Assembly: GCA_945889495.1 (NCBI GenBank)
Contig: CAMDBU010000002.1
Span: 17,984 to 81,983, forward strand
From: Syntrophobacter sp. SbD2
GTDB taxonomy: Bacteria > Desulfobacterota > Binatia > UBA9968
Length of the DNA: 64,000 nucleotides
Direction of reading: 5' to 3'
Shown one piece after another: positions 1-64,000 of the stretch. Position numbers and translations under genes: made by a program. The notes under the pieces are model-generated. The model did no database searches, was not told where the DNA came from, and saw only the letters and a list, made by a program, of their open reading frames with translations. Every line of letters begins with the position of its first letter. The first letter of the stretch is position 1.

Positions 1-657
1 CATCAAGGTCGTCACATGGCCGCCGAGGATGTCGTGGACGTAGCGCAGCTTGTTGGGATTCACATCGAGAATGCTGACATGGGCGCCCATGCCGACGGCG
101 ACCTGGCAGGCAGCGGTGCCGGACATGCCGGCGCCGATGATCACTACATTCGCTGGCCGGACGCCGGAGGCACCGCCGAGCAATATGCCGCGACCGCCGT
201 TCTCGGCTTGCAAACACCAGGCGCCGACTTGAATCGATAACCGCCCGGCGATCTCGCTCATGGGCGCGAGCAGCGGCAAGGAACCGTCATCTAGTTGAAT
301 GGTCTCGTAGGCGATGCCGGTGACTTTGCTGTCGAGCAAAGCGCGGGTGACCGACTCGGCCGCGGCGAGGTGGAGATAGGTGAATAGAATTAGCCCAGGG
401 CGCAGTAAGGCGAACTCGGAGGCCTGCGGCTCTTTGACCTTCATGACCATGTCGGCTTGGTCCCAGACTTCTTTGGCGCTGTCGACAATGGTCGCGCCGG
501 CGTTGCGATAATTGTCATCGGTGAGACCGCTGCCCAGGCCGGCGTTTTTTTGGATCAGCACTTGATGATTGCGCGCGACGAAGCCGGCGACGCCGGTGGG
601 GGTGACGGCGACGCGGTTTTCTTCGGTTTTGATTTCTTTCGGTACGCCGATGATCAT
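1..657 (-). CDS. ald: alanine dehydrogenase (3' end runs off the window)
   Basis: Reverse strand from ATG at 657 reads MIGVPKEIKTEENRVAVTPTGVAGFVARNHQVLIQKNAGLGSGL...GASGVRPANVVIIGAGMSGTAACQVAVGMGAHVSILDVN; typical Ald N-terminus and Rossmann motif. Confidence 0.93.
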   Translation of the reverse strand, partial: MIIGVPKEIKTEENRVAVTPTGVAGFVARNHQVLIQKNAGLGSGLTDDNYRNAGATIVDSAKEVWDQADMVMKVKEPQASEFALLRPGLILFTYLHLAAAESVTRALLDSKVTGIAYETIQLDDGSLPLLAPMSEIAGRLSIQVGAWCLQAENGGRGILLGGASGVRPANVVIIGAGMSGTAACQVAVGMGAHVSILDVNPNKLRYVHDILGGHVTTLM

Positions 658-726
658 GGGGAAAAGGCTACGCCAAGAAAATGGATAATGCAAAATGGAG
701 AATGGATAATGGAAGACGGGAAGAGA

Positions 727-1092
727 TTAGCGATTCAGCGACCAGATAAGGATTGCCCAGCCTGCTAGGAAGAGTAGGCCGCCGATTGGTGTGATGGCGC
801 CCAACCAGCGGATGCCGGTGAAGCTGAGCAGGTAGAGGCTGCCGGAGAAAATTATTATGCCGGCGATGAAGCACCAGCCGGCGGCGTTTAGGCTCGCTTC
901 CGGCCAGCGGGTGGTTGCCCAGGCCACGGCCATGAGGCCGAAGGCGTGGTAGATTTGATAGCGCACGCCGATCTCGAAGATCACCAGCATGTCGGCGGAG
1001 ATTTTCGATTTCAGCGAGTGGGCGCCGAAGGCGCCTAGGGCGACGGCGATGAAGGCGGCGATGGCGCCGGCGCTGAAGAAGAAGCGGTCCAT
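727..1092 (-). CDS. DUF423 family small membrane protein
   Basis: 121 aa, GAFGAHSL...YQIYHAFGLMAVA... pattern of the DUF423 family; about four hydrophobic segments. Confidence 0.85.
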   Translation of the reverse strand: MDRFFFSAGAIAAFIAVALGAFGAHSLKSKISADMLVIFEIGVRYQIYHAFGLMAVAWATTRWPEASLNAAGWCFIAGIIIFSGSLYLLSFTGIRWLGAITPIGGLLFLAGWAILIWSLNR

Positions 1093-1157
1093 GTTAGTCG
1101 TGCTCGTGGCTCGTGTTCGTGCTGGCCGGAGTTTTGGTCGATGAGAAGAGCGGATGT

Positions 1158-1237
1158 TTCACCACAGAGGACACAGAGAGCACAGAGGTCGGAGAGTTGA
1201 TTTTCAAAACTCGTGTCTCTGTGGTCTCTGTGGTGAA
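1158..1237. repeat. intergenic inverted repeat of the CACAGAGGACACAGAG type
   Basis: Arms ttcaccacagaggacacagag (1158-1178) and ctctgtggtctctgtggtgaa (1217-1237), complementary with 2 mismatches in 21. Confidence 0.85.
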
Positions 1238-1251
1238 CAAATCCTTCGCGC

Positions 1252-2757
1252 TCACGCTGCCGTGCCGCGATTCAGGGACACGACCATCTCGCCTTTTTGG
1301 ATGACGATCTGGCGATAATCCTTGCGCTGGCTGAGCGCGTCGATGAGTTTTACCAGCGGCTGGTTGGCGGTTAAATATTCTTTCGGCGCGCCGGCGGCTT
1401 TCATCTCTTCGATCTCCTTGGCTTCGAGGTTCCAGCGCAAGAGGAAATCTTCGTCGGAAATATTTTCGCAGTTCATTTTCTTGCGCAGCTCGGCGACGGA
1501 CGGCTCGGGCGGGATGCGCTCGGCCCATTCCTTGGCGCGCGGGCGGTCGAGGATTTTCGCTTTGACTTCCGGCGCCATCAATTCGCTGCCTTCCTTGCCC
1601 CAGTAGCCGAGCGCGTATTGAATGATTTGATCCGTCACTTCTTTGTAGCGCTCGCCGACGATGACATTGATCGCCGCCTGGCTGCCGACGAATTGCGACA
1701 GCGGCGTGACCATGATCGGGTAGCCGAGATCGGCGCGCACCTGGATGGTTTCTTCGAGGGCTTGGTCGATCTTATTTTCCAAACCGACTTTTTTCAGCTG
1801 CGAGCGCAGGTTGGAAATCATCCCGCCGGGCACTTGATGTTGATACTGCGAGTAGTCGTATTCCACCGGCGCGCCGATGGGAAAACCTTCGCGCTTGGCG
1901 ATGTAGGTGAAGTGGTCGGATACCGGCCGCAAAATTTCTTCGTCGATGGCCGTCTGATAGCCCAAGGCGCGCAGATTCTTGGCGACGTTAAACAAACTCG
2001 GATTGGACGAGCCGTCGGCCAGCGGCGGCAGGGCGGTGTTGACGATCTTGATGCCGAGCTTCACCGCTTCGAGACAGCACAGCGGGCCCAAGCCCGTGGT
2101 GCAATGGGTGTGGAGCTCGACGGGAATGCCGTTGGCGTTGGCGAAGACGATCGGCACCAGGGTCTGGACGCGCTCCGGCGTCAGCAGGCCGCCGGGATCT
2201 TTTAAACAGAGCCGGTTAACTTTGAGCGACGCCGCCTGGCGGGTGCGCTCGGCGAAGTATTCGTCGGTATGTTTGGGCGAGACCGAGTAAATGATGTTGA
2301 GCACCGGGTTGATGCCGACATCGCGCGAGACCTTGGTCTTCCACTCCCAGCCTTCGAGCTCGTTCCATTCTTCCGAGATGCGCGCTTCACGAATGCCGTT
2401 GGCGGCCATCCGTTCCATGAACAGCCGGTACATGGAGCGCGGCGTGATATCGAAGGCGCTGAAGCGGCCGGCGTTCAAACGCAGCGGCGTGTTCTTGATC
2501 CGCTGGCTGACCAGCTTGACCCGGTCCCAGGGATTTTCTTTCAGCTCGCGCACGCATTTTTTCAAATGGGAGCTGGAGATTAGTTCTATAGCATCGAAAC
2601 CGGCGCGATCCATCGCCTCGGCGACGGGCAACATCATGCCGGTGGTCATGCTCTCCGCCCACAGGCTTTGATGGCCGTCGCGGATGGTGGTGTCGACGAA
2701 TTTTATGCCGTCGTTGTTCACTGGTTTCTTTCCGTGGTCGAACTCCTTACCCCTCAC
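1252..2757 (-). CDS. carboxyltransferase-domain protein (pyruvate carboxylase subunit B / oxaloacetate decarboxylase alpha-like), no biotinyl domain
   Basis: VKFVDTTIRDGHQSLWAESMTTGMMLP...LCLKDPGGLLTP...VELHTHCTTGLGP...QHQVPGGMISNL: HMGL/PYC_OADA motifs; no AMKM biotinylation motif. Confidence 0.85.
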   Translation of the reverse strand: MRGKEFDHGKKPVNNDGIKFVDTTIRDGHQSLWAESMTTGMMLPVAEAMDRAGFDAIELISSSHLKKCVRELKENPWDRVKLVSQRIKNTPLRLNAGRFSAFDITPRSMYRLFMERMAANGIREARISEEWNELEGWEWKTKVSRDVGINPVLNIIYSVSPKHTDEYFAERTRQAASLKVNRLCLKDPGGLLTPERVQTLVPIVFANANGIPVELHTHCTTGLGPLCCLEAVKLGIKIVNTALPPLADGSSNPSLFNVAKNLRALGYQTAIDEEILRPVSDHFTYIAKREGFPIGAPVEYDYSQYQHQVPGGMISNLRSQLKKVGLENKIDQALEETIQVRADLGYPIMVTPLSQFVGSQAAINVIVGERYKEVTDQIIQYALGYWGKEGSELMAPEVKAKILDRPRAKEWAERIPPEPSVAELRKKMNCENISDEDFLLRWNLEAKEIEEMKAAGAPKEYLTANQPLVKLIDALSQRKDYRQIVIQKGEMVVSLNRGTAA

Positions 2758-2812
2758 TCTTCACTACTTACTTGGTTAGTAAGGAGTGAGTAGTAAGGAG
2801 TAAGGAGAATCG
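2751..2812. repeat. imperfect palindromic intergenic micro-repeat (ACTCC/TTACT type)
   Basis: cccctcactcttcactacttac-ttggtta-gtaaggagtgagtagtaaggagtaagg. Confidence 0.6.
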
Positions 2813-2827
2813 GAGTGGTAGTTTAGT

Positions 2828-3685
2828 TTAGAGCGTGATGCCGAGGAACTTCACCGCGTTGTCCAACATGATCTTCTTGCGGATCTCGGGCTTCATGTTG
2901 ACCTGGGCGAACTCTTCCAGCCAGCGCTCGACGCCGATGGCCGGCCAGTCGGAGCCGAACATCGCCTTGTCCTGGATCAGCGTGGTGATGTTGTGTAAGA
3001 GTTCCGCCGGGAAATATTTCGGCGCCCAGCCGGACAGATCGATATAATAGTTGCCCTTGTGCCGGGCGATGGCCAAGCTTTCCGCGGTCCAGGGCCAGGT
3101 CGGATGGGCGCTGATGATTTTCAGCTCGGGGAAATCGGCGCAGACCTCGTCGACGTGGATCGGCTGGCTGTATTTCAACTTAATGCCCATGCCGCCCGGC
3201 GTGCCGGCGCCGGCGGCGGCCATGCCGCCGTGAAACAGGATCGGCATGTTCAACTTGGCGCAGGTCTCCCAGATCGGATAAAAGCGCGGATCGTTGGCGT
3301 AGAAATGCTGGCGTGCCGGATTGAGCTCGCCCATGCCGATGAGGCCGAGATCATGGCAGCGCTTCACTTCGTCCACCGCCAGCTTGCCGGTCCAAGGATC
3401 GATGGCGCCGTAGGCCATAAAAACATCGGGATGTTTCTTTACCGCGCTGGCGACGTGATCGTTGGGCAGCGGGGTCATGCCGGTGACGGTTTCGTCGCGG
3501 GTGTTCATGATGACCGCCATCATCTTGCGGGCCCGGTATTGGTCGGCCATCTCATCGATGGAAACCGGCGGCCGTTCGCGGCCGAAATAGCGCGCCATCT
3601 GCGCGGTGCGGTCGCCCTTCGCCTTTTGACTCGCTTCGTCGGACAGATGGACGTGAATGTCGATAGCTACAATGTCTCTTGCCAT
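2828..3685 (-). CDS. amidohydrolase family protein (ACMSD-like, amidohydrolase_2)
   Basis: VAIDIHVHLSD N-terminal metal motif, ILFHGG, ISAHPTWPW, MFGSDWPAIG C-terminal Asp motif. Confidence 0.88.
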   Translation of the reverse strand: MARDIVAIDIHVHLSDEASQKAKGDRTAQMARYFGRERPPVSIDEMADQYRARKMMAVIMNTRDETVTGMTPLPNDHVASAVKKHPDVFMAYGAIDPWTGKLAVDEVKRCHDLGLIGMGELNPARQHFYANDPRFYPIWETCAKLNMPILFHGGMAAAGAGTPGGMGIKLKYSQPIHVDEVCADFPELKIISAHPTWPWTAESLAIARHKGNYYIDLSGWAPKYFPAELLHNITTLIQDKAMFGSDWPAIGVERWLEEFAQVNMKPEIRKKIMLDNAVKFLGITL

Positions 3686-3751
3686 GGTTCGATGCCTCCT
3701 GGTTAAGTTTCAATTCTTATTGCACTGGCGCGGCTGACTTTCAACCGCGTT

Positions 3752-5221
3752 TCATGCGGTGCCGCCCGCGCGCTTTTCCAATGTCACGGAGAAATTCGCC
3801 GTCTGCACATGAATCTGCCGGTTCTTGGTGCGCTTGGACAATTCCTGCAACAGGTTCACCAGCGGCTGTTCGCTGTTTAAATATTCCAGCGGCCGTTTGT
3901 TGGCGCGCATAAAGTCAATATCTTCCTTGCCGATGATCCAGCGCAAGAGCAACTCTTCGTCGGAAGTGCCCTCGGCGCCGATGTTGCGGCGGATGTCGTC
4001 GGGCGACGGTTCGTCCGGCGTCCACTTGGCCCATTCCTTGGCGCGCGGCCGGTCGAGGATCTTGGCTTTGACGTCGGGGTGCATGTCGTGCGCGCCTTCG
4101 GCGCCAGCGTGGCCGAGGGCGAACTTGATCACCTGGTCGGTGACTTCTTTGTAGCGCTCGCCGACTATTACATTGATCGCCGCCTGGGAGCCGACGAACT
4201 GCGACAGCGGCGTGACCATGATCGGATAGCCGAACTCCTCGCGCACCTTGATCGTTTCTTCCAAGGCGGCGGGAGATTTATGCTCGAGGCCGACCTTGCG
4301 CAGCTGGAAGCGCAGGTTGGACAACATGCCGCCGGGCACTTGGTGTTGATACTGCGAGTAATCGTATTCCACCGGCGCGCCGATGGTGAAGCCTTCGCGC
4401 TTGGCAATCGCCGTGAAGTGGCGCGACACTGGCTGCAAGACATCTTCGTCGATGTCGGTGCGGTAACCCAGCGCGCGGGCGTTCCTCGCGACATTGAACA
4501 ACGACGGATTCGACGTATCGTCGGCCAGCGGCGGCAGGGCGGTGTTGATCGAGCGGATGCCCAACTCCATGGCCTTGATGCAGCACAGCGGTCCGAGACC
4601 GGTGGTGCAGTGGGTGTGCAGCTCCACCGGGATGCCGTTGGCGTTCGCCAAGATGATCGGCACCAAGGTTTCCATCCGTTCGGGCGTGAGCAGGCCGCCG
4701 GGGTCTTTGAGGCAAAGCCGGTAGGGATTGAGCGACGCCGCCTGGCGCGTGCGCAGGGCGAAGTACTCGTCGCTATGTTTGGGCGAAACGGAATAAATCA
4801 AATTCAAAATCGACTTCATGCCGACGCGGTGGCACTCGCCGACGCGAAACTTCCAGCCCTCGTAATCGTTCCACTCATCCGAGATGCGCGCTTCCTTGAT
4901 GCCGTTGGCGAACATGCGCTCGACGAACAGGCGGTACATGGACGGCGGATTGTATTCAAACGTGTTAACCCGGCCGGCGATCAGCCGCAGCGGCGTCTTG
5001 GTGATCAGCTTCGCCACCAGTCGCACGCGCTCCCAGGGGTCTTCTTTCAAATCGCGCACGCATTTCTTCAAATGCGAGCCCGAGATCAGCTCGATGCCCT
5101 CAAAGCCGGCGTCGTCCAGGTTCTTGGCGATCGGCAACATCATGCCGGTTGTCATATTTTCCGCCCACAAGCTCTGATGGCCGTCGCGGATGGTGGTGTC
5201 GACGAATTTGATGGTTTCCAT
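3752..5221 (-). CDS. carboxyltransferase-domain protein, paralogue of 1252-2757
   Basis: IKFVDTTIRDGHQSLWAENMTTGMMLP...LCLKDPGGLLTP...VELHTHCTTGLGP; obviously homologous along its full length to the 1252-2757 product. Confidence 0.85.
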   Translation of the reverse strand: METIKFVDTTIRDGHQSLWAENMTTGMMLPIAKNLDDAGFEGIELISGSHLKKCVRDLKEDPWERVRLVAKLITKTPLRLIAGRVNTFEYNPPSMYRLFVERMFANGIKEARISDEWNDYEGWKFRVGECHRVGMKSILNLIYSVSPKHSDEYFALRTRQAASLNPYRLCLKDPGGLLTPERMETLVPIILANANGIPVELHTHCTTGLGPLCCIKAMELGIRSINTALPPLADDTSNPSLFNVARNARALGYRTDIDEDVLQPVSRHFTAIAKREGFTIGAPVEYDYSQYQHQVPGGMLSNLRFQLRKVGLEHKSPAALEETIKVREEFGYPIMVTPLSQFVGSQAAINVIVGERYKEVTDQVIKFALGHAGAEGAHDMHPDVKAKILDRPRAKEWAKWTPDEPSPDDIRRNIGAEGTSDEELLLRWIIGKEDIDFMRANKRPLEYLNSEQPLVNLLQELSKRTKNRQIHVQTANFSVTLEKRAGGTA

Positions 5222-5292
5222 TGTCGCCTCCGGCGAATTTCAAATTTCAGATCTCAGATTTCATAGCATGAAGCGCGGGCGAAATCTTGGGG

Positions 5293-5805
5293 TTAGGGCT
5301 TCTTGGTGGGATTTTGCTTTTCGGCTTCGGTCTTGGTGATGCGGTCGAGCTCCTCTATGAAGTCCTGTTTGTCGTGCTTCGTTGCATATCTGTTTCTTGC
5401 CTTGTCATCCAAATGCCGTTGCCCTGCGATGTTCGAATTCTTCAAACTCTCGATCCAGCCATAAAGCTGACGAGAAATCTTCTCCGAATCCGTTATGAGA
5501 TTTGAAATCTGAGATTTGAGATCGTTGAAGTCCTCCCACCGCAGCAGGACTTTCAACATCGACCGAACCTCGCCAGCGGACCCACGTGCGATATAAAGGA
5601 AAGCGAGCAGTTCGTTGGTACTGCCGCGCTCGAAGCCTTCGGCGATGTTGTTTGAAACTGATAGTGCCGCGCGTTCAAACTGGTCGCGCAGCCCGTAATG
5701 GCGATGGAACTGTTCGGCAGCTGTGAATTTATAGATCAGAACAGCGAAGTCAGCGGCGTCGTTCCATACGGGCAAGTCTTCGAAGCGGCCGTACTGCATG
5801 TCCAA
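5293..5805 (-). CDS. four-helix bundle protein (23S rRNA intervening-sequence protein family)
   Basis: FEDLPVWNDAADFAVLIYKFT...YGLRDQFERAALSVSNNIAEGFERGSTNELLAFLYIARGSAGEVRSML. Confidence 0.9.
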   Translation of the reverse strand: MDMQYGRFEDLPVWNDAADFAVLIYKFTAAEQFHRHYGLRDQFERAALSVSNNIAEGFERGSTNELLAFLYIARGSAGEVRSMLKVLLRWEDFNDLKSQISNLITDSEKISRQLYGWIESLKNSNIAGQRHLDDKARNRYATKHDKQDFIEELDRITKTEAEKQNPTKKP

Positions 5806-6012
5806 CGGGCGATCTCAGGTCGAAATTGTCATATTACAGACAGCCCGAAGACAGCAAAGTGGGTAAACGGAGTTTGCTCCGAAAACTAGGAGGGATCGCG
5901 AAGAGATTGCTGCGCCCGCATGGGTTTGGTGATTGGTTGGATGCGGCTTAACGTCCGGCTTGACACGCGCCCGCCGCGCGGGCGTCGCTGTCCAAGCCGC
6001 GGTTAGAGAGCA

Positions 6013-6813
6013 TCATTGAAGTGGGGCCACAACGGCGCCGCGTATTCCAGCCCTCTCGATCGCCGCTTTGACGAGCCCCTCGGACTTCGCGTCCTCAACG
6101 AATTTGCGCGCGTAGGCCATGCCGAGGTCCCGTCCCTTCGGGATGGCCATAGCCCCCGGGTCGGTGGCAAAACGACCGTCGAGAACACGGGAACCGGGCA
6201 ACTGATTCGACGTTTCGAACAGGTTTGCCTTGTTGGCAGCAAATGCGTCTGCTCTCCCGGATTTCAGCATCTCTAACGCGCCAGCGACGCCTAATCCTCG
6301 GACCAATACGGCATTTTTTAGCGCGCGGGAAAGAAAGAAATCCGTTCCGCCCTTCTCCCCCACGGCAACGCGAACCCCAGGCCGATCCACATCGGCCACT
6401 GTTGAGATGGACGAGCCGCTTGGGACGAGGTAGCCGAATTCGATTTCCAGGTGCGGAGGAGTGATATCAAATTCCTTCGCCCGCGCCGGATTAACAGCAA
6501 TGAAGGCGACGTCCCATTGGCCAGATTTCGCGCCGTCGAAGAGTGCCTCACTTGACGGGTACACGACCGGCTCAAACGGAACCCCCATGCGCCGGGCCAA
6601 CTCTTTTCCGAGGTCAAATCCCACCCCTTTCGTTTCGCCCGATGCGGAGTCTCGCGTCACGGATAAGGGATTTCCGAGGTTAAGCCCAACCCGAAGCTTT
6701 CCGGTTGGGGCCAAGGCGTGTCGCGCTTCCGGAGTGGGCGCGGTGTGGATGCCCGCACAGCCCGTAAGCACCAGTCCAAGTATCGCAGTCATCACCGAGT
6801 GAGTCGTACGCAT
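6013..6813 (-). CDS. extracellular solute-binding protein family 3 lipoprotein
   Basis: Lipobox LVLTGCAG; GKLRVGLNLGNPLS...KGVGFDLGKELARRMGVPFEPVVYPSSEALFDGAKSGQWDVAF. Confidence 0.87.
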   Translation of the reverse strand: MRTTHSVMTAILGLVLTGCAGIHTAPTPEARHALAPTGKLRVGLNLGNPLSVTRDSASGETKGVGFDLGKELARRMGVPFEPVVYPSSEALFDGAKSGQWDVAFIAVNPARAKEFDITPPHLEIEFGYLVPSGSSISTVADVDRPGVRVAVGEKGGTDFFLSRALKNAVLVRGLGVAGALEMLKSGRADAFAANKANLFETSNQLPGSRVLDGRFATDPGAMAIPKGRDLGMAYARKFVEDAKSEGLVKAAIERAGIRGAVVAPLQ

Positions 6814-6970
6814 TGCGTCCTTCCTGAAGTCACTGTTGCTCTCTACTATTAAGTGAGCCGCCGCAGGCTCAGAGATATGCCGGTCGGCTTATCTCGCCTG
6901 ACGGCTCCAATCAATAAAGTTGAAATTGTTTATAATATTCGACAGCTATCCCAACTTGTCAACGATATGT

Positions 6971-7390
6971 GTTCCGACAAAAGCCGACCGGTGCGGCGGG
7001 TTATCTCCCTAACGATCAGCGGGTTATTCCAGCGGGCGCTTTCTCAGGCCAAGTGTCAAACTACGTATGAATCAGTGGTACTGATATCTTTGATGATCTA
7101 ACATTGGTTTCCGATGATCGAGATCGCCCAAGCGCTGCTCTTCGACCGGGATGGCAGGCTGCTCATTTATCTGCGCGACGATAAGCTGTCGATACCGTTT
7201 CCCAATCATTGGGATTTGTTTGGCGGTCATGTGGAGGTGGGGGAGACGCCGGAGGAGGCGTTGCGGCGGGAGTTGCAAGAAGAGATCGGTGCCACGCTGG
7301 ATAGCAGGCGCTTGACCGCGATTGCCGCAGCCTAGCGCTGTCATTGCCGGTTACCAATATGCTCGACTGTCACACCGAGTGCAGCCTGTT
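6971..7390. repeat. left copy of an imperfect direct repeat (matches parts of 8142-8828)
   Basis: gttccgacaaaagcc...ttatctccctaac..tcagcgggttattccagc...ctacgtatgaat.agtggtactgat...ttgatgatctaacattggtt..atgatcgagatcgcccaagc; ends with actgtcacaccgagtgcagcctgtt, which matches the dnaE start. Confidence 0.85.
7114..7335 (+). pseudogene. truncated NUDIX hydrolase (decayed copy of 8279-8722)
   Basis: MIEIAQALLFDRDGRLLIYLRDDKLSIPFPNHWDLFGGHVEVGETPEEALRRELQEEIG then jumps to SRRLTAIAAA-stop, which corresponds to GQRLTSIGAAQ in the full copy; the middle is missing. Confidence 0.8.
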
Positions 7391-7414
7391 TGAGCGCACC
7401 CGGTTTTGTTAGCC

Positions 7415-7657
7415 TTATGCTGGAAGCCGGTCATGCTCATCCGGTTTTACTTTGGGAACCTTCGCCATGGCTCGTTCAAATTTCTTGCGATTGCCGCGCT
7501 GGGCGCGCTGGTCAAGATATTCTTCGGTAACAAGCGCCGAAAGTTTCTCCGCCAACGCTAGCGTAATCAATTGATTGATAGATACACTTTCCTGCTGGGC
7601 CAATTTACGGACTTGCTTGTGCAGCGAGTCAGGTAAGCGAAGACTAATCGTACTCAT
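7415..7657 (-). CDS. ribbon-helix-helix/HicB-like antitoxin
   Basis: MSTISLRLPDSLHKQVRKLAQQESVSINQLITLALAEKLSAL RHH signature; overlaps the toxin gene by 4 nt. Confidence 0.82.
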   Translation of the reverse strand: MSTISLRLPDSLHKQVRKLAQQESVSINQLITLALAEKLSALVTEEYLDQRAQRGNRKKFERAMAKVPKVKPDEHDRLPA

Positions 7658-8121
7658 GGCAACTCTCCAATCTCCTGTAAAAATTCCTGCGCCGTCATTA
7701 CGCGAATACCAAATTGTTTCACATCGACAAAATCGTCTTTATTGTAAGAGACGATAGTTTCGCATCCGGCCGCTACGGCCAATTCCAAGACCATGTCATC
7801 TTTGGGGTCGCTCAAAATGGGTCGCCACAGGTAATGGACTTTTCTCCGATGAGCGACCGAACAGACGTAATCCAAGATGTCGTCAATATCACTGGCCTTC
7901 AATCCGGCCTTTTTGCCAACCAGCCGTTTGGCGGCATCTTCATACTCGATAACGAGCGGAACGGAAAGGTTGATTTCAAACTTGCCGGAATCCAATAGCC
8001 AGAACAGTTTGTAGGAAGCTCCAAGTTGTGACCGCAAAGCCGAGACAAAGACGTTGGTGTCAATAACGATTTGAAGCGCTCTCACGTCCGGTATCGTATT
8101 CGATACCGGATTGTTTTTCAA
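7654..8121 (-). CDS. PIN-domain toxin (PIN_3 family)
   Basis: LQIVIDTNVFVSALRS...SDPKDDMVLELAVAAGCETIVSYNKDDF. Confidence 0.87.
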   Translation of the reverse strand: MKNNPVSNTIPDVRALQIVIDTNVFVSALRSQLGASYKLFWLLDSGKFEINLSVPLVIEYEDAAKRLVGKKAGLKASDIDDILDYVCSVAHRRKVHYLWRPILSDPKDDMVLELAVAAGCETIVSYNKDDFVDVKQFGIRVMTAQEFLQEIGELP

Positions 8122-8278
8122 TTACGAATTTTGCGACAAGCGTTCCGCCAAAAGCCGCCTGCAGCGGCGGCTTATCTCCCTAACACTCAGCGGGTTATTC
8201 CAGCTGGTGCTTTTTCGGGCCAACTGCCAAGCTACGTATGAATTAGTGGTACTGATGTCATTGATGATCTAACATTGG

Positions 8279-8722
8279 TTGCTAATGATCGAGATCGCCC
8301 AAGCTTTGCTCTTCGACCGGCACGGCAAGCTGCTTATCTATCTTCGCGATGACAAGCCGTCGATTCCGTTTCCCAATCATTGGGATTTGATCGGTGGGCA
8401 TGTGGAGGTGGGGGAGACGCCGGAGGAGGCGTTGTGTCGGGAGGTTCGCGAAGAGATCGGTTTCACACTCACGGCGTGGCGGCTGTTTCGCCGTTACGAC
8501 TGTCTCACCGGCGATGTTTACCCCAACCGGAAATTTATTTACCACGCGCGGATCGACGCTGCGGTCGCCGACTTGGCGCTTTACGAAGGGCAGCGCTTGA
8601 CCAGCATCGGCGCTGCGCAGCTCCGCGAATTCAAGTTCGCCAACATTCTCGGCCAGATCGTTGAGGATTTTGTCGCGGCGGATTTATGGCCCAAAGCTGT
8701 GGATAACTTTTACGGCAAATAA
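8279..8722 (+). CDS. NUDIX hydrolase
   Basis: GGHVEVGETPEEALCREVREEIGFTL = Nudix box GX5EX7REUXEEXGU. Confidence 0.93.
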   Translation: MLMIEIAQALLFDRHGKLLIYLRDDKPSIPFPNHWDLIGGHVEVGETPEEALCREVREEIGFTLTAWRLFRRYDCLTGDVYPNRKFIYHARIDAAVADLALYEGQRLTSIGAAQLREFKFANILGQIVEDFVAADLWPKAVDNFYGK

Positions 8723-8775
8723 GTCGGCAAAGATTTGTCGAGTCTTGGGGTTTGTGATAGTAAATTTTCACGCAG

Positions 8776-12272
<3,497 letters not shown>

Positions 12273-12276
<4 letters not shown>

Positions 12277-13577
12277 AGTCCCTGATCTCCACCCAGCAGC
12301 CGCAGGAGAAGGCCGTGCTCATCGGCGTCGATCTGCCGTCCCACGATCATAAGCTGCCGCTCGACTACAGCTTGGAAGAGCTCCAACGGCTGGCCGAGAC
12401 CGCCGGCGCCATCGTCGTGCACAAGTATTCCCAGCAGGTGCGCAGCGTCACGCCGGCGACGCTGATCGGCCGCGGCAAGGTCGACGAGATTTACGCCGGC
12501 GTGCAAGAACACCACGCCAATCTGGTCATCGTCGACGAGGATCTGACTCCGGCGCAACAGCGCAATCTGGAAAACGCCTTCAAAGTCCGCGTCGTCGACC
12601 GCAGCCAGTTGATCCTCGATATCTTCGCCAAGCGCGCGCGCAGCAACGAAGGCAAGCTGCAAGTGGAGCTAGCGCAGTTGGAATATCTGATGCCTCGGCT
12701 GACCCGTCAGTGGACCCACTTGTCGCGCTTGGGCGGCGGCATCGGCACTCGCGGGCCGGGCGAGACCCAATTGGAAGTCGACCGCCGTCGCATCCGCGAG
12801 CGCATCGGCCATTTGAAAAAGCGCCTGACCACGGTCGAACGCACGCGCAGTTTGCAGCGCCATGAACGTGGCGAAGTGCCCTTCGCCACGGTGGCCTTGG
12901 TCGGCTACACCAACGCCGGCAAGTCGACCTTGATGAACTTACTCACCCGCGCCGGGGTGTTCGTCGAGGATAAACTGTTCGCGACCCTCGACCCGACGAC
13001 AAGGGCATTGCGCTTGCCCAACGGCGACAAAGTTATGATCGTCGACACCGTCGGTTTCATCAACAAGATTCCCCATTCATTGATCGAAGCGTTCAAGAGC
13101 ACCTTGGAAGAGGTGAGCCGCGCCGATCTGCTCTTGCACATGGTCGATCTGGCCAATCCCTTGTACGAAGAGCAGATTCAGATTATCGAAAAAGTTCTGG
13201 GCGAGATCGGCGCCGGCGAGATCCCGACGATTCTCGTGCCCAACAAGGTCGATCTGGCCGGCTCCATGCCGCTGGCTCGGTTGAAAACCAACGGCGTCGC
13301 CCAGGTCTGTCCGATCTCGGCGTTGACCGGTACCGGCGTCGACGAGTTGCTCGCCGGCGTCGGCCAGATTCTCGATCAATCCAAAGAACGCCTCGACGTC
13401 GAGTTCACGCCGGGGCAAAGTTGGCTGGTGGCGCTGCTACGCGAGCGCGGCCGCATCGTCGAAGAGCGCTATGACGGCGAATCGATCAAGGTCAGCGCCC
13501 TGGTGACGCCCAAGCTCGCCGGACAAATCCGCAAATCCCTGCGCCAGGCCCATGCCGCTAATGGCCGCGGACTCTAG
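12273..13577 (+). CDS. hflX: GTPase HflX
   Basis: TLIGRGKVDEI, GGIGTRGPGETQLEVDRRRIRERI, VALVGYTNAGKSTLMNLLT, DTVGFINKIPHSLIEAFKSTLEE; probable TTG start overlapping the dnaE stop (TTGA); the ORF track extends it spuriously to 11883. Confidence 0.95.
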
Positions 13578-13579
13578 CC

Positions 13580-14146
13580 TTGCTCAACCTGCCCAACACC
13601 CTCACCCTGATCCGCATCCTGACCATTCCGATTTTCTTGGAATGTTTGGCTTACCATCTTTACTGGGAAGCGCTGGTGGTTTTTGCCCTGGGCGGTATCA
13701 CCGATTTCTTCGACGGCCTGACCGCGCGCTGGTTAAATCAGCAGACCGCCCTGGGAGCTTATCTCGATCCGGTGGCGGATAAATTGTTAGTGATCAGTTC
13801 CTACGTCATGTTGGGGCTCATCGACGGCATCCCGGTGTGGCTGACGGTGGTGGTGGTCGTGCGCGACGCGCTGATCGTGATCGGTTACGGCGCCATTTAT
13901 ATCCTGGTCGAAGAAAAAATGGCCGTGCGGCCAAGCTGGATCGGCAAGTGGAGCACGACGTTTCAGTTATTTACTTTGGCGGTGGCGCTGGTGAACTTGC
14001 ATGATGGGACGCTTCTGCATGCGGCTATCTTGCCGGTTTTTATCGGTTTCAGCGCCGCGGCGGCGGTGGCCTCGGGGCTGCAATATCTCTATCGGGGGCT
14101 CATTTGGCTTCAGGCGAGGGCGCCGTCGATCACTCCGCCTGGTTGA
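13580..14146 (+). CDS. pgsA: CDP-alcohol phosphatidyltransferase (CDP-diacylglycerol-glycerol-3-phosphate 3-phosphatidyltransferase)
   Basis: NLPNTLTLIRILTIPIF...GITDFFDGLTARWLNQQTALGAYLDPVADKLL CDP-OH-P signature. Confidence 0.92.
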   Translation: MLNLPNTLTLIRILTIPIFLECLAYHLYWEALVVFALGGITDFFDGLTARWLNQQTALGAYLDPVADKLLVISSYVMLGLIDGIPVWLTVVVVVRDALIVIGYGAIYILVEEKMAVRPSWIGKWSTTFQLFTLAVALVNLHDGTLLHAAILPVFIGFSAAAAVASGLQYLYRGLIWLQARAPSITPPG

Positions 14147-14319
14147 CATGATGGCTTGGAATTGGTAATAAAATCGATCTCTTGCAGCATCCATTGCGAC
14201 AATGCCAAGGGCCCGTAGCGGCAGCCAAAAGCTGGCCAACGAAAGTTATCAAGCGATAATACCATGCAGTCAGCGTTTGCCATTTTAGCCGCTCGCGGCC
14301 TTGTCCCTCACCCCTCGCA

Positions 14320-14393
14320 GGCACGTAGCTCAGTGGGAGAGCGCTTCCCTGACACGGAAGAGGTCGGCAGTTCAATCCTGCCCGTGCCTACCA
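14320..14393 (+). tRNA. tRNA-Val (GAC), CCA encoded
   Basis: GGCACGTAGCTCAGTGGGAGAGCGCTTCCCTGACACGGAAGAGGTCGGCAGTTCAATCCTGCCCGTGCCTACCA; anticodon loop CTGACAC between CTTCC/GGAAG. Confidence 0.95.
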
Positions 14394-14410
14394 TTTTTTA
14401 ATTTGCGGTC

Positions 14411-16321
14411 ATGGACAGTCTTCACGTCACATTTGCTGACGGCCGTGCCGTCGACGTTCGCCCTGGTATTCGGGTGGTGGAACTCGCTGCGTCCGCTGGG
14501 GCGAAAAATCTCGTCGCCGCCAAGATCGACGGTCAGCTGGTCGACTTGAACCGCGTCCTCGACAAGGACTGCACGGTCGAGTGGGTGGCGCCCGAGAGCA
14601 AGGATGGCCTCGAGGTGCTGCGCCATTCCACTGCCCATCTGATGGCCCAGGCGGTGCAAAGTCTGTTTCCCGGCACCCAGGTGACCATCGGCCCGACCAT
14701 CGACGATGGTTTTTATTACGACTTCAAAAGCGATCATGTCTTCACGCCGGAAGATCTCGAATCGATCGAAAAGCGCATGCAGGAGTTGGCCAAGGCCAAT
14801 TTAAAAGTTACCCGCGAAGAGCTGCCGCGCGCTGAAGCCATCGAGTTGTTCGGGAAAATGGGCGAAGCCTATAAAGTTGAGATCATCGAAGGCATCGCCG
14901 CCGACACGGTTTCGCTCTACCGCCAGGGCGATTGGGTCGATCTCTGCCGCGGCCCCCATGTGCCGTCTACCAGCGCCATCAAAGCCTTCAAATTGACCAG
15001 CATCGCCGGCGCCTATTGGCGCGGCGATTCGCGTAATCCCCAGTTGCAGCGGATTTACGGCACCGGCTGGGCCAACAAAAAAGATCTTGAAGACTATTTA
15101 AAGCGCATCGAAGAGGCCAAGCTGCGCGATCACCGGCGCCTCGGGCCGGCGCTCGATCTGTTCTCGCTCCATCCGATCGCGCCGGGGTCGCCGTTTTTTC
15201 ATCCCAAGGGCACGATCATCTACAATATTCTGATCCAGTACATGCGCGATTTGTACCAGCGCTACGGCTATTCCGAAGTGGTCACGCCGCTGATTTACAA
15301 GACCGATCTGTGGAAGACTTCCGGCCACTATGAGGCGTTTCACGACGACATGTTCTTGATGAACGTCCATGACGGCGAGTATGGCGTCAAGCCGATGAAC
15401 TGCCCAGGCCATTGCTATCTGTTCGGCTCGCGCAAGTATTCCTACCGCGATCTGCCGATTCGTTTCGCCGATTTTAGCCGCCTGCACCGCTTCGAGCCCT
15501 CCGGGGTCTTGTCCGGACTCACCCGGGTGCGTTCTTTCGCCCAAGATGACGCGCATATTTACTGCACGCCAGAGCAGTTGGACGGCGAGCTCGAGCAGTT
15601 CGTGGCGATGACCAAAGAGGTCTATAAAGTATTTGGCTTTGACCGCATCGAGGTGACCTTGCAAACCCGGCCGGAGAAATTTCTCGGCCGCATCGAGTTC
15701 TGGGACGCCGCCGAGGCGGGTTTGCGGCGTTGCCTGGAGCGGTCGGGATTCACGGTCGAGGTGTTGCCCGGCGAGGGGGCTTTTTACGGCCCCAAGATCG
15801 GTTTTGATTTCCGCGATGTTTTGGAGCGTTCTTGGACCCTGGCGACGGTGCAGATCGATTGCGCCATGCCCGAGCGCTTCGGCCTCAAGTATGTCACCTC
15901 GGACGGCAGCGAGGCGGTGCCGATGATGCTGCACCGGGCGGTGCTGGGTTCCATCGAGCGTTTTATCGCGATTCTCTTAGAACACTGCGCCGGTGCCTTT
16001 CCGCTCTGGCTGGCGCCGGTGCAGTTGCGCGTGTTGACCGTCACCGACGATCATAAGGAATACGCCGGCAAGGTCGTCGAACAGTTGAAGGCCGATGGCT
16101 GGCGCGTCGAGTTCGACGGCCGTAACGAGAAGCTGGGCTTTAAAATCCGCGAGGCTCAGCTCGCCAAAGTGCCCTACGCGGTGGTGATTGGCGAGAAGGA
16201 AGTGGCGGCCGCGACCGTGGCGCCGCGCCGGCGCGGCGGCGAAAACGTCGCCCCCTTGCCGGTTTTAGAGTTCGCCAACAATCTCCGCGCCGAGGTTGCA
16301 CAAGAAATGGGACAGGCATAG
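14411..16321 (+). CDS. thrS: threonyl-tRNA synthetase
   Basis: 636 aa with TGS domain, RHSTAHLMAQAV, MNCPGHC, FAQDDAHIYC. Confidence 0.97.
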   Translation: MDSLHVTFADGRAVDVRPGIRVVELAASAGAKNLVAAKIDGQLVDLNRVLDKDCTVEWVAPESKDGLEVLRHSTAHLMAQAVQSLFPGTQVTIGPTIDDGFYYDFKSDHVFTPEDLESIEKRMQELAKANLKVTREELPRAEAIELFGKMGEAYKVEIIEGIAADTVSLYRQGDWVDLCRGPHVPSTSAIKAFKLTSIAGAYWRGDSRNPQLQRIYGTGWANKKDLEDYLKRIEEAKLRDHRRLGPALDLFSLHPIAPGSPFFHPKGTIIYNILIQYMRDLYQRYGYSEVVTPLIYKTDLWKTSGHYEAFHDDMFLMNVHDGEYGVKPMNCPGHCYLFGSRKYSYRDLPIRFADFSRLHRFEPSGVLSGLTRVRSFAQDDAHIYCTPEQLDGELEQFVAMTKEVYKVFGFDRIEVTLQTRPEKFLGRIEFWDAAEAGLRRCLERSGFTVEVLPGEGAFYGPKIGFDFRDVLERSWTLATVQIDCAMPERFGLKYVTSDGSEAVPMMLHRAVLGSIERFIAILLEHCAGAFPLWLAPVQLRVLTVTDDHKEYAGKVVEQLKADGWRVEFDGRNEKLGFKIREAQLAKVPYAVVIGEKEVAAATVAPRRRGGENVAPLPVLEFANNLRAEVAQEMGQA

Positions 16322-16364
16322 AAATATAGGATCATGCAGCAGTCGGTAGCCATGGAGGTGTCTT

Positions 16365-16865
16365 ATCGCTAGGGAAGCGCGAATCAATCATCAAATTCGC
16401 GCCCGTGAAGTGCGCATCATCGGTTCCAAGGGCGAACAGCTTGGAGTGATGCCGCTACATGAGGCGCTGAAGCAGGTGGAAGCCCTGGAGCTCGACTTGG
16501 TTGAAGTCGCGCCCGACGCCCAGCCGCCGGTTTGCCGCATGATGGACTACGGCAAGTTTCGCTACGAGCAAAAGAAAAAGCAGCAGGGTCCGAAGAAGAC
16601 CGTGGTCGAGATCAAGGAAGTCAAAATGGGTTCGCGCACCGACTCCCATGATATCGAGCATAAGGTGAAAAACATTCGCAAGTTCATCGACGAGGGCCAG
16701 CGGGTCAAAGTATCGGTGTTCTTTCGTGGCCGGGAGATCACCCATCCCGAATTGGGCCGGCAAATGCTGACCGGGGTGGTTGAGTTGGTTCAGGACGTCG
16801 CCAAGGTCGATATTCAGCCGCGCCTGGAAGGGCGCAACATGGCGATGTTACTGACGCCCAAGTGA
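16365..16865 (+). CDS. infC: translation initiation factor IF-3 (probable ATC start)
   Basis: IAREARINHQIRAREVRIIGSKGEQLGVMPLHEALKQVE...LDLVEVAPDAQPPVCRMMDYGKFRYEQKKK; GGAGG 6 nt upstream of ATC at 16365; no ATG/GTG/TTG start covers the conserved N-terminus in frame. Confidence 0.88.
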   Translation: MAREARINHQIRAREVRIIGSKGEQLGVMPLHEALKQVEALELDLVEVAPDAQPPVCRMMDYGKFRYEQKKKQQGPKKTVVEIKEVKMGSRTDSHDIEHKVKNIRKFIDEGQRVKVSVFFRGREITHPELGRQMLTGVVELVQDVAKVDIQPRLEGRNMAMLLTPK

Positions 16866-16900
16866 TTTAACAGTTCGCAGTAAACTAGAGGGAGTTAAAC

Positions 16901-17098
16901 GTGCCGAAAATCAAGACTAACCGCGGGGCGGCAAAGCGCTTCCGGGTAACCGGCAGCGGCAAGATCAAACGCAACAAAGCTTACAAGCGCCATATCTTGT
17001 CGACTAAGGGCAAAAAACGTAAGCGCAACCTGCGCAAGGGAACCACGGTGGCGGCGGTGGAATCGAAGAACATTCGCCAGATGATTCCTTATAAATAG
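16901..17098 (+). CDS. rpmI: 50S ribosomal protein L35 (GTG start)
   Basis: [36 protein letters not shown]. Confidence 0.97.
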
Positions 17099-17184
17099 CC
17101 GCCAACTGAATAAACCGGGTGTGACCCGCGGCGATTCCCTATTCGCCTGCGGGGCGAAATCCGCATTGGAGAGGAGTTTTTACC

Positions 17185-17544
17185 GTGCCTAGAGCTAAAG
17201 GTGGAACTAAAACTAAGAAGCGTCATAAGAAAATTATGAAGCTCGCCAAGGGGTATGTCGGTGGCCGCGGCCGCCTGTACCGCTCGGCGGTGGAGACTGT
17301 CGAACGGGGCTTAGTGTTCGCGTACCGTGACCGGCGGGTCAAGAAGCGCACCTTTCGCGGCCTGTGGATCATCCGCATCGGCGCCGCCGCTAAGTTGAAC
17401 GGCATGTCCTACAATCAACTGATCAGCGGACTCAAGAAGGCCAACGTCGAGATCGACCGCAAAATCCTTTCGGAAATCGCCATGCATGACATGGCTGGAT
17501 TTGGCCGCCTGGCGGAAACCGCTAAAGCTCTCCTGAGCAACTAG
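17185..17544 (+). CDS. rplT: 50S ribosomal protein L20 (GTG start)
   Basis: [37 protein letters not shown]...[17 protein letters not shown]. Confidence 0.98.
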
Positions 17545-17564
17545 CCGACATTCGATTCAGTGCC

Positions 17565-18605
17565 ATGACCGATTCCCTGGAGGCTCTCCGCGGAGAGGTT
17601 CTGGAGCGCATCCAGCAAGCCAACTCCGTCAAGGAGCTCGAACAGCTGCGCGTCGAAGCGTTGGGCCGCAGCGGCTCGCTCACGCTACTTCTGCGCGGTC
17701 TGAAAGACCTGCCGGCCGAGGAACGGCCGCGCATGGGCGAGCGCTTGAACCAGTTGCGCCGCGAGCTTGAACTGGAGCTCGACGGCCATCTCGCCACGGT
17801 CAACCAAGAAGCCAAGGCCAAGGCGCTGGCCGAAGAAAAAATCGATATCACGCTGCCCGGCACGCGCTTCGAGCGCGGCCATAGCCATCCGCTGACCCTG
17901 GTGATCGACGAGATCGTCGAGATCTTTTCCACCATGGGCTTCGAGATCGCCCGCGGGCCGGATATCGAAGACGACGATCATAACTTCGAAGCGCTCAATA
18001 TTCCCAAAGACCATCCGGCGCGCGACATGCAAGACACTTTCTTCGTCGCCGGCGGAAACCTACTGCGCACCCACACTTCGCCGGTGCAGATCCGCACCAT
18101 GGAAAGCCGCAAGCCGCCGCTGCAAGTCATCGTGCCCGGCGCGGTCTACCGCCATGACGACGACGCCACCCACTCACCGATGTTCCACCAGGTGGAAGGC
18201 TTCATGGTCGATAGCAATATCGCTTTCTCCGACCTGAAGGGCGTACTGACCCATGTGCTGCGGCAGATTTTTCACCGCGACGCCGGCGTGCGCTTTCGGC
18301 CGAGCTTTTTCCCCTTCACCGAACCGAGCGCCGAGATCGATATCCAGTGCGTGATCTGCGGCGGTGGCGGTACCCTGCGCAACGGCCAGGTCTGCCGGGT
18401 GTGCAAAGCCAGCGGTTGGTTGGAGATCCTGGGCGCCGGCATGATCGATCCGGCGGTGTTTAAATTCGTCGGCTACGATCCCGAAGAGTTCACCGGCTTC
18501 GCCTTCGGCATGGGCGTCGAGCGCATCGCCATGCTCAAATACGGCATCGACGATATCCGGTTGTTCTTTCAAAACGATCTGCGGTTCTTACGGCAATTTA
18601 ACTAA
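17565..18605 (+). CDS. pheS: phenylalanyl-tRNA synthetase alpha subunit
   Basis: ARDMQDTFFV, LLRTHTSPVQIRTME, GFAFGMGVERIAMLKYGIDDIR. Confidence 0.97.
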   Translation: MTDSLEALRGEVLERIQQANSVKELEQLRVEALGRSGSLTLLLRGLKDLPAEERPRMGERLNQLRRELELELDGHLATVNQEAKAKALAEEKIDITLPGTRFERGHSHPLTLVIDEIVEIFSTMGFEIARGPDIEDDDHNFEALNIPKDHPARDMQDTFFVAGGNLLRTHTSPVQIRTMESRKPPLQVIVPGAVYRHDDDATHSPMFHQVEGFMVDSNIAFSDLKGVLTHVLRQIFHRDAGVRFRPSFFPFTEPSAEIDIQCVICGGGGTLRNGQVCRVCKASGWLEILGAGMIDPAVFKFVGYDPEEFTGFAFGMGVERIAMLKYGIDDIRLFFQNDLRFLRQFN

Positions 18606-18616
18606 ACGGAATGGCA

Positions 18617-18695
18617 TGATGAAGTACTGGAGTGTTGGCGTGAAGGGTTTGCGAACCAATACTCCAATACTCCATCACTCCAGTACTCCAATCAT
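18617..18695. repeat. intergenic micro-repeat with inverted arms (CACTCCAGTACTCCA family)
   Basis: tgatgaagtactggagtgttgg ... ccaatactccaatactccatcactccagtactccaatca; same family as 46262-46335. Confidence 0.75.
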
Positions 18696-20774
18696 ATGAA
18701 ATTTACCCTCAACTGGCTCAAAGAATTCGTTGATTTCGCTGGCAGCGCCGAGGAACTTTCCAAGCTCCTGACCATGGCGGGGTTGGAAGTGGAGTCGCTC
18801 GCCTCGGTGGCCGAGCCGGAAGGCGGGGGGCAAGATTGGTTGTTTGAAATCGGCGTGACGCCCAACCGCGGCGATTGTCTGGGGCTACTGGGCATCGCTA
18901 AAGAAGTTTGCGCGCTCACCGGCGCCAAGCTGCGTTTCCCGGCGGTTCAAGCGAGCAAGAAAGATCCGGCCATCGGCAAACGCATCGCCATCAAGATCGA
19001 AGATCTCGATCAATGCGCGCGCTATTCGGCGCGCATCGTCGATAACCTCACCATCGGCCCGGCGCCGGCCTGGATGCGCTTTCGCCTGGAATCCTGCGGC
19101 ATCCGCGCCATCAACAACATCGTCGATGCCACCAACTACGTCATGCTGGAGACTGGCCAGCCGCTCCACGCCTTCGATTTGGCCAAGCTTTCGGCCAAGC
19201 AGATTAACGTCCGTAGCGCCGGCGCGACCGGCCAGTTCACCACCCTGGACGGCGTCGAGCGCGAATTGGTCCATGAAGACCTGCTGATTTGCGACGGCAC
19301 CACGCCGGTGGCGCTGGCCGGCGTCATGGGCGGTCTCAATTCGGAAGTGAGCGCCACCACCCAGTCGATCCTGCTCGAGAGCGCCAACTTCGCGCCGGCG
19401 ACGATCCGGCGCACCGCCAAGCGTTTGGCTTTGCACAGCGAAGCGTCGCATCGTTTCGAGCGCGGCGTCGATCCCGAGGGAACCTTCCGCGCCCTCGACC
19501 GCGCCGTGCAACTGATTGTCGATAGCGCCGGCGGCCAAGCGTCCAGCGGCAGCGCCGATTGCTACCCGAAAAAAATCGCAGCGATTAAGATTACCTTGCG
19601 CCAAGCGCGCATCGCCAAGCTACTTGGCATCGCCATCGAGCTCAAGCGCGCCGAGACCTTACTGCGCTCGCTCGGCTTGAAGACCACCCGGCAAGCCAAG
19701 CAGTTAAACGTCGTCGTGCCGACCAGCCGTCCCGACCTCACCCGTGAGATCGATCTGATCGAAGAGCTGGCGCGCCTGCATGGATACGACAACATCCCGA
19801 CCACGTTGCCGCTCCTCCGTCCCACCGGCGGGGCTATGGACTACCGGCTCGCCAGCGAGCGCAAGCTGCGCAATTTTTTCACCGGCGCCGGCCTGGTCGA
19901 AGCGATCAATTTACCGTTCATCGCCGAGGCGCTGAACGAACTCTTCACCGGACTTTGGCAGGGTGAGCCGGGCGCGGTGCCGCTGGTCAATCCGTTGGCC
20001 AAGGAATTTGGCGCCATGCGCCGCAGTCTGCTGCCCGGACTGGTCGACAACCTGCGGGTCAATTTGGCCCAGCGCACGGCGAGCTTTCACGCCTATCACT
20101 TGGGCAAAGTGTTTCGCCGTGGCGCCGACGGCGGCACGGAAGAGCGCTTGTGCGTCGGCGCCATCATGCATGGCCCGCCGGCGCTCCATGGCCTGCGCGG
20201 TGCTGACCAGGCGCCGCTCGATTTTCTCCAATGCAAAGGTGTCGTCGAAGGGCTGCTGGAGCTCTTTGGCGTGCAAAATTTAGTTTCCTGGCGGCCCCTC
20301 GCGAGCGCGGTTTTACACCCTGGACGGAGCGCCGAATTGACTCTCGATGGCGCGCCTCTCGGACTGCTCGGCCAGCTCCATCCGGATGTCGCCGAGCGCC
20401 TGGAAGTGCCGCAAGTTTATGTATTTGAACTTGACTTCGAGAAAGTGCATCAGTATGCTCCGCGGCGAATGACGATGCGCCCGCTGGGAAAATTTCCGGC
20501 CATCGAACGGGACTTTGCCATCGTCGTCGAGCGCGATTTCGCGGCCCGTCGCATCATCGACTGGATTGACGGTCTCGCCGATCCCTTAATCGAATTTGTC
20601 CGCGTGTTCGACCAATATATCGGCGCGCCGATCCCAGAGGGCAAAAAAAGTTTGGCCTACAAGATTTCTTATCGCGCCGAAGATCGCACGCTCACCGATG
20701 GCGAGGTCAATCCCTTGCATCAAAGCGTGATCGACCGCATCGGCAATGATTTCGGCGCCCAACGGCGCAGCTAA
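18696..20774 (+). CDS. pheT: phenylalanyl-tRNA synthetase beta subunit, apparently lacking the OB-fold tRNA-binding domain
   Basis: MKFTLNWLKEFVDF...LTMAGLEVES directly followed by EIGVTPNRGDCLGLLGIAKEV; 692 aa; C-terminal FDX-ACB region present. Confidence 0.94.
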   Translation: MKFTLNWLKEFVDFAGSAEELSKLLTMAGLEVESLASVAEPEGGGQDWLFEIGVTPNRGDCLGLLGIAKEVCALTGAKLRFPAVQASKKDPAIGKRIAIKIEDLDQCARYSARIVDNLTIGPAPAWMRFRLESCGIRAINNIVDATNYVMLETGQPLHAFDLAKLSAKQINVRSAGATGQFTTLDGVERELVHEDLLICDGTTPVALAGVMGGLNSEVSATTQSILLESANFAPATIRRTAKRLALHSEASHRFERGVDPEGTFRALDRAVQLIVDSAGGQASSGSADCYPKKIAAIKITLRQARIAKLLGIAIELKRAETLLRSLGLKTTRQAKQLNVVVPTSRPDLTREIDLIEELARLHGYDNIPTTLPLLRPTGGAMDYRLASERKLRNFFTGAGLVEAINLPFIAEALNELFTGLWQGEPGAVPLVNPLAKEFGAMRRSLLPGLVDNLRVNLAQRTASFHAYHLGKVFRRGADGGTEERLCVGAIMHGPPALHGLRGADQAPLDFLQCKGVVEGLLELFGVQNLVSWRPLASAVLHPGRSAELTLDGAPLGLLGQLHPDVAERLEVPQVYVFELDFEKVHQYAPRRMTMRPLGKFPAIERDFAIVVERDFAARRIIDWIDGLADPLIEFVRVFDQYIGAPIPEGKKSLAYKISYRAEDRTLTDGEVNPLHQSVIDRIGNDFGAQRRS

Positions 20775-20810
20775 GGGCAACCAGCCGCGACTACAGCGAG
20801 GAGGTGGAAC

Positions 20811-21134
20811 ATGACCAAAGCGGAAATCATCACGCGGATCTACGAGAAGGTGGGTTTTTCGAAAAAGGATGCCACCGATGTCGTCGAAGCGACTTTCGAT
20901 ATCATCAAGGGCTGTCTCGAGAAGGGCGACAAAGTAAAAATCTCCGGCTTCGGTAATTTCGTCGTCAATACCAAACGGCCGCGCAAAGGCCGTAACCCGC
21001 AGACCGGCGATGAAATCATCATCGACGGCCGCAAAGTGCTCACCTTCAAAGCCAGTCAGATCATGAAAAAGAGCCTCAATACCATGGGCTCGTCGTCGGC
21101 GATCGGCGCCCCGGACGCGCCGGCTTCGGAATAG
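20811..21134 (+). CDS. ihfA: integration host factor alpha subunit (HU/IHF family)
   Basis: MTKAEIITRIYEKVGFSKKDATDVVEATFDIIK...KISGFGNFVVNTKRPRKGRNPQTGDEI; position downstream of pheT. Confidence 0.93.
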   Translation: MTKAEIITRIYEKVGFSKKDATDVVEATFDIIKGCLEKGDKVKISGFGNFVVNTKRPRKGRNPQTGDEIIIDGRKVLTFKASQIMKKSLNTMGSSSAIGAPDAPASE

Positions 21135-21143
21135 GACGAGGCC

Positions 21144-21497
21144 ATGACGCCCATCCTGCCGGAGAAGATATATTTCAAGATCGGCGAGGTCAGCGAGATC
21201 GTCGGCGTCGAGCCTTACGTCTTGCGCTATTGGGAAACCGAGTTCGAACTGCTTAGGCCGTCCAAGGCGCCGTCCAAACACCGGCTCTACAAAAAACGCG
21301 ATGTCGAGCTTTTGCTCGACATCAAGCGGCTGCTCTACACCGAAGGTTTCACCATCGAAGGGGCACGCAAGAAACTCCGAGAAGTAAAAAAAGAAGAAAA
21401 AGACCAGCTCAAGTTGCCGCTGGTCGACCAGAAGTACCGGAGCGCCTTGATCAAAGTTAAAAAAGATCTCGAAGCGCTGCGCAAGTTGCTGGCGTAA
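21144..21497 (+). CDS. MerR family transcriptional regulator
   Basis: YFKIGEVSEIVGVEPYVLRYWETEFELLRPSKAPSKHRLYKKRDVELL. Confidence 0.92.
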   Translation: MTPILPEKIYFKIGEVSEIVGVEPYVLRYWETEFELLRPSKAPSKHRLYKKRDVELLLDIKRLLYTEGFTIEGARKKLREVKKEEKDQLKLPLVDQKYRSALIKVKKDLEALRKLLA

Positions 21498-21593
21498 CGC
21501 AGAATCGCCGCCATGCCCGGTAGGGCGCCGCCGCTAACTAAATTGATTTAGCCAAACCGGAGTGTTAAATTCCGCCTGCAATCGATCCCTTGT

Positions 21594-21670
21594 CGGGGCG
21601 TGGCGCAGCCTGGTAGCGCGCACGCTTGGGGTGCGTGAGGTCGCCGGTTCAAATCCGGCCGCCCCGACCA
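21594..21670 (+). tRNA. tRNA-Pro (GGG), CCA encoded
   Basis: CGGGGCGTGGCGCAGCCTGGTAGCGCGCACGCTTGGGGTGCGTGAGGTCGCCGGTTCAAATCCGGCCGCCCCGACCA; anticodon loop TTGGGGT. Confidence 0.96.
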
Positions 21671-21846
21671 TTTTCCCACCACTTGGAAACTCGCTTTAGT
21701 GCCGCTGGGACGATCTCCGATCTCCCATGACGATTTGGGTAAACTTGACAGGAACGACGGCGGCGGTTTACAAGTGAAGACGCCGGTGACATTTTTGTCG
21801 TAAAACTTCCCACCGCGGTGACGATGGGCGAAGGCGGTAACCGTCG

Positions 21847-22227
21847 ATGAGCAGCCCTGCAATAAACAACGGTGAATCAGTCGAGCGCCTGATGGACATC
21901 ATTCTCCAGATGCGCATGAATCTGGGGCATATCAATGAAACCCTGCAGCAGCAGACCTTTGAGATCCGCCAGCAGTTGGGCGCGGTGTTCGAAGAGCAGA
22001 AACGCGGCTTGGAAAAAGCTCTGAGCGAGATCGATGCCAAGCTGCTCGAATGTTCTACGTCGCTGCAAGATTATCAGCGCCTTTACGGCTCACTAGCGGC
22101 GATGCGCGACAAACTGGTGCAATTGGGCGGCGACCCAAGCGCTCTGCCGGAGTCGTTGGGCACCGCGCCGATGGAAGAAGTGCTGCTCGCCCGGCTGCGC
22201 CTGCTGCGCGATCTCGGTAAGCTGTAA
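21847..22227 (+). CDS. hypothetical protein, predicted coiled coil
   Basis: 126 aa, heptad-like Glu/Gln/Leu-rich sequence; no family recognised. Confidence 0.55.
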   Translation: MSSPAINNGESVERLMDIILQMRMNLGHINETLQQQTFEIRQQLGAVFEEQKRGLEKALSEIDAKLLECSTSLQDYQRLYGSLAAMRDKLVQLGGDPSALPESLGTAPMEEVLLARLRLLRDLGKL

Positions 22228-22306
22228 AATTTTTTCCTCTCAATCCGCTAAGCATCCGCACTTAACTAGCAAGTCGCCCCGCAGCTGTGCTAAATTCGCC
22301 CGGTGA

Positions 22307-23026
22307 ATGCGCCGGCGCCGCGTTCCTTTTCACACCATCGAGCTGGCAGTGACAACCTCAGTGAAGAATCCCGAACCGATCGCACATGATTTTGCCTGGG
22401 CCAGAGAGCGCATGGTTCAGGAGCAGCTCATCGCCCGCGGCATCGCCGACCCGCGGGTGATCGTCGCGGTGCGCAAGATTCCGCGCCATGTGTTCGTCGA
22501 CCCGGGCATCGTCAACCGCGCCTATGACGACAGCGCGCTGCCGATCGGCGACAAGCAGACCCTGTCGCAACCCTACATGTCGGCGCGCATGAGCGAGGGG
22601 CTGCGCCTGGTGGGCGGCGAAAAAGTCCTCGAGATCGGCACCGGTTCGGGTTTTCAAACCGCGCTGTTGGCCGAGCTCTGTTTCAATGTTTTCTCCGTCG
22701 AGAAAATCCGCGCGCTGTCGCGCCGGGCCCGCGCGCTGCTTGACCAGCTCGATTACCACAACATCGCGCTCCATGTCGGCGACGGGACTATTGGCTGGTC
22801 CGAGCACGCGCCCTATCACGCGATCATCGTCACCGCCGGCGCGCCCATGGCGCCCCAGCCGCTGCTCGATCAATTGGCGGTCGGTGGCCGTTTGGTGATC
22901 CCCATCGGCGACGAGCAGGGACAAACCCTGATGCGCTTGACGCGCACCCGCAACGGTTTCAAGAAAGAGTCCTTGGGCGAATGCAAGTTCGTCAAGCTGC
23001 TCGGTAAATACGGCTGGCGCGAATAA
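22307..23026 (+). CDS. pcm: protein-L-isoaspartate O-methyltransferase (start codon uncertain)
   Basis: RKIPRHVFVDPGIVNRAYDDSALPIGDKQTLSQPYMSARMSEGL...VLEIGTGSGFQTALLAEL. Confidence 0.94.
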   Translation: MRRRRVPFHTIELAVTTSVKNPEPIAHDFAWARERMVQEQLIARGIADPRVIVAVRKIPRHVFVDPGIVNRAYDDSALPIGDKQTLSQPYMSARMSEGLRLVGGEKVLEIGTGSGFQTALLAELCFNVFSVEKIRALSRRARALLDQLDYHNIALHVGDGTIGWSEHAPYHAIIVTAGAPMAPQPLLDQLAVGGRLVIPIGDEQGQTLMRLTRTRNGFKKESLGECKFVKLLGKYGWRE

Positions 23027-23105
23027 CCTTGCCGGCAGGCGCTGTTCCGTTACGGTTCGGGTTAGCAGTGTTGTGATTTTTGTTCCCCGCCGCGATGCGC
23101 ATGCC

Positions 23106-23861
23106 ATGACTATCTGGACAAAATCGGTTTGGCTCAGCCTGGCGATTTTTTTCTTGGCCGGTTGTTCGTGGTTTCGCAGCAGCCCGCCGCCGCCGCAGGC
23201 AACCAGGCTGGCGACGGGAATCTATCATGTGGTCAAAGCCGGGGAAAATCTTTACCGCATCGGCAAAGCCTACGATGTGTCTTTCGACGAACTCGCCAAA
23301 GCCAATCGGTTGAAGGACCCGAGCCAAATTTATGTCGGCCAGCGGATTCTAATTCCCGGCGCCACCCGCGCCCTTCCGGTGGATACCATCGCGCCGGTGG
23401 AGGCAGCGCCAGTAGCGCGCACGCCGCCGGCGCCGCTGGAAACCAACGGCGAACCGCTCCTGTGGCCGGTGCGTGGCGCGATCAATTCTCCCTACGGCGC
23501 CCGCGGCGCCAGTTTTCACGACGGCATCGATATCGCGGCGCCGGAGGGCACGCCGATTCAAGCCATCGAGCGCGGCGAAGTGATTTATGCCGATCAATTG
23601 CGCGGCTACGGCAACATCGTCATCGTCCGCCATCCCGGCGGCATCACTTCGGTGTACGCTCATAACCAGATCAATCTGGTGCGCGAAGGGCAGCAGGTCA
23701 GCAAAGGTGAAGTGATCGCCAAGGTCGGCAGCACCGGCCGGGTCACCGGGCCGCACCTGCACTTGGAAATCCGCAAAAACAACGCCGCCCAGGACCCGCT
23801 GCGCTACCTGCCGCAGTTGTGCTGCCAAAACGCTTCCGATAATGTGGCGCCGAAAGATTAG
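23106..23861 (+). CDS. LysM + M23 peptidase lipoprotein (NlpD-like)
   Basis: Lipobox FFLAGCSW; YHVVKAGENLYRIGKAYDVSFDELAKANRL (LysM); HDGIDIAAPEGTPI...GRVTGPHLHLEIRKN (M23). Confidence 0.93.
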   Translation: MTIWTKSVWLSLAIFFLAGCSWFRSSPPPPQATRLATGIYHVVKAGENLYRIGKAYDVSFDELAKANRLKDPSQIYVGQRILIPGATRALPVDTIAPVEAAPVARTPPAPLETNGEPLLWPVRGAINSPYGARGASFHDGIDIAAPEGTPIQAIERGEVIYADQLRGYGNIVIVRHPGGITSVYAHNQINLVREGQQVSKGEVIAKVGSTGRVTGPHLHLEIRKNNAAQDPLRYLPQLCCQNASDNVAPKD

Positions 23862-23872
23862 AGGTTTTACCG

Positions 23873-25021
23873 ATGAAAGAGTTAGCGAAGATTCGTAACG
23901 ATGTAGTCGGCAGTTTACTGCGGCCGGCGGCGCTCAAAGCGGCGCGGCAGCAGTACGATGAAGGTAAGTTGACGCTGGAGCAGTTGCGCGCGCTCGAAGA
24001 TCGCGCGATTCGCGACGCGGTCAAGTTGCAAGAAGATTTGGGTCTATCCGTGGTCACTGACGGCGAATACCGCCGGCTCAACTTTCAAGACAGCTTCGGC
24101 GAATCGGTGACCGGCTACGACGCCGGTAAGCCGAGTCTGGAGCTGTACGAAAAGCGCGTCGAGGGCAGCAGCCCCGGACAGCGCTGGGAAATCCCCGACC
24201 AGGGCGAGCAGAAGGGCACGGCGGTGGCGCAGCGCCGGCCGGTGCTCACCAAGCTCGGCCTGGCGCGCAACGTGCCGGCGGAAGAGTTTCGCTTCTTAAA
24301 ACAGGTCGCCGCCAAGCCCGGCAAGGTCGCCTTGATCGGCCCGGACCGAATCTCCCAGCGCTTCGACTGGCAAAAATCCACCGCGGTTTATTCTGGACTC
24401 GACGAGTTCGTTAACGATGTCGTGAAAGTCGAGCGCGAAATTATTGCTGGACTCGTGCAAGCCGGTTGCCGCTATGTGCAGATCGACGCGCCGGGCTACA
24501 CCGCCTACGTCGACAAGCCGTCGCTCGACGCCATGCGCGCGCGTGGCGAAGATCCCAAGGAGAATTTCAGCCGCTCGCTCAAAGCCGACAACGCCGTGCT
24601 CGCCGGCTTCGACGATATCACTTTCGGAATACACCTGTGCCGCGGCAACCAGCGCAGCATGTGGCATCGCGAAGGCAGCTACGACGAGATCGCCGAACGG
24701 CTGCTCAACGAACTCAATCACGACCGTTTTCTCTTCGAATACGACACGCCGCGCGCCGGCGGCTTCGAGCCGCTGCGCTTTTTGCCCAAGGGCAAAGTCA
24801 TCGTGCTCGGACTGGTCAGCACCAAGGTCACCGAGATGGAAACCGTCGACGGTCTCAAACGACGCATCGACGAAGCGGCCAAATACGCGCCGCTCGATCA
24901 AATCGCCATCAGCCCGCAGTGCGGATTCTCTTCTGATGTAGTCGGCAATCTGATCAGCGACGACGATCAAAAGCGCAAGCTCGAAATCGTTGTTGAGACC
25001 GCGCGGCAGGTTTGGGGTTAG
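23873..25021 (+). CDS. cobalamin-independent methionine synthase-like (MetE C-terminal domain) protein
   Basis: RNDVVGSLLRP, VVTDGEYRR, VQIDAPGY, GIHLCRGN, SPQCGFSS: His/Cys/Cys zinc-ligand pattern of the MetE family. Confidence 0.88.
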   Translation: MKELAKIRNDVVGSLLRPAALKAARQQYDEGKLTLEQLRALEDRAIRDAVKLQEDLGLSVVTDGEYRRLNFQDSFGESVTGYDAGKPSLELYEKRVEGSSPGQRWEIPDQGEQKGTAVAQRRPVLTKLGLARNVPAEEFRFLKQVAAKPGKVALIGPDRISQRFDWQKSTAVYSGLDEFVNDVVKVEREIIAGLVQAGCRYVQIDAPGYTAYVDKPSLDAMRARGEDPKENFSRSLKADNAVLAGFDDITFGIHLCRGNQRSMWHREGSYDEIAERLLNELNHDRFLFEYDTPRAGGFEPLRFLPKGKVIVLGLVSTKVTEMETVDGLKRRIDEAAKYAPLDQIAISPQCGFSSDVVGNLISDDDQKRKLEIVVETARQVWG

Positions 25022-25190
25022 GCCTCGTCGGGCGAGGCATGGCGGATTTCAAATTTCAGATTCCATATTTCACGGATTGAACGGTTGGTGGCGGCGGCGC
25101 CGGGATCGGCGAAGCGAGAACTGTTGATCGAGAGGCGAGGATAGTTAATACGCAGTCCTGACCTACACCTCAATGCGCTTGGGTGAGAAT

Positions 25191-27191
25191 CTAACGCTTG
25201 TGCAGCCCAAGTTTCTCGAATAGCATTCGGTTTCGACGCTTGGCATCTCCCACCAATTTGTCGTACGAAATAATCTCGACGTATCCGTTGCCTTCCGGGA
25301 GTGTGACAAAGAATCCTTCGTTATCAGCGGTCCTGTGATATCGCATAGAGACCTGTTTCCGAAGACTCGGCATGAGATCGGCGATCAGATAACCTGTATA
25401 GCGCAAGTGCGCCGGGTTGACCGGCCTGCCATCGATATCCGTAACGTCGCCTTGGTCGATTTCAACGAACCGTTGAATGATCTGGTCAGCCGGATCCTTA
25501 TCATAGTCGTCGCGGCCTGGACGTTTGAATTCGACTATGACTACGCCGCCGCCTGGAAGGTTGTTCGGTTCCGCTACGCCGATCGGTGTGTCATAGAAGA
25601 AAGCCAAGATGTCCGGCTCCTTACCGGATGTCGCCTCCAGCCCCACTACCTTGTTTAGCTTCTTGTCCGATACCAGGAGCGTATGAAAACACAGCCGCTC
25701 GTCGATCAGCCACAGGTTCTGCTGGTCGAGGAAGACATCCTTGGATGACACTCCCATCGGGAAAATCATTTTGTGCAGCACCTTCTCGAAAGGATATTTA
25801 GAGTCGGCCTGGACGCGCTTGAGACTTTGGTCGATTAAATCGAGAATTGTGCGCCTATGAGCAACGTAATCGGCTAGCTTGGCCTTGCCGACATCGTTCA
25901 TCTGCTCCATCAACGTCTTGATACGTTCCTGGTACTGGTCAAAAGACTCCTTTTCAATCAGCGCGGCGACATGCCTTTCCTCCTTACGCATGCCGTCTTC
26001 TATCTCACGGCGGATGTGGAGAAGGGCCTCGTCGAGTTGTTCGTCCTTGAGACCCGGCTGAACCCGTTGTTCTAGAAGTGACCGATATCTCTCATTAGTC
26101 AGCACTCTGTATTCAGGAGCCTGTTCGACGAAGCGCTCGACCTGCGCAATCTTCTCCTCGTTAGTGGTTTTCAGATCGGCGGTAAGGACGCTTCGGAGCG
26201 CATCCGCGAGCGCTTTATTGAAATCCCGTCGAGACACCAACGATGCCTCCAACTCAGGCTCGTCCTCCGACTGGAAAGCAATCTGCGTACGTTCCTGGTT
26301 CGCGTTGGCGTCAAGATACTCTCCGGTTATGAGGACAATAAGCGTGTATGCCTCTTGGTTTTCGTCTACAAGACGATCTGGCAACTCGGGTAGCATATCC
26401 CTCAATTTTGCGGCCGTAACCTCACGACCGTTCGCGCACAGATGATAATCGTGCCGTGCGCGCCCATCCCTGTGGCGGTACGCTTGCAACGCAAAGACAT
26501 GTCCAACCACATCGAAGAACTTCTCTTCGATGTGCGGCTGGACCGAAGATTGGAAGAGAGACTTGAGGTCGACAGAGGCGTGTCCTGGATATTCGAGCGA
26601 GATCGGGGGACACAATCTTGCGGCAAAGCGAATTAGGAAATGGGCAATGATACGCTTGGCCAGGATTTCAGGATCCAAAGGCCATGCCCCGCGGTAGCGA
26701 TCAGTAAGTCCCCGCACGGTCAGAGTTGTCCCTGTGGGGGCATCGCTCAGCTTGGTCACGTCGGCCCCATGAAGTTCCTTCGCTATTGAAAATCCGAAAT
26801 TCCGAGAAAAATGCTTGCCATCCTTCTCAAAAACGCTGCACACCTCACAAGTCGCAAACACCTTAAGAAAAGTGAATCGTCCGACTCCCTTTCCGCCGAC
26901 CTTAACCTTAGACAAAGTATAGGCTTCCCCGAACGATGCCGTATTACTGTCAGTGAATCCGACCCCGTCATCGGAGATTTCAAACCCGTCGATCGATGCC
27001 GCTTGATCTCCGGCTCGGCTGAAGAGATCGTCCGAACCCAGCAGACGGATACGAATGGAACCGCCTGCGGAATTTCCGTGTTTTTCCTCTATGGCGTCCA
27101 TCGAGTTCGAGATCGCCTCGAATAACGGCATTACACCTCGAGATGGCGTCAGTTCGAGACGATCAACTAATCCACGTATATTTGTAAGCAT
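25191..27191 (-). CDS. GHKL (HSP90/MORC-like) ATPase fused to a C-terminal PD-(D/E)XK-like nuclease domain
   Basis: Bergerat motifs EAISNSMDAI (N box), ISDDGVGF (G1), GGKGVGRF (G2), PTGTTLTV; S5-like HDYHLCANGREV; coiled-coil linker; C-terminal EPDILAFF...GGGVVIVEFKRPGRDD...DQIIQRFVEI. Confidence 0.82.
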   Translation of the reverse strand: MLTNIRGLVDRLELTPSRGVMPLFEAISNSMDAIEEKHGNSAGGSIRIRLLGSDDLFSRAGDQAASIDGFEISDDGVGFTDSNTASFGEAYTLSKVKVGGKGVGRFTFLKVFATCEVCSVFEKDGKHFSRNFGFSIAKELHGADVTKLSDAPTGTTLTVRGLTDRYRGAWPLDPEILAKRIIAHFLIRFAARLCPPISLEYPGHASVDLKSLFQSSVQPHIEEKFFDVVGHVFALQAYRHRDGRARHDYHLCANGREVTAAKLRDMLPELPDRLVDENQEAYTLIVLITGEYLDANANQERTQIAFQSEDEPELEASLVSRRDFNKALADALRSVLTADLKTTNEEKIAQVERFVEQAPEYRVLTNERYRSLLEQRVQPGLKDEQLDEALLHIRREIEDGMRKEERHVAALIEKESFDQYQERIKTLMEQMNDVGKAKLADYVAHRRTILDLIDQSLKRVQADSKYPFEKVLHKMIFPMGVSSKDVFLDQQNLWLIDERLCFHTLLVSDKKLNKVVGLEATSGKEPDILAFFYDTPIGVAEPNNLPGGGVVIVEFKRPGRDDYDKDPADQIIQRFVEIDQGDVTDIDGRPVNPAHLRYTGYLIADLMPSLRKQVSMRYHRTADNEGFFVTLPEGNGYVEIISYDKLVGDAKRRNRMLFEKLGLHKR

Positions 27192-27265
27192 GGGGCCATG
27201 TACCTTTTTGCGAGCAGCCTAATCATTGAGGGTCGTGCCTTGCCTTTTGACCGTTGGTGACCGCC

Positions 27266-27709
27266 CTAGATCGTTCCCGGAATCACAACCTCAATGTCAT
27301 TGTTGAGAGCGGTAAAATCACGGCCGTTGAAGGTTAACACGGTCGTGGCTTTGCCTTGCTCGGCGCAGGCGCCGATTACCGCGTCGTAGGTTCGTCCACC
27401 GGCCACGCTGTTTTTTGACGCGGGTCGCAATAAAGTTTCGTACGATTTTGCGTTGAGCGCGATGATCTTTGCTATCTTAAGGAAGTTATTTCCCAGCAGT
27501 GTCATCGCGGTTTGCGGTGACACACGATGTGGCGGCGGAAGGCGGGTAAGAACCGCATACGCCTCAACCAATGCCGGAGCCGCGACGATCATTTTGGCTC
27601 GTCCGGCGAGCCGCGTCTGGATTTCGTTTGCGGCGGCCTCATGATGTTCATGCCATGAGCAGACGGCCGCGATCATGCAGCTGGTATCCGGCAGAAATGC
27701 GGGCGGCAT
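27266..27709 (-). CDS. VapC-like PIN-domain toxin
   Basis: MPPAFLPDTSCMIAAVCSWHEHHEAA...GGRTYDAVIGACAEQGKATTVLTFNGRDF. Confidence 0.85.
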   Translation of the reverse strand: MPPAFLPDTSCMIAAVCSWHEHHEAAANEIQTRLAGRAKMIVAAPALVEAYAVLTRLPPPHRVSPQTAMTLLGNNFLKIAKIIALNAKSYETLLRPASKNSVAGGRTYDAVIGACAEQGKATTVLTFNGRDFTALNNDIEVVIPGTI

Positions 27710-27712
27710 TGT

Positions 27713-27979
27713 TTAGCCGGAAGCGCCTGAGCGTTCTTTGCGGAGCGCTTTACGAGTCCGCTCGACCGTCGCCGTCGAAAGACGCGGAGCATCTTTAGTG
27801 GGAACGGCCACTAATAATCGCCCCTTCCTTTCGAGTTTGACCGCTAATGGAGCCGGCGTAATGGCGATGGCACCCTTTTCCCAACGGACCTCAAGCGGCA
27901 TTCCCGGCTTGATCCCAGAGTCGCGACGAACATGTTTGGGAATCACCAACCGTCCGGCGTGATCGATGGTTGTTTTCAT
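27713..27979 (-). CDS. VapB-like AbrB/SpoVT-family antitoxin
   Basis: MKTTIDHAGRLVIPKHVRRDSGIKPGMPLEVRWEKGAIAI; the ORF track extends it further upstream to 28243. Confidence 0.85.
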   Translation of the reverse strand: MKTTIDHAGRLVIPKHVRRDSGIKPGMPLEVRWEKGAIAITPAPLAVKLERKGRLLVAVPTKDAPRLSTATVERTRKALRKERSGASG

Positions 27980-28316
27980 GGGAGAGAAATTACCATTTGC
28001 TTGGCTGCCTGCCAAGACAGCAAAGCGACCGGCCGCGCGCCGATTTGACACGACCCAAGACAAGGTTGACTTATCCCATCTGCTCCATCGCCGACTTCTT
28101 AAACTCCGTTCGCATTTTCGACTGCAATGGGTACAGTGGGGCCAGCTCATCCGCCCCCTAACTTTCCTGCCGAGTCGGCCAATGCGGGGTGGAGTGATTG
28201 AATCTTGCGCCACGTCACTTGGCGGTGAAGCGATAGTCGGCATACCTAATCTAACGAGTTGACTAGAAAACTAAACCGCAGATAATAGATGCCAGTTCAG
28301 ATAGGGTAGAAAAACG

Positions 28317-28607
28317 ATGAAAACCGCCACGGTGCTAAAACTCAAAGCCGCGCTCGGCGATTATCTAAAATCGGTCAAGGCGGGCGAGGAAGTTACCATC
28401 ACCGAGCGCGGCCGGCCCATCGCTAAACTCACTCCGGCAAAAAATCACCAAGTCTCCAGTGATCGCTTGGCGGCGATGGAAAAACGCGGTCTGATCAAGC
28501 TCGGCTCGGGCAAGTTGCCGAAGGGGTTTTGGAAACTGCCGCGGCCCAAAGATCCTAAGGGCTTGGTTGCCAAGACTGTAATTCAAGAACGGGAACAAGG
28601 CTGGTGA
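28317..28607 (+). CDS. Phd/YefM-family antitoxin
   Basis: VLKLKAALGDYLKSVKAGEEVTITERGRPIAKLTP. Confidence 0.9.
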   Translation: MKTATVLKLKAALGDYLKSVKAGEEVTITERGRPIAKLTPAKNHQVSSDRLAAMEKRGLIKLGSGKLPKGFWKLPRPKDPKGLVAKTVIQEREQGW

Positions 28608-29038
28608 AGTTCTGGGACACCTCTGCAATCGTCCCGCTCTGCGTTGCTGAGCCCGCTTCGGCAACCGTCAAATCAATTCTCAGCCAGGATTCCTCGATCG
28701 TAGTTTGGTGGGGAACCCGAACCGAGTGTATTTCGGCCCTCATGCGTCAGCGCCGTGAAGGAGGCTTGTCCTTGCAAAGTGAACGACAGGCGCGTCACTT
28801 ATTGCGGCTGCTTGCGGATAGCTGGAGCGAAGTCCAGCCGAGCGATTTACTGCGGGCCACAGCGGACGGTCTCCTGGCGGCCCATTCACTGCGAGCCGCT
28901 GACGCTTTCCAGCTCGCGGCCGCGTTGCAGTGGTGTCAAAGGCGCACGACGGACAAAGAGTTGGCAACGTTCGATATTCGTATGCGCGAGGTGGCGCGGA
29001 ACGAGGGGTTCACCATCCTGCCGGTCAAAATACGCTGA
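28604..29038 (+). CDS. VapC-like PIN-domain toxin (GTG start, GTGA overlap with the antitoxin)
   Basis: MKFWDTSAIVPLCVAEPAS...LRAADAFQLAAALQWCQRRTTDKELATFDIRMREVARNEGF. Confidence 0.9.
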   Translation: MKFWDTSAIVPLCVAEPASATVKSILSQDSSIVVWWGTRTECISALMRQRREGGLSLQSERQARHLLRLLADSWSEVQPSDLLRATADGLLAAHSLRAADAFQLAAALQWCQRRTTDKELATFDIRMREVARNEGFTILPVKIR

Positions 29039-29117
29039 TCGAAAATTCCCAGCATTGCAGCGATTCTCTCTCGCTCGGAATCTTGCCGCCCCACAACATC
29101 TATGATACCTCACAGCC

Positions 29118-29654
29118 ATGAGTGACGATATCACCAGCATCCGCAACGCGATCCGCGACATTCCGGATTTCCCCAAGCCGGGAATTATTTTTAAAGACAT
29201 TATGCCATTACTCAGCAACGGGCCGTTGTTTGGCAAGACCATCGACTTGATCGCTGAGCGTTACCGCGGCCAGAAGATCGATACCGTGTTGGGCATCGAA
29301 TCGCGCGGGTTTATTTTTGGCTCGGCGCTGGCCTACAAGCTGGGCGCGGGGTTTAGCGTGGTGCGCAAGCCGGGCAAGCTGCCCTACGATACCCATAGCG
29401 CGAGCTACGAACTGGAGTACGGCAAGGATACCTTGGAGATCCATGTCGATGCGGTCGCGCCTAACTCGCGGGTGGTGATCGCCGACGACTTGATCGCTAC
29501 CGGCGGCACCGCGGCGGCGACTGCTGAGCTGGTGTCGAAACTCGGCGCCACGGTGGTCGAATGCGCTTTCGTGATCGAACTGAGCTTCCTCAACGGCCGC
29601 GCGAAGCTTGTCCCGCACAAAGTCTTTTCAGTCCTCCAGTACGACTCCGAGTAG
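29118..29654 (+). CDS. apt: adenine phosphoribosyltransferase
   Basis: [21 protein letters not shown]...[31 protein letters not shown]...[13 protein letters not shown]. Confidence 0.97.
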
Positions 29655-29784
29655 GGTGGCAAATCTCTGTTTTTGCAGCGTTTCCATTCCTTGACTTCAC
29701 TCGCCATTGGACTATAAGTTGATGGCAACCAGCGGCGATGGCCGCGGGGATTTTTCATTATTCATTCATTCTTAGGACCGATCG

Positions 29785-32351
<2,567 letters not shown>

Positions 32352-32379
32352 ACGCCGGCAAGATCGATTCATCGAAGCA

Positions 32380-32412
32380 CTGGCCGCCCCTACGGGCGGC
32401 CAGTTTAGTTTT
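32380..32412 (+). terminator. rho-independent terminator downstream of thiC
   Basis: CTGGCCGCCC-ctac-GGGCGGCCAG followed by TTTAGTTTTG. Confidence 0.85.
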
Positions 32413-32424
32413 GCAGCTATTTCC

Positions 32425-33006
32425 ATGCCGCGCCGCAACCGTCAACCGCCAACCCGGGTGCTTGTCTACGGTTTCGGGCCGTACCGCAAATTCACCGAGA
32501 ATATCACTTCGCAGGTCATCGATTCCCTGGCGCCGCGGCCAGGGTTGCGCAAGCTAGTTTTTCCGGTGCGCTTTCAGCGCCGGCAATTTATAGATGCCCT
32601 GGGTGAGCCGATGCCGCTGGTGGTGTTGGGCTTGGGCCAAAGCGCGCGGCCGCGCATCGAAGTAGAGACCCGAGCGATCAACCGGCGCCGCGCTGACAAG
32701 TCCAAAGTCGCCCAGCCGATTTGCGCCGCCGGCGAACCTTGGCTGCCGACGACCATGCCGCTCTACGTCACCCGGCCAGCGGCGAAGTCGATCAACGCCG
32801 GCGATTACGTCTGCAACTATTCGATGTATGTGATGCTGGAGGAGCTCGAGCGCCAAGCTGACTCCACCCGCTTCGGCTTCATCCACATTCCCTTCGACCA
32901 CGACCTGCCCGCCGCCTGCCGCTACGTCGAGCGGGTGGTGCGGCAGTGCTTTGACCTCGCCGACAAATTGGAATCGGACCGCGTCGCCAAGCGGTCAGGC
33001 GGTTAA
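32425..33006 (+). CDS. peptidase C15 / pyroglutamyl-peptidase I-like protein
   Basis: VLVYGFGPYRKFTENITSQVIDSL, IEVETRAINRR, GDYVCNYSMY (Cys), FIHIPF (His). Confidence 0.82.
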   Translation: MPRRNRQPPTRVLVYGFGPYRKFTENITSQVIDSLAPRPGLRKLVFPVRFQRRQFIDALGEPMPLVVLGLGQSARPRIEVETRAINRRRADKSKVAQPICAAGEPWLPTTMPLYVTRPAAKSINAGDYVCNYSMYVMLEELERQADSTRFGFIHIPFDHDLPAACRYVERVVRQCFDLADKLESDRVAKRSGG

Positions 33007-33054
33007 GCGGCGCGGTGCATTGCGAAAGATGATCAGCGAGAAGACGCTGCGAGT

Positions 33055-33354
33055 TTATGGATTGGCGGCCTCGGCATGCAATCTAATGCCGAGGGCACTA
33101 ACAACTTTTAAAATCGTGTCGAAATCCGGACTTCGTTCGCCGGACAGCGCCTTGTAGAGGCTCTCCCTCGACAACCCGGCATCCCGCGCTACTTGGCTCA
33201 TTCCCTTGGCGCGCGCGATATCGCCAAGCGCCTTGGCAATAAAGCTGGCATCGCCGTTGGCTTCTTCCAGGCAAGCTTCAAGATAAGCGGCCATTTCTTC
33301 CGGATTGCGTAGGTGTTCGGCAACATCGTAGCGGGTAGTTTTTGTTTTTCCCAT
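33055..33354 (-). CDS. HigA-like addiction-module antidote
   Basis: YLEACLEEANGDASFIAKALGDIARAKGMSQVARDAGLSRESLYKALSGERSPDFDTILKVVSALG. Confidence 0.9.
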   Translation of the reverse strand: MGKTKTTRYDVAEHLRNPEEMAAYLEACLEEANGDASFIAKALGDIARAKGMSQVARDAGLSRESLYKALSGERSPDFDTILKVVSALGIRLHAEAANP

Positions 33355-33364
33355 CTTGAGACTC

Positions 33365-33655
33365 CTAAAGATTACGGGCCAAGCTCAAGGCAGTCTTGAT
33401 ATCAGCGGTTTGAGTGCTCTTGTCACCACCGGCTAGCAAGACCACGATTTCTTGTCCGATCTTTTTGTAATACACCCGGTAACCAGGTCCGTAGTCGATC
33501 CGCAATTCTGAAACGCCTTCGCCGACCGGCCGAACATCGCCGGGATTACCCAGCGCTAGACGTTCGATCCTGGCTTGTAGTCTTGCTCTTGCGCGAATGT
33601 CTCTTAACCCGTCAAGCCAACGAATGAAGGTTTCGGTCTTGCGAATTTCCAACAC
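33365..33655 (-). CDS. HigB/RelE-superfamily toxin (phage-derived Gp49-like)
   Basis: TETFIRWLDGLRDIRARARLQARIERLALGNPGDVRPVGEGVSELRIDYGPGYRVYYKK. Confidence 0.92.
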   Translation of the reverse strand: MLEIRKTETFIRWLDGLRDIRARARLQARIERLALGNPGDVRPVGEGVSELRIDYGPGYRVYYKKIGQEIVVLLAGGDKSTQTADIKTALSLARNL

Positions 33656-34030
33656 GATCGAGTGTAGCCTAGCGGCTACGATGTGTCAAATGAACAGCTT
33701 GGTGCAGGTTGCTGCTTGATGAAAGATCCGCTGTTTAGTGGTCCGGTTCGACGGGAGAGCGGAGGGGAGAGGTGCGTTGCCGCGTCGCTCGCTCGAACTC
33801 CAAGCAATTGGCGTCGGCGCACACTTTAGGGCACGAGTCGGAAGGCTCAGATAGCTGAGGATTTTGATGATCACCGGCGGATCTTCGGTCTTCGATGGCG
33901 GCGATGATCTGCATTCGGAATGATAGGCGAGTTATAAAGGTCCGAGCTTATGGCTGTTTGATTTCGCGCTGCGCGCGGCGACCGTGCTAGTTGCCGAGAT
34001 GCTGCGCCAGGTAGCGCGTGGCGCCGCTGG

Positions 34031-35272
34031 TCAGCTTGACGTTGGCTTTCCGCGCGCCAGCGCCCACTTGATCATGGGGCCGCTCAACGCGGCGGTACCG
34101 ACCGCGGTGATGACAAGGGCGACGAAGACGGTTTCGTTGATCAACTTATGCTCGAGGGCGAGAAAGGCCAGGATGATTTCCATGGCGCCGCGGGCGTTCA
34201 AGCCGAAGCCGACCGCCATGGCCTCGTCACGCTTCATACCGCCCAGCAGGCCGCCCAAGGTGCCGCCGATGATCTTGCCGGCGCAGGCGACGGCAAACAT
34301 GCCGACCACTAGGGCGAGGTCGAAGTCGCGGACGAAGTTCGCGCGCATACCCATGGACGCGAAAAAGATCGGCGCGAAAATATAGAGGACGAAATTGTGG
34401 AGTGCCGTGTGCGTCCTTCGCTTCACCTCTTCGGTTTCGCCGAGCATGACGCCGGCGAGGAAGGCGCCGAAGATCGCGTGAATCCCAATCCATTGAGTGA
34501 TCCCAGCGCAGAGGAAGGCGAGCAGGGCGGCGAAGCCGAGAATCCCTTCCGGCGGCAAGCGCTGGACGTGAAACATGACGAAGAGTCGGGCCACCAGTTG
34601 GCGCCCCACGGTCAAGCAGACGAGCGTAAAGCCGATTGTCAGTAGAATGATCACCGTGATCGACTTGCTGGCGATGCCGCTGCCAGTGACGCTTAAAATG
34701 ATCGCGAAGAAAATCCAGCCGACCAGGTCGTTGATCACCGCGGCGCCGAGGATGATGTTGCCGATGGGCTTACGCATGAGGTCCAAGTCGATGAGGATCT
34801 TGGCGATGACCGGAATCGCGGAAACCGACATGGCGGTGCCGATGAACAGCGCGAAGATCCACTTCCGCGCCGGATTGACCAAATGCTCGGCGGCGATATT
34901 GAGAGCGAAAACGAAACCTAATGCGAAGGGCACGACGAGGGCGAGGAAGCTGGTCCAAAGTACCGCGCGGCCCTGGCGATGGAGCGAGGCGAGATTGACT
35001 TCAGTACCGGCGAGCAAGAGAAAGAAGATGCTACCAAGCCATGCGGTATTGCCGAGGAGCTGGGACTGCGGCGCGGGGAGAAACGCCTGCCATAACTCTG
35101 GCGCAAACGTTCCCAGCACTGAAGGACCGAGGATCACTCCGCCGAGGATTTCGCCGACGATGGTGGGCTGGCCGATACGGCGAAACAATTCGCCGAGCCC
35201 GAGGGTCAAAGACAAGACGACAAAAAGCTGAAACAGGAACAGGGTGAAATCATGCTCGGATGGGAAACTCAT
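34031..35272 (-). CDS. cation:proton antiporter (CPA2 family)
   Basis: LGLGELFRRIGQPTIVGEILGGVILGPSVLG..., RDEAMAVGFGLNARGAMEIILA. Confidence 0.92.
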   Translation of the reverse strand: MSFPSEHDFTLFLFQLFVVLSLTLGLGELFRRIGQPTIVGEILGGVILGPSVLGTFAPELWQAFLPAPQSQLLGNTAWLGSIFFLLLAGTEVNLASLHRQGRAVLWTSFLALVVPFALGFVFALNIAAEHLVNPARKWIFALFIGTAMSVSAIPVIAKILIDLDLMRKPIGNIILGAAVINDLVGWIFFAIILSVTGSGIASKSITVIILLTIGFTLVCLTVGRQLVARLFVMFHVQRLPPEGILGFAALLAFLCAGITQWIGIHAIFGAFLAGVMLGETEEVKRRTHTALHNFVLYIFAPIFFASMGMRANFVRDFDLALVVGMFAVACAGKIIGGTLGGLLGGMKRDEAMAVGFGLNARGAMEIILAFLALEHKLINETVFVALVITAVGTAALSGPMIKWALARGKPTSS

Positions 35273-35313
35273 TCAAACCTCGTCGACTCGCCCGGAGGAA
35301 GTAGGCCGCGGGT

Positions 35314-36186
35314 TTAGTTTCCCATCAATCGCCTGAGCGCTTCGGAATATTTCTCCTGGGTTTTCTTAACGATCTCCGGCGGCAGTTCTGGCGCCGGCGG
35401 TTTCATGTTCCAATTCAAGCTGAGCAGATAGTCGCGCACGAACTGTTTGTCGAAGCTGTCGGGGGTCTTGCCGGGTTGGTAGCCGTCCATGGGCCAGAAG
35501 CGGGAGGAGTCGGGGGTTAGCACTTCGTCGATGAGTAGGATGTCATCGCCTTCCATGCCGAATTCAAATTTCGTATCGGCGATGATGATGCCCTTGGTCT
35601 CCGCTAGTGCTCGGGCGCGCTGGTAGATCGCGATGGTGGCGGCGCGCATTTTTTCGGCTTTGACCTTCCCGACTCTCGCCACCATCTCGTCGAAGCTGAT
35701 GTTGATGTCGTGATCACCGACGGCGGCTTTGGTCGACGGCGTGAAGATCGGTTGGTCGAGGCGCGCGGCTTCGACCAAGCCTTGGGGCAGGGCGATGCCG
35801 CACACCGCGCCGGTTTTTTGATAATCCTTCCAGCCCGAGCCGGTGATGTAGCCGCGCACGATGCACTCCACCGGCGCCGGGGTGCTTTTCTTGACCAGCA
35901 TGCTCCGGCCTTCGAGCGCCGCGCGGTGCGGTTGGCAGGCGGCGGGAAAATCGTCGACTTTGGTGCTGATCAAATGGTGCGGCACGATATTGCCGATTTG
36001 GCCAAACCAAAATTCCGACAGTTGGGTGAGGATTTTCCCCTTGTCGGGGATCGGTGTCGGCAGGATCACGTCGAAGGCGGAAATCCGGTCGCTGGCGACC
36101 AGCAAGAGCTTGTCACCGAGATCGTAGATATCGCGTACCTTGCCGCGGTTGAATAGAGTTAAGCCGTTGAGAGTCGCTTCGGACAT
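35314..36186 (-). CDS. purC: phosphoribosylaminoimidazole-succinocarboxamide synthase
   Basis: [75 protein letters not shown]. Confidence 0.97.
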
Positions 36187-36216
36187 AGGGACCTTTCCAA
36201 CGCGTTGCCGTCTCGT

Positions 36217-38511
36217 TTAGGCGCTCAAGTCGGCGCGCTCAACGCTCGCATGCACGATGGCGTCTGCCAAAGACAGCAATACGGCGAGCGAAGCCGGCTC
36301 TTCGAGTTCGTCGTGGGTACGAAATGCCAGCAGCCAATTACCGCGCGTTTCCAGATAAAAATCCGGATAGGTATCGAAGAATCGAATCAGATCGGCGCTA
36401 AAAAAACCGCGCACAGCTGCTTCGTCCTGGCCGTGCAGGTGATAGCGCTGGGGAAAGTGCAACCCCTCGTTCAGATGAATGTCGCGATCGTGGCTCAAGT
36501 GGCCGCCGACGAAACCGTCCGGCTCGAGGACGCAGTCGGGAAGGTCCAGGGCGTTGTCCTCGACCTTCATCAAGATCATGGTGTGGCGAGTCTCGGCGAA
36601 GTACTGCAGCATGTCGGTGTAGCTATAGTCGAAAATCTTGATTTCCAGACCTTTGTACCAGCCGGCGATGATGTTGCGTTCTTCTTTCACCGACCCACGC
36701 GCGAGGTAAAGAAAATTGCGCTCATTGAGCGCACTGACGATGGCCGGAGCGAATTCCCAATGATGACTTCGGGCGAAATCCGACAGCGCTTGCTGGCGCA
36801 CCGTGAGATGTTCCTTTTCCTTGTGCAGTTTGGCGTCGTGCAGGCCACCCGATAAAGGATGGTTGGAAAAGCGGTGAAATATTTCCATGCCGCGCAGATC
36901 GCAACGGCGTCCCTCGCGCAGGCACTGTTCCTGAAAATAGTGCAGATGCTCCATCACGGTATGGTCGACGATATGGGCCATCGGAGTGAATACCAGCGTG
37001 ATGTTCGCCGTCGGCGGGATTGATGCCAAGTGCTTTTCCAGCTTCAGGAGATTGAAGCTGGTCGCCGAGGACAGGAACAGGGAGTGGGTGGCCTTGCCGG
37101 CAACCGTGCGCGTTTGTTCCCGACGCACCGGTGAACTAAACAGTCCTCTTGTGTGAGCGGACAAAATGCTGCCCAAAAGGCGCAGGCTGATTTGACTGGT
37201 CAGAATGTCGCGCGCCGAAGGTGACTGCAAGTACAGCAGCAACAACGCTTTGGCGACGATACCGACGATGATGCCGAAGAGCAGATCCACCGCTAGCACG
37301 GCAGCGACGGTAACGACGAAAAGCAGCAGTTGCTCATTACCGACGACCAGCACCTTGCGCCATAAGCTGGGTTCGCAGAGCCGCCAGCCGACGTAGATCA
37401 GCACCGCCGCCAGGGTCGCCAATGGAATCTGGTTGATGAGATCATTGCCAATCAGCAGGAAAATCACCAGGAAGATCGAGTTGTAGGCGTTGGACCAGAT
37501 CGTCCGCCCGCCGGCATCGACGTTGGCGCGGCTTTTGATCCCGCCGGGTATGATGGTGAGACCGCCGGCGACGCTCGACAGGACGTTGGAGATGCCCATG
37601 GCCCGCAGCGTGCGGTTGGGATCGGAGCGTCTTTGAAATGGGTCGATTTTGTCGACCGCGGCGACCGTTGCCAAGGACTCGATGCCGTCGATCAAGGTCA
37701 AGGTGATCATGACCAAGAGAATGCTCGGCCATAGGCTGGGGTTGTGCCAAACCCCGGTGAAATCCGGCACCGTGAAGCTATCCTTCATGACATTGGCGGG
37801 AATGTAAATCAGAAACTTGGGCCCCAGCTTCATTGTGTAACTGTAGACGATGCCGATGCAGACAACCAAGAGCGGCGGCGGCAAAATTCTCAGCCAGCGA
37901 ATGCGCGTTTGGCTCAACCAAAACATCAGGGCCAACGAGACGATGCCAATGCAAGCGATCTCGGCGCGCGCCGCCCACAGGCTCGACGGTAGATTCAATA
38001 TGGCGACCGGGATCGATTTGCTGAGCGGGGAGAGATCGCCCAACAGCGGTGGGATCTGCTTGACGATGAGGATCAAGCCGATGGCGGCCAACATGCCTTC
38101 CATGACCGGGATCGGTATGATCCTGGCAAACTCACCGACCTTGAAGATGGTCAGAATGATCTGTAGCAAGCCGGTGAGGCAGATGGCGACCAGGAGTAGA
38201 GGATAACCGGCGGCCAAATCGCCATTACCCAATGTCAGCATGCCCGACAGTAGCGCGGGGGCGAGACCTGCCGCGGGGCCGGCGATGGTTACGTAGGAGC
38301 CGCCAAAAATCGGATAGACCAGGCCGGCGATGATCGCTGAGACCACCCCGGCAATTGGCGGCGCGCCGGATGCGATGGCGATGCCCAGTGAGAGCGGCAA
38401 TGAGACCAACGCGACCTGCAAACCCGCCATCAGATCGAAGCGCCAATGTTTGAAACCAGCCAATCCGTTTTGCGGTTTTTCGTCGATCAGAACGCTGATG
38501 TTTTCGGCCAT
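36217..38511 (-). CDS. SulP/SLC26 family anion transporter with a C-terminal soluble extension
   Basis: FDLMAGLQVALVSLPLSLGIAIASGAPPIAGVVSAIIAGL...GGSYVTIAGPAAGLAPAL; about 170 aa after the STAS-like region; probable ATG at 38511. Confidence 0.9.
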   Translation of the reverse strand: MAENISVLIDEKPQNGLAGFKHWRFDLMAGLQVALVSLPLSLGIAIASGAPPIAGVVSAIIAGLVYPIFGGSYVTIAGPAAGLAPALLSGMLTLGNGDLAAGYPLLLVAICLTGLLQIILTIFKVGEFARIIPIPVMEGMLAAIGLILIVKQIPPLLGDLSPLSKSIPVAILNLPSSLWAARAEIACIGIVSLALMFWLSQTRIRWLRILPPPLLVVCIGIVYSYTMKLGPKFLIYIPANVMKDSFTVPDFTGVWHNPSLWPSILLVMITLTLIDGIESLATVAAVDKIDPFQRRSDPNRTLRAMGISNVLSSVAGGLTIIPGGIKSRANVDAGGRTIWSNAYNSIFLVIFLLIGNDLINQIPLATLAAVLIYVGWRLCEPSLWRKVLVVGNEQLLLFVVTVAAVLAVDLLFGIIVGIVAKALLLLYLQSPSARDILTSQISLRLLGSILSAHTRGLFSSPVRREQTRTVAGKATHSLFLSSATSFNLLKLEKHLASIPPTANITLVFTPMAHIVDHTVMEHLHYFQEQCLREGRRCDLRGMEIFHRFSNHPLSGGLHDAKLHKEKEHLTVRQQALSDFARSHHWEFAPAIVSALNERNFLYLARGSVKEERNIIAGWYKGLEIKIFDYSYTDMLQYFAETRHTMILMKVEDNALDLPDCVLEPDGFVGGHLSHDRDIHLNEGLHFPQRYHLHGQDEAAVRGFFSADLIRFFDTYPDFYLETRGNWLLAFRTHDELEEPASLAVLLSLADAIVHASVERADLSA

Positions 38512-38755
38512 GGAAACTGCCCGGCGGTAATGTGGTATTTTTGAATCCTGCAGGTTGTCGTAAAACTTTGGTTTGTCTAGCATTGAACCCCGCATAATGC
38601 AATCGTTACAACCGCTAGCTTCGCATAGACTAAATTCGTTCCGCGTTAGCGCCAAGCGGGGTCGGTGGAAATGATGCAGCCGGTTGAGTTATACCTATCC
38701 ATGTAGCAGATTCGCGAATCGGCTGTCACCGTCATCACGATAAGGACACAATGAC

Positions 38756-39250
38756 ATGGCCCAAGCAGTTTCACCCCTCGTCAGCGTTATCATGGGTAGC
38801 CAATCGGATTGGGAGACCATGCAGCATGCGGCGGCGACGCTGAAAGATTTCGCCGTGGCCCATGAATGCTTGATCGTCTCGGCCCATCGCACGCCGGCTT
38901 GGTTGACCGAGTTCGCCAGCGGCGCCGAGGCGCGCGGCGTTCAAGCGATCATCGCCGGTGCCGGCGGCGCGGCCCACCTGCCGGGCATGACCGCGGCGCA
39001 GACTTTGGTGCCGGTGCTCGGCGTGCCGGTGGAAAGCGCGGCGCTCAAGGGCATGGATTCGCTTCTCTCGATTGTTCAGATGCCCGGCGGCATTCCGGTC
39101 GGCACCATGGCGATCGGCAAGGCTGGCGCGATCAATGCGGCGTTGCTCGCGGTCGCTATCCTCGCCAACTCACGGCCCGAGCTGCGCGAAAAGTTGCGCC
39201 AGTTCCGCGCCAACCAGACCCAATCGGTGCGCGAGCAGAAGTTGCCGTGA
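38756..39250 (+). CDS. purE: 5-(carboxyamino)imidazole ribonucleotide mutase
   Basis: [14 protein letters not shown]...[12 protein letters not shown]...[18 protein letters not shown]. Confidence 0.97.
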
Positions 39251-40398
39251 CCAGTTCCATCAAGCCGATTCTTCCCGGCGCCGCCATCGGCGTTCTTGGC
39301 AGCGGCCAGCTGGGCCGAATGTTCGCCATCGCGGCGCGCCAGATGGGCTACCGGGTGCATACCTTTTCGCCGGAAACCGACACGCCCACCGGACAAGTTT
39401 CCGATGTCGAGATCGCGGCGTCCTACTCCGACCTCGACGCGGTGCGTAAGTTCGCTCAGGGAGTCGCCGCGGTGACTTTTGAATTCGAGAACGTGCCGGC
39501 GGTCTGCGTCGAGGCGGCGGCGGCCTTTGTGCCGGTGCGGCCGGGCGGCGGCGTGCTGCATATCACCCAGAATCGGCTGCGCGAAAAAACCTTTCTCTCC
39601 AGCAACGGGTTTCCGACCACGGTGTTTGCGCCGGTGCGCAGCCAGGCCGATCTCGCGCCGGCATTGGCGAAGACCGGCCTACCGGCGATCCTCAAGACCG
39701 CCAGCTCCGGTTACGATGGCAAGGGGCAGGCCAAGGTCGTTAGCCTCGAGGAAGCCAGCCGAGCGTTCGCCGACTGCGGTAGCCAGGAGATGATCGCCGA
39801 GGGGTTCGTCGATTTCGAATTAGAGTTCTCGGTGGTGTTGGCGCGCGGCTTGGACGGCAGCTTCGCGCACTGGGGGACGATTGAGAACCGCCACAAGCAT
39901 CATATTCTCGATCTGTCCACGGCGCCGGCGCGGATGGCGGCCGGCGCCAGCGCGCGCGCCATCGAAGTTGCCCGCGCGTTGGCGCAAAAGCTCGATCTCG
40001 TCGGCGTCCTGTGTATCGAGTTTTTCTTGACCCGCAGCGGCGAGATCTTGGTTAACGAGCTGGCGCCCCGGCCGCATAACTCCGGCCATCTGACCATCGA
40101 CGCCGCCCGCACCAGTCAGTTCGAACAGCAGCTGCGCGCAGTGTGCGGCTTGCCGCTCGGTTCGACGGAATTCGTCGCGGCTGCGGCGATGGCCAATTTA
40201 CTGGGCGATCTGTGGCACGCGGGCGAGCCCGATTGGGCGGCCGCCTGCGCGCTGCCTGATGTCAAACTCCATCTCTACGGCAAAGTCGAGCCCCGCCCAG
40301 GACGCAAAATGGGCCACTTGACGGCGCTGGCGGCGTCGCCTGAACTGGCCGCGCAAACCGTGCTGTTGGCGCGGCAAAAATTATCGACGAGAGCTTAG
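39247..40398 (+). CDS. purK: 5-(carboxyamino)imidazole ribonucleotide synthase (GTG start overlapping the purE stop)
   Basis: [61 protein letters not shown]. Confidence 0.96.
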
Positions 40399-40440
40399 TC
40401 GAGCGGCCTGCCGGACCGGAAATGTTTGTCAATTACCGGT

Positions 40441-40674
40441 TCATTTAACAATTCCGGGAGGAGCCACCATCGACGCAACGACCAGTCCAAAGCCGATAAT
40501 CACTGCCGCCAGGATGATGGCGACCCCAAGATTGCCTTTTTTCATCTCCTCCCACTCATCGATCGGCGTGAGCCAGGTAAAAACCTTAAGCAATATCCAC
40601 AAGGACACTGCCATTGTAATGGCGCCGGTTACGCCCCAGCCAAAGGTCTTTAGATAATCAAGTAATAGTTCCAT
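40441..40674 (-). CDS. small membrane protein (DUF350-like)
   Basis: 77 aa with two hydrophobic segments, MKKGNLGVAIILAAVIIGFGLVV. Confidence 0.65.
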   Translation of the reverse strand: MELLLDYLKTFGWGVTGAITMAVSLWILLKVFTWLTPIDEWEEMKKGNLGVAIILAAVIIGFGLVVASMVAPPGIVK

Positions 40675-40766
40675 GGTTCTCCGTTGAATAGCTCAAGATT
40701 AATCCTCATCTGAGGTTTAATGGGTTGGTTTTCTGCGCGCCGATCCGCAGCTCCGTCTTCTACGGG

Positions 40767-41714
40767 CTAATTTTCTTGCGCGGTTGTTTCCCGATGCCGA
40801 ACTATTTCGACCGAACATTGAGCGCGCGCTGCTACTGCGGTGGACACGCCGCCGAGCAAAATGCGTTCAAGCCGTCTGAGACCTCGGGCTCCGAGAAAGA
40901 TACAATCCGATTTTAGTCGCTCCGCTTCTTCAATTAGAACCTCCTTGGGCGCACCGTTCTTGACGATTGTCGATACCCTAAGCCCGCTAGCTTGTAGCTT
41001 CGCGGTTGCAGTCGCCAGAATGTTTTCGATCCATATCCGCTCGTCTTCGAAGCCATCTTCGGTCCAATCCAAGGCTGTCGAGACGGCTTGATCTAAGACG
41101 GCAACCAAATGCGCGTTGGTGTCGGGCGGCCATATTCGGCGCGCGACTGCGTCGACGGCAAGCGCCGCATTGGGAGAGCCGTCAACGCCGATGAGAATTT
41201 GCCCTGAAGGCAAATCCTGACCGCGCCGGCTACGCGCGATTCGCACGGAGCCGTGCGCTTCGGTCAGTACCGTTTGTGAAACGCTGCCAAGAAATAGTTG
41301 GCCGAGCGCCGAGCGATTGTGAGAACCCAAGACGATCAGATCCGGTTTCCATTCATCGGCTTTCTCGACGATTGCCCACGCGGGTGAGTGGCCGCAGACC
41401 TCGGTCCCCACTGTCCATGAGGGAAACTGTGTGTGCAGCCTGGTACTGGCGTTGGCCGCCCAACCGCGTGCTTCTTCTAAAGCATGGGACACCTGTTCGA
41501 GCCTCTGCTGCACTGCGCTCGAAGCATGCCCAGGCATAGCCGCCGCAGCGTCTGAACCTTTTGCCGCTGCCGTGGGGGGCACGAATATGTCGGCGACGCT
41601 AATGACGATTGCGTCGGTCTCGGCTGGCAGCCCGGCACGCAGCAGATCGTCCAGCGCCGTCTCGGCCGAAGTGGAACCGTCATAGGCAAGTAACAATTTT
41701 AGGTTTTTGTTCAT
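40767..41714 (-). CDS. tandem universal stress protein (two UspA domains)
   Basis: KLLLAYDGSTSAETALDDLL... VLGSHNRSALGQLFLGSVSQTVLTEAHGSVRIAR; second domain ILIGVDGSPNAALAVDAVA...FLGARGLRRLERILLGGVSTAVAARAQCSVEIVR. Confidence 0.93.
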   Translation of the reverse strand: MNKNLKLLLAYDGSTSAETALDDLLRAGLPAETDAIVISVADIFVPPTAAAKGSDAAAAMPGHASSAVQQRLEQVSHALEEARGWAANASTRLHTQFPSWTVGTEVCGHSPAWAIVEKADEWKPDLIVLGSHNRSALGQLFLGSVSQTVLTEAHGSVRIARSRRGQDLPSGQILIGVDGSPNAALAVDAVARRIWPPDTNAHLVAVLDQAVSTALDWTEDGFEDERIWIENILATATAKLQASGLRVSTIVKNGAPKEVLIEEAERLKSDCIFLGARGLRRLERILLGGVSTAVAARAQCSVEIVRHRETTAQEN

Positions 41715-41776
41715 AACCGTTGCTCCTTAAAGAAAACCGTCGCGGGTCTTGGAGGGCGAGCTTTCCAATATCAAAC

Positions 41777-42766
41777 TCAGGGCTCGCCAAGCGGGTTGGC
41801 CGGCTCCTTAATTGGAACATGGCCGGGATTGAGGTCAGCGGTTCCGGCCGCCGCAGATTTCGGTTTCACCAGGGAAACGAGAATTGAGACCGCCAGTATT
41901 CCCGCCACCACCGCCAGCGACACACCGATGGGAATCTTATAGAAATCGACGATCATCATCTTGAAGCCGACGAAGCATAGGACGAAGGCGAGCCCGACCT
42001 TCAGGTAGCGGAACATTTCCAAAATTCCCGCCAGGAGAAAGTAAAGCGCGCGCAGACCCAAGATGGCGAAAATGTTGGACGTATAAACGATGAAGGGGTC
42101 GAGGGTGATGGCGAAGATCGCCGGGATCGAGTCGACGGCGAAGATCACGTCGGTGGTCTCGATCACCAGCAGTACCACCAACAGCGGCGTGGCCCAGGTG
42201 CGGCCATCGACACGGACAAAAAAATGTTGCCCTTGGTAGTCTTTGGTAATCGGCATCCAGCGGCGCAGCAAAGCGACGGCGGGATTTTTCTCCGGCTCGA
42301 TTTTTTCGTCGCCGGCGAAAAACATCTTGATGCCGGTGAAAATCAAGAAGGCGCCGAATATGTATATGATCCAGTGAAACGCGGCCAGTAGGGCGGCGCC
42401 GGCGGCGATAAATATCGCCCGCATGACCAGGGCGCCGAGGATACCCCAGAAGAGAATCCGATGCTGATACATCGGCGGCACGGCAAAGTAGGAAAAGATC
42501 ATGATGAAAACAAAGATGTTATCGACGCTGAGGGACTTCTCGATCAGATAGCCGGCGAGAAACTCCAGGGCTTTCTCCGAGCCCCATAGGTAGTAAATCC
42601 CCAAGTTAAAGAGCAGCGCCAGCGATATCCAGACGACGCTCCAGGTGAAAGCCTCGCGCAGTGAAACCTGGTGCGCTTTGCGGTGGAACACCAGCAGGTC
42701 GAGGGCGAGCATGCCCAGGACAAAGGCGTTGAAAACGATCCACAATAACAAATTGTCGGAGGTCAT
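41777..42766 (-). CDS. TerC/Alx family integral membrane protein
   Basis: FLAGYLIEKSLSVDNIFVFIMIFSYFAVPPMYQHRILFWGI...FAVDSIPAIFAITLDPFIVYTSNIFAILGLRALYF. Confidence 0.95.
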   Translation of the reverse strand: MTSDNLLLWIVFNAFVLGMLALDLLVFHRKAHQVSLREAFTWSVVWISLALLFNLGIYYLWGSEKALEFLAGYLIEKSLSVDNIFVFIMIFSYFAVPPMYQHRILFWGILGALVMRAIFIAAGAALLAAFHWIIYIFGAFLIFTGIKMFFAGDEKIEPEKNPAVALLRRWMPITKDYQGQHFFVRVDGRTWATPLLVVLLVIETTDVIFAVDSIPAIFAITLDPFIVYTSNIFAILGLRALYFLLAGILEMFRYLKVGLAFVLCFVGFKMMIVDFYKIPIGVSLAVVAGILAVSILVSLVKPKSAAAGTADLNPGHVPIKEPANPLGEP

Positions 42767-43176
42767 AGGGTTTCCTTGGAGGGCAACGCGCGATAAAAAT
42801 AAACCAGGGCAACCAGCCCGAGAATGACCATCAAGCTAGCCGGGATAACGTCCCCGGTTACGATCAAATGACAGGCGAATAGCGCGGTAATCAGGAGAGT
42901 TAGAAAAGGCGCAAAAACTAAAGCTAGGTCTTTGCGTCGGAACAGGCCGTAGCCGCCTGCCAGTAACCCAAGCCCGCAGACGCCTGTAGCGATAGCCAAT
43001 GCCATGCTGGCGCTGTCATCCTCGGAGTCGGTGTCGCTAATCGCGATAATTCCGTCGCCCAGCATCAAGAGCCCAAATAGCGAGATCAGTAGGGCCGGCG
43101 TAGCCATTGCCGTAACTGGGTTATGGGTTTTCGCATGGGTTCCTAAATCGGACCTTCGATAGGCTGTATTGAACAT
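42763..43176 (-). CDS. hypothetical membrane protein
   Basis: 137 aa, about four hydrophobic segments, 4-nt overlap with the terC-like gene. Confidence 0.6.
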   Translation of the reverse strand: MFNTAYRRSDLGTHAKTHNPVTAMATPALLISLFGLLMLGDGIIAISDTDSEDDSASMALAIATGVCGLGLLAGGYGLFRRKDLALVFAPFLTLLITALFACHLIVTGDVIPASLMVILGLVALVYFYRALPSKETL

Positions 43177-43249
43177 GGTTCGGCGCCTCCTTAGATTGCG
43201 AGTTTGCGATCGCGAGTCGCGCTGTAAAAGCTCTCTGACAACGATCCAC

Positions 43250-43675
43250 TCATGCTCTTAATCGGACATGTTTGTGGTGGATCCCGCCTAGATTGGGTAG
43301 GGGGCGCAGCGTTGGGTTGGTGCAATCGCCACGGGCCGGGATCCACCGGTTCAGTCCTGCCCTCAGGTAACTGGGGTCGATGCCGAGCGCATCGCAGATA
43401 TTGCGAAAAGAAAATATCCACTCGCTGTCATCGGCGGCATTGAGCCAATTTTTTGCGTCGCGAAAATCGCGCCGCTGGCGGCTTGAGGCGTGCCGTGGAT
43501 CTATGGTCAAACAGGCGACAACTTCTTCTAACACCGCCGCCAACAAGCGCCGCTCAGGGTCGCTATGATGGCTATTTCGCAGGGCGGAATAATAACGCTC
43601 CGGCAGCGACGTGTCGGACTCGAACAATTTGCCGATCTCTTGAGGTGCGTAGGGCCTGGGTGCGAAACTCATCAT
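43250..43675 (-). CDS. hypothetical protein
   Basis: 141 aa open frame in a stress-gene cluster, SDPERRLLAAVLEEVVACL...WIFSFRNICDALGIDPSYLRAGL. Confidence 0.55.
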   Translation of the reverse strand: MMSFAPRPYAPQEIGKLFESDTSLPERYYSALRNSHHSDPERRLLAAVLEEVVACLTIDPRHASSRQRRDFRDAKNWLNAADDSEWIFSFRNICDALGIDPSYLRAGLNRWIPARGDCTNPTLRPLPNLGGIHHKHVRLRA

Positions 43676-43778
43676 AGTCCACTCCGTTGAGTCCGGACAA
43701 CATACAGCGGGTTCTCTTTTTAGACTAATTCATAATACTTGAATGATCGATAGAAAAAACCGAATTAGGATGCAACCT

Positions 43779-44678
43779 ATGGAATGGTTCAACTACCATC
43801 ATCTTTTGTATTTCTGGACGGTGGCGCGGATCGGCAGCGTGTCGCGCGCCGGTGAAGAGTCGGGCCTCACCCAAGCGACGGTAAGCGCGCAGTTGAAGTC
43901 CCTCGAAAGCGCATTGGACGAAAAGCTCTTTCGACGATATGGGCGTAAGCTGGTTTTGACTGAAACCGGCAAATTGGTGTTTCGTTACGCCGAGGAAATC
44001 TTCTCCCTAGGTCAGGAGATGATGGGCACGCTCAAGGGGCGGCCCGCCGGCCGGCTGGCCCAGCTGACGGTGGGAGTTGCCGACGTGTTGCCCAAGCTCG
44101 TCGCTTTTCAACTCATCGAACCGGCACTCACACTAAAGGACGCCTATTGCATTGTCTGCCGGGAAGGCACCAACGAAGAACTCTTGCCGGCGTTGGCGCG
44201 GCACGATGTCGATGTGGTGTTGACCGATTCGCCGATCGACCCAGCGCTCAATGTCAAAGCGTTCAATCACCTGCTTGGCGAATGTGGCATGGTGCTGTTT
44301 GGCGCTCCCAAGCTGGCGGCACAATACCGCCGCGGCTTCCCAGGTTCCCTCGACGGCGCGCCCTTTTTGATGCCGACACGAAACACCACGGCGCGCCGCT
44401 CATTGGATCAGTGGTTCGACGGTAAGAATATCGTTCCCCGTATCGTCGCGGAGTTCGAAGACAGCGCTTTGTTGAAAGTGTTCGGCCAACGCGGCCTGGG
44501 CTTATTCTTCGCGCCCTCCGTGATCGCCGCGGAGGTGCAAAAACAGTACACGGTCAATATCGTCGGCAACCTCGACGATGTGCGAGAGCGGTTCTACGCA
44601 ATTTCTCTGGACCGCAAACTAAAACATCCGGCGGTGGTGGCGATTTCGGCGGCGGCCAAAGCACGTCTCGGCGGTTGA
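43779..44678 (+). CDS. nhaR: LysR family regulator, NhaR-like
   Basis: MEWFNYHHLLYFWTVARIGSVSRAGEESGLTQATVSAQLKSLESALDEKLFRRYGRKLVLTETGKLV. Confidence 0.88.
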   Translation: MEWFNYHHLLYFWTVARIGSVSRAGEESGLTQATVSAQLKSLESALDEKLFRRYGRKLVLTETGKLVFRYAEEIFSLGQEMMGTLKGRPAGRLAQLTVGVADVLPKLVAFQLIEPALTLKDAYCIVCREGTNEELLPALARHDVDVVLTDSPIDPALNVKAFNHLLGECGMVLFGAPKLAAQYRRGFPGSLDGAPFLMPTRNTTARRSLDQWFDGKNIVPRIVAEFEDSALLKVFGQRGLGLFFAPSVIAAEVQKQYTVNIVGNLDDVRERFYAISLDRKLKHPAVVAISAAAKARLGG

Positions 44679-44841
44679 AAGGCTAATGTGTTGATTGCTT
44701 CGCTGTGCGCTCTTGGGCTGACCTCTGCCGGCGATCTTCCACCCATGCCTTGCTCAAGGAATTTTTCGAGCGCGCAACGGACATGTTGTTTCAAATCGAC
44801 TGTCGTCACGTCAGCCATCCATTGCCTGCTCTTGCACAAAA

Positions 44842-44882
44842 TAAAAAAAGGCCAGCTTCTCCCTCACGGGATCAACTGGCCT
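44842..44882 (-). terminator. rho-independent terminator-like hairpin
   Basis: On the minus strand: AGGCCAGtt...aaGCTGGCCT followed by TTTTTTATTTT. Confidence 0.75.
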
Positions 44883-45120
44883 GCCGATGAGCAAGCCGCC
44901 AGGCAAAAGGCAACTTCCTCCCCGGCCTACCGGCGATTAATCCAAGAAATCGATCCTGGTTCGAAACTACCTGTCCAATCCTAGCTCAGGCCGACGAGCA
45001 AACGGCGACCTGCGGGCTTGACCTTGTGCCGCTGGCAGACTGCGGGAAACGGTTCCCCAGAAAAGCGCACGGATATCGCACTTTTCTGCAGAGACAGCCG
45101 CAATGGCTGGCCAGACGGCC

Positions 45121-45279
45121 TCAGAATTTCTTGGTGGCCTTGCCAATTAAGGCGATGCCAGCGAGTAGACCGATCGTAGCGAGGAGACCTAATCCAGGAA
45201 ATTCGCGAACGTTGTAGAGACCAAAAGCGCCCACCGCGATGAGGAGCACGCCGCCGATAATATAAGTCGTCGAGTTCAT
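45121..45279 (-). CDS. small (52 aa) two-helix membrane protein, below the ORF-track length cutoff
   Basis: ATG at 45279 reads MNSTTYIIGGVLLIAVGAFGLYNVREFPGLGLLATIGLLAGIALIGKATKKF*. Confidence 0.65.
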   Translation of the reverse strand: MNSTTYIIGGVLLIAVGAFGLYNVREFPGLGLLATIGLLAGIALIGKATKKF

Positions 45280-45327
45280 GTCCTAAACCTCCCTTGTTTA
45301 TTTGCGTCTGTGGCGAAAGATCGAGCC

Positions 45328-45367
45328 AAAAAAAAGGCCGACCGAAATTTTGGTTTTCTGGTCGGCC
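45328..45367 (-). terminator. rho-independent terminator downstream of the DUF2294 gene
   Basis: Minus strand: GGCCGACC-agaaaaccaaaatttc-GGTCGGCC followed by TTTTTTTT. Confidence 0.85.
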
Positions 45368-45454
45368 CATTTCCTAACTGGTTAGGTTCGTTTCAAACTA
45401 ACCCTTCGGGAAATCGTCAGACTGCGCCACTTATAGAAACGGCGCGGTCGATTG

Positions 45455-45832
45455 TCAAGAGTCTTGTTTGCCGAGGAAGTTTTTCTCTAAGTTGTTTTCC
45501 AAGGCAAAGACAAACACCCGTTCGCCGCTCTCGGTGCTGATGTCGGTATGCAGATCGATAATCTTCGTGCCAGTGATATCGCCAATGACCTGATACAAAA
45601 GCGGCCGGGCTTTGTCGATCAGAGTTGCACGCATTTTCTTGACCAGTTCTTTGCCGTCGGTAGACTGGCTCAACTGTTCTTCGGCCGGGGTTAAAACGCC
45701 TTTAAGACGAACGATAACCAGGTCCTCGACGATAAAAGTGCGGGTCTCTTTCGGGCCGCGGCCCATGTAGTCGATCTCGAACTGAACGATGGCGCGGCTA
45801 ATGGCTGCTTCGATTTCGCCTTTGGTTTTCAT
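45455..45832 (-). CDS. DUF2294 family protein
   Basis: MKTKGEIEAAISRAIVQFEIDYMGRGPKETRTFIVEDLVIVRLKGVLTPAEEQL...LHTDISTESGERVFVFAL. Confidence 0.85.
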   Translation of the reverse strand: MKTKGEIEAAISRAIVQFEIDYMGRGPKETRTFIVEDLVIVRLKGVLTPAEEQLSQSTDGKELVKKMRATLIDKARPLLYQVIGDITGTKIIDLHTDISTESGERVFVFALENNLEKNFLGKQDS

Positions 45833-45891
45833 CGGCTCGCGGGGATGGATGGAGAAACGGCGTTGGGCGCTCGATATGCGCCAGGGTTTGC

Positions 45892-46239
45892 TTACAGAAG
45901 CTCTTTGACTTCCGCTTCCTTGAAGCCGGTTAACTTTTTCTTGCCCTTGATGAATACCGGCCGCTTCAACAGGTTGGCATCTTTCAACATGAGTTTAATA
46001 GCCTCATCCTTGCTCGGCGGCTTCTGTTTCATGTTCTTTTCTTTGTAAAGCGCCGTGCGCGTGCTGAGAAACAGTTCGATGGGGCTGTCGCCGATAATCT
46101 CGCGCAGCTCCTTCTCGGTGAAGGGCGTCTTGCCGTATTCTCTTTCTTCGAAGTCGACTTTCTTTGCTTGCAAGAAACTTCTTGCTTTACGGCAAGTGGT
46201 TCAGGTGGCTTTGTAGATGAAGCGTAGTTTGTCGGCCAT
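45892..46239 (-). CDS. ArsC/Spx-like thioredoxin-fold selenoprotein (in-frame TGA = Sec at codon 13)
   Basis: From ATG 46239: MADKLRFIYKAT-U(TGA 46203-46201)-TTCRKARSFLQAKKVDFEEREYGKTPFTEKELREIIG...ANLLKRPVFIKGKKKLTGF; UxxC at the canonical CxxC site; SECIS-like hairpin GCAAGA-AGTT-TCTTGC immediately downstream; GGGAG upstream of the ATG. Confidence 0.85.
46170..46185 (-). promoter_or_regulatory. putative bacterial SECIS element (apical hairpin)
   Basis: Minus strand 6-bp perfect stem GCAAGA/TCTTGC with AGTT loop (G at second loop position); loop begins 21 nt after TGA. Confidence 0.7.
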
Positions 46240-46261
46240 GGCGGGCTCCCGGAGGAATTGG

Positions 46262-46335
46262 CGTGATGGAGTGGTGGGCTTGAATCCGAATCCGAAACCC
46301 ATCACTCCATCATTCCATTACTCCAACACTCCAGT
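46262..46335. repeat. intergenic micro-repeat with inverted arms (CACTCCATCACTCCA family)
   Basis: gtgatggagtggtggg ... cccatcactccatcattccattactccaacactccag; same family as 18617-18695. Confidence 0.75.
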
Positions 46336-46343
46336 CGGTTTTC

Positions 46344-47726
46344 CTATTTAAAGAACTTCGCCACGCGCGCGAAGGCATCGGCTTCGACTTCGTTGCGCAC
46401 CGGCCATTCGGATTTCGACTTGAGCGGGATGGTGGCGTCAATGATCGCCACGGCGTCGCCCAGCCAGCCGCGGAAGCTTTGCACTTCGCGGATAATCTCG
46501 ATGTCCTTGTCCCAATGGACCCGGGTGGCCACCGCCCACATGACTTCCCGTTCGTTAAATACGTCAATATCGTCGTCGACGATCACCGCCAACTTCAGGT
46601 TGGGCATTTCAACGAAGGCCTGCATGCCGGCTTTGTTGGGCTCGTTCTCGAATTCCTTCTTGATCGAGATGTAGCAAATGCAGCGGCCGCAGCCCGAGGC
46701 AGCTAAATGAATGCCTTTGATGCCCGGGACATTTTTCTTGATGACGTTGTAGGTGCTGCCTTCCTTGGGCACCGAGCCCAGGTTCCAGTGATCCATGTGG
46801 CCGGGCCAGAAGTCCTCGACGATGCCGCCGCGGCGATGGGTGATGGCGGTGACTTCGATGACCGGCACGTCCATTTTCGGTTGCGCGTAGCCGAGAATTT
46901 CTCCGAAGGGGTTTTGCTCCTTGCGCACGCCGGGGAGAATCTCGCCTTCGATGATCACTTCGGCGTCGGCCGGCACCATGAACTTATCGCCCCAGGTGGT
47001 CGACGGGGTGACCCGCAGCGGTTCTTTCAAGAATGCCGAGGCGGTCAGATAGTCGTTGTTGCCCATGGCGGTCATGGCGCAAGACGACAGATAAAATGCC
47101 GGATGGTGGCCGAGGATGACGATCACCGGGGCGCGGAGATTTTTTTCCTCGTACTCGCAGGCCATCGCTTCGAGATGGTGATGCTTGTGCGCCGAGAAGC
47201 TCATATGCTTGGGATCGTGAAATTTATTCTTGGTAAAGGTGATGTCGTAGTATTCCTGGTTCAACCCCTTCATGGCGCAGGTCATGGTGTGATAGGGGCC
47301 GGAGTCGCCCTTTTGATGCATTGGCATGGGCAGGACTGTCAAATCGGCTTTGTCGCCGGTCAAGACCACTTCTTTCACCGGCGCTTTGTCGGCGGGGATG
47401 ACTTCGATCTTACCCTGTTGCTGTTCCAAGCGGGCGACTTCCAGGCTCACTTCCATGGGTGACTTGATATCGCCCATGTCCAGCGAGTCGGCGATGTACT
47501 GGCGCGACACCCAGGGATTGTAGAACATCGGGAAGTCGGACTTCTTACCGTTCAATGCCGGCAGATTCTCGAACAGCACCATCTTCGGTTCGTTGCGCAC
47601 GTCGAGATGTTTCAGGTAAGCGACGGTCTCGTAATTGTTTGCGTCGATGTGATTTTTCTCACGGATCACCGCGCCTTCGCGGGTGGCGCCCTCTTTGGCG
47701 ATAAAACTCGGCAGATCTTTGGCCAT
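46344..47726 (-). CDS. UbiD family decarboxylase
   Basis: AKDLPSFI...NLPALNG...VILGHHPAFYLSSCA...EVIIEGEILPGVRKEQNPFGEILGY...DDDIDVFNEREVMWAVATRV. Confidence 0.92.
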   Translation of the reverse strand: MAKDLPSFIAKEGATREGAVIREKNHIDANNYETVAYLKHLDVRNEPKMVLFENLPALNGKKSDFPMFYNPWVSRQYIADSLDMGDIKSPMEVSLEVARLEQQQGKIEVIPADKAPVKEVVLTGDKADLTVLPMPMHQKGDSGPYHTMTCAMKGLNQEYYDITFTKNKFHDPKHMSFSAHKHHHLEAMACEYEEKNLRAPVIVILGHHPAFYLSSCAMTAMGNNDYLTASAFLKEPLRVTPSTTWGDKFMVPADAEVIIEGEILPGVRKEQNPFGEILGYAQPKMDVPVIEVTAITHRRGGIVEDFWPGHMDHWNLGSVPKEGSTYNVIKKNVPGIKGIHLAASGCGRCICYISIKKEFENEPNKAGMQAFVEMPNLKLAVIVDDDIDVFNEREVMWAVATRVHWDKDIEIIREVQSFRGWLGDAVAIIDATIPLKSKSEWPVRNEVEADAFARVAKFFK

Positions 47727-47805
47727 GGAATCTCTCCTCTAAATTTATTTACCGGGGGAAAGTATCACTTCTACTTAAAGGAATCGCCGCGTGAGTGCAA
47801 GCCAG

Positions 47806-49332
47806 CTAGCTCCGCAGCAGCGCCGTGAAAGCGCGCAGTTTATGGGCCCAACCGGAGTGGCAAAGTAAGTTCAGCAAATGGCGCACCTGCTGGGCTTTTT
47901 TCGCCGTCGCCGGGTACCAGGGGAATTCTTCTTTGAGGCCGAAGCGGTCGCTGACGATGGTTTTTTGCTGGCAATATTTGCGAATGCCCTCAGCGCCATG
48001 GCGGTAGCCCGCGCCGCTGTCCTTGCGCCCGCCCATGGGCGCTTCGGGAATGATGAAGTTGACCAAACTATCGTTGACGCATACCGCGCCGCTCTCGAGT
48101 TTATCGGCGATGTCTGCCGCGGCCTGTTTATCGCGCGAATAAATGCTCGCGCTCAAGCCGTAGCGCGAATCGTTGGCGAGTTTCAATGCTTCTTGGGCAT
48201 CCTTCACGCGCATGATCGGTATCAGCGGGCCGAAGGTCTCCTCAGTCATGACGCTCATGGCATGATCGATGTCGACCAGCACGGTGGGCTCGTAATAGTA
48301 ACCCGGCAGGTTGGGATTGCGCCTGCCGCCGGTAAGAATCTTTCCGCCTTTGGCGCGGGCTTCTTCGACCTGGGCCGCGACTTTATTGAGCTGCGCTTCG
48401 GAAGTCAGGCAACCGATGTCGATGGTATCGGCGCTTTTCCCCTGGCGGATCGCCTGGACGCGGTCGACCACTTTGTCGACGAAACTTTGATACACTGGCG
48501 CTTCGACGTAGACGCGCTCGATGGAGGTGCAGATCTGGCCACTGTTCATGAGCGCGCCCCAGACGCAGGCGCCGGCGGCGCGTTCTAAATCGGCGTCCTT
48601 GAGGACGATCATGGGATCTTTGCCGCCCAGTTCCAAGGACACTGGAATCAACCGGTCGGCGGCGCGGCGCACGACCCGCTTGCCGGTCTCGACGCTGCCG
48701 GTGAACGCGATCATGTCGGCGTGATCGATCAAAGCTTCACCCGTCGCGCCAGCGCCGACGACGACCTGGAAGAGATCCTTGGGCAAGCCCGCTTGCAGCG
48801 CCAACTCGGCGCCGAACAGCGCCGACAGCGGCGTCAGCTCGGAGGGCTTGACCACTACCGCGTTGCCGGCCATTAAGGCCGGCAGCGCTTCGCCCAAGGT
48901 CATCGTCAACGGAAAATTCCACGGACTGATGATGCCGATGACGCCGCGCGGCGCGTAGCTGGAAATAACTTTCTTGAATTTCACCAGCGGAAAGCTCGGC
49001 GAAATTTTCTCCACCTTGAGATAGCGCTCGGCATGTTTGGCCCAGGCGCCGATGGCGTTGCACAGATAAAAAAGTTCGTTGCCGTAAACTTCGGCGCGCG
49101 GCCGGCCGGTTTCGCTGGTCAAGATATCGGCGAGCCGGTCGCCCTGGTCGAGGAGCAAATCGCGCAGCCGGTAAAGCCGCCGGGCGCGTTCGGCGAAGCT
49201 GGTCGCTTGCCAGCCCGTCTGGGCCTGGCGCGCTCGCGCTACCGCCGCGGCAACTTCAGCCGGTGTGGCGACCGGAAGTTCTTGGACCAACTCCAGCGTG
49301 GCGGGATTGCGAACTTGGATGGTTTCGCTCAT
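47806..49332 (-). CDS. NAD(P)-dependent aldehyde dehydrogenase (succinate-semialdehyde dehydrogenase-like)
   Basis: GVIGIISPWNFPL, GNAVVVKPSELTP, FTGSVETGKRV, VSLELGGKDPMIVL, GQICTSIERVYV. Confidence 0.95.
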   Translation of the reverse strand: MSETIQVRNPATLELVQELPVATPAEVAAAVARARQAQTGWQATSFAERARRLYRLRDLLLDQGDRLADILTSETGRPRAEVYGNELFYLCNAIGAWAKHAERYLKVEKISPSFPLVKFKKVISSYAPRGVIGIISPWNFPLTMTLGEALPALMAGNAVVVKPSELTPLSALFGAELALQAGLPKDLFQVVVGAGATGEALIDHADMIAFTGSVETGKRVVRRAADRLIPVSLELGGKDPMIVLKDADLERAAGACVWGALMNSGQICTSIERVYVEAPVYQSFVDKVVDRVQAIRQGKSADTIDIGCLTSEAQLNKVAAQVEEARAKGGKILTGGRRNPNLPGYYYEPTVLVDIDHAMSVMTEETFGPLIPIMRVKDAQEALKLANDSRYGLSASIYSRDKQAAADIADKLESGAVCVNDSLVNFIIPEAPMGGRKDSGAGYRHGAEGIRKYCQQKTIVSDRFGLKEEFPWYPATAKKAQQVRHLLNLLCHSGWAHKLRAFTALLRS

Positions 49333-49391
49333 GGTTCGGCAAGCTATCAGAGCGCCGCGAAAAAATCTTTAGCGCGGCCAAATCTTTGCCG

Positions 49392-50174
49392 CTAGACCAT
49401 GGTCTGGCCGCCGCAGATGTTCATCGCCTGGCCGGTGATGCCGCGGGCGGCGTCCGAGGCGACATAGGCGACCAGCTCGGCGATCTCTTCGGCTTCTAAA
49501 AATCTCCTGATCGGCACGCCGGCCACCGCTTGGGCTTTGAAGGCTTCCGGCGTGATGCCGAGCGCTTTAGCGGTTTCATTAATCCCCTGGGTCGCCATCT
49601 CGGTGTCGACCCAGCCGGGGCAGATGGTGTTGACGGTGATGCCGCGGCCGACCACTTCGAGGGCCAAGGCGCGGGTGAAACCGATCATGCCATGTTTGGT
49701 TGTGCAGTAGGCGGTGTAGCCGGGCACGCCGAATTTGCCGAGCACCGATGAGATGTTGATCACTCGGCCGCCGGCTTGATCCGGCATATGGCGCAGCGCG
49801 GCTTTGGTGAGCAGATACATGCCGTTCAAATTAGTATCGATAATGTCGTACCACTTGGAGTCGTCGGCGTCGTCGATGTGGCTCAGGCCCGAGATGCCGG
49901 CGTTGTTGACGAGTATATGAATGTCGCCCCATTGGGCGACGATCTGCGCGACGCCACGCTCGACGTCGGCCTTGATTCGCTGATTCATCGGCACCGCGAG
50001 CACCTTCAAGCCGCTCTGTTCGAGTTCCGCCACGACTCGTTCGAGCTGCTCGCGGTTACGCGATGCGATGGCGACTTTGGCGCCATTTTTGGCCAACTTC
50101 TCCGCGATGGCCTTACCGATTCCGGTGCCGCCGCCAGTGATCAATGCGATCTTGTCATTTAGCATAGTTTCCAA
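49392..50174 (-). CDS. short-chain dehydrogenase/reductase (FabG-like)
   Basis: ALITGGGTGIGKAIAEKLA, LVNNAGISG, YTAYCTTKHGMIGFTRALALEV. Confidence 0.95.
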   Translation of the reverse strand: METMLNDKIALITGGGTGIGKAIAEKLAKNGAKVAIASRNREQLERVVAELEQSGLKVLAVPMNQRIKADVERGVAQIVAQWGDIHILVNNAGISGLSHIDDADDSKWYDIIDTNLNGMYLLTKAALRHMPDQAGGRVINISSVLGKFGVPGYTAYCTTKHGMIGFTRALALEVVGRGITVNTICPGWVDTEMATQGINETAKALGITPEAFKAQAVAGVPIRRFLEAEEIAELVAYVASDAARGITGQAMNICGGQTMV

Positions 50175-50382
50175 CCTGCCATCCTTGTAGTCAGTTAACT
50201 AGCCGGTGTTGCACGACAATTCAATCCAGAACTGGTTCCCTTGGAGCTTCGCTGGGAAGCCCCGGTGGTAGCTCCCGGCGCTGGTCTCGATATTGCTGAT
50301 CAAAACCGGTCAAGTCGGACAAATTTCTTTACAGCTTTCTCCTGGGCATATTAAAATTAGCCACGGTCCTAAAGGAGTCATC

Positions 50383-51453
50383 ATGGATATCATCGAATTG
50401 TTAAGCTTCGGCGTCGAGCAGGGGGCTTCCGATTGCCATTTGGCCGCCGGCGAGCCGCCGATGATCCGCATCGACGGCGATCTAAAAAAACTCGATTTCC
50501 CGGCGCTCACTCAGGAGCAGGTCCATGCCTTGATCTATGACATCATGGGCGATGGCCAGCGCAAAGTTTTCGAAGAGACCCATGAGTGCGATTTTTCCTT
50601 CGCCCTGGCGGAGAAGGCGCGCTTTCGTGTCAACGTGTTCATGCAGCGCAAGGGCGAAGCGGCGGTGTTTCGTACCATTCCGACCAAGATTCTCACCATG
50701 GAAGATTTGGGTTTGCCAGCGATCTTCAAGCAGATTTGCGAGAAGGAAAAGGGACTGATTCTGGTCACCGGCCCGACCGGTTCCGGTAAATCGACGACCC
50801 TGGCGGCGATGGTCGATTATCTCAATTCCACTTACGAAGGCCATATTCTCACCGTCGAAGATCCCATCGAGTTCGTCCATCCGTCGAAAAAATGTCTGGT
50901 CAACCAACGTGAGTTGGGGCCGCACACCCACTCGTTCTCCAACGCTCTGCGCGCGGCGCTGCGTGAGGACCCCGATATTATTCTGGTCGGCGAAATGCGC
51001 GATCTCGAAACCATACAGCTGGCGCTGACGGCGGCAGAGACTGGCCATATCGTCTTTGGCACCTTGCATACTTCGAGCGCGCCCAAGACCGTCGACCGCG
51101 TCATCGACGTATTTCCGCCCAACCAGCAGGCCCAGGTGCGGGCGATGTTCGCTGAGTCCATCGAAGCGGTGATTACCCAGACTTTGCTGAAAAAGAAAAG
51201 CGGTGGCCGGGTGGCGGCCCATGAAATCATGATCGGCACCCCCGCGGTGCGCAACTTGATTCGCGAGGGCAAGATTCACCAGCTGCCCGGCACCATGCAG
51301 GTGAGTCAGAAAGATGGCATGCAGACCATGGACATGGCGCTGCAAACTTTGGTCACCCGCGGCCTGGTGACCCGCGAGGAGGCGCAGTCGAAAAGCATGA
51401 ATCCGAATCTGTTCGGCGCCGCGCCGGCGGCCGTGGCCGGTGGTCGTTTATAA
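50383..51453 (+). CDS. pilT: type IV pilus retraction ATPase PilT
   Basis: LILVTGPTGSGKSTTLAAMVDYLN, ILTVEDPIEFVH, LREDPDIILVGEMRDLETIQLALTAAETGHIVFGTLHT; ATG at 50383. Confidence 0.95.
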   Translation: MDIIELLSFGVEQGASDCHLAAGEPPMIRIDGDLKKLDFPALTQEQVHALIYDIMGDGQRKVFEETHECDFSFALAEKARFRVNVFMQRKGEAAVFRTIPTKILTMEDLGLPAIFKQICEKEKGLILVTGPTGSGKSTTLAAMVDYLNSTYEGHILTVEDPIEFVHPSKKCLVNQRELGPHTHSFSNALRAALREDPDIILVGEMRDLETIQLALTAAETGHIVFGTLHTSSAPKTVDRVIDVFPPNQQAQVRAMFAESIEAVITQTLLKKKSGGRVAAHEIMIGTPAVRNLIREGKIHQLPGTMQVSQKDGMQTMDMALQTLVTRGLVTREEAQSKSMNPNLFGAAPAAVAGGRL

Positions 51454-51486
51454 ACGATCGCTACTGACAAAGAGGGAGCGTCAAGC

Positions 51487-52638
51487 GTGGAATTCCAAGA
51501 AATGTTCAAAAAAATGGTCGAGATCGAAGCCTCCGATCTCTACCTCACTGTAGCGCGGCCGCCGATGTACCGGGTCGAAGGTAAAATTCAGGCCATCGGC
51601 GAAACCAACTTCACCCCGGACGATCTGCGTGCCCTGGCCGATTCTATGATGACGGAAAAGCAACGCCGGGAGTTCGCCCAGACGCTGGAGATGAATCTCG
51701 CCCAGTCGCTGCCCGGGGTGGCACGTTTCCGCGTCAACATCTTGGTCCAGCGCGGGTCGCCGGCGATGGTCATTCGGCGCATCAAGGCCGATATCGCCTC
51801 GCTTGACGAGCTCGATCTGCCGTCGATTCTAAAAGATATCACCATGACCAAGCACGGTCTGGTGTTGGTGGTGGGCGCCACCGGCACAGGCAAGTCGACT
51901 ACGCAGGCCGCGATGATCGACCATCGCAATGCCAATGAAGCGGGTCATATCATTACTATCGAAGATCCCATCGAGTTCGTTCATCGGCATAAGCAATCCA
52001 TCATCACCCAACGGGAGATTGGCAGCGATACCCATTCGTTCCAAGCGGCGCTGAAAAATACTTTGCGCCAGGCCCCCGACGTCATCCTGATTGGCGAAAT
52101 TCGCGATACTGAAACCATGGAAGCGGCCATCACGTTCGCCGAGACCGGCCATTTATGTTTGGCGACCTTGCATTCGAACAACGCCAACCAAGCGATCGAA
52201 CGCATCATGAACTTTTTCACGCCCGAGCGTTACGCGCAAATTTATCTGCAATTGTCGTTAAATCTGCGCGCGATTGTCTCCCAGCGGTTGATTCCTTCGG
52301 TGGACGGCAAGCGTGTGGCAGCCTTGGAAGTTCTTGTGGACACCCCTCGGATCAAGGATCTGATCAAACGGGGCGATGTCGATATTCTGAAAGAAGCCAT
52401 GGAGCAGGGCATCCAGGAAGGCAACCAAACCTTCGACCAAGCGCTGTTCGCGCTTTACCGCGACGGCAAAATCGTCTTGGAGCAGGCGCTGGTCAACGCC
52501 GACAGCGCCAACAACTTGCGCCTGAAGATCAAGCTGGCGGGCCTCAAGGTCGATGAAGAGCCGGTGGCCGCGGAAACCGAAGGGCGCAAAGCCGAACCCT
52601 TGCAGGCGGCCGGCGGATTTCGCCTGCGCCGCAGTTGA
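51487..52638 (+). CDS. pilU: PilT/PilU-type twitching motility ATPase
   Basis: LVLVVGATGTGKSTTQAAMIDHRN, IEDPIEFVHRHKQSIITQREIGSDTHSF, LIGEIRDTETMEAAITFAETGHLCLATLHSNNANQAIERIMNFF. Confidence 0.93.
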   Translation: MEFQEMFKKMVEIEASDLYLTVARPPMYRVEGKIQAIGETNFTPDDLRALADSMMTEKQRREFAQTLEMNLAQSLPGVARFRVNILVQRGSPAMVIRRIKADIASLDELDLPSILKDITMTKHGLVLVVGATGTGKSTTQAAMIDHRNANEAGHIITIEDPIEFVHRHKQSIITQREIGSDTHSFQAALKNTLRQAPDVILIGEIRDTETMEAAITFAETGHLCLATLHSNNANQAIERIMNFFTPERYAQIYLQLSLNLRAIVSQRLIPSVDGKRVAALEVLVDTPRIKDLIKRGDVDILKEAMEQGIQEGNQTFDQALFALYRDGKIVLEQALVNADSANNLRLKIKLAGLKVDEEPVAAETEGRKAEPLQAAGGFRLRRS

Positions 52639-52730
52639 GCGTCATGGGCAATTTGTTTTGCTTCCTAGGTCTCGATCCTATCCAGCGCCGGCGCCGCCGC
52701 GGGTTGGGGGCGTTGACTGGTTTTGAATAA

Positions 52731-53270
52731 TTGTCGGTGCTAGGGATAGACGATATGGCGGAACTCCAGAGTTACTCACAACAACTCCGACCGCTGGGCC
52801 AACGGTTGGAAGGGCTGGGCATCGAGCGCTATAGCATTCGGCTTGAAGCGGATGGTTACCGGGGCACCGGCACCAAACGTTACCAGCCACCGGCCGAGGA
52901 AAAGGTCGAAAAAAGTTTGTGGCAACGCATTCGCGAGGGCTCCGAGCCCGCGCCGCCGCCGCCAGCGTTTGAAAACGTCGATCTCCGTTTCACCATTGAG
53001 GAGCTAGAGCGCATCGATGCCAATGCCCAGCGCCAGCGGAGCGCCGAGGTCAGCGCTTCGGACGCCCATTCGCCGTCGCAAATCCTGCGCGCCGTCGGCG
53101 CCCTGGTGGAACAAAAGGGCGGACGTTTTTTGGCGGTGAGCAAGACCGATCTAGACTTGGTCATCGAGTACGAGTCGGCCGGCAAAGGTCCCACCGTCGA
53201 GAAATTCACCGTGTCGTCGCTGTATGATTTCTGGGTGAGAATGTACAAGCGGCGGGGCAAACGAGAGTAA
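52731..53270 (+). CDS. hypothetical protein
   Basis: 179 aa open frame; no family recognised. Confidence 0.55.
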   Translation: MSVLGIDDMAELQSYSQQLRPLGQRLEGLGIERYSIRLEADGYRGTGTKRYQPPAEEKVEKSLWQRIREGSEPAPPPPAFENVDLRFTIEELERIDANAQRQRSAEVSASDAHSPSQILRAVGALVEQKGGRFLAVSKTDLDLVIEYESAGKGPTVEKFTVSSLYDFWVRMYKRRGKRE

Positions 53271-53325
53271 CCCCTGGCGGCGATTCTCGCCGCGCCGGAG
53301 CAATTCCTAAAAAACTTTTCCGTGC

Positions 53326-53359
53326 GCGCGGCAGGAGGACAAAAGTCTCCCTGCCGCGC
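53326..53359 (-). terminator. terminator-like hairpin between convergent genes (downstream of sdhB)
   Basis: gcgcggcaggaggac/gtctccctgccgcgc arms; T-run on the minus strand a few nt later. Confidence 0.55.
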
Positions 53360-53366
53360 CCGCGAA

Positions 53367-54122
53367 TTATTTGTTCTTGCTGGAGAATAGTCCCATCAGC
53401 TTGGCGATGGGATCGTAGAAGCGGTCGACGACGCGCTCTTTGAGGGGAATGATGGCGTTGTCGGTGATGTGAATGTTTTCCGGACAGACCTCGGTGCAAC
53501 ATTTTGTAATGTTGCAATAACCCAGCCCAGCTTTTTGCTTGATCAGCTCCATGCGGTCGTTGGTGTCAAGCGGATGCATTTCCAGTGACGCCAGCCGGAC
53601 GAAAAAGCGCGGTCCGGAGAAGGCCGGCTTGTTGTCTTCGTGATCGCGGATCACGTGGCAAACGTTCTGGCACAGGAAACACTCGATACACTTGTGAAAT
53701 TCCTGCACCCGGTCGATGTCTTCCTGATACATCCGGCGCGTGCCGTCGGATTCCTTGGCCTTCGGTTTGAACGCCGGAATCTCTTTGGCCTTTTGATAGT
53801 TGTAGGACACGTCGGTGACCAGATCGCGGATGATCGGAAAGGTCCGCATGGGCGACACCGTGATGGTTTCGCCGGGCTCGAAGGTATTCATGCGGGTCAT
53901 GCACATCAGCCGCGGCTTGCCGTTCACCTCGGCGCTGCATGAGCCGCACTTGCCGGCCTTGCAGTTCCAACGCACCGCCAGATCGCCGGCCTGCTGGGCC
54001 TGGATCGCATGGATGACGTCGAGCACCACCTGCCCCTCGCCGACGGCAATGCGGTAGTCCTTGAACTCACCGCCATTGGCGTCACCGCGCCACACCCGCA
54101 TATGGACTTGTTGCTCAGCCAT
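53367..54122 (-). CDS. sdhB: succinate dehydrogenase/fumarate reductase iron-sulfur subunit
   Basis: RWNCKAGKCGSCSAEVNGKPRLMCMT, CIECFLCQNVCHVIRDHE, CCTEVCPENIHIT. Confidence 0.95.
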   Translation of the reverse strand: MAEQQVHMRVWRGDANGGEFKDYRIAVGEGQVVLDVIHAIQAQQAGDLAVRWNCKAGKCGSCSAEVNGKPRLMCMTRMNTFEPGETITVSPMRTFPIIRDLVTDVSYNYQKAKEIPAFKPKAKESDGTRRMYQEDIDRVQEFHKCIECFLCQNVCHVIRDHEDNKPAFSGPRFFVRLASLEMHPLDTNDRMELIKQKAGLGYCNITKCCTEVCPENIHITDNAIIPLKERVVDRFYDPIAKLMGLFSSKNK

Positions 54123-55924
54123 TACTTTTTCTCCTCGAGTAGTGCTTTGAGTTCGTCGGGCATTTCCGGCAGCGGCTCTTGGCTCTGGGTCATCTCGCCG
54201 TTGCTGATGCGCGTGATGATGTTGACCTTGGCGAATTTCGCGTCGGTGTTGGGGAAGTCGTCGCGGGTGTGACCGCCGCGGCTCTCTTTGCGGATGATCG
54301 CCGCCAGGGTGGCCGCTTCGGCGAAGGTGAGCAGCGAGTGCAGGTCAAGGGCCAAATGCCAACCAGGGTTGTAGTGGCGGTTGCCTTCGACCTTCAAATT
54401 ATGGGACCGCTGTTTCAGCTTCTGAATAATCTCCAGCGCCTGGTTCAATTCCGATTCGACGCGGATGATGCCGACCAAATCCTGCATGCATTCTTGCAGA
54501 TCGGAATGAATCGAGTAGGGATTCTCGTTGCCCTTGCTCTCGAAGGGCGCCAGCATGGTGTGGGCGAATTCTTCCACTTGGTCGTTGTTGACCGACAACG
54601 ATCCGCTCATGCTCTTGGCGTACTGCGCGGCGTAGAGTCCAGCGCGCCGGCCGAAGACCAGCAAGTCGGACAGTGAGTTGCCGCCCAAGCGATTGGCGCC
54701 ATGGAGACCGGCGGCGACTTCGCCGGCGGCGAATAGACCGGGCACCGTGGTCGCGGTGCTGTCGGCGTCGACGCGCACACCGCCCATGGAGTAGTGGCAA
54801 GTGGGGCCCACTTCCATGGCTTCCTTGGTGATGTCTACGTCGGCTAGTTCTTTAAATTGATGATACATGGACGGCAGCCGCTTGCGGATGTAATCCGCCG
54901 GACGGCGCGAGGCGATGTCCAGGAACACGCCGCCGTGGGGTGTGCCGCGGCCGGCTTTGACTTCCGAGTTGATCGCCCGGGCGACTTCGTCGCGCGGCAG
55001 TAAGTCGGGGGTGCGCCGGTTGTTGCGCTTGTCGTCGTACCAGCGCTCGGCTTCTTCGATCGTTTCCGCGGTCTCGGCTTTGAAGAAGTCGGGAATGTAG
55101 TTGAACATGAACCGTTCGTTCTTGGTGTTCTTAAGCGTGCCGCCGTCGCCGCGCACGCCCTCGGTGACCAGGATGCCGCGCACGCTGGGCGGCCAGACCA
55201 TGCCCGTCGGATGGAACTGCATGAACTCCATGTCCATCAGATCGGCGCCAGCATCGGCCGCCATGGTGACGCCGTCGCCGGTGTACTCCCAGGAGTTCGA
55301 CGTGACCTTCCAGGCTTTGCCGCCGCCGCCAGTGGCGAGCACCACGGCTTTGCACTTGAACATGATGAACTTGCCGCTCTCGCGCCAGTAGCCGAAGGCG
55401 CCGCTAACCTTGCCGCCGTCGGTGAGCAGCCGCTGGAGATTGCACTCCATGTAAACGTCGATGCCTTTGTGAACCGCATGCTGTTGGAGGGTGCGGATCA
55501 TTTCCAAGCCGGTACGGTCGCCGACATGGGCCAAGCGCGCGTAGCGATGACCGCCGAAGTCGCGCTGCAAGATCAATCCTTCTTTAGTTCGGTCGAACAG
55601 CGCGCCCCATTCTTCCAGCTCGAGCACCCGGTCGGGCGCTTCCTGGGCGTGGATCTGCGCCATGCGCCAGTTGTTGAGTAACTTGCCGCCGCGCATGGTA
55701 TCGCGAAAATGAACTTTCCAGTTGTCTTCGGGATAGACGTTGCCCATGGCCGCGGCGATGCCGCCCTCGGCCATGACCGTGTGGGCTTTGCCTAATAAAG
55801 ATTTACAGACCAGCGCGGTTTTGACGCCGTGAGCCGAGGCCTCGACCGCGGCGCGCAAGCCGGCGCCGCCGGCGCCGATGACGACGACGTCGTACTCATG
55901 AGTTTCGTACTTTTCTTGAGCCAT
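54122..55924 (-). CDS. sdhA: succinate dehydrogenase/fumarate reductase flavoprotein subunit
   Basis: YDVVVIGAGGAGLRAAVEAS, HTVMAEGGIAAAMGN, VLATGGGGKAW, MEFMQFHPTGM, GLFAAGEVAAGLHGANRLGGNSLSDLLVFGRRAG; ATG at 55924. Confidence 0.96.
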   Translation of the reverse strand: MAQEKYETHEYDVVVIGAGGAGLRAAVEASAHGVKTALVCKSLLGKAHTVMAEGGIAAAMGNVYPEDNWKVHFRDTMRGGKLLNNWRMAQIHAQEAPDRVLELEEWGALFDRTKEGLILQRDFGGHRYARLAHVGDRTGLEMIRTLQQHAVHKGIDVYMECNLQRLLTDGGKVSGAFGYWRESGKFIMFKCKAVVLATGGGGKAWKVTSNSWEYTGDGVTMAADAGADLMDMEFMQFHPTGMVWPPSVRGILVTEGVRGDGGTLKNTKNERFMFNYIPDFFKAETAETIEEAERWYDDKRNNRRTPDLLPRDEVARAINSEVKAGRGTPHGGVFLDIASRRPADYIRKRLPSMYHQFKELADVDITKEAMEVGPTCHYSMGGVRVDADSTATTVPGLFAAGEVAAGLHGANRLGGNSLSDLLVFGRRAGLYAAQYAKSMSGSLSVNNDQVEEFAHTMLAPFESKGNENPYSIHSDLQECMQDLVGIIRVESELNQALEIIQKLKQRSHNLKVEGNRHYNPGWHLALDLHSLLTFAEAATLAAIIRKESRGGHTRDDFPNTDAKFAKVNIITRISNGEMTQSQEPLPEMPDELKALLEEKK

Positions 55925-56688
55925 TAGAAAAACCTCAGATCGGAAATCACGCCCATCGCCAGCAGCCGCACATAAACATCGGTCAAGCCGACCCAGACCA
56001 AGCTGACCCAGGCGTATTGCATATGTTTTTCGTTGAGGCCGCTGATAAACGACCAAGCTTTGAATTTACTCGGCGTGCGGTGAAACGAGTTTAAATAGCC
56101 GCCGCAAACATGGCGGCAGGAGTTGCAAGAAAAGCTGAACAGCGACAGGAGCGCGGCGTTGACGCATAACACGATGGTGCCGACGCCCATGCCGAAGCCG
56201 TCGGGGAAGCGGAAAGCCAGGAGCGCGTCCCACCAGAGAAAGGCCAGGATCACCAGCGACAGATAGAAAAAGTAGCGGTGAATGTTTTGCAAGATGAAGG
56301 GGAAGCGGGTCTCGCCGCTGTAGCTCTTGGCCGCGTCGCGCACGGCGCAGGCCGGCGGCGATTGAAAGAACGAGCGGTAGTAGGCTTTACGATAATAATA
56401 ACAAGTGGCGCGGAAGCCGCCGGGCACCCAGAGGATCAAGAAGGCCGGCGACAGATTCCACCAGCTGCCAATCAGCGGCAAGGTGACATGGGCGCAGTTG
56501 GCCGAGATGCAGGGCGAATAAAAGGGCGAAAGATAGGGCGCCGCGTAGTAGTTGGCGTTTTGCAGGGCGGCCCAGGTGGCGTAGATGCCGAAGCCGCCTA
56601 ATACCGCCACGACCATCAACGGCTCCATCCACCAGTTATCTTTGCGCAGCGTGCGATACTGATCGAGAGTGAGACTTTTGTCAGCCAC
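55924..56688 (-). CDS. sdhC: succinate dehydrogenase cytochrome b-type membrane anchor
   Basis: 254 aa, about five hydrophobic helices, directly upstream of sdhA on the same strand. Confidence 0.82.
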   Translation of the reverse strand: MADKSLTLDQYRTLRKDNWWMEPLMVVAVLGGFGIYATWAALQNANYYAAPYLSPFYSPCISANCAHVTLPLIGSWWNLSPAFLILWVPGGFRATCYYYRKAYYRSFFQSPPACAVRDAAKSYSGETRFPFILQNIHRYFFYLSLVILAFLWWDALLAFRFPDGFGMGVGTIVLCVNAALLSLFSFSCNSCRHVCGGYLNSFHRTPSKFKAWSFISGLNEKHMQYAWVSLVWVGLTDVYVRLLAMGVISDLRFF

Positions 56689-56900
56689 GATATCGTTCCT
56701 TTTGCTTTGTGAAGTTGATTAACTTTGACTCACTAATATGGATTTCGGCTCGGTGTCAAGCAAACCGACAACTTCGCGGACAAATTCCACCGAGTTCACG
56801 CGCCGGCGCGGCGGTTTCGCTCCCGGCGATCGATGCTGTCGCTGTATGTCTGCTGCGATCGGAAGTGGGCGCGCGGCGTGGTTGCGCGCGCGTCGCTGGA

Positions 56901-57209
56901 TTACTTCGCCTGATCGGCGGCTTCGAGGCTCAAATACTTGTCGACGATTTGCGGCACGTCCTGCATGGTCACTTTCATGTACCATAGACCTTCGGGCCAG
57001 ATCATCATGTTGGGACCGAAGGCGCAGACATCCAAGCAGCCGCTGCGCACGACGCGAACCTTGCCTTTGAGATTGCGTTCTTTGGTTACCATGCGGAGCG
57101 CTTCGACGATCTCCTCCGAGCCATCGTAGCCGCAGGATTTGCTTTCGCCCTTACGGTCATTGATGCAGACGTGCAGTTGGCGCACATAGGGCTGCTGTCT
57201 TTCGATCAT
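56901..57209 (-). CDS. thioredoxin-like [2Fe-2S] ferredoxin
   Basis: LHVCINDRKGESKSCGYDGSEEIVEAL...RVVRSGCLDVCAFGPNMMIWPEGLWY; C-x11-C and C-x3-C pattern; ATG at 57209. Confidence 0.87.
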   Translation of the reverse strand: MIERQQPYVRQLHVCINDRKGESKSCGYDGSEEIVEALRMVTKERNLKGKVRVVRSGCLDVCAFGPNMMIWPEGLWYMKVTMQDVPQIVDKYLSLEAADQAK

Positions 57210-57312
57210 TAGCACTCCTTCGAGGTCGCGAATCCAGGCGATTTTATAACAGAAAAAATTTGCCATTGCACGCGGCTGGCGGGCCATCCGGCGCGCTGTC
57301 GAGGGCGGCAAG

Positions 57313-58122
57313 CTAGTTGCGGAAAAGAGTATTGAAGGTCGCCAGCAAGCAGTCCGATTCGCCGGCGATGGATTCCAGCGCCTTGGCCTGTTCCAACGTG
57401 ACCGCGCCGAGGTTTTGCTGGCGCAGGGTTTGAATCGTCGCCGCCATGGACTTCAACCGGAACTCGGCTTCGCCGGCGATAAATGAACTGACCTGCGCCT
57501 GGGCCTGGGCGCGGCGTTCGAGTTCGTCAGTTTTGCCTGCTAGCTCCCGGCGGGTGAGTTCCAATTGTTGGATCGAATCGAAATGGGCTAAAGCGGCGGC
57601 GATCTGGTCGGCCACTGCTTCGAGAAAATCGCCGTCGCCGGCGCTTAACTTGCGCGGCCGGATGTTGGCGCATAACAGCACGCCCTGACGTTTCCCCTGG
57701 CCGCCAATCGGAAATGCGGCAAAGAAACGATAACGATCGCGGCGCGCCGGCGTGGCTTGACTGAAGCGATTGTAGAACGGGTCGGTCAGGATATTTTCGA
57801 AGATCGCCGCCTTGCCCGACTGCGCGACCATGCCTAGGATGCTTTCCATCGACTGTTGGTCGCGCGGTGGCGGCGTGACCGCCAAGCGGTTTTCGACGCT
57901 GGCTACGAGTTGCAGCGCCGCTACCTGCGGGTCGAGGAGAAAAATTCTCACCCGGTCGAGATTGAGCGCTTCGCTGATTACCGCTGCGGCCAATTGCAGC
58001 AGTTGGCTCGGTGACTGTGCCTGAGTTGCCGCCGCGGCCAGCGAACGTAGAGCGGTGAGCCGGCTGGCTGGCGCCGCTGAAGTTGGCAGGCTGGCTCGAT
58101 CTCTCAAAGGTTTAGCATCCAT
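57313..58122 (-). CDS. GAF domain-containing protein
   Basis: LQLAAAVISEALNLDRVRIFLLDPQVAALQLVASVENRL...FFAAFPIGGQGKRQGVLLCANIRPRKLSAGDGDFLEAVADQIAAAL. Confidence 0.83.
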   Translation of the reverse strand: MDAKPLRDRASLPTSAAPASRLTALRSLAAAATQAQSPSQLLQLAAAVISEALNLDRVRIFLLDPQVAALQLVASVENRLAVTPPPRDQQSMESILGMVAQSGKAAIFENILTDPFYNRFSQATPARRDRYRFFAAFPIGGQGKRQGVLLCANIRPRKLSAGDGDFLEAVADQIAAALAHFDSIQQLELTRRELAGKTDELERRAQAQAQVSSFIAGEAEFRLKSMAATIQTLRQQNLGAVTLEQAKALESIAGESDCLLATFNTLFRN

Positions 58123-58328
58123 GGAAAGCGCTTTGCGGTGAGCCTTTTTGAGTCTCTCAACTAGCGATGTTACGCCGCGGCGGAAATACCCGGCAATCGG
58201 GTGGATGCTCTAATTGCCAGGATAATAATATCTAGGCGCGGCGCTTGATGTTCACGGCCAGCGCGATGGACAAAAAACCGCGCGCTTGTTAGCTTCCAGC
58301 GATACCTCTGAGTGCCGATGAAAAACCC

Positions 58329-59015
58329 ATGAACCGCGTCGACGAAATCAACCGCCGCATCGTCGCCTGCCGCAAATGTCCGCGCTTGGTGCGCTGGCGC
58401 GAGGCCTGCGCGAAAAAACCGCCGCGCCGCTTCGTCGGCCAGAATTACTGGGCCAAGCCGTTGGCTGGGGTCGGCGATGATCAAGCACGCGTCTTAATCG
58501 TCGGCCTGGCGCCAGCCGCCCATGGCGGTAACCGCACCGGCCGGATGTTTACCGGCGACCGCAGCGGCGATTGGCTCTACGGCGCTTTATTTCAGGCCGG
58601 TTTCGCCAACCAGCCCAACTCGGATCATCGCAACGACGGCTTGCGGCTCACCGATTGCTACATTACGGCGGCGGTGCATTGCGCGCCGCCTGCGAACAAA
58701 CCCAATCTGCTCGAGTTCAAACGCTGCCGGCCGTACTTGGTGGAAGAGTTGCAAACTTTTCGCACAGCTGAAGTGGTGATCGTGCTCGGCAAGATCGCCT
58801 TCGATTCGTTCCTTGCCGCCTATCAGGAGAACGGCGGCGCGCTGGCCAAGCCGCGGCCCAAGTTCGGCCATGGCGCGGCTTATCAACTTACCAATGGCTT
58901 GCGGCTCATCTGTTCCTATCATCCGAGCCAGCAGAACACGTTCACCGGCAAGCTCACCCGGACCATGTTTCAAAATGTTTTCGACCAGGCCAAGGCGGCC
59001 CTCCGAGCTTCCTAG
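58329..59015 (+). CDS. uracil-DNA glycosylase, type 5 (UDGb)
   Basis: VACRKCPRLVRWRE...VLIVGLAPAAHGGNRTGRMFTGDRSGDWL...SYHPSQQNTFTGKLT. Confidence 0.93.
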   Translation: MNRVDEINRRIVACRKCPRLVRWREACAKKPPRRFVGQNYWAKPLAGVGDDQARVLIVGLAPAAHGGNRTGRMFTGDRSGDWLYGALFQAGFANQPNSDHRNDGLRLTDCYITAAVHCAPPANKPNLLEFKRCRPYLVEELQTFRTAEVVIVLGKIAFDSFLAAYQENGGALAKPRPKFGHGAAYQLTNGLRLICSYHPSQQNTFTGKLTRTMFQNVFDQAKAALRAS

Positions 59016-59021
59016 GATTTC

Positions 59022-59900
59022 GTGGAAACCGGAATCTTCTACGCCATTGTTGCGGGTCTCTTCTGGGGCACCAGTCCGGTGTTGGTCAAGCGCGGCTTAG
59101 TGCGCGCCGATGTCAGCGCGGCGACGCTTTACCAGCAGGCGACGATTCTGGTCACCTTGATCGTCGCGGCGCTTTACGAAGGCAAACTGTTCGCCGGCGA
59201 TATTTCGCCCATGGCGATCTTGGTTTTCGCCGGCACCGGCGTGGTCGGCGCTTATCTCGGCCGCACGCTGTTTATTAAAACCGTCGATCAAATTGGCGCC
59301 GCGCGGGCGCAGTCGCTGAATAATTCTTCGCCGTTGATCACCGTACTCCTGGCCGCGCTGTTTCTCGGCGAGCCACTTACGTTGACGGTCTTGGTCGGCG
59401 TGGTCTTGATCATTTCCGGCGTGTTCTTTATCACCGAGCCGGAAGATCGAGCGGCGGGCGGCGGCGCCAAGAAACTTCTCACCCTCACTTCGATCATGGC
59501 GACGGTCTGTTACGGCATCGTGCCGGTGCTGAAAAAGTTCGCCACTGAAAACGGCGGCACGCCGGTGCTGGGCGCTTTGGTCATGCACGCTACCGGGCTG
59601 CTCTTACTGGTGACGCTCGGCAGCCTGCTCAAGATCGAGTTCAAAGCCGAGCGCATCGCCACCAGCAGCGTGGTGTGTTTCGTCAGCGCGGGCTTTCTCT
59701 ACGCCATCGGCTCGATCATGACGCTCAAAGCTTTGACCTACGCGCCGGCATCGGTGGCGGCGCCGGTGTGGAGCGCCCAGCCGATCGTCAGTTTTTTCTT
59801 GGCCAAGACGACGCTCAAAGGTATCGAGGCGGTCAATTGGCGCGATGGCGTGGCCGCGGTGATGGTCGTTGCCGGGGTGTTGGTGTTGCGGCTGGGATGA
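59022..59900 (+). CDS. EamA/DMT family transporter
   Basis: IFYAIVAGLFWGTSPVLVKRGL...RAQSLNNSSPLITVLLAALFLGEPLT; ten hydrophobic segments. Confidence 0.9.
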   Translation: METGIFYAIVAGLFWGTSPVLVKRGLVRADVSAATLYQQATILVTLIVAALYEGKLFAGDISPMAILVFAGTGVVGAYLGRTLFIKTVDQIGAARAQSLNNSSPLITVLLAALFLGEPLTLTVLVGVVLIISGVFFITEPEDRAAGGGAKKLLTLTSIMATVCYGIVPVLKKFATENGGTPVLGALVMHATGLLLLVTLGSLLKIEFKAERIATSSVVCFVSAGFLYAIGSIMTLKALTYAPASVAAPVWSAQPIVSFFLAKTTLKGIEAVNWRDGVAAVMVVAGVLVLRLG

Positions 59901-59946
59901 AATAAGGCAAAAGGAAAAAGGTAAAGGCAAAATTAACCGAGATTAC

Positions 59947-62829
59947 ATGGAGATAACGATGCAGGTGGGCAGGGATTATTTTGAGATCGAAGCGGAGTTG
60001 AAAAAGCGCATCGAGGGCGATTTGCGCTTCGATAAGTATTCGCGGCTGCTTTATTCCACCGACGCGTCGATTTATCAGATCGAACCCATCGGCGTGGTGG
60101 TGCCGCGCCATAAGGCGGACGTTCAGGCGGCCATCGAAGTGGCCAACCGCTTGGGCGTGTCGATCCTGTCGCGTGGCGGCGGCACGTCCTTGGCCGGCCA
60201 GGCGGTGGGCCATTCCATCGTGCTCGATTTTTCCAAGTACATGCAGAACGTGCTCGAAGTGAACCAGGAAGAGCTGTGGTGCCGCGTCCAGCCCGGTTTG
60301 GTGCAAGATGAACTGAATGCTTACGTGCGCGGCGTCGGTCTGCAATTCGGCCCCGACACTTCGACATCGAACCGCGCCACCATCGGCGGCATGATCGGCA
60401 ACAATTCATCGGGCGCCCATTCGCTGACCTACGGCAAGACTTTGGATCATGTCATCGAGCTGACCGTGCTGATGGCCGACGGTTCCGAAGTGGTCTTGAA
60501 GGATCTCGCGCCCGATCAAGTGGAGCGCAAGAGCAAGGCCGACACCGTCGAGGGGCGCGCTTACCGCGAAGTGTCGCGTTTGGCGCAGCAGCATAGGAGC
60601 GAAATCCTAGCGCGCTATCCGAAGATCATGCGCCGCGTCTCCGGCTACAACCTCGACGAGTTCGTCAAAGCGCAGCCATTTAATTTATCGCGCATGATCG
60701 TCGGCTCGGAGGGGACGCTGGCGGCCATCGTCGAGGCCAAGATGCGGCTCGTGCCCAAGCCCAAGTTCACGGCCATGGACGTGATCCATTTTCACGACGA
60801 CATCGACGCCCTCCAATGCGCCCAGACCATTCTCCAAACCAAGCCCTACGCCATGGAGTCGACGGACAAGATGATCTTGAATCTTGCCCGCGGCAATATC
60901 GAGCAGTCGCGCAAGCTGGGCTTTGTCCAGGGCGCGCCGGATTCGTTGCTCATGGTCGAGTACGCCGGCGAAACCGAAGCGGAAGTCAAAGATCAAGTGG
61001 AAAAACTCGAAGCGCTGCGCCAGCGCGAAAAGATCGGCTACGCCTCGACGTTGGCTTTCAAAGCCGAAGAAGTGAAATCGATCTGGGGCGTGCGCAAGGC
61101 CGGCTTGGGACTATTGCTCGGTATGAAGGGCGACAAGAAGCCCATCGCCTTCGTCGAAGACACCGCGGTGTCGCCGGAGCAGCTGCCCGAGTTCATCAAA
61201 CGATTTCGCGAGATCGTCACGCGCCACGACACCGTGGCCGGTTACTACGGCCACTGTTCGGTGGGCTGCATGCATATTCGGCCGTTGATTAATCTTAAGG
61301 AAGGCAGCGAGAAAGCTAAGATGGTCTCCATCGCCAACGCGATCTCGGATTTAGTCTTGGAGTTCAACGGCGCCATGTCGGGCGAGCATGGCGACGGCTT
61401 GGCGCGCAGCCATTTCAACCAGAAACTGTTCGGCACGGCTATCTATGAAGGCTTTCGCCAGATCAAGCGTGCCTTCGATGCGAATAATTTATTCAATCCC
61501 GGTAAGATCGTCGACGCGCCGGCGATGACCGAGTCGTTAAAAATCAGCCCGCAGTACAAGACCTGGGAGCCGCAAACGACGCTCGACTTTTCCGAGCAGG
61601 GCGGTTTCGCGCGGGCGGTGGAAATGTGCAGCGGCATGGGCGAATGCCGAAAAAAACTCGACGGCACCATGTGCCCGTCCTACATGGGCACGCTCGACGA
61701 AGAGCACTCCACCCGCGGCCGGGCCAATGCCTTGCGCAACGTCCTTTCCGGCTTGGTGCCCAAGTCGGAGTTCACCGGCAAGCGCTTGCACGATGTCATG
61801 GATCTTTGTTTGGAATGCAAAGCCTGCAAAGCCGAATGCCCGTCCAACGTCGACATGGCGAAGTTGAAATATGAATTCCTCGATCACTACCACCGCGCCA
61901 ACGGCTTGCCGCTGCGCAATCGCATATTCGGCGCTATCGCCAATCTCAGCCGGCTCGGCTCAGCGCTGGCACCGGTGTCCAACTGGCTCGCCGGTTCATC
62001 GCTCAACCGCTGGATGATGGATCTACTCACTGGCATCGACCGGCGCCGGCCATTGCCCGTGTTCGCCAGCGAGAGTTTTGACGATTGGTTCCGCGCCCAC
62101 AAACCGGAAGGCGACGGTGCTAGAGGCGACGTGGTTCTCTTTAACGACACCTTCAACAACTACAACACGCCCAAGGTCGCCAGCGCCGCGACGCGTTTTC
62201 TCGAACGGGCCGGCTACCGGGTTCTGCTGGTCGACAAAAAATGCTGCGGCCGGCCGATGATCTCCAAAGGCATGCTCAGCCAGGCCAAGGAAAACGCCGC
62301 GTGGAATATCGCGCAGCTGGCGCCCTACGCCGAGAAGGGCGTCGCGATTGTCGGCTTGGAGCCGTCCTGCCTGCTGACGCTGCGCGACGAGTATCCCGAA
62401 TTCGTTCGCACCGAGGTGGCGAAGAGCGTCGCGAAAAACAGTTTCCTGTTCGAAGAGTTCGTCATGCGCGAAGTCGACGCCGGCCGGTTGACACTCGCCG
62501 CCAACGGCAAAGGCAAGAAAGTTTTATTGCACGGCCACTGTCATCAAAAAGCTCTAGTCGGTACCGCGCCGACGGTGGCGATGCTCAAAGCCGCCGGCTA
62601 TGAAGTTAGCGAAGTCGACTCCGGCTGTTGCGGTATGGCCGGCTCCTTCGGCTTCGAAAAAGAGCACTACGACTTGTCGGTCAAGATCGGTAACCGCCGC
62701 CTCGCGCCGGCGGTCAAAGCGCTCGGCACCGAAGTCGAAGTCGCCGCGCCAGGAATTTCCTGCCGCCAGCAGATCGAGCATTTGGCGGCGCGCCAGGCGA
62801 AGCATCCGGTGGAGCTGCTTGCGCAGTGA
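59947..62829 (+). CDS. FAD-linked oxidase fused to a Fe-S/CCG-domain protein (D-lactate/glycolate dehydrogenase-like)
   Basis: LSRGGGTSLAGQAVGHSIVLDFSKYM, RATIGGMIGNNSSGAHSLTYGKTLDHV, CLECKACKAECPSNVDMAKLKYEF, CCGRPMISKGM, HGHCHQKAL, SGCCGMAGSFG. Confidence 0.95.
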   Translation: MEITMQVGRDYFEIEAELKKRIEGDLRFDKYSRLLYSTDASIYQIEPIGVVVPRHKADVQAAIEVANRLGVSILSRGGGTSLAGQAVGHSIVLDFSKYMQNVLEVNQEELWCRVQPGLVQDELNAYVRGVGLQFGPDTSTSNRATIGGMIGNNSSGAHSLTYGKTLDHVIELTVLMADGSEVVLKDLAPDQVERKSKADTVEGRAYREVSRLAQQHRSEILARYPKIMRRVSGYNLDEFVKAQPFNLSRMIVGSEGTLAAIVEAKMRLVPKPKFTAMDVIHFHDDIDALQCAQTILQTKPYAMESTDKMILNLARGNIEQSRKLGFVQGAPDSLLMVEYAGETEAEVKDQVEKLEALRQREKIGYASTLAFKAEEVKSIWGVRKAGLGLLLGMKGDKKPIAFVEDTAVSPEQLPEFIKRFREIVTRHDTVAGYYGHCSVGCMHIRPLINLKEGSEKAKMVSIANAISDLVLEFNGAMSGEHGDGLARSHFNQKLFGTAIYEGFRQIKRAFDANNLFNPGKIVDAPAMTESLKISPQYKTWEPQTTLDFSEQGGFARAVEMCSGMGECRKKLDGTMCPSYMGTLDEEHSTRGRANALRNVLSGLVPKSEFTGKRLHDVMDLCLECKACKAECPSNVDMAKLKYEFLDHYHRANGLPLRNRIFGAIANLSRLGSALAPVSNWLAGSSLNRWMMDLLTGIDRRRPLPVFASESFDDWFRAHKPEGDGARGDVVLFNDTFNNYNTPKVASAATRFLERAGYRVLLVDKKCCGRPMISKGMLSQAKENAAWNIAQLAPYAEKGVAIVGLEPSCLLTLRDEYPEFVRTEVAKSVAKNSFLFEEFVMREVDAGRLTLAANGKGKKVLLHGHCHQKALVGTAPTVAMLKAAGYEVSEVDSGCCGMAGSFGFEKEHYDLSVKIGNRRLAPAVKALGTEVEVAAPGISCRQQIEHLAARQAKHPVELLAQ

Positions 62830-62925
62830 CCCGTGCAATGCAGACACTGCCGCTAGGTCAGCGCATGCGCCAACGCGTGTTTTTTTGGATGGTATAAGTT
62901 GCCGTGGTTGAATGGGCAGTCTTTT

Positions 62926-63831
62926 CTACCCCAGTTTTTGTTTAAGAGTTTCAGCTAGATGTTTTAATTTCTCGGCTTCGTCGTCGCGCTGCAGTTTACG
63001 CAAGCTTTGCTCAAGAAAGCTGATGCCGTTGAATACCGAATCTTGGTCTTTTGCAGTGCCGACGAAGTGGATTACCTCGGTGTATTCGCGAATCAGGTCG
63101 CTTAGGTTCTGCTCAAGTGTGCCGTCGGCAAGGTATTGCCTGAGTAGTAAATCGGGTTGGGCTACGCGATTCCAGAAGCTGGCCTTCTCTTTGGCTTCTT
63201 TTTTAGCCGACTCCAGTGCCTGGCTCAGCGCCTCAACAAATTGTTGCTTTGACTCACCAGCGGCTTCGCCGAGTAGAATTGTCGCGTCCAACCAATTGGT
63301 CAAAGGATAGTAAAGATCGCTTTCGTTCTTTTGCCTCTTGTAGTCGGCGGCGGCCCAGTAGGCTGACTGCATCTCTTTGAGCGCCTTGAGAAAATCGTTG
63401 GCAGACAAATTCGGTGTGGCTGCAATTTTGTAGGTCTTAGCTCTCAGAGCAAGGCGCTCGCCGGTGGCTTCAAGTTCAAGCAGCGCCTCAATTCGGCGTT
63501 TGCCGCTGGCGATCAACGCCTGGCTTTGTTTTTCCAGCTCAGGTGATATAAGTTCCGCCAATTTTGCCGCTTGATCGATCAGTCTCGCTCCCTGACGGAC
63601 TTCAAGATTGCCGAGTTGCTCGACGGCCCTAACCTGGATGGTGGCGTCGCGGCTCTTGAGCGCGGCGCTGTAACTTGTGATCGCTTTGTCGAATTCGCCG
63701 GCTTCCGCCCACGCTTCGCCTAAGCTCGCCAGCACCGCGGAATCTGCTTTCCAGGGAGATTTTGCAACTTGGTCGGCGATTTTGTCTAGATCGGCCCGCA
63801 ACTCGATCTTTCCGGCGATATCGGCGCTCAT
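62926..63831 (-). CDS. hypothetical protein, TPR-like helical repeats
   Basis: WKADSAVLASLGEAWAEAGEFDKAITSYSAALKSRDATIQVRAVEQLG TPR-like helix pairs. Confidence 0.65.
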   Translation of the reverse strand: MSADIAGKIELRADLDKIADQVAKSPWKADSAVLASLGEAWAEAGEFDKAITSYSAALKSRDATIQVRAVEQLGNLEVRQGARLIDQAAKLAELISPELEKQSQALIASGKRRIEALLELEATGERLALRAKTYKIAATPNLSANDFLKALKEMQSAYWAAADYKRQKNESDLYYPLTNWLDATILLGEAAGESKQQFVEALSQALESAKKEAKEKASFWNRVAQPDLLLRQYLADGTLEQNLSDLIREYTEVIHFVGTAKDQDSVFNGISFLEQSLRKLQRDDEAEKLKHLAETLKQKLG

Positions 63832-64000
63832 CTCGCGGCTAACAATGTTACCTAGTGCCTGACCGGAAACCCCAATCTCAGTCTCTGCATCGCCGTAACG
63901 GCACGGGGTTAAGCGGGCTTTGAGGGCACGAAGAATGGCAATAAGTGGAGTTGGAAAGGGAGTTTTTTGCGAATGTGCTGGGGAAGGAAGGAATTTTCCC

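What the first reader, a model, noticed from the sequence alone, without database searches (positions are those of the whole stretch)
25191..27191. GHKL/MORC-like ATPase fused to a PD-(D/E)XK-like nuclease: candidate single-gene defence protein
A complete Bergerat ATP-binding fold is visible (EAISNSMDAI, DDGVGF, GGKGVGRF, GTTL), followed by an S5-like segment (YHLCANGREV), a long charged coiled-coil linker and a C-terminal module with EPDILAFF...VVIVEFKRPGRDD...DQIIQRF. This matches the D...ExK layout of PD-(D/E)XK nucleases with a downstream Gln helix. ATP-gated dimer clamp plus nuclease is a sensible architecture for foreign-DNA sensing. MORC/HSP90-like GHKL proteins are known in bacterial conflict and restriction loci, but I cannot assign this one to a named defence system.
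Basis: partly seen in the sequence, partly recalled or inferred. Interest (0 to 1): 0.72.

Follow-up and report, generated by a model that had tools for sequence, protein, structure and literature searches.

The report
Mobile ATPase-nuclease phage-defence gene, Shedu-like
This is a real, intact single-gene antiviral enzyme (an ATP-driven clamp fused to a DNA-cutting domain) that reached this bacterium by gene transfer; it belongs to a known family of which one member in cholera bacteria has already been shown to stop phages, so it is a new member rather than a new kind.

Summary
ORF 25191-27191 (minus strand, 666 aa) is intact and under strong purifying selection. It has full-length homologues in >550 genome contigs, 56 plasmids and one phage. 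Across 89 aligned homologues the GHKL residues (E25, N29, D74xGxG, G99, GR105), the S5-domain basic residues (R256, R301) and a C-terminal E469-D527-E554xK556 site are invariant.

It is a paraMORC3 protein (Iyer 2008), apparently the family of VcSduA, shown in 2025 to be a one-gene anti-phage system needing its ATPase glutamate (E27) and nuclease lysine (K557). Profile-profile comparison ties the C-terminus to the Shedu SduA_C nuclease (95-97%) and not to McrC (0.4%); Pfam alone misses it. It lacks the MORC signature.

The gene sits in a 4.05-kb insert, with two PIN toxin-antitoxin pairs, between core genes that are adjacent in three congeners. It is 82% identical to a Rhodocyclaceae copy while PheT is 37%, so it was transferred. 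Relatives sit among R-M, Shedu, Kiwa and transposon genes; some are embedded inside type I R-M operons.

Likely function: ATP-gated DNA-clamp nuclease against phage DNA; trigger unknown. New member of a known kind.

The parts
25191..27191 (-). paraMORC3 / VcSduA-like gene, 666 aa: GHKL ATPase + S5 + helical region + Shedu-type nuclease
26706..27134 (-). GHKL (Bergerat) ATP-binding domain, about residues 20-162: E25, N29, D74xGxG, GGKGVGR (99-105), GTT (154-156)
   Evidence: motif residues invariant or nearly so in 89 homologues; Foldseek to Hsp90, SMCHD1, GyrB ATPase modules E 5e-12 to 2e-10; Pfam HATPase_c E 0.0023
26292..26603 (-). S5/transducer-like segment, about residues 197-300, with invariant R256 and (just after it) R301
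   Evidence: AF2 secondary structure, invariants, profile match to the MLH1 transducer at residues 216-314, E 0.025
25824..26258 (-). long helical region, about residues 312-456
   Evidence: AF2 model helices 321-357, 359-376, 383-411, 417-456
25212..25787 (-). C-terminal nuclease domain, about residues 469-660; E469-D527-E554xK556, Q570
   Evidence: invariant E-D-ExK; hhalign to SduA_C set 95-97%, McrC control 0.4%; AF2 pLDDT 86
25071..29116 (.). about 4.05-kb insert absent at this site in three congeners
   Evidence: metE-like gene and apt adjacent in G001, G002, G003; homology to G001/G003 stops at 25070-25071 and resumes at 29117-29123
27713..27979 (-). AbrB/MazE-type antitoxin (likely start 27979; the longest ORF starts at 28243)
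   Evidence: NCBIfam lp_hng_hel_AbrB E 4.4e-9; sequence read
27266..27709 (-). PIN-domain (VapC-like) toxin, 74 nt upstream of the ATPase-nuclease gene and on the same strand
   Evidence: Pfam PIN E 2.9e-11
28317..28607 (+). Phd/YefM-type antitoxin
   Evidence: Pfam PhdYeFM_antitox E 4.8e-7; NCBIfam phd_fam E 1.6e-10
28604..29038 (+). second PIN-domain toxin
   Evidence: Pfam PIN E 1.3e-7
23873..25021 (+). left flank: cobalamin-independent methionine-synthase-like gene (core)
   Evidence: Pfam Meth_synt_2; 78-81% DNA identity in three congeners
29118..29654 (+). right flank: adenine phosphoribosyltransferase-like gene (core)
   Evidence: Pfam Pribosyltran; conserved next to the left flank in congeners

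Best explanation
The ORF is a horizontally acquired, self-contained anti-phage restriction protein of the paraMORC3 / VcSduA type. Likely working: two copies dimerise through ATP-bound GHKL heads (inferred from the GHL family), closing a clamp formed by the S5 and helical middle region around phage DNA or a DNA intermediate. Clamp closure or ATP turnover licenses the C-terminal Shedu-type PD-(D/E)XK domain (E469-D527-E554xK556) to nick or cut that DNA, without killing the host. Shown: domain make-up, invariant catalytic residues, selection, transfer, insertion between core genes, defence-rich contexts of relatives; and, by others for VcSduA, that the ATPase E and nuclease K are both needed for defence. 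Inferred: that this copy is active, the dimer clamp, the DNA target and the trigger.
For: Motifs invariant in 89 homologues. AF2 model pLDDT 85.6; N-terminal module matches Hsp90/SMCHD1/GyrB ATPase modules, Foldseek E from 5e-12. C-terminus matches SduA_C by hhalign 95-97%, P 4e-8 to 3e-10, with McrC 0.4% and the protein's own N-terminus 0.2% as controls; 3 of 71 members hit Pfam SduA_C, best E 0.0014. VcSduA: GHKL + DUF4263, E27A and K557A abolish defence, protection at all MOIs, likened to paraMORC3 by its authors (PMC12137116); the family member from Vibrio lentus has the invariant E at 27 and the invariant K at 557, and the E-to-K spacing in the family is 518-540 with VcSduA at 530 and the window protein at 531. 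Transfer: 82/76/65% identity to Rhodocyclaceae/Dechloromonas/Azotobacter copies against 37-38% for PheT; only one other of 60 genomes searched has a homologue, at 33%. Empty site in three congeners. Defence and mobile contexts: type I R-M genes within 5 ORFs in 16 of 88 loci, SduA, KwaB, SNF2/ResIII, TniB/TniQ, AbiE, SIR2, SAVED and others.
Against: No activity shown for this protein. The VcSduA sequence itself could not be fetched, so homology to it rests on residue numbering, architecture and the authors' paraMORC3 label. The Pfam SduA_C model does not hit the window protein and PADLOC does not hit any member as Shedu. Fold search of the isolated C-terminal model gives only marginal hits (McrC E 0.038, NucC 0.053) and no Shedu entry among the 50 best. 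The insert also holds two toxin-antitoxin pairs, so defence is not the only possible reason for its spread.
Confidence: 0.86

Rival explanations
1. It is part of a multi-gene unit: the AbrB-PIN pair directly upstream on the same strand is its partner (for example restraining it or acting as a co-effector), so the system is three genes, not one.
For: Same strand, 74 nt between the PIN stop and the ATPase start, no terminator-like site between them on that strand. PIN or VapC genes lie near some other copies (Ti plasmid, Sphingomonas and Sinorhizobium plasmids).
Against: The closest relatives L011, L012 and L013 have no PIN pair recognised next to the gene, and DNA similarity to L011 and L013 stops at the gene's ends. 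No PIN family is among the recurrent neighbour clusters. VcSduA works alone.
Confidence: 0.1
2. It is the accessory, stand-by component of a restriction-modification system, as PrrC is, watching or assisting an R-M enzyme; the window copy works with R-M genes elsewhere in its genome.
For: In other genomes the gene lies inside or at the end of type I R-M operons in at least three layouts, including between hsdS and hsdR. The window's genome has three HsdR N-domain matches on other contigs. Iyer et al. allowed for action with unlinked R-M systems.
Against: No R-M gene in the insert. Most loci (72 of 88) have no type I R-M gene within five ORFs. VcSduA protects in E. coli and Vibrio as a single gene.
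Confidence: 0.12
3. It is a cellular DNA repair or chromosome-maintenance protein (MutL/topoisomerase/Hsp90-like) rather than a defence protein.
For: The ATPase module resembles Hsp90, SMCHD1, GyrB and MLH1/PMS2.
Against: Very patchy distribution (2 of 60 genomes including its own), cross-lineage transfer, insertion between core genes, plasmid and phage carriage, defence and mobile neighbours.
Confidence: 0.04

Closest known systems
VcSduA of Vibrio cholerae VSP-II(WASA) (PMC12137116; called Shedu type I-D)
   Same: Single gene, N-terminal GHKL, C-terminal PD-(D/E)XK nuclease of SduA_C/DUF4263 kind; essential E27 and K557 correspond to E25 and K556 here; E-to-K spacing 530 against 531.
   Different: The window protein lies on a separate deep branch (with Rhodocyclaceae, Dechloromonas and Azotobacter copies; about 32-33% identity to Vibrio homologues), in a non-Vibrio host, next to toxin-antitoxin pairs and not next to GrwAB. 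Direct alignment to VcSduA was not possible.
paraMORC3 family (Iyer, Abhiman and Aravind 2008, PMC2292703)
   Same: GHKL + S5 + extra C-terminal domain with E-D-ExK; sporadic, laterally mobile; proteobacteria and Bacteroidetes.
   Different: The 2008 paper reports a nuclease-bearing subset as stand-alone genes without conserved neighbourhoods; here 16 of 88 loci lie within five ORFs of type I R-M genes, in recurrent orders.
Classical Shedu SduA (PDB 8ti8/8ti9/8tia; EcSduA reviewed in PMC12904381)
   Same: Homologous nuclease core by profile comparison; an N-terminal clamp thought to decide the DNA substrate.
   Different: Classical sensors are not GHKL ATPases; EcSduA is a tetramer that senses DNA ends, while VcSduA is modelled as a dimer (tetramer not well supported).
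MORC proper / SMCHD1 / Hsp90
   Same: ATPase module fold.
   Different: No MORC signature motif; carries a nuclease; no chaperone or chromatin-reader domains found.
PrrC embedded in type Ic R-M loci (from general knowledge)
   Same: Accessory defence gene embedded in hsd operons (seen in relatives, not in the window).
   Different: PrrC is an ABC-ATPase anticodon nuclease, unrelated in sequence; a guard role for paraMORC3 is untested.

Membership tests
paraMORC3 | N-terminal GHKL domain with intact motifs | tested here: met
   E25, N29, D74, G76, G78, G99, G104 and R105 invariant in 89; fold match to GHL ATPases
paraMORC3 | S5 domain following the GHKL domain, with conserved basic residue | tested here: met
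   AF2 secondary structure; R256 and R301 invariant
paraMORC3 | Additional C-terminal RE-fold domain with E-D-ExK | tested here: met
   E469, D527, E554, K556 invariant in 89; SduA_C homology
MORC proper | GhXhhpXXRhl motif in the S5 domain (PMC2292703) | tested here: not met
   The position eight before R256 is D in the window protein and mostly R/Q/K/E/S in the family, not G
VcSduA-type (Shedu type I-D as used in PMC12137116) | GHKL + SduA_C-like nuclease in one protein with catalytic E near residue 27 and K near 557 | tested here: met
   E25/K556 here, E27/K557 in V. lentus L048
VcSduA-type (Shedu type I-D as used in PMC12137116) | Sequence homology to VcSduA itself | not testable with these tools
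   VcSduA sequence not in the collections reached
VcSduA-type (Shedu type I-D as used in PMC12137116) | Anti-phage activity dependent on both active sites | not testable with these tools
   needs plaque assays
Shedu (SduA_C / DUF4263, PF14082) | Pfam SduA_C match over the curated cut-off | tested here: not met
   No hit for the window protein; 3 of 71 members hit, best E 0.0014; no genome-wide hit in G000. Hence filed as paraMORC3 with a divergent SduA_C-homologous nuclease, not as a Pfam-defined Shedu
Shedu (SduA_C / DUF4263, PF14082) | Homology of the nuclease core to SduA | tested here: met
   hhalign 95.0-96.8% with D, ExK, Q and ITyDeL-like motif aligned; McrC control 0.4%
Shedu (SduA_C / DUF4263, PF14082) | Solved Shedu structure as nearest fold of the nuclease domain | tested here: inconclusive
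   Top hits McrC and NucC, E 0.04-0.05; Shedu not in the 50 rows shown

The most novel reading that the evidence does not exclude
In several lineages paraMORC3/VcSduA proteins are not just neighbours but working parts of type I R-M loci (hsdM-hsdS-paraMORC3-hsdR and hsdR-AAA-hsdM-hsdS-[SduA]-paraMORC3). They would act as an ATP-gated nuclease deployed when restriction is inhibited or when it leaves cut DNA, as PrrC does with a different chemistry; stand-alone copies such as the window's would be the unlinked form of the same guard.
Probability: 0.17. Interest if true: 0.58.

Novelty: new member of a known kind. Interest (0 to 1): 0.33.

Why it matters
It extends an experimentally supported but little-studied type of immune nuclease (GHKL clamp + Shedu core) to a deep, separately transferred branch, and shows that current detectors (PADLOC 2023 models, Pfam SduA_C) miss it. 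The recurrent embedding in type I R-M operons makes a concrete, testable question of whether these nucleases back up restriction enzymes.

Tried and rejected
Pfam, NCBIfam, PADLOC and PDB sequence searches with the single protein gave only a weak HATPase_c match and chance hits; the Plasmodium P45/48 and apolipoprotein matches are treated as chance or low-complexity. McrC was considered as the nuclease's nearest relative after the fold search and rejected by profile comparison (0.4%). MORC proper was rejected on its signature motif. E. coli carriage was tested by sensitive blastn with two gammaproteobacterial homologues: none (this does not exclude very divergent copies). Repeats or target-site duplications at the insert ends: none of 8 bases or more found. 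Viral-contig scans failed three times for a machine reason. The Shedu structure paper (PMC11805627) is not held.

Full report
OBSERVATION. All quoted motifs are present. A tblastn search found 56 plasmid records, 50 of them covering at least 80% of the protein, and one phage. In an 89-sequence alignment the following are invariant: E25, N29, D74, G76, G78, G99, G104, R105 (GHKL motifs), R256, R301, and in the C-terminus E469, H473, W494, D497, R499, D527, E554, K556, P558; Q570 is kept in 88 of 89. Against the closest relative, codon positions 1/2/3 are 84/92/44% identical, so the gene has been kept as a protein.

FOLD. AlphaFold2 with 71 homologues gave mean pLDDT 85.6. Foldseek matches the N-terminal module to Hsp90, SMCHD1 and GyrB ATPase modules (E from 5e-12 to 2e-10, probability 1.0). 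A profile search also touches the MLH1 transducer segment. So GHKL + S5 is supported. The isolated C-terminal domain (residues 455-666) is modelled at pLDDT 86, but its best PDB matches are only marginal: McrC E 0.038 and NucC 0.053, both RE-fold nucleases. Sequence profiles are clearer. The family C-terminus aligns with a set of SduA_C (Shedu) nuclease domains at 95.0-96.8% probability (P 4e-8 to 3e-10), lining up the PD, ExK, Q and I(I/T)(S/T)(Y/F)D-L elements; the same region against McrC scores 0.4%, and the N-terminal half against SduA 0.2%. Pfam's SduA_C model on its own misses the window protein and hits 3 of 71 members, best E 0.0014.

IDENTITY. Iyer et al. 2008 (PMC2292703) described paraMORC3: GHKL + S5 + a C-terminal RE-fold domain with E-D-ExK, sporadic and laterally mobile, partly as stand-alone genes. 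All three features are met here. The MORC-proper signature (GhXhhpXXRhl) is not met. A 2025 study (PMC12137116) showed that VcSduA, a single gene with a GHKL ATPase and a DUF4263 PD-(D/E)XK nuclease, likened to paraMORC3 and placed in Shedu type I-D by its authors, protects E. coli against Drexlerviridae and V. cholerae against phage X29. E27A and K557A abolish activity, and cultures are protected at all MOIs tested, which suggests direct restriction rather than suicide. I could not fetch VcSduA itself. The V. lentus member of the present family has its invariant glutamate at 27 and invariant lysine at 557; the spacing across the family is 518-540 (VcSduA 530, window 531). Shared ancestry with VcSduA is therefore very likely but not directly aligned.

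HOW IT GOT THERE. In three congeneric genomes the metE-like gene and apt are neighbours, with matched segments 70-167 bp apart. In this genome a 4.05-kb segment lies between them (homology to two of the congeners stops at 25070-25071 and resumes at 29117-29123). The insert holds the ATPase-nuclease and an AbrB-PIN pair on the minus strand, and a Phd-PIN pair on the plus strand. G+C is 54.4% for the insert and 52.7% for the gene, against 58.0% for the window; no flanking repeats were found. The nearest proteins are from Rhodocyclaceae (82%), Dechloromonas (76%) and Azotobacter (65%), while PheT of the same genomes is 37-38% identical and a congener's PheT is 62%. Only one other of 60 genomes searched has a homologue, at 33%. 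In a tree the window and these three form a separate deep clade with 100% SH-aLRT support. This is cross-lineage transfer. It is not very recent: third codon positions are only 44% identical.

CONTEXT OF RELATIVES. The 82% relative sits next to TniB and TniQ transposition genes. The Azotobacter copy lies between KwaB (Kiwa) with an SNF2 helicase on one side and an N6/N4 methylase with a ResIII helicase on the other. The Dechloromonas copy is near an Eco57I-type methylase gene and IS21-like genes (IS21 assigned by similarity to annotated istA/istB in L006). Plasmid copies neighbour AbiE, SIR2, XamI R-M, SAVED, type I R-M, Shedu and others. In 16 of 88 loci a type I R-M gene lies within five ORFs. 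Recurrent orders are hsdR-AAA-hsdM-hsdS-(SduA)-paraMORC3 in several gammaproteobacterial families, hsdM-hsdS-paraMORC3-(AlbA)-hsdR in Desulfobulbaceae, Planctomycetota and another MAG, and hsdM-hsdS-paraMORC3-x-x-hsdR in Flavobacteriaceae. No matched control for the expected frequency was run; conserved order in distant lineages is the stronger argument. The 2008 paper described a nuclease-bearing subset as lacking conserved neighbourhoods, so this adds to it.

MECHANISM. Shown here: architecture, invariant sites, selection, transfer, context. Shown elsewhere for the apparently homologous VcSduA: need for both active sites, and protection without culture collapse. Inferred: ATP-driven head dimerisation closing a clamp around DNA and licensing the Shedu-type nuclease. 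Classical EcSduA senses DNA ends as a tetramer (reviewed in PMC12904381); with a GHKL head and a dimer model for VcSduA, the present protein may sense topology or a replication intermediate instead. That is open.

VERDICT. Observation confirmed, interpretation supported and sharpened: a new member, on a distinct branch, of a known and recently tested kind. Interest is modest for the window copy itself; the most interesting lead is the repeated embedding of the family in type I R-M operons.

Noticed in passing
L007, L058, L075, L077, L081, L082, L122; L047, L067, L090; L022, L056: The family gene lies at the end of, or inside (between hsdS and hsdR), type I R-M operons in at least three layouts from distant phyla; in L007, L072 and L077 a classical SduA gene lies directly before it.
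   Followed up: partly
L107:76-2028: A second, different GHKL + SduA_C fusion (about 650 aa) found by Pfam SduA_C (E 5e-5) but not detected by the window family's profile; GHKL-Shedu fusions may have arisen more than once or split very early.
   Followed up: partly
L003:2485-4509 (phage vB_RanS_PJN03, ON245412.1): A temperate-looking phage carries a divergent copy (24%) beside its integrase, annotated as N-acetylmuramoyl-L-alanine amidase, apparently a misannotation; possibly a superinfection-exclusion gene.
   Followed up: no
L010 (Agrobacterium Ti plasmid NC_002377.1) and other Agrobacterium plasmids: A divergent copy (about 26%) lies near repABC in a defence-like cluster (PIN, TIR, trypsin-like, ABC three-component genes).
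   Followed up: no
window 27266-29038: Two PIN toxin-antitoxin pairs (AbrB-PIN on minus, Phd-PIN on plus) lie back to back in the same insert; the AbrB antitoxin probably starts at 27979, not at the ORF's first start 28243.
   Followed up: partly
L008:10007-11188 and L006:11266-12480: DUF3800 protein directly or nearly downstream of two plasmid copies.
   Followed up: no
window 23873-25021: The metE-like flanking gene has several diverged paralogues in this genome and its congeners.
   Followed up: no
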